The position numbers and the translations under genes are program-made. A DNA stretch of 64,000 nucleotides from Adineta ricciae (Eukaryota; Rotifera; Eurotatoria; Adinetida; Adinetidae): NCBI GenBank assembly GCA_905250025.1, contig CAJNOJ010000028.1, positions 124,001 through 188,000 on the forward strand, given 5' to 3'. Below, piece by piece: positions 1 to 64,000 of this stretch (position 1 is the first letter of the stretch; each line of letters opens with the position of its first letter). Below the pieces are notes generated by a model. It saw nothing but the letters and a program-made list of their open reading frames with translations, did no database searches and was not told where the DNA came from.

Positions 1-4826
<4,826 letters not shown>

Positions 4827-5717
4827 GTTATTGACCATTCTATTTTGACATGTAAACACAAATCATCATTCAACACCCTTGAAGAAAAAACACGAAATCA
4901 TATAGACATTCAGCTAGAACTTTCTTTTCCTCTCAAAGCAAACTAATCACCTGTTCTGGTAGAGTCATTCATAATGATAGAAACAGAAATCTGAAACAGA
5001 AAGAAATTTTTTACAAAGAACAAACAATGCATATGTCTGAAAACAACAACTCATCCCTTCCTACACTAAACAAACACGTACATACATAGAGATATATGTA
5101 TGGATGTAATATAATATGACTCAATTTAACAACAACCTAAACATCGAGTGGACAAGTCGGATCGACCAATAATCGAGCGCATGAAGAGAGATGTCGAGAC
5201 TATCGTCGGATGACATCTAGCTCGACGAGAAGAGGAAAGATAGAGTAGTATAGATAGATGATATAACTTTTGTTTTGACATCGCTCTCCTCTGTTACATT
5301 ATCTTTAATCAATATCAAGAATGATTTATGTGCAAATAATAATAACATAGACGTTTGTGATTTATTCGAAGCAAAAAATAGGAAGAATGCTTTCTTTTGT
5401 GTTAATATAAGAAGACAGGAAGGAAACAATCAACTCGAAAGTATACACTTATTCGCTAGAATTAGCCGATGAGAGTCGAGTTTTTTATATGAAATTTTCA
5501 AGAAAACTCGAGAATGTATTATTATTATTATTATTCTAATGATAATATCAACTACGTCCCTCTCAAGTCTTTGACCTGAAGCATTTGATTGAAAACATTG
5601 CCTGCGACCGAAGCCGATGATTACCAGATTGTGTTTTTGATTCAGATGTTTGTGATTTATTTTATTGATCTGATTTTATACATTGAAACAATTTATTCTC
5701 TGGAAGTTCTTTTCTTT
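4827..5717. other. Intergenic: ROCK 5' flank
   Basis: No convincing coding exon on either strand. It holds the ROCK upstream region and an AT-rich stretch with a short ATT repeat near 5518-5535. The ORFs here lack splice context and recognisable motifs. Confidence 0.6.
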
Positions 5718-8716
5718 CTATGTCATACTATTTGTTGTTGAGAGTAGAGGCAAGCTTGCTCGTGGAACAGGAAGAGTTTTCTTAAAGTTTTCCGTACGTT
5801 TTTGAGCCTTCTTCTTCTGCTCCCTGCACATATAAAAAAGACGGTGGTAGGGTGTTAAAATGCGATAATTGTATAGATTTCTTTCGCTTCTTTCTTCGAG
5901 ACTATCATTCAGTTGGCCAAATGATGAAGTCTGGCTCAGAAAAATATTCTTTTTATGATTTTTGATGACGGACAGCAATTCATCTAAATATTTCATTTGA
6001 TTCAAGTCACCCAGCTGATCTTTGAGACTTTGAGCATAGATCAGGTATTCCTCCGCACGTGGAAAATCTTTCAATTGAAAATAGATCTTTCCTAGAAGAA
6101 TATTTGCTTCTATACGAAGGAGTTCTTCGTGAGATGCTGAAGCATAATCAAGTGCCTCGTATGCATGTTTTTTCGCATCATCATAATCATTTAAATTCAA
6201 CGCACAGAAGCTTAAATATTGATAAACAAACGCACGTTCATTATCCGATGTCGATTTATTTAACATTTCGACAAATTTCTCCATGGCCTCCGAGTATTTA
6301 TGCGTTAGAATCAAACTTCGTGCAATGTCATATGTTGCTCGATAGAGACAACTCTGATCTTTTAATGGAAGCAAGATTTCATATGCTTGTTTGTAGTTTC
6401 CAAGACTTTGATCAAATAGGTTGACTTCATTATAAGATTGACCAACTAAACGAAATGCATCAGCAAGCATCAGTGGTATTCGATGATCGAGAGAAGTATT
6501 CTTATTATCCAATGCTTGGAGACAATTGATAATTTTCATTGACCGGTAAAGAATCTGAAATACAACGAAATCCGATCAAGTATGCTTGTTAGACAATGAT
6601 TTACCTCCATACTCTTTTGTTTCGAAGGTAATTTTTGCAAGCAGATCAGTTCCTGTTCAGCTATATGAATAAGTGTGGTTCGGTCCATTTCTGAGGTGCA
6701 TAGAGGATTGTCTTGAGAAATCTTTTCATTTGAGCGAAGACATTCAGCTTTGTCGAGATATTTCAATTGAGACTCAACAATAGAAATCGCTTTATGTGCT
6801 TCCATTTTCGCTTTATCCAAACCAGTAAAACCTTGATTGAAACAAAAATTTCATACAAACAAAGATTCCTATTGTTTATTTAAACTAACCAGACGATGCT
6901 TGTTTATCCGTGTACAAATCGATCAATAGCTTGCGATCTTTGGCAACTTCGATTAAAAGTTTGCTTGCTTCTCTGTTGGTATACCGAGTCAATGGTAGTT
7001 CAGTCGGCGATAATTGTTGTCGTATGGGAGGTAGGGATATACTAAATCCGGACATTCGGATTTGACTAGATTTGTTCTCAAATATGTTTGGATGCGAACA
7101 GATTCGTTTCGGACAAATTCGTTAACAAAAACAAGATAATTAGCGCGTGCAAATTTCGCACCCAAATATGAGGATTGGGCATGTTACAACATTTTGTTAG
7201 AATAGTTTTGAGGGCAGATCGAGGTATTTACAAAAGTGAAACGCTTTTGTAGGTAGAGAAAATAAAGGCAAAAAGATAAATTCTTTTCTTACATATCATC
7301 GATTTCGGCGTGAGAAGATTGTGTGGTACCAAGCGGATGAATGCTTGACGTCTGGTTACACAGCACCACACCAGTTTGATATTTGACTTGAGTACGTTGT
7401 TTTCTATGTACACGTCGACGTATACGCTTAGTTAAATATAAATAGTAGTGATGAACGAAAGAAAGGAAAAAAGACGACAGAGGAGGATACTTATATATGT
7501 TTCTTTCTGGCTAATAAGACATTTAGTACACGGTATCCACAAGAATGAAGTCGAAGCGAAACTACTCAGCGAATATTAATACCAAAAAAGCACAAGCGTC
7601 TTTGCACTCAATCTGATGAAATACATGGAGCTGTGATACATGATGTAGATCACACAGTTATTCAAAAACACCAAATCAATACAGATGCTGACGCGTCAAC
7701 TGACTTATTGCCACGTAATAAATCGAATGTCTGGAATTACACATGTCGTCATCGAACTGATTTGGGATGGGCAGTTTGTAATCTTTGTCCTTCTGTTCCT
7801 GTTCCAAAGCGTATATCAACAAAAGGACGCGTGATTAACACGCTACGTACATGAATGGACTTCAAGTATTCTATTTCCATAATTTTAGCCTACAAGCCTC
7901 CTCACTCAAATACTGTTCATAGATGGATAAAACGCTTAAACGCAATTGATCATGTCCGAGTTTTTACGAATCTCAGATTTGTCGAATCCAAATCTATTTC
8001 AATTCCGAGTCTGTCAAACCCGAACTCGATCAAATCTCAAATCTATCGAATTCAAACATTTTCAAACTCAAACCTTGTCAAATCAAATCCTTTTGAACCC
8101 AGTCCGATTCGGATCCGGTGCCTGCCTAATAGGAGGACGATGAAGTAGATCTATTTGCTTGGATTGTTTCTCTTTCGAATGAATTAGATTACTAGTGATC
8201 ATTAAATGAATATTAGAATTACAAATAGTACATTCGAGAATTTCTGTTGCTTTCCGAATACCTTCGAGACAGGTTTGTTGAGCAGGCTTGATTTTATTTG
8301 CACGATGGAAATACATTAATGCTAGAGAGAAAAATGACAGAATTAGGTCAACAGATAAAGATGAAGATATCATCGAAACCTAGTTCGAATTCTCCATCAG
8401 CATATAAAACTTCGCCTTTTTGTAAACAAACATAGTAAAGTAATAAGTTGGAATTTTGTGATGTACCATCGATTAAGTCTAATGCTCTACTGGTATCTTC
8501 TTGTGCTTTGTCGATACTACCCATTTTAAGGAAAATACGCGAACGATCAATATAAGTAGCTGTATCATCCGGTTTGCATATCAAAGCTTTATTATATTGA
8601 TCGAGTGCACCATATAATTGCTGTCGTTTTTCATAGAAACGACCTATACTTGCCGTAGTCGTATTGTTTAATGCTGGTTGCACTACAGTCTGTGGACGAG
8701 AACCTTCAATAGGCAT
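5718..8716 (-). CDS. ODAD4: Outer dynein arm docking complex TPR protein (ODAD4/TTC25)
   Basis: TPR protein of the complex that docks outer dynein arms on ciliary doublet microtubules. Exon 1 (8380-8716) has N-terminal TPRs with YADGEFELG, which continues in exon 2 (8139-8321) with FHRANKIKPAQQ, paralleling the family's AETLYTMGDFEFA...GYKLRPD. After a long intron comes the family's RKLLIDLYTDK segment (family RQLLGELYVDK) at about 6890-7070, then the C-terminal TPR array through 6536-6835 and 5718-6555, ending with a basic tail. Exon joins at 6890/6838 and 6606/6555 are phase-consistent. The exact splice across the long intron (about 7070-8138) could not be settled by phase, so an extra small exon, or damage to the gene from inserted DNA, is possible. 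Ciliated corona cells would be the natural place of expression. Confidence 0.8.
7547..7860 (+). mobile_element. Decayed hAT-like DNA transposon or domesticated BED-finger fragment
   Basis: On the strand opposite ODAD4, a reading frame of about 100 codons contains a BED zinc-finger-like stretch: SNVWNYT, then GWAVCNLC, then ISTKG and TLRT. This resembles the W...C-x2-C...L..H..H layout of BED fingers at the N terminus of hAT transposases. The frame stops just where the histidine half should follow, and no RNase-H-like transposase core is visible nearby. It is read as a truncated relic; a small ZBED-like gene is less likely. Support is the motif only. Confidence 0.45.
7930..8115. repeat. Degenerate short tandem-like repeat
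   Basis: About 185 bp made of imperfect units around TCAAATC, CGAATTC and CAAACTC spaced 10-16 bp apart. It lies inside the ODAD4 intron beside the BED-finger relic. Origin is unknown; it may be a subterminal repeat of the inserted element. Confidence 0.4.
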
Positions 8717-8904
8717 GTTTTCTTTATCAGACAGAATAAATTATCTCTATTTAGCGCTTATTTACACAGTAATAATAATATACAACTAATACTCAGCATG
8801 AAATACAATCCACCTAAAGGATATGTATAGTAGATGGCACAGATAATCATGTTTTATGTGCTTGAAGAACTGATGCGTCTCTAATTTTAAAAAGAACGGG
8901 TGGG

Positions 8905-10526
8905 AATTATGTTTTGACTTTCACCCGTTCGAGGTCGATCTTCCACTGTTTAGTCCAGAGATGGTTCGAAGGTAATGATCGTTCTACAGTTTTGATAGCC
9001 CGTTCAAAATATAAACGAGCTTTTCGATACTTTCCCATATGTTTGAGGCTTTTTTATACGATGAAAGCGCGTTTGGATAGTCATTCATGTTATAATACAT
9101 TAAACCGATGTTGTTGTGATATGCACTAAATGAAGGATCATCAGCAAGAAGGTTTTTTTCCAAATAGCTAGTGCTTTTTCGTGCGATAAACGTGCATTCA
9201 AATAGTCACCTAATTGCCCATAGGCTATGCCAATATTATTGTACGATTTAGCCAACTTTGGATGGTGAGGTTGAAGAGTGTTTTCAAGAATTTCAAGTGC
9301 TTTCTCGTAGTACAATATTGCTTCTGGGTAATTTTTTGATTATATTTATTCCAGCCAAGTTGATGATACATTCGTACTTTTTTAGTCTCTTCTGTTTCTT
9401 GATCAATCAACCTTTTATAAATCTCTTCAGCTTTATCCATTTGTCCCATATCAGTAAGCAGTAAACCTAGTCTAAACCATGCCGTCGAGCTTTGGTAACT
9501 GTTAGTTTGTACGCACTTCATAATTCGACTAAAGTCTAGATCTTTATCATTGGTGAGCGTTAAGCCAACCTCAAAGAGTGTTTCATTCTCATCCATTGGT
9601 TTGATCTCTTCAATTCGAAATACACTGTGCATCGAAAATATCACTTCATCTCCGTCCAAAGCAGTGTTGATGAATGCATGGCAATGATTTTCATCACAAA
9701 AAGAATACCGATAAGATCTGAGTCATTGGCACTATCTCGTGCAAAACGAAGCGAAACTTCTCGTACTTTGCTAGTGAATAAAAAGCTGTTAGATGACATT
9801 AATCCACCTTTGGTTTTCTTTAATTGTTTGAATTCTTTCTTCGATAAACCTTGCCCACGGTAGACGGTGAAGATCTCCTTGCTTTTCTGATGTTGGTGTA
9901 ACTGTTCAATTTAACATGCATGTGTCCATAAAATTTGGATTCAACTGATTCGATTGCTCATCCGACATAATAAAACTAATGGATATCGCATTTTGCTGAC
10001 GTTGTTCAGATGCTAGTTTAAGACTCTTACAGATAGGTATGATTTCAGTGAAAATTCCTTTGACTTTCGACCATTCTCTATGTCGTTGTTCTATGCCGCA
10101 AAAACTAAAAATTGAGTCAATTTGATTCATATCATGTATTCGAGATACAACACTTTGTCCAAGTAAACCGGAAATAATAATATATGCCTTTCGATCTTTC
10201 ATAGTTTCAATGAACAGAACACACTCATCAACATTTGTGTAAGTTTTGAGATCGTAAGCAATGCTTTGTAAGTGAGCAGTGGTGTAGTAAGCAGTCTTCA
10301 TCATCGTCACATATGCTCTCATCTAACCATAAAAGACGATATTATGGAGATCAAAACGTTGATATCCCGTTGCTTTGATGGAAGATGCTCCAGATTCTTG
10401 AACTGTTTCAATATCGTTTGAATTCTTACTACACATCAATGTCGTCGGCTTGATATTCGTCATGCAATTATAACAGATTTCAATGCCCGAAAAAAAACGT
10501 TTTTCACAAAGGATAACGTAGCACAA
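8905..10526 (-). pseudogene. Broken TPR / ADP-ribosyltransferase family gene
   Basis: Remains of the large bdelloid family that joins an N-terminal leucine-rich region, an ART-like fold and C-terminal TPRs. Recognisable parts in order are a region with YIIISGLLGQSVVSRIH, a YRGQGLS segment typical of the ART part, and TPR units containing YNNIGIAYGQLGDY. The parts are not in one open frame; the copy has several breaks and has lost part of its middle, so it is reported as a fossil. Its age is probably modest because the TPR region still reads well. Intact relatives elsewhere in the genome are expected from knowledge of bdelloids, not from this window. Confidence 0.7.
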
Positions 10527-11153
10527 TCACCACTTTTAAGCGTAAATTCTTCTTATGACTCGAACCATGTTGGAATATTGTTTATAAAAAATGTCATGAC
10601 TGTCACTATCTTATCACTCGGTTTATATTCTGTCGTATACGAAAGTGAAAGTTCGAAAACCGTGTGTATTAAAAGATATATTAGAAATCATACAAATAAG
10701 TAACGCCTAGTTTTTACTCATGACGAACTTTTCATATAAAATTATTTTCATTGGCGATATGTATTCCAACCATCTGGTTTGTTTTCGTGCATGAAAAGAC
10801 CATTGTCTTCAATATATTCCAGCCAATTCATCATGTCGGTGAAAACACACATAGAAAGGAGAAATGTCTGCATCTGTTTTCCATTTGATTTATTTTTAAC
10901 ATATGAAACATTATCGAAAATAAAAAGTGATGTCTGTATTCTAGGAAGAGCACCTACAGCACTTCAGTAATACAGAGAATTTACATCTCAAAGCACTTTA
11001 CCAACATTAAGTTCCTTCGAGCAAAAAGGAACTTAAACATGTGCCTATTTATAAATCAGTAGTTGTTATCATGTCTCACTCTTGATAGTTAGACTTTGCT
11101 TTTCTCTCGTGAATTGTATATCGAATTAAAATAGATCAACATTTATTTTCAGA
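10527..11153. other. Intergenic
   Basis: No gene recognised. Its right end is the pyrimidine-rich acceptor-like sequence preceding the Ig gene. Confidence 0.6.
11151..11152 (+). promoter_or_regulatory. Candidate trans-splice acceptor
   Basis: The sequence ATTTATTTTCAG ends one base before the ATG at 11154. A 3' splice site with no upstream coding exon fits spliced-leader addition; an ordinary 5' UTR intron is the alternative. Confidence 0.45.
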
Positions 11154-14100
11154 ATGCCAATACTTCATTTGACCTTGATGATTTTCATCGTAAATTTAAA
11201 CCAACAAGTTACTCTCAAACGTATTTTATACAATCAAACATTGAATGTCGAAGAGCACAGTACGGTTGAACTTGACTGTCGAAACGAGCGACAATTAGTT
11301 GCATGGAGAATAAGTTTACATCACGATGATGCCTATCGGTAAAACGAAATCGCATAATTGGAATTCAACCGAATCTTTCGGTCCTACTAGGTATTACTAC
11401 ATCAATTCCAAATCACGCAACGAGTTTTCACTGAAAAATGAAGTTGAAGAGAAACCACAAAATGTCAAGTTTGATCACAATCAGTACACAATGATAATTT
11501 CTAATGTAGATTCCAACAAATAAATAAAAGTTATTATAAAATCATTTCAGGTTCGTCAATGGATGAATATTGCGTTCGAGAATATTCAATGTGTTTTATA
11601 TGATAATGAAACAAATCTGTTTGAAATTATGGTTTTCGATTTGAATATTTACGGTGAAAAACAAAGTTTCCACAAAAACTCTATTTTATTCTGCTATTCT
11701 ACTCTAGTTTCGCCCTTTTCATTTTCATTAATTATTAACAATACTCTTATGGAAAATCGATCGATATTTTGGTTTTCTCCACCTCAATATGTCAACATCA
11801 CGTGTGAAATCTATTCTTATCCCAAATCTCAACTACAACTTCAACTAAACGATCAATTAATCCAAAGTAAAGAAAACATTGATTGTTTCAACGATGATCA
11901 CTCCGCAATTCTATTCTCAAACTTATTATGCATTTCCCATCATAATTGGCATATACGAGTCCAATTGAATGACAACTTGTTTTTAACAAAAGAACACAAT
12001 GAACACAATATATCCTGTTCTCTTATTGACTTTCCTCATGGATATTTCCCAACGTACTCAACAATAGTTTATTTCCGTGAAAGAATAGGTAGGACACAGT
12101 GCACTTTCCACTTAATTCATATCATGTATACCCTTTGGAGAACTTTCATTCGGTAAAATTTTTGTTCTAAGCAGTGCAAACGAATAAATCATCCCCGACC
12201 GCACACAAGTACATTGATCTCACTCTCGTGTACCGAGAATGCGAAACATTCATAGACAAAGTGTTATAGTTTTTTTACCTATGCCATTTGCTTTTGTAAA
12301 AAGTATGATTAGAAACTAGCGCAGAATGACATGTATATCTGTAATTAGAACTAGACGAGGAAGGGCGGAGAATGAATAAATGCGCAATTGAGCTTCGGAA
12401 AAGAATGTTTTTAAAAAAACTGTACGCTTCATGGTTCCCTGATGGCTAATTTCATTGGAATAGTCTTTATCTAAGGATGCATTCATGCTTTTTAATATAT
12501 CATTTAAAAGAAACAGGAAACTGTTCTCAACAATACAAAAGTAAATATTACGCATGTTTTATATATCTAGTTCCACTTACATGGAAGAGGATGTAAAACG
12601 ATTTTGACGATATTAATGTTATTGACAGTGCTATTAATGTTAATGTTACTTTATGTTCGTCTAATAGAAAAAACACGGCTGGCAAGTGCAGTAATATGAA
12701 TAGTTTGTCCTTTTCTTTGTTTTTTTCAAATTTGATCTCTGTTTGCCTCACAGAGTACTTGCACTCAACACATCCTCGCCTGTCAAATTAGATGTTTTCT
12801 CTTCCATTTGCAATTTACTCTATTTTCTAATAGTAAATGACATCAAATTTATTCGTGGCTTGAAATTAAGCAGTTAATCGCATCAGTCATTATGATATAT
12901 GACTTTCCTGAATTGAGCGGAGAACATCTCATTGAATCAGTGACAGCAAATACTGAGTGCATAGAAAATTGTCTGTTTACGATCATCTTTCCTATAAATA
13001 TCTTCACGTTTGTCGTGTAACACCACGAAGACATTTTCTACTTGCTAAATTTTCAAAACAGACATGCAGTTGCAGATATCTATTTCTTGTCATTGAGAAG
13101 CTTTTAATTAGATATGCTCGGTGCAAGACACAGTCAGAAATACTTTTTGTTGAATTATTTCTGGGATCGATAATGCTTCGAATTCCATTCCATGTGTGTT
13201 TAATTGACGTCTTTACTGTCAATGAGTTTTGACAGATATTCTTGTGACTATCTGTCAAAGCACTAGTTCGGCAAAATATACATCCTGATTCATTTTCCTT
13301 TCTTTCTTAACGCTTTAATTGCTTAGTAAATCTCCAACAATGAGAAAAGATAATCATTTTGTATATTTGCCTATACCGAAATGCGCCGAGAAAATATTCC
13401 GCTTGATCATTATCAATAACAGCATCCGAAAGGGAATATTGATCGATTACATACTCGCTGTCATTTTCTTTTCTTGTTATCTCCTGTCGAAAACGAGATC
13501 GTAAGCTATATTTATTTGATCCTTTGAGTCCTTCTTATATTGATCAGATTACTTGTTATTTTCATATGCTTCGTATATATATATATAATCATCTATTCAT
13601 TGACTTTGTTCTTTCTTCAGACCAATCTGATCACCTTAACACATCATATATCGGTTATCAAAAGTAATTAAAATTTCATTGTACTGAATAGGGAATCAAA
13701 GTCCATCGACTGACTGGTGTGTTTTGCTCTCTTTTATCAATAGGAATCGTAGCATCGCAAAAGGAATATCAGCCAGTAAGGTGCTTTCTTTCGCCTTCAA
13801 GTAATGATTTATCATAAAATCAGATTTGCAGACAAGCCGAACGAGCCAAGCTACGTTGTTTAAACAATCGGACAGATTTCTTCCAGGTTTGTGCTTAGCT
13901 GTTCTTTCCATATATTATGGTAATTTGCTTTCATTTCTTTCCTCTAACGTCTAACTCGATGAAAAGAAAGAGAAGCCTAACTCTTCTCGGAACAATCTAA
14001 GAAGTTCTTTTCTTTTGTGATTTAATATTATTCGGATAAATTGATTCGTCTCATCGTTGTCTTTCAATAGGCTTTGCCTACAATCAACTGTTCACGATCT

Positions 14101-14159
14101 TCATTTGTGCTGTTCTACTACTGATCGTATTCACCTATCTAATGTTTAAAACTAAGTAA
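11154..14159 (+). CDS. Immunoglobulin-domain single-pass membrane protein
   Basis: Four exons join in phase: 11154-11338, 11391-11505, 11551-12088 and 14071-14159, giving 308 residues. An N-terminal signal peptide (MPILHLTLMIFIV) is followed by an Ig-like domain with ELDC, the W of VAWR, and ISNVRQWMN before the second Cys region. A second, Asn-rich extracellular domain has VNITCE and HNISC. The last exon encodes a transmembrane helix (LFTIFICAVLLLIVF) and the short tail TYLMFKTK. The third intron is about 1.98 kb, unusual here, but the join completes the frame exactly (ERI-GFAYNQ). The family is not recognised beyond the Ig fold; a surface receptor or adhesion role is inferred. The right-edge Ig gene may be a distant relative. 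Confidence 0.7.
12089..14070 (+). other. Long intron of the Ig gene
   Basis: About 2 kb with no coding exon recognised on either strand. It has a short TA run near 13579-13588. Small ORFs here look random. A separate small gene or enhancer inside it cannot be excluded. Confidence 0.5.
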
Positions 14160-14666
14160 CACAGTAAGTAAGATTGAATTCACTTAGAGAATAATCAAAA
14201 TCAGATTTCATCGATGCGGGTTTTTTTTTCTTTAGTTTTTCAAGCAGTTGTCTCGAAAAATTATCGAGGTTCGCAGGTAAAATTAGTCTAATATAGTGAT
14301 GAAAAAGAATGCATGCATTCTTCGGTCGATTCCCAATAGGTTTTTTTCTTTGCTATCCTATTCTTCTATATTGTCACGCGAAAAAAGCCAAAGATTATCT
14401 TTTGTGTAGCTGTGATCTCGATAAGCTTCTGTTTTTTTCCTGCTAAATGTCTTGTCGAAATACGCGTATGAGTCAGTTCAGACGACAAATCGTACCACAG
14501 ACAGAATGACTTTATCATTATTTATTTCTATTCCTTTCTCCTTTTTTTCTTTATTGTAGTTTTGTTCTGTCTGACAACACACTTACGGATGGTTGCCTTT
14601 TACTTCCTCTTCCTCATTGTTTCGTGTCTTCATTGAGTTAGTGATTAACTGGCATACATTTTCAAC
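14160..14666. other. Intergenic
   Basis: About 500 bp between the Ig gene and the GPCR, pyrimidine-rich in its second half. No gene seen. Confidence 0.6.
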
Positions 14667-16315
14667 ATGAATCTAACTGAACTAGCTAAACTAAACGATG
14701 AACCGTCACAAGGGTTTCGCGTTTGTTTAATTCTCATTTTTATTACTATTTTAATTATTGGCTTCATTGGCAATACTCTTGTTCTTCTCTCTGTTTCAAC
14801 CAATCACATTAAAATTCGTCGATCATCTACAAATCTTCTTCTTGTCAATATGTCCTGTGCTGATTTAGTTATTCTTACTTTCAATATCCTCGACGTAGTT
14901 CAATTTTCCTACGATCGATTCTGGCCAACAGCTTGGTACCTTGGCTTGTATTTATGTAAGATAGTTCGCTTTTTTCAGGTTCTTGGCTGTTATGTGAGTG
15001 TTCAAACATTACTTGTGATCAGCATCGAAAGGTAATTCGCTTTTGTCGGATGAAGTTTAAAAATCTTTGCGCTTGTTCTTCTTAGATATATCGCCATCGT
15101 TCATCCTGTGAAAATTTCATCGGTTAATCGTCGTAAACGTCTTTCATTGACATTCGCTTTGATATGGTTGATAGGGGTTTTAATGGCGTTGCCAAATCTA
15201 TTTTTATTGACTTTGCACGAGCTTTACAATCGTCCCGGATATTTCATCTGTGGTCTTTCCGATCGACCGAAGCACTCGACTTGGATCTTATTGTATAAAT
15301 ATGTCGAATCGATTTTGTTCTTTTTCATACCGATTTTTGTACAGGTAAGTTGAAAAAGCAATTTTGCATAAATATCAGCTAATTGAATCAAAAAGGATGT
15401 CCTCTCTGAGAACGGAAAAGAAAATGTCAGTTTTCGCGAGTTATGAGGAAAGTACGTGTCAGCATTTTGTTAAAGACGTGAAATTATGCCACAAAGGACA
15501 CTTTCATACGAACGACCGGATGTAAATAAAACAGCACATTGAATTAAAGAATACGCTGTGAAAAAAAAGGTACGAATACGCTACCAAAAACTCATGTCAT
15601 TTCACAATTACAGACATTGATGTCTCCGGGCACTATTCGCGTTTGTCTGAGAGGAAAAAATCTGCAATACTCGTGAGATATTTTCTTTTTCTTAATATTC
15701 TTCAGAGAACGATTAGATTGGTATGTTTACTAGACAAGACCATTCGTCTAAATTTGTTTCATTTAGGCAACACTTTACATAATTATTTGTCGAAACATCT
15801 TTATCGTGGATCGTGCTGTTCAAGCCAATTGCCGCAGTGAGCAATTACAGCAAAGCTCAATTAGTGAATCGCATCGGCAATACTCGGGTACAAAGATGAG
15901 TTCATTAATGCAAACGCCATTGCATGATCATCATATGAGTTTGATTCCAATGAGTTCCCCACGTTCCCAAACACATCTTATGACAATATCTAATTCTTCG
16001 CAGAAAAACAGCGATACCGCGCGAAAGAACGCCATTATTATGTTATTACTCGTTGCCATTCTCTATTTCATTGCATTTTCACCGGGACAGATTAATTTCG
16101 TCTATGCTCAAATCAATCAATTGCATCATTTGTACGAAAATCGTCTGTATTCAATCATATCGATTCTATTAGCATTATCATCGACGGCATTTAATCCCAT
16201 TCTCTTCTATATTTTTAGTAAATTTTTTCGCCATAAATTCAACATCATTCTGCGTAGTTTATGTCCCATATGTCGCATTCACGCGCGACGACACAACAAT
16301 TTCCCGATGATTTAA
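14667..16315 (+). CDS. Rhodopsin-family GPCR, probable neuropeptide receptor
   Basis: Three exons (14667-15031, 15086-15344, 15767-16315) give 390 residues with seven hydrophobic helices. TM1 has GNTLVLL, TM2 has NMSCADLVIL, the conserved ECL disulfide pair is LYLCKI and YFICGL, and TM3 ends in ERYIAIVHP, an E-for-D form of DRY. TM4 has LIWLIGVLMALP and TM7 has FNPILFYIFS, a variant of NPxxY. The third intracellular loop is long and rich in Ser and His. TM6 reads LYFIAFSPGQ and lacks the usual CWxP. It fits the peptide-receptor branch, but the ligand cannot be assigned; pairing with the NPF precursor in this window is not supported by sequence. The second intron is 422 bp and shows no exon. 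Confidence 0.85.
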
Positions 16316-17509
16316 AAAGCAGAAGTGTTCATTTTCTGTTGTTTTGTCAATGAAATGCGTTTTTAAAGAATAAAAAGTCCAAAGCAATCGTTTTTTAGCT
16401 AGAATTAGTTTCTCGCGCATGATTAATTCAAACGAAGAAATAATTAACATGAACATTTTCTACATTGATTCACAATACAGGGCAAAAATCAAAGACAAAA
16501 AGAACAGCCGCTGATTATGATTACAATGAATCAATCATATGAATTAATGGACCTTTTCTAACATGCCATTATCAAAGACGAAATCACTTAGCACACATGT
16601 AAAATAAGAACCAAATAATTAATAAACCCCATAAAATAAATGTGAAATTAAATATATAATTCAGTGCCTTTTCAGAAAGATGTTGAGCGTCGGATATTAC
16701 CGAGCATTCCTCCTAAAAAATTCATGTAGAATGAAGAGGAATATGAGATGCAAGCCAGTTAGATTACTGAGTTTATGTTTTCAAGATCATGTAGTTGCGC
16801 TAAACCAATGTGAAACATTTGTTCTACGTTGAAATGATGCGTTAACCATCGAGCCTGCTGAGTGAACATTTTCAAAGCTAGATCGTCATAAATATCGCGC
16901 GAAAAGTAATTAAAGGGTGACTAACATGGATGTCCTTGGAGACGTTAGTATTGTTTCAAAGAAACATAACAGGAACCATACATAATTATGCTCGAGATTT
17001 TGTTTTTACTCGTTCTTTATTTGTTTTCTCTTCGATGTTCTTAATATCCTAGGCCATCGCCTATGCAACGCTTGCTCTAACCTACTTAATTGTAAATGTC
17101 TCTATAGCTATGCAAAACATCATTGATTGTCAACGCTATATGTTGATTAATGTATAATTTTATCGACGACAAACTCGAATCATTTCATGTTCTGGAAAAC
17201 AACATATGCTAGTCTGTGTAACGAAGGCTTGTTTTTGCCAAATATGTAACGTATGTTCCTAGGTAGTATATCATACTTTTGACTAATTACTCGGAATTCT
17301 GTTATTTCACTGGAACGTAAAAAAAAGACTTATTTTATTTTGGAAACATTGCAAATGTTGACCGAAATCTATAGATTCAAATAACATGATCTATAATGGT
17401 ACAAGTGACTCCTAGAGAGATAGTTGCTCGTTGTTAATTATTTATCGAGACTGAAAACAATGACGAATTGAAGAAAATCAGTTTATTTTGAAGAAAAGCC
17501 TCGTTCGGT
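16316..17509. other. Intergenic
   Basis: About 1.2 kb between a plus-strand GPCR and a minus-strand thaumatin-like gene, so both genes end here. AATAAA-type signals are present near 16368 and 16620-16635. No further gene seen. Confidence 0.6.
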
Positions 17510-18876
17510 TTATTTTGGTCGGAGTTGACCGTTGACACATTGGTACATGGTATCTTTGTAGCAGGCATGTGGGTTGGAACCACATGCTTTTTCGCCTTTC
17601 AAACAGAGACGACCACCGTCGCACCAGTACATGTTAGGATCAAAACCTTGTCCATTACAGAAGTTGCCTGTTGATGGTTGTGATGTTGTTGGATTAGGTC
17701 CACTAGTTGAGGGATTACCCGATGGGCAGAGAATGATTTCATAGTTGGCCTTGTAACATTGATAGGTACCTTCAGATTTAGTTAAACATAATGTTGAGAG
17801 ATAGGTGAACACTTACTGGCAAAATCATCAAATTGCCAAGAGTAAGCATCGGGACATTGTGATTTGAAGACCTCATCATATCTTGTATTTTGTGTTGATC
17901 GTGGCCATTGTTCTACGTAACATTTTCGGCCCGGTGTGACGTTATCATGTGGTGAGACCTTAAGTTAAAACAAAAAAAAACCATTCGATTTCATCCACAA
18001 TACAATTGCTGAATTATGCATTCACTTACACAATAATTGCCATCGCATGAACAACAAACCAATGAACGTGTGTCAGGATTGTTGTAGATATTTTGTAAAT
18101 GTGTGTGTTTAGCACGTTGTCCAGCATTGTGAATAGCAGCACAGATGCTTGCACATACCTTGTGGCCAGTGCCGTCATCCATTTGCAATTCAGGTGGGCA
18201 TTTACTGGCATCAAATGTACATGTAGCCTGCAATAATGAGGAATAATCAGAACAAGGAATGCGAGCAGGAATCTATGTACTGTTCCGCAGTTGTATTTTC
18301 CCAAGGACGGATTGTTGACCATTGTATATTGACCAGGAATTGGTTTAATTGTCATACCAATGGAGTGACCATCGACATTTGACAAATCATAATAATCAGA
18401 ACCGCCCCAACCATCCAAAGTAAATTCAGCAATAGTGGCCGGTGGTTGACCACCAATACCATTACATTGAACACCGAAATTGTTTACTGGTGCACCACAA
18501 TCACCTATATTGAAACATCACATATAATCGCTGATTAAATTTTCTTACGATCATTTACCTGTGGCGCATGTAATTTTTCCATTAACTGATCGGCATGCTG
18601 TACGTGGCCAAATTCGTCCGCTAACCTATTCAGTTTTCAACCTCTTACATTGATCAATTGAATTAGAAGGTGATGTAGACATACCCATCCATCTGGAATT
18701 GTAAGATCTTTCGATGAGCGCGATTCGACTTCAAAACCACCACCGTAAACCAAAGGCTGGCCTTGTATACCAAACCATAATTTTTGGTCACAATTATTAC
18801 TGATTCGGAATATACGTGCTGATACAGTCGTTGCCACAACGCATAGAAATAGAACTGATATCGAAGAAATTGCCAT
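17510..18876 (-). CDS. Secreted thaumatin-like protein with C-terminal CBM52-like module
   Basis: Six exons (18685-18876, 18559-18625, 18281-18504, 18030-18227, 17817-17958, 17510-17769) join in phase to 360 residues. A signal peptide (MAISSISVLFLCVVATT) precedes a thaumatin domain: RIFRISNNC, SGRIWPRTAC, CATGDCG, FTLDGWGGSDYYDLS and the C-rich CSCDGNYC region. After a Pro/Ser/Thr linker (about residues 290-310) comes a Cys-rich module (FCNGQGFDPNMYWC, CLKGEKACG, ACYKDTMYQC) that resembles the beta-1,3-glucan-binding CBM52 found in fungal endoglucanases. Plant thaumatin-like proteins bind or cut fungal glucans; a role in defence or feeding on fungi is inferred. The start at 18876 is chosen over 18918 because it opens directly on the signal peptide and follows a TCAG acceptor by four bases. 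Confidence 0.85.
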
Positions 18877-18920
18877 TGGGCTGAGATAAATATGTGATTG
18901 TTTCTGTGAGATTTTCAAAC

Positions 18921-18930
18921 GCTTTTATAT
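18921..18930 (-). promoter_or_regulatory. TATA-box-like element of the thaumatin gene
   Basis: The minus strand reads ATATAAAAGC 45-54 bp before the chosen ATG, a normal TATA position for a short 5' UTR. It competes with the trans-splice reading of the CAG at 18881-18883. Confidence 0.45.
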
Positions 18931-20491
18931 TTGAGTGATCAAACCAGGTGTTTGTCTAAAAATGCACTGAAAGATTAGTAGTATTTTTTCTAAAATACAA
19001 TACAAGTTTCAACGCAATTAATATAGGATCGTATACCTGATATTTTTCCTCAATGGAACGTGTAAAATGGGGAAGAGGGATCGATTCATATACACACCCA
19101 GCTGATTTATTTTTAAAAGTATTTCTATATTACCTGTGTACGACCCCAATATACACCAGACGTCACCAAAAGTGCGTTTAAAGAATGATCGCATTCACAT
19201 CTTCGTGAAATACGAAAAGGGTAGTGCATTAACTTTGATTTATCGAAGGATTTATTCTGCGCGACAATTAGACAACAACATTACTAACGGAATTTATACT
19301 CATTAGAACTCTGCGTGGGATGACGACTATCCCATTCCGTGGGACAGAACATTTTTAGAATCCCATGCAATGACGAAAGTATTTCCACATGAATTTCCAA
19401 TTTGTTGAGTTTTTTTTCAAGACATTCTGGGCGATTACGAGGCGTTATATTGGTTGATCATAAACTTGAAAGGATGAATATAAGTATAAACAAAAGAATG
19501 AACTGAATCAAATCTGTTGCAATACGAATAGATAGGTTTATCTGCCAACAACTCGAGAGTAACAGGTCTGATTATCCAAAAAGTTTGTTTTGAACCCATA
19601 ATTAACGTGCACGGAAAGCTGTGGAGTGCGACGGCAAGAAGAGAATTTCTGATCACATCTCATCCGACGTAAAGTACGTGTCGCGACCGGTTTGATGTTG
19701 GCGCCATCTATCATATTCTGATACGAGATTTTTCAATTTTTGGTTTCCATTTTAAGTGATAGTGCATTCTCATTAATATTTCACCATCTTATCTACGTTC
19801 GCTCTTAGATTGAGTTTTGTAAAGGTCATGAAATATCTCCAATGGTTTCTTTTGTACCTATTCATCATTCCATGTTTTACATCGAGCGGATCATAGATGT
19901 TTTCTCTAGAGTCTGAATACGTCAAAACCCAAAGTTCATCGCTACGTTAATTGTCAGAGATAGTTTAGTTTTCTAGTATAGAACTACCAATGGTTGAAAA
20001 CTGCAATATAAACAGAATAGGAATGCTTTGTAGAGACTTTGTGTTGGAGATCTACGCGAAAGTACCTAACGTTGTAGGAAAATATTCTTTATTAGTAAGG
20101 ACGAGAGCTTTCTATTTTAAGCGAAACTTTCCACTTCTTTCTTTTGTAGACTAACGAAACAGTACAAATCTAATTAGTTATTTTAAAAATCAATCTCGCA
20201 CATCGATTATCGTAATTATATTTTGCTGATGAATACATGCCGGTTTTGGTAAATAGATTAATTTAGCACGAATTGAGAAAATTCGGTTTAAAAAAAACAG
20301 CGTGTACTTCCTGTACTAAACGAGCAAATTTAACTAAAATTCTCACCGTAAATTGATGTATAAACCTACTGTATAGAGGGATAGTCTATTTGCTCATTTG
20401 TCCTTGGGACGTTTGTTTTGAATAATTCTCCTTCAAAACACAATGAACGTGATTGTATATGAAATGTTGTTTTAGATAATTTCTTTATTTA
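18931..20491. other. Intergenic, divergent promoters
   Basis: About 1.56 kb between the thaumatin gene (leftward) and MAEL (rightward). No coding exon or repeat family recognised; it should hold both promoters. Confidence 0.6.
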
Positions 20492-22380
20492 ATGCCTAAA
20501 CCAAGTCGATCCGCTTTTTATTTCTATGCTCTTGAGTATCAACGTCGGTATTTTCGTAACAATGGAAATCGTATAAGTATTACTGATGCCATAGCTGCAT
20601 GTTATGACGAATGGAAATTATTATCTGATGAAGACAAACAACCATATAAAATTTTATATGAAGAATGGCGTATGCAGTATCGTTTAGATCCTGAATCTGC
20701 TACGAATGATAATCAACGTAGTTTACAAACGAAGAAAGCACTTAAACAAGAAAAGAAAAATGAGAAAATCCTTAGTGAACGTGATATTCCATGCGAAGAA
20801 CTGAAAATTCATTATGATCGATTCAGTTTGGAACGAGATTATCTTGCATTTGAATATCTCCCATTAGATATCAATGAATTACTATCTATGCCAATCTATA
20901 TAATTAATTTTCAAGTTTTCTGTAAAGTTGATGAAGAAGATGGCGGACAATACGTCCCGGCTGAAATGTGTATTCTTCGAGTAAGAAACGCGCCGGACAT
21001 CGTCTCATACTTGGTCTTTGTTTAGTATACTCTAGCTGAAGGTGCAACGATGTTCCGACAAACATTTATCAAGCCAGATAAAATTCCACCTGGTTATATG
21101 TCAGCCTGTTTGGAACATTTAAAGTCAACTCATGAAATTCCATTGAAAGATTTCGCTGAAGCAACAGATAATTACAAACTGATATATCAACAATTGAAAT
21201 CAGTATTGTTTCCGAATGGAGCCAATAAAATGACCAATCCTGCCGATGATGATCGTGCTCGTCGTCGATCTTTACGATCAAGTCAACCATGTGTCTTTTT
21301 TCCGGCTGTTGAATATGAGCAGACAAGTCGATTATTTGATTGGCTACAAGAAAAAGCAGAAGGTAACTATTGAAATCAGTTGGCATATTTCTATTTGTTG
21401 TTACCGAATTCTTTTTCCTTTAGGAGTGAAGCCAACAAAAGAAACACGTTTGGTTGGTCTCGCAAGTGTTGAGTCATTAATAATGCTTTTAGTTGAATTA
21501 AAGAAGCAACGTGTGTCACGTGATGATATCCATAAAACATTTGAAAATGCTGCATATTCATTTATGATTGAAGAACGTTGCAATTATCATACAAGACTAG
21601 GTGTTAGTCATTGTTCAGTTGCACGATGTTACGCATCGGCTAAACTTATATCGGCATATTTAAATCAATTATATGTACCGGAAAGACCGGCATCAATCAT
21701 GATGACTGGCAAGCGGTCCCAGAATTCATCGACGATGAATTCAGACTCGTCATCGATTGCTTCAATGAACAGCTTTTCCAATCGATTACAACAACCGGCC
21801 ATTGTCAGGTAAAATAGTTCACTTCTATCTGAATTGTATAGTTTTGATACGAACTGATAGACCTTCCATGCCGTCTCAATTACTCTCCAGTCAATATTCG
21901 TCGACTGGTACAAGTGACTCAATTGCCTCATCATACCGGCCACCTGAACCAAAGAAAGTTCAGTCTCTAACTCGACCGGTGTTTATTCAATCATCTAGTC
22001 GGCCATCATCAACGAAATATCCCTACCAATCTCAGCCTCAGCAACGATCTGACGAACAAGATCTTCACGTCTCCGAAGAACTTATTCATCATCCAACAAT
22101 CATTAAACTACAACAACAAAATTTCCATCGTTTGATTTCCAGTGCTGACTCGGCTTCGTCATCATCTGTTGCCAAGCAGCAACAAGCTCTTGAATTTGAT
22201 TCAACAAGAGATGATGATCAATCAACTTATTTCAGCTCAACCATAGCAACGAATGATCGTCCACAATCGGTTAAACACGTGTCCGATAATCAGCGAACAG
22301 TTCTAAATCAACGCAAACAAGCTCTTATGAAAGCTATTCAAAGTATAAACAAGCAGATGGAAGAATTAGATATGCAATAA
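20492..22380 (+). CDS. MAEL: Maelstrom piRNA-pathway protein
   Basis: Four exons (20492-20980, 21026-21362, 21424-21808, 21861-22380) join in phase to 576 residues. Residues 1-70 form an HMG box (KPSRSAFYFYALEYQRRY ... DEWKLLSDEDKQPY). A Maelstrom domain follows, with CEELKIHYDRF, MFRQTFIKPDKIPPGY and a Cys/His cluster near ERCNYH and SHCSVARC that corresponds to the conserved Glu-Cys-His-Cys region. Maelstrom acts in nuage and nucleus in piRNA-guided transposon silencing. The last exon adds about 180 residues rich in Ser and Gln that are absent from typical family members (about 430 residues). It is the first gene of a dense same-strand run. The pyrimidine-rich sequence before the ATG lacks a clear AG. 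Confidence 0.9.
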
Positions 22381-22592
22381 TGGAAATATATAGTCAGATA
22401 GATGTTTTTTCGGTTATTTTTCTTTGTCGTTGTTGTTTTGAACATATCTATTTGTGTATGTGTACTTTGTTTCTTTTCTTTTCTGTTTTTGTACATGAGT
22501 AAGTATGTCTTTCTTCAGATATCTCGGTTGTGGAGTTCCAGTCAAATAAGAATACAAGAATATATTATTGTATTTTGTTACCTTTTCCTTTT

Positions 22593-22594
22593 AG
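22593..22594 (+). promoter_or_regulatory. Candidate trans-splice acceptor at COX5A
   Basis: CCTTTTCCTTTTAG directly abuts the COX5A ATG, leaving no native 5' UTR. MAEL ends only 214 bp upstream. This is strong positional support for spliced-leader addition. Confidence 0.6.
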
Positions 22595-23118
22595 ATGGCT
22601 CTTCTATTACGTTCAGCGCTCGCTCAAGCATTAACAAAATCAGTACGACCTATGTGGGCGGCAGCGATGACATCAACAGGTCGTCGAAACATGTCGTCAC
22701 ATAAAAAGGAAACCGATGAAGAATTTGACGAACGCTGGAAAGCGTACTTCGATCGACCAAATATCGATGGTAAGTGTTATTTATCGACACAGTTCATTGA
22801 AATATGTGTATCTGGGTACACTGACATTTAGGTTGGGACATTCGTCAAGGTATCAATCATATGAATCGTCTCGACTTGATTCCTGAACCAGAAATCATAT
22901 CTGCTTGCCTTCAAGCGTGCCGTCGTGTCAATGATCATTCGTTGGCTGTTCGTTATTTAGAAGCGATCCGCTATAAATCCAATGCAGTTTCGAAACAAGT
23001 CTGGCCGTGGATTCTTCAAGAGATTCGCCCAACATTAGATAAATTGGGCATCTCAACACCCGAAGATTTAGGCTATGACAAACCCGAATTAGCTTTGAAA
23101 TCTGTCGATGATATGTAA
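22595..23118 (+). CDS. COX5A: Cytochrome c oxidase subunit 5A, mitochondrial
   Basis: Nuclear-encoded subunit of respiratory complex IV. Two exons (22595-22769 and 22832-23118) give 153 residues. An Arg/Ser/Ala-rich mitochondrial presequence (MALLLRSALAQALTKS) precedes the conserved core: ETDEEFDERW, YFDRPNIDGWDIR, MNRLDLIPEPEII, ACRRVNDHSLAVRYLE and ELGI-like LGISTPEDLGYD. Length equals the usual family length and all key segments are present. It is followed 172 bp later by the ELMOD gene. Confidence 0.96.
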
Positions 23119-23257
23119 ACCAAATATCCAATAAACGGACTCGATTGTTCTTTTCTTTTCCGTATAGTTTACGATTATTGGTTGTACCTTCTTTGTCTCT
23201 TTTTTTCTCCTTACCAAACAACAAACATAAACTGTGTCCTGTCCTGATTCTTTAACA

Positions 23258-23263
23258 AATAAA
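23258..23263 (+). terminator. COX5A polyadenylation signal
   Basis: AATAAA 140 bp after the COX5A stop. An ATTTAG acceptor-like sequence follows within 8 bp, 20 bp before the ELMOD start, as expected when 3' end formation and trans-splicing of the next gene are coupled. Confidence 0.5.
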
Positions 23264-23289
23264 ATTTAGATTAAAAGACCAAATTCATC

Positions 23290-24320
23290 ATGTCCTATGT
23301 CTTTCTAGATACTATGCCTTGGTCATATGCGATTTCCACGTTGGTTCTACAATTTCACCGAGTTATTATGTATCTTCTAACGGGAAAATCTGAACTCGAA
23401 CGAATTATCGCGAATCGTACGTTACCATTTTCGTCTCGTGTACATCAAATTGAGAATTCTGTTAATTTCACCTTATCAAATCCTCTCGATGCTGAAATTC
23501 AACAAGCCAAATGCGATCAGAAGAAATCGTTAGTACACGATAAAGTGTACGTTGTCATACACAAATTAGATCTCTATCAGAAACTAGTAAAACAAGTGGA
23601 AAGCATCAGATTAACAAAAGTGACGGCAACGGATGAAAAACATTTAGAATTATTCGAGAAAATCTGGTCACGATTAGTCACTCAAGCAGATGATGATCAC
23701 GAAGAATTGCAGATGATTTCCAAACGTTGGACAAAGATTGGCTTTCAAGTATAGTTCACTTAAAATCCGAAACTCGAAATTCAAGCTTTTTCTCTACAAA
23801 TAGGGCTCAAATCCATTGACCGATTTTCGAGGTAACTGCTAATTCGAACATGGCAAAAGTATACTTGATCAGAATGAATATTTTCTATCATTCGACTTCA
23901 TCTCATTGACAATTCTCTTTAGGAATGGGTTTGCTTGGTCTTCAATGTATAGAATATCTATCACGTGATCGAGAAACGTGTTTAACGTATATAAATATTC
24001 GCCCACCGAATGATTATTCGTTTGCTATTGGTGTCATTAATATTGTTTCGTGGATTGTTCATTTGCTCGAACCTGATCCGTTCAAGAATATTCATTTCCA
24101 TCCATTGTTAACACATTTTTCTATTTATCCGTGTAATCTTGACGAATTCTTCCGACTTTTTCTACTTGTTATGCAAGAATGGCATCGTTTTTGGACAGGT
24201 CAGAACGCGAATATAATGCAATTTGAACAGCTATCGAAGATTTTCCGAGCTCAACTACTTGCCGAATGTCAACAATTCCGTCCCATTCGGCGAGGTTTTT
24301 CTGCAAAGATTTCTAAGTAA
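23290..24320 (+). CDS. ELMOD: ELMO domain-containing protein
   Basis: ELMOD proteins act as GTPase-activating proteins for Arf-family GTPases. Three exons (23290-23748, a 28-nt exon at 23804-23831, 23923-24320) join in phase to 294 residues, close to the 290-330 of ELMOD1-3. The N terminus has FHRVIMYLLTGKSELERI. The ELMO core follows: KRWTKIGFQGSNPLTDFRG, MGLLGLQCIEYLS, NDYSFAIGVINIVSWIV and a C-terminal EFFRLFLLVMQEWHRFW-like helix. The catalytic arginine of the WX3GFQX2xPxTDFRGxG motif is present. Orthology among ELMOD1-3 is not resolved. Confidence 0.92.
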
Positions 24321-24682
24321 TGTTGAATCAATTCTTTTCAAGTGCCGTAAATAAGAACAGTAAAGATAATTTTATTTCTATCCTCGATCGTTCGTTTTTC
24401 TTGTTTATAAAAAGTAATATTTTTCATATGAGTTCCTGTGCACTCTTTCTCGAAAATTACCAACGAAATCTTACTAAATTTGCTCTCTGACTCAAGTACA
24501 CGGCAAAATTGCACCACCATTGTGTTATGTGATGTGACTTTTTTCATTCCTTTCTTTTCTTTCCGATAGTCACTCGTTGACTGACAGAAAATCGTCCCGA
24601 AGAAGAAAACAAACACAAATAGAAGCATTTGACAAAAAAAAACACAAATACACGTCTTTTTCTTTCATTCAATTCAAATTTC
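24321..24682. other. Intergenic between ELMOD and WD40 genes
   Basis: About 360 bp, pyrimidine- and A-rich, with a TTTCCGATAG acceptor-like site near 24560-24570. No gene. Confidence 0.5.
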
Positions 24683-26825
24683 ATGGTGTCATTTACGATT
24701 GAAAATGTCTTCGGTGTTGGATCATTTCGTTTCTGTTCTGGCTTTCCAACAGCAATAAAAAGAACAGACAAATCTGATTCTCACCTGTACGAATGTGCAT
24801 TGAATGGTTGTATTCAAGTTTACAATCACTCAACAGACGAACGCTTGTTTTTCCAACATGTCTACGATGATATCATCGTTGTGATGGTATACAATGAATA
24901 TGTAAATCAAATTTTAACATGTTCGTATTCAGGAAAAATTATTATTTGGTCACATGATTATCAAAAACGTTATGTTGAACAGCAAACACGAATCAATCAT
25001 GTGCACTATGGATTTTGGACGACAGATGGCACAGGAATTTATCTGTGCTCAAGATTTGATGGTAAGTTGGATGTTTTTCCCTATTGTTATTCAACAATTT
25101 CTTCCTTTGCTGGTAATTAGGCACGCTTCTCTCATTGACTTATGATTCTGAGCATCATTCATTAACTGAAACTTGGTTGCGACATTGGGCAACACCGCGA
25201 GCTGATGCTGAAACAGTTCATCCATCATTTGACCTATCAATCTCTCCAATTAACATCGCGGAGAAAATGGAAACGTCAAATACTTATGTCGCTGGTTCGA
25301 TCGGTTATGAATTTGTCCTTTGCACAAATCTACGTCGTCATCTATTTGCCATACTTCAACGACCGCACGAACATGTTCATATTCATGAACTCAATTTACG
25401 CGACGGTCATCTGATTCAGGATTTGAAATTGCAAGATGCCAAACCGAACCAATCGTTTCTATCTGCTACAACAACAACATTACGTCAGACTGCTACTGGA
25501 AAAGAATTTTTCGCTGTCGGACTTCAATCTGGTTTAATTTTCATCATCGATACAAATCCACTACATGTCCATTGCATTATCAACGGTAAAGACGTTTTTC
25601 TCTTATGAAAAAAGGACTTTTCATACCTCTTCTTATGTGCTAAACAGCTACTGGAAGTCCACAAGCGATCATTTGGTGGCATTCCTATTTATTAACTTTT
25701 GGTTATATCTCGACGATAGTAAACGCTTATTCACTGGATGGAACGTTGATTGCTTCATGTACAGATGCACCAGCAACAGCTATTTGTCATTTGCAATGGA
25801 ATTCAAATGAACAGGATCTTCTATGGGTCGGCGGTTATATGGGTTTGACTTTGGTTCGTTTGGAATTGATCGATATCGTTCGAACCCCATCGCCAGTTAA
25901 CGCAGTAACCTTTACAATACTGAACACAAGCGTGGATGAACTATCTTCGTCTGCAACGTTGTGTTTAACGACATTGATACACAAGACATTGCACGAAACA
26001 GCTGGCTGTGGTATTTACATGGACAAGAAAGAAATTTTATCGGGTGATTTATCGGGAAATATTTTTCGTTGGAGTGTCGATGAAACCAAACCTAAAGAAC
26101 ATATACACATTTCTGATAGTGTTCGATGTTTTGTATCGAAAAATCTTGTTGGCACACTATCTGGTGCACTGTATAATATTGATAATCAGGAAATCATTGA
26201 GGATTTCTCCACGACAATCATCTGTGCAGCATGGAATAATGATCAAACCGCGTGCTTAATCGGCCTCGCCGATGGTTCTCTGGTGAATTTACAAAGCAAA
26301 CGAATCGTCGGTCTGCATGCGAACAATGCTGAAATTTGGAGTGTTGATTGGAGTCCAAACGAACAATTATGTGCAACAGCGTCGGAAGACCAAACAACAT
26401 GTATATGGCAAGTTGATCAGGAAAGAAAGCTAATTGCAACATTAACAGGTCATACGACAGCAGTAACAGCTGTTCAGTGGAAACACGAACGAATTTATAC
26501 TTGTGCGGATGATCGAACGGTACGAGTATACAATAGTCATGCAAATACGTACAATTGTCTCTATGTTCTTCACACACCGACGTCGTTGTTCGGATGGTTC
26601 ACATTGACGTATTTACAAGTTGATGAAGAACAAAAGTTGATTATTTGTACGACACAGAATGGTTATTTGGTCGTATGGCGCGATGAAGAAAATGCACGGG
26701 CAATTTTTTGTCAAAAGATTCATTTTGGAAGTTTAGAGGCCTTGAAATATGATAAGGCCACTCGTCGTTTGGTAACTATTGGTAGTGACTGTACAGTGAC
26801 ATCACTTCGTTTAAATTCCGTTTAA
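24683..26825 (+). CDS. WD40-repeat protein of unknown family
   Basis: Three exons (24683-25061, 25121-25585, 25648-26825) join in phase to 673 residues. WD-type blades are visible throughout: LTCSYSGKIIIWSHDY, GNIFRWSVDE, IWSVDWSPNEQLCATASED followed by TCIWQVDQ, LIATLTGHTTAVTAVQW, TCADDRTVRVYNS, and TQNGYLVVWRDE. About 12 blades, probably two propellers, can be counted. No other domain was recognised, and I could not place it in a named family. An upstream in-frame ATG at 24629 would add 18 residues; 24683 was chosen because it begins the propeller-like sequence. DCUN1D follows 107 bp after its stop. Confidence 0.8.
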
Positions 26826-26897
26826 TGCGTTCTGTTTCGTTGAATGTTTGTCTCTTGTTTATAGATACAAATGACAAAAAAAAATTATTTATATTTC

Positions 26898-26899
26898 AG
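26898..26899 (+). promoter_or_regulatory. Candidate trans-splice acceptor at DCUN1D
   Basis: TTTATATTTCAG lies 33 bases before the DCUN1D ATG and 72 bases after the WD40 stop, with no possible coding exon in between. Confidence 0.5.
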
Positions 26900-26931
26900 A
26901 TAGAAGAAAAGGATTTTCTAAGAAGAACAAA

Positions 26932-28684
26932 ATGTCCGGACGGAGTAAAACAACAGACCGGGAGAAGAACGAAAAAATCCGTCAGTTACGCGAAGTCATG
27001 GGTGTCAGTGAACAACAAGCACGTCAAGCGCTTCAATCCAACGATTGGGTTGTCGAACGTGCCATCGGTGCATTTTGTGAGGACACATCGTATTCTTCGA
27101 GAGGTGGCGGTTCCCATCATTCACCTTACCACACTCAGACATCTTCGTCCTCATCATCATCGACAAAATTTGATCGTAAAAAGATTGATCAGCTATGGGC
27201 TAATTATACAGACTCACGTGATCCGACCAAGATGAATTTAGACCAACTATTACGTTTTATAAAAGATTTACAATTCGAACCAAGTGATAGAGAAATTCTT
27301 ATTCTGTGTTGGAAAATGAGTGCTTCAAAGCAAGGAGAATTACAACGAACTGAATTTACTAATGGCTGTCAAGAGTTACAATGTGATACACTAGACAAAC
27401 TGCGCGATAGAATTAAACAACTCAATGAAGATATCGAAAGTGATAACGAAAAATTCAAGCAATTGTATGGTTACACATTCAATTTCGCACGTTCATCGAC
27501 GTCGATGAAAAATCTGGACGTACAACCAGGTATGATCATCAGTTCGACCATGAGATTGAGTGAAAGAAGTGCTGAATGTAAAGTCTGTTCGATTTGGAGA
27601 ATCTTAATTATTACTTTTCATTTCCTCTTTTTTTTTCATGCTCAAAAAATGCGCGTGTTGTGAAAATTTCTTTCATTACCATGCTCGTCCAAACATATAA
27701 TATCTCATGAGGGAATAAGATGAGTTTTAAGCACGTTTAGCACATGAATATTCCGTGTATGACAATTGTTTCTTGACGAATGCATCGACATTTGTCAGAG
27801 GGGTTTTCTTTCCCTATGATTTAATTACCAATCAAAGTAGAAAAACATGCACATTCTCAGGCAATTTCACTCCTACTCATTCACTGATTCTCAAAACTGA
27901 ATCTCAAGTAAATACGTATCAAATTTGATACTCATCGAACGAACGAAAAAGAAACTCATAGATATGGATAATCAGTGTTAGTTAGTACTCACTGCGAACA
28001 AGCATATTTTAATGAGAATTCTAATAACAATTATTACACTTCTATGGTTGAGTGTATCAAGTTCTCGAGAAAAAAAATGTGATCTGCTATCGTTCAGTGT
28101 AAATTGTTACCATAATTATCCCGGTTTTTCAAGATGTTTCCGTCTAATATTCCTGATTTTGATAGTCAACACTAAAAATCTAATTATTCTGTTTCATCAC
28201 AGATTCCTACCCACATTGGAGCTTGTTTAACCTTCGTCTTTATCATCTTGTAAAAGAGCACTTTTGTAGTTTACGTGATCAAAGTCGTTTCGCGCTTCAA
28301 ACTTTTTTAATAAATGATGTCCTGTAGGTTATTAGTACACTAATTCTTTTAGCAATGGCCTACTGGAAGATGTTATTTATTGCGAACAACAAACCGTTAC
28401 AGAGATTCAAACTTCTTGACTTATGGCTGAAATTTCTCGAAGAACGTTCGAATCAACGCTCGATCACTAAAGATACATGGGATTTATTACTTGACTTTTC
28501 CACAACAATCAAATCCGATTTTTCGAATTATGATCACGATGGTGCTTGGCCAACGTACGTCTTTTGAACGATCTCTTTCAACACACGAGTATAATTCGAT
28601 CGGTTTTTTTCTTTTAGGTTAATCGATGATTTTGTTGAATATGCTAAAACAGCCCAAGCTCAGTCATCTTCTTTCAATGTTTAA
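26932..28684 (+). CDS. DCUN1D: DCN1-like protein (cullin neddylation E3)
   Basis: DCN1-like proteins promote NEDD8 transfer to cullins. Exons 26932-27529, 28353-28554 and 28618-28684 join in phase to 288 residues. The N terminus is a UBA-like domain (KIRQLREVMGVSEQQARQAL, NDWVVERAIGAF), followed by a Ser-rich linker. The PONY/DCUN1 domain follows: IDQLWANYTD, LEFEPSDREILILCWK-like sequence, EFTNGCQEL, AMAYWKML, KLLDLWLKFLEE, TKDTWDLLLDFS and the hallmark DHDGAWPTLIDDFVEY (family EGAWPVLIDDFVE). The first intron is 823 bp, long for this window, and shows no exon. Confidence 0.93.
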
Positions 28685-29488
28685 TTTTCTATTTTAAATA
28701 AAAAACCCAGAGTAAAATGACCTAAACCAGTGCTTTCCTCAGAGTCACTATTCAACAAAGATTCATCATTAATTCTTGTATTAACTAACTTTTTTTCTTC
28801 TTCTGCTGGCTTAAGCTAAACATTTTCTTTTTTTTCCAATAGTTGATACATATATGTGTATTTTTTTTTTGTACTCAACATACTGAAATAACATCAGAAA
28901 TTCAAGTCTCTTGTATTTCGATAACTTTTACAGGAACTATATTTTAGATATTTTCAAAGCATGTACGTCATTGCCACCATTGTACTTCTTCCAAAAGAAT
29001 AGTTTGCACGAAAGCGTATGTTGTTCACATAATTACTGTGTATGTTTGAGAGGTACCAATCAAAATACCTTCTTCTCGTTCTTTTACGCATGCAGAAAAG
29101 CAGCAGTTTCTGTTACTTATTTCAAGCAGATGACCTTGTACACAGAGAGTGGAACAGTGCATAATAATCCTTGTTTTCTTTTTTTTTTGTATAGATGCAA
29201 TCGCCAATTTTATTGTAATTTTTTGTGGAAACATGATAGATATTCACTTAAGCAATAGAAAGAAAGCGATGATCAACAATGAAGTCAAGAAACAGGGCAA
29301 CAACTGTACGACGTTTCGCAGAAAAAATTGTTATTTTTGAAGTCAATTTGATCATCACTGGAGTGAGAACAAGCTCATCTACAGATAAGAAAAAGAAAAC
29401 GAGTAATGAAATAAGAACCGATATGTTCATGTAGAAACAAAAAGGAGAAGAAGAAGATTTTGGTTGTAAGTTAGTAAGACGTACACAA
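28685..29488. other. Intergenic, convergent 3' ends
   Basis: About 800 bp between DCUN1D and the NPF gene, which end toward each other. T-rich runs only; small ORFs here look random. Confidence 0.6.
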
Positions 29489-29934
29489 CTAGATATTCTC
29501 GAGTCGTTGGTAAAATTCATCAGGTGCTATGGAGTTATCACCATTGACATCGAAGAAATCAAACAGTTGTCTATCCTGCGCGTCGATATATTTGCTGGAC
29601 AGAGAGCGGCCAAAACGTGGTCGACCGATGATTGCGTAATATTCATGGACCTTGATGATACAACAAATGAAATAGAATAACTGCGAAACAAGACGAAAAA
29701 CGTGTCAACATACGAGCTGTAAATAACGTTTGAGTTCTTCGCGAGAATGAAACCGTTCAGGTCGATTTGGTGGAGCTATGGGATATAAACAGACATAGAT
29801 TTCGATTGTGACAATGAATAGTTTTACTTACGAGGAACATCTGTATAAGCCGATATTACTTGCGCTATTTGGATGGCAATCACAGTAAAGATAATCCATG
29901 ATACACGAGTGGTATTGCTGCTGGTGAATAGCAT
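29489..29934 (-). CDS. NPF: Neuropeptide F precursor with EF-hand-like C-terminal tail
   Basis: Three exons (29832-29934, 29714-29775, 29489-29650) join in phase to 108 residues. A signal peptide (core VSWIIFTVIAIQIAQVISA) probably ends at residue 29. The mature region begins AYTDVPPPP and carries RPERF, the amphipathic helix EELKRYLQLVHEYYAII and ends RPRFGR at residues 65-70. Pro-rich start, P..RP..F, EL..YL and YY.I..RPRF-amide are the invertebrate NPF/NPY signature; Gly69 would give the amide and Arg70 the cleavage site. The remaining 38 residues contain LFDFFDVNGDNSIAPDEF, which fits an EF-hand helix-loop (D1, N3, D5, S7, E12 at residues 89-100). That tail is unknown to me in NPF precursors. 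The intron near the C terminus lies between residues 55 and 56, not inside the RPRF Arg codon. Confidence 0.85.
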
Positions 29935-31025
29935 AGTGTTGTGTAGAAAAACAAGTTGTTGTTGGTTCTTTCTGAATTAAATAGATGCAGTTTAAATTTT
30001 TAAGGAAGTCTAATATTTGTTTCTTAATGTAGAGAACTGACAGAGAATGAGCTTTTATGCGAAAACTTTCTTATATATAACAGTGAAAAAGAGAGAGAAA
30101 AAGAAGAGACATAGAGAACGTAAAGAGAAAGCTAGCAGGAGGAGCTATTAAATTTATGACATCTATATATATATATAAAGAGAAAAAGAAAATAATAATT
30201 TGTCAGGCATGTGTAAGTTATCTGTTGTTAAGCAGTATCAAATTCTTTTTTTTTGTTCCTACGCTTAATTAATCACAACGCTTGACGTAGTCGAACGATT
30301 GCGATGATTCGAAGACAAGAAAAAAAAACGAATAGATGTTTAATTAAACGATATGGGTGGCAAAATTTGTTATAAATATCATCCGAAAACGGACTGCCTG
30401 CAAGAACTAATTACACATACAAAAACACTCCCATGTTCTCGCTCTTCTCAAAACGGTGGATATGAACGAGTAAATATTTTTGCACAAATCTATGCTTCGT
30501 TCGTTCATTTGACGCTGCAAATAAAGGAAACAGCAATCCGTTTTGTTAATTAATCTTTCACTAAGTAAACTAATTTGTAGAGTAACGAAACATACTAACA
30601 TGAGTGTAAAAATCACGATATATTTTAAATCTTCTTTAGTATGCATGACATTTCTGCTAATGAGCAAGCAGTCAGATCTGTAACAATTATCTACTTTCCG
30701 TGCTGACATTCTAACGATGAATATTCACTCATGCTCATGTTGACCGTTCTTATCACCTGAGTGCTATTTAACATTTTGAGATGGTTTTCATAGAGCGGAA
30801 AGAAACATTTTATCCTGCTACTAAGGATGTAGTTTTATCAAGGAAGGTTGCGCATATCTATGTCGTGAATTTACACTGAGATAACAAAGATAAAAGAAAT
30901 TAATGCTTACTACTTTTAATCGCTGTTTTGTGTAATTCGGTTTCCAAGGGTACATGTTTGTCCAGAATCAGACAAAAAAAACAAAGCTAATTGCAAAACA
31001 TAAATTGGAAGTTTTTCAGATAAAA
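29935..31025. other. Intergenic, divergent promoters of NPF and malic enzyme
   Basis: About 1.1 kb. It has a TATA-like TTATATATAA at 30071-30080 suited to NPF, a TA microsatellite near 30163-30178, and AG-rich tracts. No coding exon recognised. Confidence 0.55.
31018..31019 (+). promoter_or_regulatory. Candidate trans-splice acceptor at malic enzyme
   Basis: GTTTTTCAG ends six bases before the ATG at 31026, with no upstream coding exon. Confidence 0.45.
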
Positions 31026-34001
<2,976 letters not shown>

Positions 34002-34736
34002 TTCTCTGAAAAAATTTTCTTTATTTTAGTATTGTATTGATTCACTGCATGTAAAGGACAAACGCTTCAATAATGTTGTCTTTTTCGTAGTCTTATTTAT
34101 GTGTTTTTCGTTCATTGATGACCTCAAAATGATTTTAGTGAAACATAATAAATATATGACCAATGGGTCCAATCCTCAAATTGTCAATCGATTTCATAGA
34201 ATCGGATCGGTTCACTCTTATCTATACTGGCGAGAAGTGGTTAATGTCTAATGACATTTCAACGTAAATAGATACTCGAGTACATCAAAGATCAATGGTG
34301 AAATTGAAAGAATAAAGTTCGCAATTGATTGCACACTTGTTTCGTTTAATTTATTATTGTTCTGGTATAATTTAACAATAGAGACGAATAAAAAATCGAT
34401 AGATTAAATAAAACAAACTACTGAAACTAAAGATAAGTCATCAAGAGCTGACGATTCGTTTCGTTTCTTTTTTTTCTCAAAGTTTGATTAGGAAAACAAC
34501 ACGCGTGGTACAAACATCTGATATATCATTCTCTTGAAATATTCGGAACCATAGCAAATAGATATCAAAAAGAAATTCTAATTATCACAAGGAAAAGAAG
34601 CGAAATCGATTGGAAATACATACATTCTTCATTATGAATCTGATTGAAATGTTAGGTTCTCTTGTGGCCATTAGGACATGATTGAATCTGACCAAATAAA
34701 TGAGAGAGAGAGAGTTGAGCAAAAACATGCGAAGAG
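34002..34736. other. Intergenic, convergent 3' ends
   Basis: About 730 bp between malic enzyme and Homer, whose 3' ends face each other. AATAAA occurs near 34147, 34313 and 34387, and there is a short GA run near 34703-34714. No gene. Confidence 0.6.
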
Positions 34737-36234
34737 TTAAAATTCTGTTATTGTCTGAGTTATTTGCGAGCATAATCGTTGTAAATCTTGAGTTTTAGCT
34801 GCGAGAGTTTGATTCAAGTCGTTGGTTTTCATTTCAAATAGATCCCTAAGACGAGTTAGTTGTTCGACATTTCGATTAGGTGAACGAGACATTGTGCCGT
34901 GAGTACTCGATGGTGTACGTCTATGTATAGTCGAGATTTCATTTCGAAGTCTTTGATTATCCTCTTCAGTTGACTAAAACAGGTGTAAAGATTGAAAAAA
35001 AAACGAGTATCGAATTATTTGTTAACATACAGCAAAACGATCTTCGAGAGTATTGATCTGAGTCATATAGCGTTGAAGTTGACTTTCGAGTTGAAGGATT
35101 TTCTATGAAAATGTAACGTTATCTATGAAAATGAATGAATTCGAAAGAATCATATACTTGTTCTTGTTCGCGATTACGTTCATCGGCTTTGTCGAGCAGA
35201 TTTTTCAATTCCTGTGCTTCACTTATTTGTCCATCGTTTGGCGAATGATGATTTGAAACCTAGAACAATTGTTCAGATAATTTCGACTTCAAAAAATGTA
35301 CATTACCAATTGTCGAAGCCGAGTACATTCATCTCGATAAAATTGTAACTGTCGTTTCCATTCCTCGACATTGGCATGACTTTCTTGCAACGCCGTCGTC
35401 AGTTTTGCATTATTATTTCGCAAGATTTCCAACTCTTCCTGCCATTTTTTCGCGTTCGTCGAACTGAAACCAATGTCATGACGATACATATTCTCAATCA
35501 GGAATAAGGAACAACTACCTCTGAGCAAGAGCGAGTTTTAGATGAGCATTTTCTTGCTTCAATTGACTATGTATGAGTGGATCTAATCCACCGGAATGAA
35601 TAGACCAATCGCCTTCAGACTTCGAAGAGAAAAAAAATGAATGAAAGTTTTTTTTTCCTCGGATATGTATCGTCATACACGAGGTGTTTGTCGAGCATCG
35701 ACACTACTACTTCGATGTTCATTTTGTTTGAGTGCTTGTCGTGTTGCGTCTTTCACTTCGATAAACTTCTCCATGAACTAAATGCAAATTCATTATTTTG
35801 ATCAAACCAATGCTCAAGATCGCGTTACTCGTGTTAAATCACTTTCATTCGAAAAACCTAATCCATATACATGATTAGCGCGCGAATCAACCCATTGACA
35901 AAACTTCTGCGAGGTCTTAGTGAAACTCATGCGTGCAGTCACGATTGTATTGATTAACACTTTTGAACCGTCGACCGAAAGAATTCGATAGACATTCTTG
36001 ACTGAATCATGAAATATTTGTACATTTACTACGAAGTGAATTTCAAATATGCGATGTTAACATATATATTATCACGTGTACCTGCACTAGTCGATAATGG
36101 TATCCAAGATTTTCGAGTGTCAGGATCAACTTGAAATATATGTGCTTTACATGAAAATAACGGCAATTGTTCACTATATATAAAGGCAAAAAAAATCAAG
36201 GATTTCGAATTTATTTAAGCAGCTTTTACCCCAT
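34737..36234 (-). CDS. HOMER: Homer scaffold protein
   Basis: Postsynaptic scaffold that binds PPxxF ligands through its EVH1 domain and tetramerises through a coiled coil. Nine exons join in phase to 354 residues, the same length as vertebrate Homer1b-type forms. The first coding exon is only 5 nt (ATGGG, 36230-36234). The EVH1 domain (about residues 1-115) has [17 protein letters not shown], the ligand-site [22 protein letters not shown] and [19 protein letters not shown]. The central motif [18 protein letters not shown] and the coiled coil to the C terminus match Homer closely. A single family member suffices in invertebrates, so no paralogue number is given. Confidence 0.95.
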
Positions 36235-36839
36235 ATTTGTATCAAGATGCATATTGTCTTTTATGAGTTGCGAAAAGACCGTAAGATTAGTATAATAAAG
36301 AAGAAGAAAAAAAGAAAACTTTCGAAAAAAGGTATAATATGTATATAGGTTATAGGGCAGCCCTCTTCTTTTGTAACGTATTCGATACAAAAATAAACAA
36401 TACTTAAAGTAAGTAAAGAACAGAAAGAAGAAAAAAACGAATAAGAAAGAGAAAGAGACAGCGCAATTCAATCTCAAGTAAACTGAACTGTACAAGCATT
36501 TCATCCATAGTTTATTATTGACATACCGTTTCGTTTTGGAAGCATATATTGAACGAACTAATTGCTGTAATTAACGACATCTATGAAGAGAATGAGTTCA
36601 GAGAATTATAATGATTAAAAGGAAAGGCGCGATTGATCTCTGACGTCCTCTATTCTCGACATACTTTGCTATTCGTCGTATTGTAGTTCACCAACCAAAA
36701 TGCACTTGCGATTGGACAGTGAAACAAGAAAAATTTGTCAATTTTTTATTTGATATTTCCACCGCGCTCTTCTAGACTTATCTACAAACTTTGTTTTAAG
36801 GTGATCGCTAGATTGTGTTAATCATTTTCTTCATTGGAT
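36235..36839. other. Intergenic, divergent promoters of Homer and SF3B4
   Basis: About 600 bp with A/G-rich tracts near 36297-36440 on the Homer side. It should hold the Homer 5' UTR and both promoters. No gene. Confidence 0.55.
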
Positions 36840-38109
36840 ATGTCCGCTGTACCGGTTGCTGAAAGAAATCAAGATGCGACAATCTATGTTGGTGGTCTTG
36901 ATGAACGCGTGAACGAAAGTATTCTTTGGGAGTTATTTGTACAGGCTGGTCCTGTCGGTAAGTGTTGTTGAATGAATTCCGTTGAATTCAAGTTTGATGT
37001 ATTTCTTTTGTTTTCATAGTCAATGTTCATCAACCCAAAGATCGTGTCACAATTAATCATCAGGGTTATGGTTTTGTTGAATTTTTAACCGAAGAAGATG
37101 CAGATTACGCAATTAAGATAATGAATATGATCAAACTCTATGGAAAACCAATACGTGTCAATAAAGTAAGAGAGAAAGTCAGAAAAGGTTTTCTTTCAAT
37201 GTTAATCCACCGTTGGATGTTTTGTAGGCATCAGCTCATCAAAAGAATCTCGACGTTGGTGCTAATTTATTTATTGGAAACCTTGATCCAGAAGTCGAAG
37301 AAAAATTATTATACGATACATTTTCGGCATTCGGTGTCATCCTACAGGCACCTAAGGTAAGTGTTGTGGACTTGTTGGATACGGAGTTAAAAGATATGAG
37401 ATCTATTGTTTTCAGATTATGCGTGACCCTGAATCAGGCAACTCAAAGGGATACGCTTTTATTAATTTCGCTAATTTCGATGGCTCAGATACAGCATTAG
37501 AAGCAATGAATGGTCAATATTTATGCAATCGGCCAATTACAGTTTCCTATGCGTTTAAAAAAGATTCCAAAGGTGAAAGACATGGTTCTGCAGCTGAACG
37601 ATTGCTCGCTGCTCAAAATCCATTATCACATTCAGACAAACCACATACATTGTATGCCATTATATCGCAAATCATTGCTTTCGCCACCTAACATACTACG
37701 TCTTCTTCTTCTTCTAGATTTGCTGATCAACCACAATTTGCACCAGCACCACCGGTTCCACCCCCAGTCAATCCGTTTCCTATGGCATCGTGGTTACCCT
37801 ATGGTGCGCTCGGCGGCCTACCCCTTCCACCTGGTCTACCCGGTCTTCCCCCTCCACCACCACCATTTGCAATGGTATGATTCGAACTACAGATTTTAGT
37901 TGATGCTAATCAATCATTTTCTATTTTTCTCTTTATTTAGCAAATGCCCCGAGCACCTATGGTACCAGCACCAACGCCAGCAGCGCCATTTGTAAGTTAA
38001 GGCGGTAGTTATCGATTTTGTTTTTATAAATCTTTCGTTTCAGCGACCTCCTCCACCACCTCCAACAAACAGACCACCACCACCACCCCCTCCATCCATG
38101 CTGCAATAA
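36840..38109 (+). CDS. SF3B4: Splicing factor 3B subunit 4
   Basis: U2 snRNP component that helps anchor the branch site. Seven exons join in phase to 300 residues. RRM1 (about residues 14-92) has RNP2 IYVGGL and RNP1-like GYGFVEF; RRM2 (about 102-180) has [19 protein letters not shown] and SKGYAFINF. The conserved linker [16 protein letters not shown] and the post-[23 protein letters not shown] are diagnostic. The tail is Pro-rich, with runs of CCA/CCT codons, and shorter than in human SF3B4 (424 residues). Confidence 0.96.
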
Positions 38110-38213
38110 TAGACATCATTTCCTTCTCTCTCTTTTTTCATTATGTATTCAAATAAATGTTCTTTTTGTTTTCTGTCTGAAATAAAAACGAATGATCTGT
38201 GTTTATTTCTCTT

Positions 38214-38215
38214 AG
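38214..38215 (+). promoter_or_regulatory. Candidate trans-splice acceptor at first PRORP gene
   Basis: TTTATTTCTCTTAG lies 28 bases before the chosen ATG at 38244 and 104 bases after the SF3B4 stop. An in-frame ATG at 38199 lies inside this tract and is therefore not favoured. Confidence 0.45.
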
Positions 38216-38243
38216 ACAAAGACTGTATCTTCTGTTGAAGATA

Positions 38244-40380
38244 ATGATTTCTAATCGATTTCGTTCGTTGTTATCATTCAACAAACTCTTTTGCGCTTCT
38301 AAACGGTGGACAACGGCAACAGCAACTAAAGTCTCTGACGTTCGCATCTGTAAAAAACCGATAAAAAAGTCTCTATACGCATACAAACGTTCACAAACAA
38401 CATATTATGACTGGATGGAAGCAGTCAACCGTGTTGACATCAAGCATTCTGATTTTCATCGCCCATTAATCATTCGTATGTCTGTGCGACAAATTCTTCG
38501 TTATATGCACGACGGCTATATTGACAAAGAAGAATGGACAACATTTCGCGATTATCTTGTGAAGAAAGATATTGGTGTTTCGCGCTTATTCGATGGTATA
38601 TTTCTTCAAGAATGTCTTGGCTATCAACGTTTTCTTATGGGTTTATCTTACATAAGTTATTTACAACATGAAGAAATTTCATTGACACCGACCAGTTTAG
38701 CAATGTTACTTTTATGCGCAAGAGAAATTGATATTCGGCAAGATTTCAGTGAATATCGTTTAGATGAACAAATTATCTTGAATGCTTACGACGAGTTTCT
38801 TTCGCATAAAATCGTTCCTGACACAACGCTTGCTTTACCAATTATCGCTGGATTAACGTTAACGTCAAGGTGGAAAGATGCATTGCAATATTTACCTATC
38901 TTAGATAATGATCTTGACGGAATGCAACAGGCATTAGGTTTTGTTTTAACAGCAGCAGCCAAATTTCATGACTACGCTTTTTTCTTTTCCCTTCTCGATA
39001 CGATTTCACAAACTGAAGCGATTCGGTTGCGCGAAGAACGTCAACGAATACGAGCAGATAGCAAGCAGAAGAATTCTTTTGAGAGTAAGAAAAATACCGC
39101 TGCTGACCCACGTGTAAGACGGCCGATAGCCCCGTCTAGTATAAAAGAAAGTGATTATTATCTAATATCAAAAACATCTCAAGCATATGAAACATTTACT
39201 GAATATTTAACCGGTGATAGAAATACACAAATTGAAACATTGGTCAAATTACTGGACAAAACTGCTAGCAATGGCTACATACCACCAGTCTCATTTGTCA
39301 AAGCATTAGAGAAGAAATTGAGAGAGTATGTATACAAACAAATTCTCTCAAATATCAAAAGATATAATATTTATGATAGACTGGATCCGAATCGATATAA
39401 ATGTGAACATATCTATTTCTATCCCAAGTAAAGTTTTTCGATATGGATAAACTAATATAGACTATGTGCTTTCTAGTGGAACGTCGTTAGATAACAAATC
39501 GATCTTACCATCGATTGAACCAAGTGAACAAGAATGTCAAGTAATACATTCGTGGGTTCGATCCAAGTTTCAATCATTGCTGGAATCGTCTTGTCCCAAG
39601 GTGCGCTTTGTGTAATCTTCTCTTTTTTGCTACGTGGTAAATATTTCTTTCATAGTTGGCAACCGATCCATCGAAACTACTTCACCAACTTTCTGAACCA
39701 TTTGATGTGCTTTTCGATTGTTATCATTATCCAACACTCGAGCTTGACTGGCATGTTCGACATCCCTTATACGTATAGAAGGAAAGCTTTTATTTCAGCA
39801 TAAATAAGGTACGGTTGTTTAGGTAAAACGAATTATATACCAAATCGCTGAAGAAAAAGGTAAACGGTGTGTAGTCATCGCTAAGATTGATCTAGCTGAT
39901 TACATTGATTCACTTCGAATGCCACCTGATCTTGTATCCGTAGTTCGCGTGCCATACGAGTAATAACAATAATGATTTTCTATCTGACTATATAGCTTCT
40001 TACATACTTAAGATCAATTAAAAGTCCATTACCATTATTATCAGCGTTATATATGAATCCAACAGCACTATTGGCCAGTCCGGTGGATCAACGAATCTAT
40101 AAAACATTGCTGGGTTTAAATAATATCGACGTAATGGATCGATGGATTCAAACGCATCAATTAGTACCAATTGCCAAACCAGATCTTGTCTATCTTCAAG
40201 TAAGAAAGAAGGAGTTAATTTGAAAACAGCAAATAATCTTTCCCATAGGCACCATGCTTATACTCAACTCGCGTTCACATCGATACAAACGAATGGCTTA
40301 TACCGTACTTTGATGGGTCGCCGTTGACTGAAGCCGAAAATGTTCAAACATGGTTTCGTGTTCAAATAAATAATAATTAG
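38244..40380 (+). CDS. PRORP-like protein with degraded nuclease site (copy A)
   Basis: Six exons (38244-39427, 39477-39600, 39656-39772, 39823-39959, 40013-40199, 40249-40380) join in phase to 626 residues. The N terminus (MISNRFRSLLSFNKLF) looks like a mitochondrial presequence. A helical PPR-like half follows, then a NYN-like half aligned with copy B downstream: FDVLFDCYHY in place of the IDGLN motif, GKRCVVIAK, LLSALYM, and the shared tail WLIPYFDGSPL. The paired catalytic Asp residues of PRORP (RDDWF in copy B) are replaced by IKSPLPLL, and the CxxC of the central zinc site is reduced to a single Cys (YKCEHI). The frame is intact over six exons, so it is probably expressed but not a normal RNase P nuclease. 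An RNA-binding or partner role is inferred. Confidence 0.75.
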
Positions 40381-40433
40381 AAGATGATTTTCTAGTGCAT
40401 TTGTTTTTTTGCTATTGTTGGTTTTTCTCTTTC

Positions 40434-40435
40434 AG
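40434..40435 (+). promoter_or_regulatory. Candidate trans-splice acceptor at second PRORP gene
   Basis: GGTTTTTCTCTTTCAG directly abuts the ATG of copy B, only 55 bases after the copy A stop. There is hardly room for an independent promoter. Confidence 0.6.
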
Positions 40436-42705
40436 ATGCTATTTTCTCAGTCGCGTCGTTTACTTATTAGGCTAAGTCGACAAACTAGTTCATTTATCAC
40501 TTCTATTCAATCTTGTTCACCAGCAAATACTATCCAAGTACGATTAATAAACTTGAATGAGCATGCGAAACGAAAAATCCTTCTCAAAGTCAATACTGTT
40601 CTCAAACAAGAAAACTCTGGCAATGGCGATGCTGCCGACTCCGATGTTGCAAATATTTCCTGTTTAAGCAACGAACTTATTCTCTCCGAACGCATGACCA
40701 AATTTCCATTTCACTATCGTTGTGTATTAGAACAACAATTGGCCATCTGTCCTGATCGTTGCGTATCCAATGACGAATGGAAAGATCTGTACAATATCGT
40801 TGGCGAACCTGTGAAACCGTTATTTGGCTCGATTACAATGCTCATTTGTGTTCAATTAAAACATATCGAGCGTGGACGATCATTATTTCGATTCATACAA
40901 GAATATCATCCACAGTTATTGACATCATCATCAACCACATATTCAACATATATGAGTTTGTTAGCACTGGATTATTTTACATTGAAAAACAAAAAACACG
41001 GGCAAGATTATTCAGTGTATGAAAAAGAGATCTATGATATCTACCAAAATTACGTTAAAGATAAGAATCAGGTAAACTATTGAGAAAAAAATCGGAAACT
41101 CCATCGTCGAATCGATTTTCTAGTCGATCATTGCATCAACAGCAGCATTAGGAATCATCAAAGGTTTATCCGTTACTCGCTATTGGCATGAAGCATATCT
41201 TTATCTACGTTTCGTTAGAGACGATGACCAAATACCAGCAATAAGGGAGTATGTTTGTCCAAATCTCGATGTTTGTCTATCATGAAAAGTAAGGTTCTTT
41301 CAATTCGAAGGCTTATACTTGCTGCTTTACACAACGATGACGTTCAATCAGCAATAAAACTGCTAGATAATCTAAACGTTCCGTTACCGAGCGATAGCGC
41401 GGCGGCAACATTGTCAACTTCATTAACTGAAATGGTACGGGATGTTTTTCGTAATCTGAATGAAAATAATCCAAATACTTCTGAATTTATTGAACGTTTG
41501 TTTCAATATCTATCTACACTGGATTATTTTATGGAGAAGTCAGCCATTGAAGAGATGCAAATGTTTTTCGACAAGTTAGTGCAATACAAACTTCTTTTCT
41601 CCAATTCACCATCTTCTACAGATTTAAAGGAAAAGCATATCAATATGGTACTACGATGGTATATCCAAAGTAAGATTATGTAAATAAGTGTTCATTTATC
41701 TGTATTCTTCGATTCAGCGGCACCTGTAAACAATTATCGGGTGTAAGTTTAAAAAGTAGTGAACTGAGCAATGATGATTTTCATTTCTTACAAAACTACT
41801 TGATGGAAAGTGCATATACTGATAAAGAGGTTTTCAATGTAAGTACAGACAGATTTGAATATGAAAATGAAGATGATTCATTTGAATAGACTACAACACC
41901 AACGGAATTCAAACGATTTCAACGGTTTCTCAGTCAACATAAGTTCACAATGATTATCGATGGTTTAAATATTCTCTACGGTATTGGTCGATTTGCTACG
42001 GACCCAGTTACTTCAATGATCAAGGTTTGATATTCTCCCACTCCCACAAATCCTACATAATGTCTTTCGTAGACAATCAATTTTTTGAAAAATTTAAATG
42101 TCAATCGAAAGCAAATGCTATTCATTGCACGTAAACATGTCACATCTCGTATACCAGCAGACATTCAAGAAAATCTTCGATCTATATGCGAAATATTTCT
42201 CGTTGACAACACGTAAGTATTCATATTTGAGATGTAAATCATGAAGTTCGTTCGATTTCAGTTCCCGTGACGATTGGTTTGTTTTGTATGCTGCATTGCA
42301 TTCAAAAGCTTATGTACTAACGTCAGATATTCTGCGAAAGGAACGTGGTATAGCAAACAAGTCGACTCCAGCCAAAAACACCGAAGTTAACGATAAATTA
42401 CAGAAATGGTTATATCGATATCAATACATGTTTCTTCGGCAAGGCAAACGCCTGTATTTTAAAGTAAATCTATCGATGTACGCTGTCCTGTGCTTATTTG
42501 AATGTTTTAGCAACCATTGGCATACAAACTACGAGCACAATGTACTCAAAATACCTGGTTAATTCCCTATTTCAATGAAAAGCCTTTGTCGTTGGCTCAG
42601 CGTCCAGATAAATGGTTCTATGTTTATAAAAACTCCGATAAACCATTGAAAAGAAATCCTATACGAAAAGCCACTATAATCGATGATGAAAAGAAATCCG
42701 TATAA
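40436..42705 (+). CDS. PRORP: Mitochondrial protein-only RNase P catalytic subunit (copy B)
   Basis: PRORP (MRPP3) cuts 5' leaders from mitochondrial tRNA precursors. Eight exons (40436-41071, 41124-41248, 41311-41658, 41718-41838, 41890-42024, 42073-42212, 42262-42463, 42511-42705) join in phase to 633 residues. A basic presequence (SQSRRLLIRLSRQ) precedes helical PPR-like repeats. The central zinc motif is RCGTC. The NYN nuclease has FTMIIDGLNILYG, FIARKHV, the pair in SRDDWFVLYAALHS, and VLTSDILRK, so the four metal-binding Asp residues are in place. The donor at 41659 was chosen over the more obvious one at 41670 because only it restores the CxxC motif and frame. Confidence 0.88.
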
Positions 42706-42760
42706 TTTGTTTTCTTTCGCTCGTGAATAAACGCTTATGAAAAGGATTGTTCAAGGATGA

Positions 42761-43012
42761 ATGAATCAAATAAAAGACACTGCAAATAACTGGATCGATT
42801 ACAGAGTTAATCTACCTGATGCGCATGTTATGGAATTCTTCAGAGAGAAAAAAGCGCTCCAGCATGCTCTTCTAGAAAAACAGATTGTACAATCAAAGCT
42901 CAAGGCTGTGAAAATAACTTTGAAAAAAAAGTGTGTTGTTCTTTTTATCTGTTTGCCTTCACACATTAATGTCAATATAAAAAATTATTATCAAACATTT
43001 GAAGATCAATAA
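42761..43012 (+). CDS. Small hypothetical ORF
   Basis: An 83-codon frame starting 55 bases after the PRORP stop and just past its AATAAA (about 42725). The middle is a charged helix (FFREKKALQHALLEKQ) that runs into a GT donor-like site at about 42931, after which the translation looks random. Not recognised. It could be a first exon without a visible partner or a chance ORF. Confidence 0.2.
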   Translation: MNQIKDTANNWIDYRVNLPDAHVMEFFREKKALQHALLEKQIVQSKLKAVKITLKKKCVVLFICLPSHINVNIKNYYQTFEDQ

Positions 43013-43160
43013 GTTCATATCACTTCACTTGCTGAATCATTCAAAGGCATACTCATCAATCAAATGTTATTCTTGTGATGCGATTCACTAAAAAACCAAT
43101 CGGAATCTATAATTAATCATAGAAAAGAAAGAGAATGAATTCTGTCATCAATGTAAGAGT

Positions 43161-43343
43161 TCATTTAACCTTGTCAACTATTTTATTTTTGGTACGAGGC
43201 GAAAAATAACACATTGTGATTATATGAATAGTAAGTAGAACAAGAAGGACATTGTAATCACTGTAGTCCTTCACTTCTGCTGGTAACATCGGCTCGAAAA
43301 AAAAACTATATATTTTATGCATTCTTCTTTCCTGCTCATTCAA
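43161..43343 (-). CDS. Possible small membrane protein
   Basis: Sixty codons: a charged N terminus, FFFEPMLPAEVKDYSDY, one hydrophobic helix (NVLLVLLTIHIITMCYF) and a Lys/Arg-rich C terminus, the layout of a single-pass micropeptide. No family recognised. No upstream acceptor or clear poly(A) signal on this strand, so it may be chance. Confidence 0.3.
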   Translation of the reverse strand: MNEQERRMHKIYSFFFEPMLPAEVKDYSDYNVLLVLLTIHIITMCYFSPRTKNKIVDKVK

Positions 43344-43630
43344 GTTTTTTTCTCTCTCTTTCTTCGATTATTTTACTACAACGTTTTGCAAAACATGTCA
43401 TTATATGGAGATTGTCCCTTTCGGTAGTACGCAACTAGTGATACAGAAAAAATTGTTATTGATCAAAACATACCTTCTCTGCCAATTGATTTTCAATTAA
43501 ATAGAGAAAAACCGACGACAAAAAAGTGTACATTTGTGAAAAAGAAAACTGTCTCGACTGATTATGTCCTTCTGCAATTATTTCAAACCTTGAAGTAAAT
43601 TAACAGGGTGAGAAAAATATTTTTGTCCTC

Positions 43631-43640
43631 TATATATAAA
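43631..43640 (+). promoter_or_regulatory. TATA-box-like element of the FN3 gene
   Basis: TATATATAAA 52-61 bp upstream of the ATG at 43692, a standard distance for a short leader. Confidence 0.45.
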
Positions 43641-43691
43641 GCTCCTTAATTTCCAGTTCTAGGTCTGTCTGTATGAAGGCATACTACTCGA

Positions 43692-44501
43692 ATGGGTAGG
43701 TGTTCGTATTTCGTCTATCTCCTTTTTCTAATCTATTCGCTCGTGTCGTTATGTCATTGTCAAACGAGCGTGTATATCACCGAACCTAAAATAACAAGCA
43801 TCGTTCCCGTTAATTCAACAGCATTAACGATTAATTGGCAATTTGCTGATTCTTCCATTGACCAATCGAGTTTGATTCGTATTTATATCACTATTCTAGA
43901 ATACTATACAAAATACAATACAACGACTTATTCAGCGAATTTTACCTCTACAGCATCGAACAAGACAGTTACTTCGTGGACACAAAATTTTCCACTGGTC
44001 AATGCTTTCTATTCAGTATGTTTCTCAACGAATTCGACAATAACCAACGTAACTTACTTCATTGCGACGACAAAATGTCAACTGGCTCAAACATGTTCAC
44101 GACAGAACTCATCAAATTGTCCTAATGCATCTGCAGTGAACATTCAAGCAGCTAGTATAACATCGAACTCGTTTCTCATCACTGTGAATTGGTACAACGT
44201 ATTGCCCATCACACGAAATTCCACTCTTGTACAAATTTCAAGTCTAAACTCAAATGCGACGTATATCAGTTTGGTAACTAATGACACATACAACATTGAA
44301 TCCTATCAATTTTCGAATCTACAAGCAAGAACGACTTATGTTGTCACTACAACCGTTAATTATTTGCTTGCCAATCAGCTTAAGACAGAAACTTATAGTT
44401 CATCAGTAACAACATCTCGTTCGGCGAAGCTCTTTTCAACCAGTGACATACTGCTTTTCGGTGCTTGTATTCTTTCTATTTTCTTAATAAAACGTCATTG
44501 A
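43692..44501 (+). CDS. Secreted or membrane-anchored fibronectin III-like protein
   Basis: Single-exon frame of 269 residues. A signal peptide (YFVYLLFLIYSLVSLCHC) precedes a fibronectin III-like domain (ITSIVPVNSTALTINW, then the tyrosine-corner region) and a second, less clear beta-sandwich (ASITSNSFLITVNWY, LQARTTYVVTTTV). There are many N-x-S/T glycosylation sites and four or five Cys in the middle. The C terminus is a hydrophobic segment (ILLFGACILSIFLI) followed by KRH, so it is a type I membrane or GPI-anchored protein. Family not recognised; lack of introns is unusual for this window. Confidence 0.7.
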   Translation: MGRCSYFVYLLFLIYSLVSLCHCQTSVYITEPKITSIVPVNSTALTINWQFADSSIDQSSLIRIYITILEYYTKYNTTTYSANFTSTASNKTVTSWTQNFPLVNAFYSVCFSTNSTITNVTYFIATTKCQLAQTCSRQNSSNCPNASAVNIQAASITSNSFLITVNWYNVLPITRNSTLVQISSLNSNATYISLVTNDTYNIESYQFSNLQARTTYVVTTTVNYLLANQLKTETYSSSVTTSRSAKLFSTSDILLFGACILSIFLIKRH

Positions 44502-45015
44502 TATGTCAATACGCGTCGTAGAACAAATCAAAGCAATTCGAACTTCTTAATAATAACTCATTGAGTCGTGTTTTTCTCCTCTCATATACGATTTTTGTAT
44601 AAAATCGATTCTGCATTCATGAAGATTATACGTGTAATTTCGATGCAAATCGTTATACTTTAATTAAACGATATCAAGGAACTCGCCAAGGTTTATTACA
44701 TATATTATCGTATTTTTTATTTGATTTGCACAAGTGTTACATTGGAAATGAAGAATTTTATAAAACTATGCTAATTTACCGTTCGCTTCGATAACGATCG
44801 ATAAGTTTATTTATTTGTTATGCACATTGAAAGAACATTGGTAACAAATGAATGTGAATGAAGTTTACATTGCAATTGCTATAGCATAGATTTATTGATA
44901 TGTTTACATTTTATCACCAGCGCAACAACTGAAATTCATGCGAGTCATCAATGTGCTATTCGTAACATAATTACTGTCTGACAATGCTATCAAGATCGAT
45001 GATATAATGATTGGT
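44502..45015. other. Intergenic, convergent 3' ends
   Basis: About 510 bp, AT-rich, between the FN3 gene and syntaxin. No gene seen. Confidence 0.6.
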
Positions 45016-45768
45016 TTATTTTGCCCGAAAAGGCGAAGCTAATTTCAACGAGAAATATATGATAATGATTAAAAGTAGACAAGTAATAATGACAATCGCA
45101 AGTAGAATCCATTTGATTCGATTCGAACGTTTTTTGTTATTCACAGTAGTCTTGATTTCTTCTTTCGCACTATAAACCATTTCATCTGCCACTGTCAATG
45201 ATTGTTCGATGGCGTTTATTGTTGTTCCTTGCTGATGAATGATATTGCCAATATCGATAAATGTTTCGCGTAAGTCGGTTAGATCGTCTTCTAAAGTCGA
45301 CACGGTTATCGTGCGTTGGTTTATCAGATTCAACTCCATTTGTTCATCATACGGACTCTTTTCGATTAATTTCATCAGTTGTTCTTGTTGTTCTGAAGAA
45401 ATCGATTCGAATTGATTTGGTTCGTAGTGATAACCGAATGCGATGCGAGCGTATTGTTGAATTTGTTCGAATTTGATTCGAGTTTTTTCTAAATTGCATT
45501 TTATAACATCGAGACGTTTTCTGCTATTTACAGCGTATGACGATTGATCTAATGTTGACATTGATGAATAGAGATGTTCGAGTTGAGATGTAATGTTATT
45601 TAATTCATCGAAATACGTTTCCTGTTCTGATGCTGTGCGGTTTATGAGTAGTTTTTGAGCGAATTTTTCAATCGCTTGAATTGATTTACTTAGATCGTTG
45701 ATAAGCCGTTCACATCCATTCAAATGTCGTTGAAAATCGACTTTATCAGCAATGACCGGACACGTCAT
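45016..45768 (-). CDS. Syntaxin-type Qa-SNARE
   Basis: Membrane-fusion t-SNARE. Intronless frame of 250 residues. The N-terminal two thirds is helical (Habc-like: FQRHLNGCERLINDLSKS, ITSQLEHLYSSMSTLD). The SNARE motif at about residues 155-212 has LEDDLTDLRETFIDIGNII, the zero-layer Gln in HQQGTTI, and AIEQSLTVADEMV. A basic NNKKRSNRIK precedes the C-terminal transmembrane helix (WILLAIVIITCLLLIIIIY). It fits the plasma-membrane or endosomal syntaxin group; the exact class is not resolved. Lack of introns may point to a retrocopy. Confidence 0.88.
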   Translation of the reverse strand: MTCPVIADKVDFQRHLNGCERLINDLSKSIQAIEKFAQKLLINRTASEQETYFDELNNITSQLEHLYSSMSTLDQSSYAVNSRKRLDVIKCNLEKTRIKFEQIQQYARIAFGYHYEPNQFESISSEQQEQLMKLIEKSPYDEQMELNLINQRTITVSTLEDDLTDLRETFIDIGNIIHQQGTTINAIEQSLTVADEMVYSAKEEIKTTVNNKKRSNRIKWILLAIVIITCLLLIIIIYFSLKLASPFRAK

Positions 45769-46090
45769 TTCGAATTGAAAAAAAGAAATCGCGCCGCTCT
45801 TTCAATGTGTGAGTAATGTCAGTGATGCAAAAAGTTGCCACGAGAATGAGAGAGAGAAAAGATGGATTTATCGACGTGCAAGTATGCATCATGTCGACAT
45901 TTCACCCCGCTCTCAGATTTCTGTTAATGTATAAACATACAAGTACATACTGTGTGCGTATTAGCTGAATCCTGACAAAATAATGTTTAAAAAGTTTATG
46001 AACGGATCGTGAAAATTGTATTCAGTGAAAAAGTCTTATTTCGAGGAAAATGTTTACATGATGAATCATTGAATGTGCAGAACGATTTTA
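45769..46090. other. Intergenic between syntaxin and TAF10-like gene
   Basis: About 320 bp on the 5' side of syntaxin, with a short GAGAGA run near 45850. No gene. Confidence 0.55.
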
Positions 46091-46545
46091 TTAATCGAAA
46101 AAATCATCCATACTTAATGTACTATTTGTATTTTGTTGAGAATTGCTCGTCGCTTGAGAATTATTTTCTGGTATGGTATTCAGTAATGTCTGAGTCAATA
46201 ATTCACTAGTCAATGTTTTCGATGGCGCATTGTTTTCTCTATTTACACGAGCACAATCGGCAACAAGTGAGCGAATCTAAAATAATTCATGGGCAAAAGA
46301 ACAAAATCGACAAGAGATTTTATAATGTGCATTACCATTGTTTCGAATGATAGCGAAAGTAGTTTAATCAGACGTTCATCACTACACGATACACCTAATC
46401 GTTTCAGATGATATTGAATCACTGATAGACGAAAACATGGTTCGTATTTCGATAAACGTGTACATAATTGTTCAATATCTTCAACATTGACAAGATCTTC
46501 TTCATCGAGATTAGCAGCCGATGGATTTGTCGTACGTGAATTCAT
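46091..46545 (-). CDS. Histone-fold protein, TAF10-like
   Basis: Two exons (46336-46545, 46091-46276) join in phase to 131 residues. The pattern L..L..YEP....SVIQYHLKRLG...SDERLIKLLSLSFETMI, then KTLTSELLTQTL, parallels the TAF10 histone fold (YTPTIPDAV..YYL...GF..SDPR..RLISLA and KYTLTMEDLTPAL). TAF10 belongs to TFIID and SAGA. The signature IPD is missing, so the call is tentative. The start at 46545 was chosen because a CCTTAG acceptor lies 11 bases upstream; the longer frame from 46635 begins in sequence unlike the domain. The C-terminal tail is acidic and Asn/Gln-rich. Confidence 0.55.
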
Positions 46546-47838
46546 TGTTGTTTCACTAAGGAAATGACATGAAACTTCTAATCTAACCCAATCTAGTGGG
46601 TTCAGTTTGTATTGACTGGTAGGAGACGCAACCAATCAGATGATGACATTCTTGGAATGTCGCTGAAATCTAATCGGAATTTTCACAATGATATTTCATA
46701 CCAGTGAAAGAAAGTACGCGAGTAATCCACTAGAATAATCATATAAACTTATTGAGAAATTTCACATTGATGAATTTGTTTATGATGGTAATTTGCGTTA
46801 CTTGAAAATATTCTTCGTGCTCTGATAGGAATCAATTGATATGAAAACAACAAACATAGCAAGACAGTTTGTTTTATTCGAACAAATTGTTATTTATTTT
46901 CATGAAAACAAATAATCATTGCCGAAAGATGCTCAAGGCTGTCATTGTGTTGATGTTTTGTGTCGAGAAATGCGAAAACGAACTATATTATTGAGAAAAT
47001 AAACCTTGAATTCTATAGTTGTTTGATTTGCTATTTCAATTGAATTCTTATCAGAACACAAATGAACTAACTTGAAAGTTCATACGATTGAAACTCTCTT
47101 ATCTGAACAAGATGAATCGTAGAACAGACAGAAATGTCAGATGTTGATTGGACTCTCCTGTAGTGTTGAGCAATATACATAGAGAGATCAACGGTTCCAT
47201 CAATATTGATAAGAACAAAAGATGATTTCCAAAAGATTTTCGAAGTGAATTAGTACTTCTTTATACACATAGCACATGAATGTGGTACGTGACTAGTAGT
47301 GAGAGGATACTCAGTTTGCCATGGATGAGTGCTCTATTGTCCATGAAAAGGTATTGATGAGAAAAGCAATTTTCATTGTGCGGATGTCGTTAGGTGCATA
47401 TCTTCTTTTTTGTCTCTGCTTGCACTCTTCGTCCTTATACTATGAAATAAACAGTAACTGCGGTTTCATAAATTAAAGGAATGTTTATCGTCTCTTCTCT
47501 GTGATACCGTGCGTTAGAGTATAATCAAAACCAAAGATCATACCAAGACATAAGACAGTTGTATCTCAATAAGCTATGAAACCTCAAGGATTTTTTGAAA
47601 CAATAGGCCAAGAATATATTTGACAGGGAGACTTGTGCGAAATTGTTTTTTGTTTTAAGAGAACAATGACTGAAACCGCTGGACAAAAAATTAACAAAAG
47701 AGATAAATATTTAATGCGGTTGAATGGTTCTAATGAAACTGTTTGGTATAAAAGCCAGTGTAGTTTAATGGTGTTTTCATACAACCGATTACAATAATCA
47801 CTCATCATTATCTATATTACTTGCTGAATTAGTAAAAA
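46546..47838. other. Intergenic, divergent promoters
   Basis: About 1.3 kb. No coding exon or repeat recognised; it holds the TATA box of the next gene. Confidence 0.6.
47747..47754 (+). promoter_or_regulatory. TATA box of EF-hand gene 1
   Basis: TATAAAAG in GGTATAAAAGCC, 85-92 bp upstream of the ATG. It suggests a strong, regulated promoter, as expected for an abundant structural protein. Confidence 0.55.
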
Positions 47839-49491
47839 ATGGCCGCTGATGCTTTATTCAACCAAGCCGATGTTAACCACGATCAAGTCGTCGATAGAAA
47901 TGAATTTCGAAACTTTATCGGTGGTAACGCTGCGGGCGGTGTTGCTGGTGCTGAATTCGGCGCATACGGAGCTGGCGCTGGATATGGCTCATCATCATAT
48001 CAATCATCATCTTACGAATCATCATCCGCAAATGGTGGAGCTCTAGGTGGTGAACTTGCCTACGGTGCAGCTGGTGCTTCATTTGGTGGTGCTTCCTTAG
48101 GCGGTGCTGGCTATGGTTCATCATATGAATCGTCATCATACAACTCATCAGTTGGTAATGGCGGAGCTGCCTATGGAGTAGACAGTTCTAACTATTCATC
48201 ATCAGAAACAACTGCTGTTCAACGTTATGAAACCGATGCTCAAGGTCTCTTCAAAGACTCCAACCCCCAAATTATTCGTCGTCCAGCACCAGGTGGTGTT
48301 CAAACCTATACCCAAAATATCCGAGTCCGATTTCTTCAACCCCCACCAATTCCACCACCAGGCGTATGTTTTATCTTTTCATAGCAATTATCCACAGTCT
48401 ATATCGCTTCTTTTTCATTCTAGCCACTCATCATCAAAGAAGTGCGACCACCTCAACCACCTCCACCACCACCCCTCCGCATTCGTCAACAAGCTCCTCC
48501 CCTTCCTACACCACCTCCACTCATCCTCCGTGAACGACCACCAGTACCACCAGCGTCCGTCGCCTCTCAAACTGGTAAGAACATACTATTAACGCTTATC
48601 TATTCCACATTCTTCAATACTGTGTACTCTTCTAGTTGTCCGACGATTGGCTGCCCTCCCCGTCCCACCACGATCGGTGATCATCGAACGTTTACCAGCA
48701 CAACCTGCTCGACCACGTTCGTTTCTAGCTTTTCTTGCATATGTATGAACCAATGAATTGTATTTTGTTTCTAGGCGATATCATCATCGAACGTTGGGTT
48801 CCATATGGAGCACAAGCTAAACGTCGAACCATTGTTCAACGTGCAGCTGCAGCTCAACAATATGCTCGCCCACGTAATGTTATCATTCAATACGAAGCAC
48901 CCCAAGTACGTGTTGTCCGACAATTCCAACGTCTTGGTGTTACCCCAGAAAACCCACAAGCCTACGTTCAACGTTATGGTGCATCTCTTTTGGATGCTCA
49001 AACTTTGGTACAACAAGCACGTGCTGCTGGTGTTGTTGAAGACATTGTAAGTCTATTTACTTTCTATTAGAAATGAATACATTTCTCATTTTTCTATCTT
49101 TTATATCTAGAGTGCACCAGCTGTCCGTGGAGCAGTAGCAGCCGGCTTTGAAAGTGGAGTAGTTGGCGGTGGTTCATCCTTCGAATCATCATCCTATTCA
49201 GCAACAGGCTCAGGCACAGGCTTTGATGCTGGTTTAGGTGGTTCATCATCATACGAATCATCATCATTCGCAGCAAGTAGCGAAGGTGCTGGACTCGGTG
49301 CTGGTGCAGGATTCGGTGTCAGTGCTGTTGATGGCGGTTTCGGCAGCTCTAGCTCATACGAAGCCTCCTCATCATACAGTGCATCCACTGGAGGTGCCTT
49401 CGGTAGCTCCAATGATGCCGCATTCAACGCCGCTGACACAAACCACGATGGTGTTTTATCACGTGGTGAATTTCACAATGCTGGTTATTAA
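47839..49491 (+). CDS. EF-hand-bracketed Gly/Ser/Pro-rich structural protein 1
   Basis: Five exons (47839-48363, 48424-48574, 48636-48716, 48775-49046, 49111-49491) join in phase to 469 residues. A single EF-hand-like loop sits at each end: DVNHDQVVDRNEF near residue 12 and DTNHDGVLSRGEF near residue 455. Next to each is a Gly/Ser/Tyr-rich stretch with repeated SSSYESSS. The centre has a Pro-rich segment and a basic region with PPRSVIIERLPA, RDIIIERWVPY, RRTIVQR, RNVIIQYE and a conserved RQFQRLGVTPENPQAYVQRY block. I cannot name the central domain; the IIERW/IIQYE strands recall filament-forming repeats of cortical skeletons. A Ca-responsive role in the intracellular skin lamina of rotifers is inference. 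The facing gene is its paralogue. Confidence 0.82.
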
Positions 49492-50237
49492 ACTACGGCA
49501 TTTGTCTGGAGCATTCCTTTCCCTAGTTTTTTTTTTAATAATTTTATTTAGATAAACATATTTGATAACAATCGAAAACTCAATGAAATGAAGTTAATTT
49601 CCATACAAACAAATTTCATTTGAGCTAAACGATTTATTTTTTATTTATTTTTTCATTAACCATTAATTAGTTCCATGTGCTATCTAGGTTTTCACCCTTG
49701 TTTTCTTTCTCTTCGTTAATCTTCTCTAGTAAACTTTATATATGTATATGCATAGGTAAAATTTGAAATAAACTAGAACAACACGTTTGTACTCGTGCAT
49801 CAAGACTAATCATTCTTATTATTATTGGAAATTTTATATGAAATGAAAATTCAAATTAGCTTGCTGTTTTTATTTATTGAAATTAGAAATAAGCGAGACA
49901 GAAACTGAATAATGACAACTGAATAAGTATTAGTCTATCTATATATAAAAGAAATAAAAAGGCAAATGAATGAATAAATAATTGAGAGAAAAAATCTAAT
50001 CAATCAGAATGACAAAAAGAAGCAGAACGAATGCATATCATAAAAGAGAAATGATAGAAAAAAAACGAAGAGAGAAGAAAGAATTCTTGTCCTTGTCCTT
50101 ATCACAAGAATTTCAACGAATCAAAAGCTTCTTTTTTCTTTCCATGATGTGTTAAAGGTAATGTCTATCGATCAGATATTTTATGTTCTAAAAGGAAAAG
50201 ATAGTCGTGAAGAAAACAAAACACTGCTCAATTTCGT
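49492..50237. other. Intergenic between the twin EF-hand genes
   Basis: About 750 bp where both genes end. It has AATAAA signals for gene 1 near 49768 and an A/G-rich tract near 49950-50080. It is the centre of the inverted gene pair, but no palindrome was seen in the spacer itself. Confidence 0.6.
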
Positions 50238-52372
50238 TTACCTATTTTGAAATTGTGCGCTAAGAAATTGACGGAATTCATTGGGATCGAGTGTACCATC
50301 TTTATTTAAATCTGCTTCATTAAAGGCAATAGTTGCTGGATCATTATCACCTAGAGTAACACCACCAGTAGCAGAACTGTAACTTTCATATCCAGATGCA
50401 CTAGCACCAACAAAATCTGCTCCGGGCGATTGCATACGAGCACCTTGGGAGGCAAATGACGTTCTTTCAAAGGATGCTGTTGCTCCATAACCATTTCCAC
50501 CAATTGTACTACCTTGTGTTGCATCGAAAGCTGAGAAGCTAGCATTTCTGTGTTGACTACCACTGCGACTACGATTCAATGAGTGAGCAGGTGATGCTGC
50601 TGTACCAATATCACCGGTTGCTGAGAAATCAACACCAGCAGTTCCATAATCAATACCTTCACCTGAAAATTCAGCACCACTAGCTGAAAAATCGGCACTA
50701 CCATTCGAGTGTTCGACACCAGCAGTTAGATCAACACCACCACTTGTAAGGTCAGCAGTACCACTGGCAAGATCAATGCCGCTGGTTGCTCCAACAGCAG
50801 AACTGGCACTGTTATATTCAGCATTAAGTGATGTTGAACTTCCTGTAAGACTAGGACCGGTTTTTGGTGGAGACTAATAAATAATTAAAAGAGGAAAAGA
50901 AAAGCGAAACAAATTTCTATCTGAATGATATAGAACAAGATTCGTCAGCCTTACAATATCTTCAACAACACCAGCAGCACGTGCTTGTTGCACCAAAGTT
51001 TGAGCTTCTAGAAGTGATGAACCATAACGTTGAACATAGGCTTGTGGGTTTTCTTGAGTAACACCAAGACGTTGGAATTGTCGGACAACACGTACTTGTA
51101 CTGGTTCATATTGAATGATGATATTGCGTGGTTTGGGGTATTCTTTTGGTGCTTCGGCTCGTTGAACGATCGTTTTTCGTTTGGCTGACGATGTGTATGG
51201 TACCCAACGTTCGATGATAATATCACCTAATTGCAATTATTCACCTTTCCGTTATAATATGCGAAACAAAATAAAACGAAATGACTTACGCGGTTTCGGT
51301 GGCAATGCTGGTAGGCGTTCGATGATTACTGATCGAGGTGGAACAGGAATGGCAGGTAAGCGACGAACGACTAGCGAGAAAATTTTGTAAAAAACATAGT
51401 TCGAAATAGGTTTCCCTCTCTCATTTGTTTTTACCAGTTTGAGCGCCCATGTTCGTTGGTGGCGCTGGAGGTTTTTCACGTAGGATAAGTGGAGGTGGTT
51501 GTGGAGGAGGTGGAGCTTGTTGACGAACTCGGAGGGGTGGTGGTGGTGGTGGTTGAGGTGGTCGCACTTCTTTAATGATGAGTGGCTAAAAGTTGTTAGA
51601 TACAAACAAAAACATATTGTTTACATTTTCGATAAAAGAAAAAGATTTTACGCCAGGTGGTGCGATCGGTGGTGGTTGGAGAAATCGAATTTTCACATTT
51701 TGAGTGTATGTGACAGGTCCACCTTGTGCTGGTCGTCGAATGATTTGTGGATTAGGATCTTGGTACAGATTTTGTCCGTTAGCACCATTGATTTGTAGTT
51801 GATTTTGCGAGCCAGTCGTTTCGAAGGTTGACGCCGAAGCACCAGCTGTTTCGCCTGAGTAACCTACAGCAGATGCTGAGCTTGTTTCAAGACCGCCGGC
51901 TGCGTAGCTAGTCGATGAACTAGCATCGTACCCACCAACACCGCCTGATGTGTTGACATCGAAGCCATTCACATCAATGCCAGATGTTGGTGTGAAAGAT
52001 GCTCTTTCATACGAACTATAGCTTGCTTCGCAACCGACATTACCTGCTTCATTCAGGCTAGCTCCTCCTATGGCAGCAGAGCTACCGAAACTTCCACTGG
52101 CAGCATTGTTTTCACCATAAGCAGCATGTGAAGATGTTTCATATGAACTTGACGAGTATTGATTTGCTCCAGTCGCGCTGCCAGCGAAATTATTTGCTGA
52201 TCCTGCTCCCAAACTTTGAGCAATAAGATTACGAAATTCGTTGAAATCAAGACGTTGATCTTTATTCAGATCTGTTCGTAAAAGAGAAAGAAAAATAAGA
52301 TCATATTAGACGTACGTAGTTATATGAAAACAAAGCATCACTACCAGCTTGGTTAAACACGGCGTCAACCAT
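50238..52372 (-). CDS. EF-hand-bracketed Gly/Ser/Pro-rich structural protein 2
   Basis: Six exons (52345-52372, 51652-52271, 51435-51585, 51290-51370, 50955-51226, 50238-50873) join in phase to 595 residues. The three central exons are 151, 81 and 272 nt, identical in length and phase to those of gene 1, which proves shared descent. It has an N-terminal EF-hand loop (DLNKDQRLDFNEF), split by the first intron, and a C-terminal one (DLNKDGTLDPNEF). Low-complexity Ser/Gly/Ala/Tyr stretches flank the Pro-rich and IIERW core. The last exon contains an imperfect repeat around SG-(I/V)-DL-(A/T)-SG. The N-terminal Met exon is 28 nt. Function as for gene 1, inferred. Confidence 0.82.
50580..50873 (-). 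repeat. Protein-coding degenerate repeat in EF-hand gene 2
   Basis: Roughly 8-12-residue units of the type SGIDLASG, SGGVDLTAG, SGAEFSGEG, TAGVDFSATG. Each carries one acidic residue beside a hydrophobic one. It has no counterpart in gene 1. Confidence 0.6.
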
Positions 52373-53032
52373 AACTATACGAATATGCCACCAAGAGTGC
52401 TAGTCAACAAGAAACGTATATGTAACACTTGTTTGCTTGTCTTTTTAAATACTATCATTAAAATCAATGAAGCAAACCGCACAGCACAAGGTCATTTCTT
52501 CGACCACATTTGCCGTTTCACATACAAAGCTATTTTGATGGCAACTTTCTTGCATTCATATTTTCACTTCCTCTCGTTCTTCATACACTCTTTTTTACCG
52601 CAACTATCATTTCGTCGAACAAAAAAAAGTTAATTACTTGTCAATATCTCTTTTTCTCCTGTGTCGATGATAATCATCAACTACTTTCAACACTGTGAAA
52701 CCATCATTAACAGATAGGTAAGTAATTATGAAGCAAATTGTAAAGTGTCTTCCTTCCGATTAGTTACAGACGTGCAGCAACGATAAATATATATACATGC
52801 ATATACATATACACATACATGTACTGTGAGACGCTGATTTATCAGGGTTTTTACGCTTATTAGACTCTGTTTATTTTGATGGTTGCCATTTTATACGTAC
52901 GGCGTTCCAATGTAAAATTAGTTAATTATCATACCGAAGTACAACAAATAACAAGCCCAAAAATGCGCCTATTTAGAAAATATTCGACTAGTAAATGAAT
53001 CGAATTCATTTGGGTTTTTTCAATTGATTGCC
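52373..53032. other. Intergenic, divergent promoters
   Basis: About 660 bp between EF-hand gene 2 and the 14-3-3 gene. It has a CA/TA-rich run near 52790-52825. No gene. Confidence 0.55.
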
Positions 53033-54123
53033 ATGTCCTATCAAACAGATGATCAGCAACATGCTTTACGTACACAACCACAATTATTAATGACAAATCA
53101 AACGGACGAGAACGGTCTAGGAATGCACGCGAAAATGGCGGCATTGACAGCCGAGGATTTCATTTATCGTGCACGTTTAGCTGAAAAAGCTCTACGATAC
53201 GAAGACATGTTGATTCAAATGAGACATCTACTCGATTTGAAAAAGAAATTGTCTGCTGACGAAAGAAATCTACTTGTTGTTGCTTATAAAAACACGGTGA
53301 CAACACGACGAACAGGTGTGTGTGTGTATATGTGTGTATGTTTGATAGTATCGTTAGATTGTATCTTGTTCTTGTTTTCGTCGTAATAGCAATTCGTCAT
53401 CTGACAACTTATTGTAAGAAAATTGACGAAGTCAAATTAATACAGGTGATAATTGAGAAAAATACATTAAATACTCAATTAAAAACAAAACTACGTACTC
53501 TATATTAGATTTGTGAGCAATATCGAGACGAAATTGCGAATGAGTTATGGAATCTTTGTCAAGAATTGCTAAGTAAAACAGATGCATTGTAAAGTCGATG
53601 TGTTTTTCGATGATTGCTTGTATTTCTAATCAAAGCGATTGTCAAAGATGTTCTAACACCAAATGCACGAAACGATGCAGAACAAATCGCCTTCTACGAA
53701 CGTATGAAAGGTGATTTTATTCGATATGAAATTGAAATAGCTTCAGCAAACCTTCGAGAATCATTACAAAACGAAGCTAATCGTTGCTATTTGAACGCCA
53801 AAGAGCTCGCGGAAAACCATCTACCTGCCTATCATCCCGTTCGTGTCGGAATTATGCTCAATTACTCGGTTTTTTGTTTTAATTCAAAATCAAAAGCAGA
53901 CAATGCTTTGAAAATAGCTAAGCAAGCATACGAAGTAGACGTCTATTGTTGAAAGAGAAATTCAACAGATCGTGCGATCTGCTTGTTTCAGGAAGCATTA
54001 GCCGATTACGATCAATTGCACAATGAAGAAATGCGTCGTGATGCGCATGCATTGATGAAATCTCTCCAAAACAATATGAAACACTTTGCCAAAGGTCCTG
54101 GCAGTGATGTCGAAGAAATATAA
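53033..54123 (+). CDS. Divergent 14-3-3 protein
   Basis: Phosphoserine/threonine-binding adaptor. Five exons (53033-53315, 53390-53445, 53509-53572, 53636-53934, 53992-54123) join in phase to 277 residues. A 36-residue extension precedes the first helix, AEDFIYRARLAEKALRYEDM. Family motifs are VAYKNTVTTRR (for VAYKNVVGARR), KGDFIRYEIEIAS (for KGDYYRYLAE) and VRVGIMLNYSVF (for IRLGLALNFSVF). The phosphopeptide-binding Lys, two Arg and Tyr are kept, so binding is plausible. The last helices are unusual: FDEAIAEL reads YEEALADYDQL and the LIMQLLRDNLTLW motif is ALMKSLQNNMKHF. An in-frame ATG at 53024 would add three residues. Confidence 0.88.
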
Positions 54124-57100
54124 TCGTCGATTGTTTCATTTCTTTGCCTTTTCTACATACAAAAATAAGCAATTCGATGTTGATAATGAGCAAAAGATTG
54201 AATAAGACTACTGCAAAAATAGGAAAGTGTTTGAACGACCTTCGATGGCTTGTTGTTAGGTGGAAGTAATGCAAAGTTTGAGAACATTTCTACCGATAAT
54301 ATCTCTCGATGATTTAAAAGCTGTTATAGACACCTGCGTTGCTTTTTATTATTTTCTTTCTCGTTCAGTTGTTTTATATGAGAATATTACTTTTATCGAC
54401 GTGTCTCAAGCGTAGATTTTGTGCGGAACAGAAACGGTTGAAGGTAGGGTTTCTTCGATAGGAAATAGGAAGGAACGATGAGTTGTATTGAAAATAAATA
54501 GAGACCGAGAAACTTTGAAGATAATACTAGATGAGGAAAGAAATTTGATATGTCGAACTGCTCTTTTTCAATTAACTCTTCTGTGTCTTTGGTGAGTACG
54601 TCTGTCGGAGATCCAATTTGATGATTAAGTTGTAGAAATACCATTGTAATTATCCCCGTTTGACATACTACTCACAAGGTAAAGATGAGTGGAAGCACGT
54701 TGAGTTAATTTTCAATCGGAAACCAAAGAAGAAATGATCGTTACGGGCAAGGTGTGGGTAGTTCAATGTTCACGATGGAGAAGGTCAAGAAGACTAGATC
54801 TTGACTATCACTTGAATGTAAAAGAAGAAGAAATATATATAAGTGCCATTCGTAGGACGATGAGAAACCGAGCAAAAATGCTAATGCAATCAGAGAACAA
54901 ATGAATATGTGTGAGAAAAGAAGAATTCATCTCGTTTTTTTTTCTTCTTCTCAAGATACCTGTTCAATGCTCGATTACACGCGCTGATGATGCGACGACA
55001 ACGAAGACATTGAAAAAAAAACCGAATGAAGTATTCTCTGCTAAGGTTCACCTCTCGACTATTGATTCAGTTTAATAACTAACTTCCTCAAAATATTTGT
55101 CATTGTCGATTAGAACTGAACCTTGACTCGCTTGTTAGTTTCATTCTCGCTGTCCATCTCGTGTCATGCTAATGATAGATCTCATCTCTGGTATGTTTAG
55201 TTTAAAATCCGAAGGTCGATACGAGAAATATCATTGGAATATAATCATAACAATATGATCGCTTCTTCTTTGTCGCTAATTCTGTTCGTGTTAATTGACT
55301 TATTAGCATTGTACATTTATCGAGTACTAAAGACAGACATCTATGTTTACTTTTAGCATGTCATTTGTCTTGATTAACAAGCACGCGACTGTACTAACGA
55401 CATGTTTGTTCACTATACCGTTCATACAATCAATGAAGATCGATTAAAAATCAACAATGAATAGGTACTTGTTAATCGAACGTTTTTCTTTCCTTGTATG
55501 TCTTGGTAAGTGCAGGAGACATAACTTAGATTTAAACAATTGCTGTCCTAATTCTAATTGCTCATATACATATGCATGCATGTGCAATGAGAGATATATC
55601 TATAAAGAAAAGACGGAAGCGTGTGTATACGCCTTCTTTCAGCTCTAACTTTCCGGTTGCTTGATTGAACAATTACAGTCAACAGAGTTAGCCGATGAAA
55701 AAGAATCAAGTGGCTTCGTTTTCTTCTTTTTCAGCTTTCCCGTTTTGCTTTCTCGCTCTCATCTTCATTGATAGACGACGATGAAGATCTTTCTTCTTCA
55801 TTTTCTTCTTCTTGTTCAAGAAATAAAGTCAAAAAGTGGCTACTCGAATTTTAATAGAGTTGCTAAGTGTCACTGACTTGTGTATCGTTGTCGTTCAAAT
55901 TCAATTTGTGTTCATTGAGCAGAAAAACTGCTAAGATGAAAATCCGATCAGTTTCGAGGTAAATTGATTATCCTATTTGCCTTCTCGATTTCTTTTTCTT
56001 CTCGCTTCTTTTTTTGTATGTTGCTCGTTTGGATTGTCGAGTACCTGTCTGCCGATGACCTCATTTGTATTATTGCGTATTCGTTCTCTATCTTTTTTAT
56101 TTTATTCCTATAATCGATGACTACTAGTAGTTCCAATAAACGTGAAAAGCCAGTTTCACTCGTTCAGATCATCGGCAATTGTCTCACGATGATTTATTCC
56201 CTGAGGAGGGGGTGAGAGAAGAAGAGAAAGAACAAAAAGAAGAAGAAGAAAAAGAAGAAAGAAACACCAGAACGGACATAAGAAATAGAAAATTTATTTA
56301 GTAAGCCGAAAATCTCTTGAGCGTTCTTTCCTCTCATTGATCAAACTCTTTGTTCTACATCATCTTCGTTCGACCGATTGGCATGCTGTCCATTGTAATT
56401 GTTCTTCTTTCGGAGGTAAGTGATATAGGTCTCGACGCTCATTTCAACACAGAGGGAGAGAGAGAGCCTAGAATAGATAGACAGACAACATGGAAAAAGA
56501 AAATAACACTAGATATAATACGTACATATATCTGTATCTATGTGTCCCGAGGTAATCGATGCATACTGTGTTAACCTTGTTACAGTATCTCGTGTTTCAT
56601 TCGTAAGAATCAGTTAAAACGATCTACAGCTGTGCCAGCTGGCCTGTGTAGACTTTTACGAGTCGAATGACTTTCATTTTTTACAGGCATTTTCTTTTTT
56701 TGTATTTGATGACCCTTATTGTTGTCACATACAGATGAACAAAGAAAGAAACTAAAAGAGCAAATGTAGAAATGTATGTGAACAAGACAGATAGATAAAA
56801 ATGAGGCAAAAACGGCGAGAGTTATAAAAAAAAGTTTCATAATCTCGTTGACGCTCGCGGCCATCATTTGACTTCTTCTGTCTATAACGCTTTATATGTG
56901 TGTCAAAGAAATCATTATGGGATTCGAGCCGTTTCGTCAATATTAGAACTTGCTTTCTTGCCAGTCACTTCCTGCTTGATGTGTTCTGTGTAGCACAAGT
57001 GTGTATATGTGAGTGTATGTATGGCGATAATTGTTTCTCGCATACAAGACAAGTTTCTTGTCCGATCGATTCTCTCGAATTGCTCTCCTCTTTCTTTCTT

Positions 57101-58329
57101 TCTTTCGTTCGTTCTAATGATTTATCATACAATTACTGGAAGTCAATGGTCAAATAAGTGAACAATCGAACAGTAAAAGATTAGCATTAGTACGATTGCT
57201 TTCGTCCATTTGTTATTGTTGGTCACTTTTTGAGCTAAAGAGCAACATACTTCTGCATTCAATCTGATGTGCTGATGACTAGAATGCTTTCTGTCGATGA
57301 TCCTGAACAGGCATCATCAGTTACTAGCTGATAAGAATAGACGAGAGGGAGGAAAGATCGATCTGTTTGTACAAGAGCTCAAGAGAAAACGTATAACGAA
57401 GGACGCATCATTCTATAATATAACTTGACAACAATGGTGAGGTTATAGCCGGGAGAGATGTAAAAAGAGAGAACGAGTACTAAAGGGAATTGGCAAGTCA
57501 CTCGATTAATCGTATATAATACATATATGTAAAGTCAAGAGAGAGAGAGAGAGTGAATGGGAGGACATAAGATAAGAGTTGCTTCACGCGTCAGAGGTGA
57601 TTATTATTTTTGTTTAACAATCGGACTCTTCCCTCTCCGACTGTGTGAGACGTGCTATGATTAGTAACACTAGTCAAGAAACAGACGACTGATCGTTTGC
57701 ATGTACTAATCTATTGACTTGGTTTGCGTCTCACATCATCGCTATCAGCATAATGTCGACATCGAAAATGCCTATGTATTCTTCATTTTCACTTTGACAC
57801 GTTCATCATGCAACATCATTTACTAATCAACTCCTGTGGATCTTCTAATCCATTGTCTATTCTTCAACGCAACATGATAATATTGAACACATTACTTCAA
57901 TCATCATGATCCATATCATTCTGTCGAAGTGAATGAAGCAACACCAAATCTCATTACGAGATCTTCTGATTTATTATCCAATACATCTTAATCGTATGTA
58001 TAAGTCAATATAAAAAGTCTAATACAGACTTTAAATAGACATCTACTCTATCGACATATATGTTATATGTATTCGTTTATATTATCTTCTTACATAGATA
58101 TTATAATGGATGACAAAAAGAATATGTCATGTATGATGACATTATCTGTCACTAATTGACAATCTAGATGTTTGAGACGACATTATAATTCTTTCGTTCT
58201 TTGTTTATAACCTTTACCTCAAAAGAAAAAATTCTTCTTTTTTTTTTTCGCTTGTAGATAATCATTTTCTATATATTAATATATCGACGACTATGTTTGC
58301 CTCATCATTGTCGTCAATAATATTATCAC
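54124..58329. other. 4.2 kb gene desert
   Basis: No convincing exon on either strand. It contains many purine or pyrimidine tracts (56218-56275, TTTC near 57085-57105, AGAG near 57537-57553) and repeated TATATA. One 83-codon minus-strand frame at 54393-54644 and a Cys-rich 63-codon frame at 55457-55648 were considered and not called. A likely use is long-range regulatory or promoter sequence for the Ig gene to the right. Confidence 0.5.
57537..57553. repeat. AG microsatellite
   Basis: About eight AG units in the desert. Confidence 0.8.
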
Positions 58330-61300
58330 ATGTATACAATTAAATCTAAAAAAGCATTTATTTTTCTTCTTGTTTTATTTTCCATTGAAATAACGATGAT
58401 ATTCACTGATAATCTGGAAGATAACAATCGTTTTGAAGACATCATTCGTCCCGAAAATAGTCATGTACGATTAACCTGTGATTTAACCGATGTTGCTTGG
58501 TGGAAACGACCAGATCTTCTCGCCACAAGATATGGTATTATCTTATCGAAATATCGTCTCAAAATGGCTCTGGAAAAACTAGATGATGGTACGAAATCAA
58601 GCGGAATACAACTGCAAATGTTACATATCCGTCAACTTCAATCCAACGATTCAGGGATTTACGAATGTGAAACTTTAGGCGCTATTCGACAATACAATTT
58701 GACTGTCACAGGTAAGAATTCAGTGAGTTTTTTAGGCTTTTATTGACGATAATTGACTCAAGTTTAGTTTTTCTTCTCGGTGAATATTTATTAGTTCATT
58801 AAGTTTGAATTGGTCTGCAATAGACTTTCATTTGGGAAAAGTTCGTGTGATAGAGTTCTTATTGAGAGAGAAGTTTTCACGTTTCTTCATCAATCATCAA
58901 GCTTGAGTATCTTAAACTTCAATAATCGCCTATTTTTATTATTATCAAATGTTAATAAATCATTGCTTGTTTACGGAGATTGATATTTGCTAGAAATAGA
59001 AAGACTATTATGTATTTAGTAAACGAGGGATCATATTGGATTTGTTACAGCCAATGAAATAAAGTTCTTTTATTATAGATCTGATGAAATTAGTCTTATA
59101 AATAGGTAACTTATCTCTAAACTTTGCTCTTTCGTTCCCTTTTCTTTCTTTTTTTCTTTACAAAAGTTTGCTGTTTTTCAAGTCATCGAGGCAAAATGCT
59201 TATAACGACTATAAATATCAAATGGTTTTTGTGTATTTTGATGCTATCAGGAAAAAAGCAGATATATACACAGACAAACAAGGAGACAACAACAGACATT
59301 AGCAATAGTCTATTGAAAATACTTGAGAAATGTTCGTTCTATCTTCTGACTTTTCCTATAAATCGCTTGTTTTGGTGTGCGTAGAGTATAGATCTAAGAA
59401 AGTTGTAGTTATCCGTTTCTATGAAAAAGATTTCTATCGTACAATTCGACATGAATAACTAATTCTGTCTAATAATTCAATCTATCAGTTAAAGACGTCG
59501 AATTGCCTATTCGGCGATTCACGCATGCCCATCGAACAAAAGTATTCGATTATTTCGATTACGAGTACTAACGAATTTACATGAAAAAACATCCATATAA
59601 ATCCGAATTCTATGGTGTATGAGACTCGAGGTATCGTATATGTATTTATCGCAATAAGAATTTTCTCCGCTTGAAAGTGAAAAGCAAATTAATCTTGTGT
59701 CTTAGTGTAATGGGTTATTATAGTCAATCCTATCACAGCATTAGTGGACAAGTGACTTTCGCGCATAAGTCTCTTTTTCTAATCATATCTTATATTAAAG
59801 AAAAGTCGGGATTTAGTCAATCCGATTAGTTCATATTATATTATCAAAAGTTCTATAGAGAAATCATTGCTGTTCAGTTAGAGCAAAAGAAGAAAGTAGA
59901 CTTCTCTTTTTTGTCATCAGTAAGTTAAGTTTCCGAGACAAAGGTTTCTTTTCAATCAAATTAGATTTAGTATATTGAGTTTTTGAGTACAGAAAATTGC
60001 CTATTCTGAATGATTATTGAATTACTTATCGACACATTTTTAATATCGCACTCAACATGATCTTGAGTATCTGTCGTCTTTGTTCTCACATACTGTGACA
60101 TAATGTGTATGATGCATGTGCATCAAGCGAATGAGCAAGAGAGAGAGAGAGAGAGAAGAAAATGAGACCTCTTGTCTCTGGCAAGTAAGCAATTGTACAT
60201 GTATGCGAATGACAGAAATTCTTTCTTCTCGTTTTCTTTCTTCACATCTTCTTGTAGGCACAAGTCTATATTGATCTTTCGTTGTCTTTTGCAGACTTCA
60301 TCATCGTTTTAATTTCTCCTTTGAGATATTAACAACTGTTAGATGATTTAACCCGTTCACATCAATGTCTGTTGCTTCAGAACGCAGAGATTCAATGAAG
60401 TTGATAGAATGGGAAGGATGCGTGTTACACACTTTTCCGAAATAATTTCCGATTTTTTTCCCTTTTCTTTCTCTATTATACATACGACTGATACAGCACA
60501 TACATCCATACACGCGCTCATGATGATCGATGGTGCGCAGTAAGTAACACGAGTTACATTACGTCAAGTGGCTGTGAACACATAGCCGAGTTCGAGCGTA
60601 ATATATAGGGGGCATTTGTGTAGGATGCTGTGTCTATTGTGTTTGCTCTAATGTGCGCGCGTGCAGTGTCGTCGATCGATCGATCGCATTGAGCTAATAT
60701 TAATTTTATGAGAAAAATAATAGATGTCTGTCTTGACAACTATTGGTTTGGTAATTGCAATTGTGTTCAAATTATATTTAGAAATCTTAGTAGAAAAAAC
60801 TATACAGAGTGATTTTTCTATGAATGCGAAGAGCTGCAGAGAAAATCCATAGACTGATTGGCATGCTCCTTTTGTTTTATTTTTTTTCCTCGTTTTTCCT
60901 TCTCCCTCGTCTCTTTCCTTCTTTCGCTTCAACGCTCACATTTGACGAGAAGAACATCAGAAGAAAAAAAAGAATCTCATAGAATCTGATCATTGTCCTT
61001 ATTCGCTTTGACAACATTGTTCTAAATGGCGCTGTTGCATTCATTCTCACTTGGAGCAACTAATCCAAAGATTACAATATACTTCTCAGGAGACTACAGG
61101 CACAGATGAAAACGAAACTTCCTTGTCTTTATCTTCAGTAATCAACCTTGCAACTAAGAATACTGCCAGTTGGGTGTGGTTTTTCTTCTTCCGGGCGTCT
61201 GATTTCAGATCCTCTCGTCATTTCTTTTCTTTTACGCCTTCTATCGATAACTATGCGTGTGCCTATTTCCTCCATCACTCTCCTAATGTGTCGGTATTAG

Positions 61301-62298
61301 ACAGCCATACTGCCAGAGTCGTTGGTAAACTATGCCGCTATTCTGTCTGTGAGCTACCTCTATTATTCATTTCTCGTTTCCCCCTCCCTTTCTCTTCTTT
61401 ACATCATTCTATTTTAATACGAAGATCATAGTTGTGCGTTTCCGTCCGTTAAACTTTCCCTATGCTATCATTACCCGTTGCGTATGTTATTCTAAAAAGT
61501 ACGCACACGCACATATGACGAGTGTCGAGATGGCTAGAGAGATTGAATCCTATCGCAGTACGTGCGCTCTTTCTCTGTCTCGTTGTCGTTTTTCTCACCT
61601 CTTCATTATTCATTCATTTGCACCCTCGAAAAGAAAAAAAAATGTATAACGGGCATTGTCCACGGGAAACCACTCGACAACATACGTCATCGGAGAGAAT
61701 AGGAACGAAACGGAAAAAAAACGATACAGAAAAAAACGAGCAGAGAAAAGGAATTAATTGTTAGTTGAAATCAGAGATGACACGTCATAGGAGAGCATTT
61801 TATTTCAAATATGTATTTTAGTTCGCCTTACTACCGTCGAACTTGCTGCTCAACTGCTAACAACACACGATTCTGCAATCAGTTCTGTATCAAATCAAAC
61901 CGATAAAGATCTTTCGCATCAATCATCATCATCTAACCATTTCCTTTTTTATTCATTATTATCAAATAATGGACACATACGTTTACGTGAAAATCAATTA
62001 ATACGTCTTACATGTGTTGTATCTCGTGCCTTACCAGCAGCAATAATTCATTTTCCATTCGATATTGACTATCGTGTCGAGAAAAATACCACTTTAGAAA
62101 ACGACGATCAAACTTATCGAACAATAGTGATCATAATTCTTCGACTTAATCGCTTTTTCCATAAACGTACATTTCATTGTGAAGCCGTTCAATCACAACT
62201 TATCGGTGATGAAAACAAACAAGATCAACAACAACAAGGAGAAGAACAGCAGCCGCAACACCAAGTGCTTTCCAACACATTTCAAACAGATGTAGTTT
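58330..62298 (+). CDS. Immunoglobulin-domain receptor, 3' end not found
   Basis: Two exons (58330-58711, 61822-62298) joined in phase give 286 residues before a donor at 62299, so the gene continues. A signal peptide (AFIFLLVLFSIEITMIF) precedes Ig domain 1, with VRLTCDLT, VAWWKRPD and SNDSGIYECETL, a complete Ig pattern. Exon 2 encodes a Ser/Asn-rich linker and Ig domain 2 (RENQLIRLTCVV to RTFHCEAVQ), then a Gln-rich stretch. No transmembrane exon was found up to the window end, so it is partial in this window. The 3.1 kb intron and flanking desert fit a developmentally regulated neuronal or adhesion gene, as inference. Family not assigned. Confidence 0.72.
58712..61821 (+). other. 3.1 kb intron of the Ig receptor
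   Basis: No exon seen. It has an AG microsatellite at about 60137-60156 and GATC-rich sequence near 60668-60686. It may contain enhancers or a nested small gene that I did not recognise. Confidence 0.5.
60137..60156. repeat. GA microsatellite
   Basis: About ten GA units inside the Ig receptor intron. Confidence 0.8.
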
Positions 62299-64000
62299 GT
62301 AAGTATAGAACATAAAAGGAATATTTAATTTCCATCGTCACTCTTATCTAAATCATAAATAATTAATTTCACTTTTTTCCAATTAATAGAAAACGGGTTT
62401 TAATAGGAAGCAGACAGCAGGAAGTTTTTTTTCTCCTTCTCTTTTTTTAATGAAACAAACAGTTCGTATCATATACATACGGAAAATAGAAGCTCTTTTT
62501 ATGTGATCATAGCACCTTACAGAAAGAAAACAGATGGAATGACTAAAAGCAGACAAACACTTGACTCATGTGTGAGATGTCCCTTGGAGCAATGCATATT
62601 CAGTGGTGAAAAGAAGAGCGATGATGATGATGATGATAAGACCTTATCTCTTGACCCTGTATAGTGGAGCTTGTATAAAAGGAAAGATGACTATACATTC
62701 CTTTCCTTCTTCTTTTTTTTGTCCATATGACTATCGTCATCTTCAATTTACAGCATAGCTCCACCCCTATTTTAATTCTATTTGGCGTGTCAGACTGTTG
62801 TTCATCGAACATTGAACGATGGCATATTTCATTCAATCTAGTCAATTCTACGTCTCCTTTGTGTTCAATCATACACAGCGCCGCTTATTTCTCGCTTGAT
62901 TGCTTCGCGTACATTTATTCGTCTTTCGTTCGGTTGATCGATTGGATCAGTAAATGGTAGCACACATGGAATATAAATATGGTGAAGAAGAAGAAGAAGA
63001 GATTCCAACCCTCAGGTTGTCTATCTCTGCTTTCTTTCCGCAATCTCGGACCGAAAGAGACAACAATAATGATGAATGTTGTCGAATGAAGGAACATCAA
63101 CTAAGGTGCATCATGTTATTTTTATCTTTAATGATCGAGTTCATTCATCTACTAAGAATAAACAGAGTGAATAAATGATATAATTATACCACCGTCTTCG
63201 TTTAAATTCAACCATACTATTCAACAGATGCGAAGTCAAGAGGTTTTCCTATCTATATTTATATACACAGATATATATGTGTTAACGTCGTCCAATTTTG
63301 CGACCAATTAAAGCTGACACGCTATTAATCAACAATAGTCTACATGAGGCTTCTTCCTCCTCTTGTTTCATTTGCTTTGATATCACCTAAGCTTCTGCTA
63401 TTAGCTTGTATATACATATATTTATCTGTATATATGTATGTATGTGTGCGTGTGCGTGTGTGTAGCACATCTTTGAACTATCTATTACTGGAAAATGAGA
63501 GATTATGTGTCGTGCTTTACTGTTACTTTCTCTTTCTCAGCATCAACGCCCTGAGAAGAGAAAGAGAAAAAGAAGAAAAGACGCTAAGAGATGCTTGCTC
63601 CCTCTCTCTCTCCTCTATTCTTTCTTTCATGCTTTTCTCCTGCTTGCAACAGCCTTTATCGTTAGTACTTACACTTTCTAACCATTACTATCATTATCAT
63701 AGAATATTATTTCTCTAAAAACAACACACATATATCATAACTACCAGATACATCTCCAAGTAAGTTATTTATTAAATAGAGCTGTTAAGGCTCATTGACA
63801 CCCGATCTGTTATTTGGGAGAAAGAAAAACGTGAGAATGTATTGTTAACAAAAAGCGCAAACAAGAAATCATAAAATCCCTAGAATTGCTTCCTGATTTG
63901 ATTGTCAGTATTTAGGAAGAGAGGAAGAGAAAGGAAAACGTGAGAACAATTGAAATTGAAACTAATTTATCGAGATGAAATGAAGTAGTCAATACAATAA
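62299..64000. other. Probable intron of the Ig receptor up to the window edge
   Basis: No exon recognised. It contains GAT (about 62617-62636), GAA (62982-63001) and TG/CG-type (63440-63465) simple repeats. Confidence 0.45.

Follow-up and report, generated by a model that had tools for sequence, protein, structure and literature searches.

Precursors of the NPY/NPF family (PF00159) have in common a signal peptide, a peptide of the form PPxRPxxF..EL..YL...YY.I..RPRF-amide and a C-terminal flanking peptide, and we know of no settled answer as to what the flanking peptides of NPY and NPF do. A gene of the bdelloid rotifer Adineta ricciae raises this question in a particular form, for its flanking tail bears an EF-hand-type loop: is the loop a genuine and inherited part of the precursor, and what might it contribute? 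We analysed this gene in a stretch of 64,000 nt (the window; contig CAJNOJ010000028.1, positions 124,001 to 188,000) and compared it with the NPF-related loci of the same genome.

Rotifera were called unexplored in 2018, in the portion of PMC5818035 available, and one study including three Rotaria species (PMC6425005) identified very few precursors, according to a passage of PMC8557429; the accessible portion of that study mentions no rotifer NPF. Among titles and abstract openings in the open literature, we found nothing that describes an NPF precursor bearing an EF-hand, or a bdelloid NPF gene built like this one.

Structure of the gene and its precursor

The gene occupies positions 29489–29934 on the minus strand, a span that runs exactly from ATG to stop, and its three in-frame exons encode a precursor of 108 residues with a putative signal peptide, an NPF-type peptide ending in RPRFGR and a 38-residue tail. 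Its features are:

29832–29934, minus strand: exon 1, encoding the putative signal peptide and YTDVP, with a GT donor in phase 1 (same phase in 5/5 family loci)
29848–29934, minus strand: putative signal peptide, about residues 1–29, by inspection
29714–29775, minus strand: exon 2, 62 nt, PPPNRPERFHSREELKRYLQL; it opens on a split codon and encodes the front portion of the NPF peptide
29489–29650, minus strand: exon 3, VHEYYAIIGRPRFGR, with the tail and the stop codon
29606–29623, minus strand: RPRFGR, the RFamide end with amidation Gly and an R-x-x-R type site of putative cleavage; retained at loci C392 and C16, whereas C1 and C13 have lost it
29492–29605, minus strand: C-terminal tail, 38 residues, SLSSKYIDAQDRQLFDFFDVNGDNSIAPDEFYQRLENI
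29552–29578, minus strand: predicted helix before the loop, residues 80–88 (AlphaFold, low confidence)
29516–29551, minus strand: EF-hand-type loop DVNGDNSIAPDE, precursor residues 89–100; PS00018 match; scanned by itself, the tail gives 23.6 bits with EF-hand_6 (cut-off 25)
29498–29524, minus strand: predicted helix after the loop, residues 98–106 (AlphaFold, low confidence)

The precursor thus reads, in order, as an N-terminus that is hydrophobic by inspection, PPPPNRPERFHSREELKRYLQLVHEYYAIIGRPRF, GR and the tail SLSSKYIDAQDRQLFDFFDVNGDNSIAPDEFYQRLENI. Exon boundaries were chosen by eye and the frame was checked by script, giving introns of 56 nt (GTAAGT..TAG, phase 1) and 63 nt (GTATGT..AAG, phase 0). 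Intron phases 1 and 0 and a 62-nt second exon recur in all five loci of the gene's family, which supports the three-exon model and, together with the frame check, bears out the claim of an earlier note that the three exons join in phase. The same note had recognized an NPF-type peptide ending in RPRFGR, and the Pfam model Hormone_3 agrees, scoring 51.6 bits on the whole precursor against a cut-off of 28.7; RPRFGR supplies the C-terminal RxRF/Y, the amidation Gly and the basic cleavage site.

The gene differs from the NPF family in its introns, with one of phase 1 before the peptide, one of phase 0 in mid-peptide and none in the Arg codon, and in the EF-hand-type loop of its tail. The phase 0 intron interrupts the peptide between YLQL and VHEYY and leaves the Arg codon whole, so that the earlier remark on an intron outside the usual Arg-codon site was correct. 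As far as the available text of PMC2953531 goes, the Arg-codon intron is present in vertebrate NPY and in 10 of 11 planarian npy genes, and is typical but not defining. Three canonical NPF loci of the A. ricciae genome (C31, C214 and C67) likewise encode an NPF-type peptide, theirs ending in ARPRFGKR, but unlike the window gene all three have the Arg codon split, and the 133 codons read behind it contain no PS00018 match in any of them. A Pfam scan covering the tail stretches of two of the three, C31 and C67, returned nothing.

The EF-hand-type loop of the tail

The loop DVNGDNSIAPDE has D1, N3, D5, S7 and E12, as the earlier note had described, and also I8, with an F directly after it. It therefore presents acidic or polar ligands at positions 1, 3, 5 and 12 of a 12-residue loop and a hydrophobic residue at position 8, and it matches the EF-hand pattern PS00018. 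When the tail was shuffled, 179 of 200,000 permutations matched PS00018 (about 1 in 1,100), and the tail of C1 gave 134 of 200,000. In a six-frame reading of the window the pattern occurs at five of 62,889 sites, the NPF tail being one of them and the others lying in four reading frames at 47.8–52.3 kb; these four are probably real EF-hands, since Pfam EF-hand models match three of the four frames at E up to 0.01.

The Pfam model EF-hand_6 scored 22.8 bits on the whole precursor and 23.6 on the tail alone, both below the cut-off of 25. In its ligands at 1, 3, 5, 7 and 12, its hydrophobic position 8 and the hydrophobic positions on its flanks, the loop resembles a single EF-hand motif (PS00018; EF-hand_1/5/6). 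Unlike the usual EF-hand, it lies in a neuropeptide tail, stays under the Pfam cut-offs and is unpaired, with one PS00018 match in 108 residues; EF-hands usually come in pairs, but pairing is not strictly defining. Compared with solved structures, the tail comes closest to obelin and further EF-hand proteins (E 0.0006 for the whole sequence, 0.82 for the best single stretch), which implies no orthology. On the motif by itself, the case for an EF-type loop is good, if not overwhelming.

Modelling the tail was a check proposed in the earlier note. AlphaFold, given just the 53 residues of exon 3 and no alignment, placed helices at residues 25–33 and 43–51 of the exon, on both sides of the loop, but the model is poor (mean pLDDT 49.8); it is compatible with a helix-loop-helix and is not evidence for one.

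As a possible neighbouring source for capture of the exon, we considered the other EF-hand-type motifs in the window at 47.8–52.3 kb. A genome search with the exon 3 protein returned four matches, all to the gene's own family, and no donor was therefore identified. A further weak match of the C1 exon, at C2:265540 (E 0.07), is by eye another protein.

The four frames with the EF-hand pattern occupy 47836–49488 (plus strand) and 50241–52305 (minus strand), where 50241–50873 passes the Pfam cut-offs; they probably belong to a convergent pair of low-complexity genes with a high content of G, S, Y and A.

Relatives of the gene within one genome

Our comparison covers one genome, the window's own, in which we found eleven NPF-related loci (C67, C214, C31, C28, which is the window locus, C392, C16, C1, C13, C80, C163 and C110). 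The window locus, C392, C16, C1 and C13 form the three-exon family, with equal intron phases and a 62-nt exon 2. C80:303827, C163:166531 and C110:277321 are NPF-like, with the front half of the peptide and no RPRFG end; by eye they look single-exon, and no EF-hand was found by Pfam at E up to 1 in the two of the three that were scanned. A tree built on 37 columns is weakly supported.

C392 and C16 are near-alleles, about 91–92% identical in DNA, and both share neighbouring DNA with the window locus, a relation as expected where a degenerate tetraploid carries duplicates of long standing. Degenerate tetraploidy is described for all bdelloids examined in the excerpted text of PMC7943196. One glutamate receptor of this genome, the one tried out of 67 matches, also points to a bdelloid: it resembles AvGluR1, a receptor of Adineta vaga, much more closely (1.7e-77) than the next best solved receptor (2.7e-29). 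C1 and C13 share only the gene itself in the short stretches compared, so it is by their sequence and intron structure that we class them as duplicates of each other; in such short stretches we saw no synteny between this pair and the window locus either.

Genome searches turned up no close duplicate of the window gene. Unlike C392 and C16, the window locus has no near-identical partner in the assembly, and may be collapsed or homozygous there. A gene that is malic-enzyme-like by eye adjoins the NPF gene at about 31000–33000 of the window (plus strand), with matches in the same place near C16 and C392, and frames at 28328–28684 (plus strand) resemble by eye the end of a DCN1-like protein.

Within the family, the PS00018 loop is intact at two of five loci (window and C1) and broken at three (C392, C16 and C13). 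The window gene combines RPRFGR with an intact loop. C392 and C16 keep RPRFGR, and their loops carry G for D5 and Q for E12, with S for N3 and K for I8 in addition in C16. C1:609536 ends in RWRVRR, having lost the amidation Gly, and has an intact loop, DINHDHIITKSE; C13:428950 ends in RWRSRR, also without the amidation Gly, and its loop is broken at residues 3, 5 and 12. Both retain the gene structure. Pfam EF-hand models match the tails of the window gene and C1, below the curated cut-offs, and have no match at E up to 10 on those of C392, C16 and C13. The earlier note had held that rotifer orthologues without the acidic loop residues would speak against its reading; the relatives compared, which are all paralogues within this genome, count against it in part, for the residues are kept in C1 and lost in C392, C16 and C13.

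The peptide of the window gene differs little in protein from that of C392 (dN 0.04, dS 1.18; dN/dS 0.04), and the tails of the two give dN 0.48 and dS 1.47. Since C392 and C16 keep the peptide and have lost loop residues, the tail is, as judged from these comparisons, dispensable for the conserved NPF peptide.

Between the window gene and C1, synonymous differences in the EF stretch are saturated (15.5 over 16 sites), and the two are identical at 11 of the 16 EF-template positions versus 1 of 15 others (Fisher p 0.0005); ligand positions 1, 3, 5 and 12 are all kept. A stricter set of positions, chosen after seeing the alignment, gave 10/10 identical versus 2/21. This concentration of identity on template positions, despite saturated synonymous sites, suggests that the EF motif is ancestral and selected.

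All ten pairs were tested, with p-values that treat positions as independent and pairs that share sequences. C392–C1 (p 0.008) and C16–C1 (p 0.02) point in the same direction as window–C1, and the window gene and C392 share 9 of 15 template positions, loop positions 5 and 12 not among them (p 0.01; strict set, p 0.07). The window–C16 pair (p 0.11) and the four pairs with C13 (p 0.26 to 0.76) remain above 0.05. C392 and C16 differ at four of the 30 residues compared, and all four belong to the template, against constraint; constraint on the loop thus seems gone in these two copies. Of the earlier reading, then, the EF-hand-like segment stands as real and, from C1, looks ancestral and selected, but the conserved peptide does not need the tail, as C392 and C16 indicate.

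Candidate roles of the tail

The gene structure, the peptide, the EF-type motif, the conservation of template positions in C1 and the decay in C392, C16 and C13 can be read from the sequence itself. The account that we find the most likely, and put forward tentatively, is that the window gene is a working NPF-type neuropeptide precursor of the rotifer whose flanking peptide is a single EF-hand-like helix-loop-helix derived from the common ancestor of the three-exon subfamily. Within Golgi and secretory granules, where the lumen is rich in calcium, the tail would bind calcium weakly and fold; the folded tail would pair with a second copy, so that the precursor gathers and enters granules, and cleavage after RFGR would release amidated NPF and the tail. 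Its role would be auxiliary, because both gene pairs are split in this respect, with the loop kept on one side and lost on the other.

Regulated cargo aggregates in the trans-Golgi in response to low pH and high calcium, as stated in the available part of PMC8807871. The window precursor may be set, by architecture and with no claim of sequence relation, beside nucleobindin-2/nesfatin. Nucleobindin-2 is a much larger protein than an NPF precursor. From the portion of PMC9004410 available, nucleobindin is likewise a secreted peptide precursor with EF-hand motifs and can bind calcium, but has, unlike the window precursor, a leucine zipper.

Chance resemblance, in which an acidic and weakly constrained tail happens to fit the EF pattern, would suit a short motif that scores below the Pfam cut-off, is absent from three of five family loci and shows no template excess at p 0.05 in six of ten pairwise comparisons. 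We nevertheless consider it quite improbable, given that only about 1 in 1,100 shuffled tails matches, that the identities with C1 fall on template positions and that neither PS00018, in three stretches, nor Pfam, in the two scanned, matches the tails of this genome's canonical NPF genes. The tail might instead be a helix-turn-helix spacer, an EF-hand lookalike that binds no calcium and offers hydrophobic faces for precursor folding or sorting; the C392 tail, with its shared template positions and altered loop positions 5 and 12, is like a non-binding EF-hand relic, but the window gene and C1 have all four ligand positions in common despite saturation at synonymous sites, which makes such a spacer a rather unlikely explanation.

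The reciprocal decay of C1, which lost the hormone end, and of C392 and C16, which lost the loop, shows that hormone and tail are separable, and the tail may be a separable product; separability speaks for one of two things, an auxiliary role or an independent product. Retention of the EF loop in C1 after loss of the amidated RPRF end lends some weight to the idea that the tail is secreted as a second product, with an EF-hand fold, which is released alongside NPF and acts by itself extracellularly or within the granule. Hormone and tail have decayed separately and in opposite ways, and RFGR, RVRR and RSRR all resemble cleavage sites able to free the tail. We still hold this to be unlikely: with the loop lost in C13, C392 and C16, those copies can do without such a product, and C1 is itself much diverged (peptide dN 0.37 versus the window gene). 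It is likewise rather unlikely that a bdelloid NPF precursor gained a calcium-binding EF-hand and that, after duplication, C1 lost the hormone end and kept the EF-hand under selection, becoming a gene for a secreted EF-hand peptide, with the window gene making both.

Whether the tail acts as in our tentative proposal of an auxiliary, calcium-binding flanking peptide or as a product of its own, one genome holds natural pairs: one hormone occurs both with an intact EF-type tail and with a broken one, and a tail of this type also persists beside a broken hormone. With these pairs one can test directly whether the flanking peptide is an aid to sorting that calcium drives or a product in its own right.
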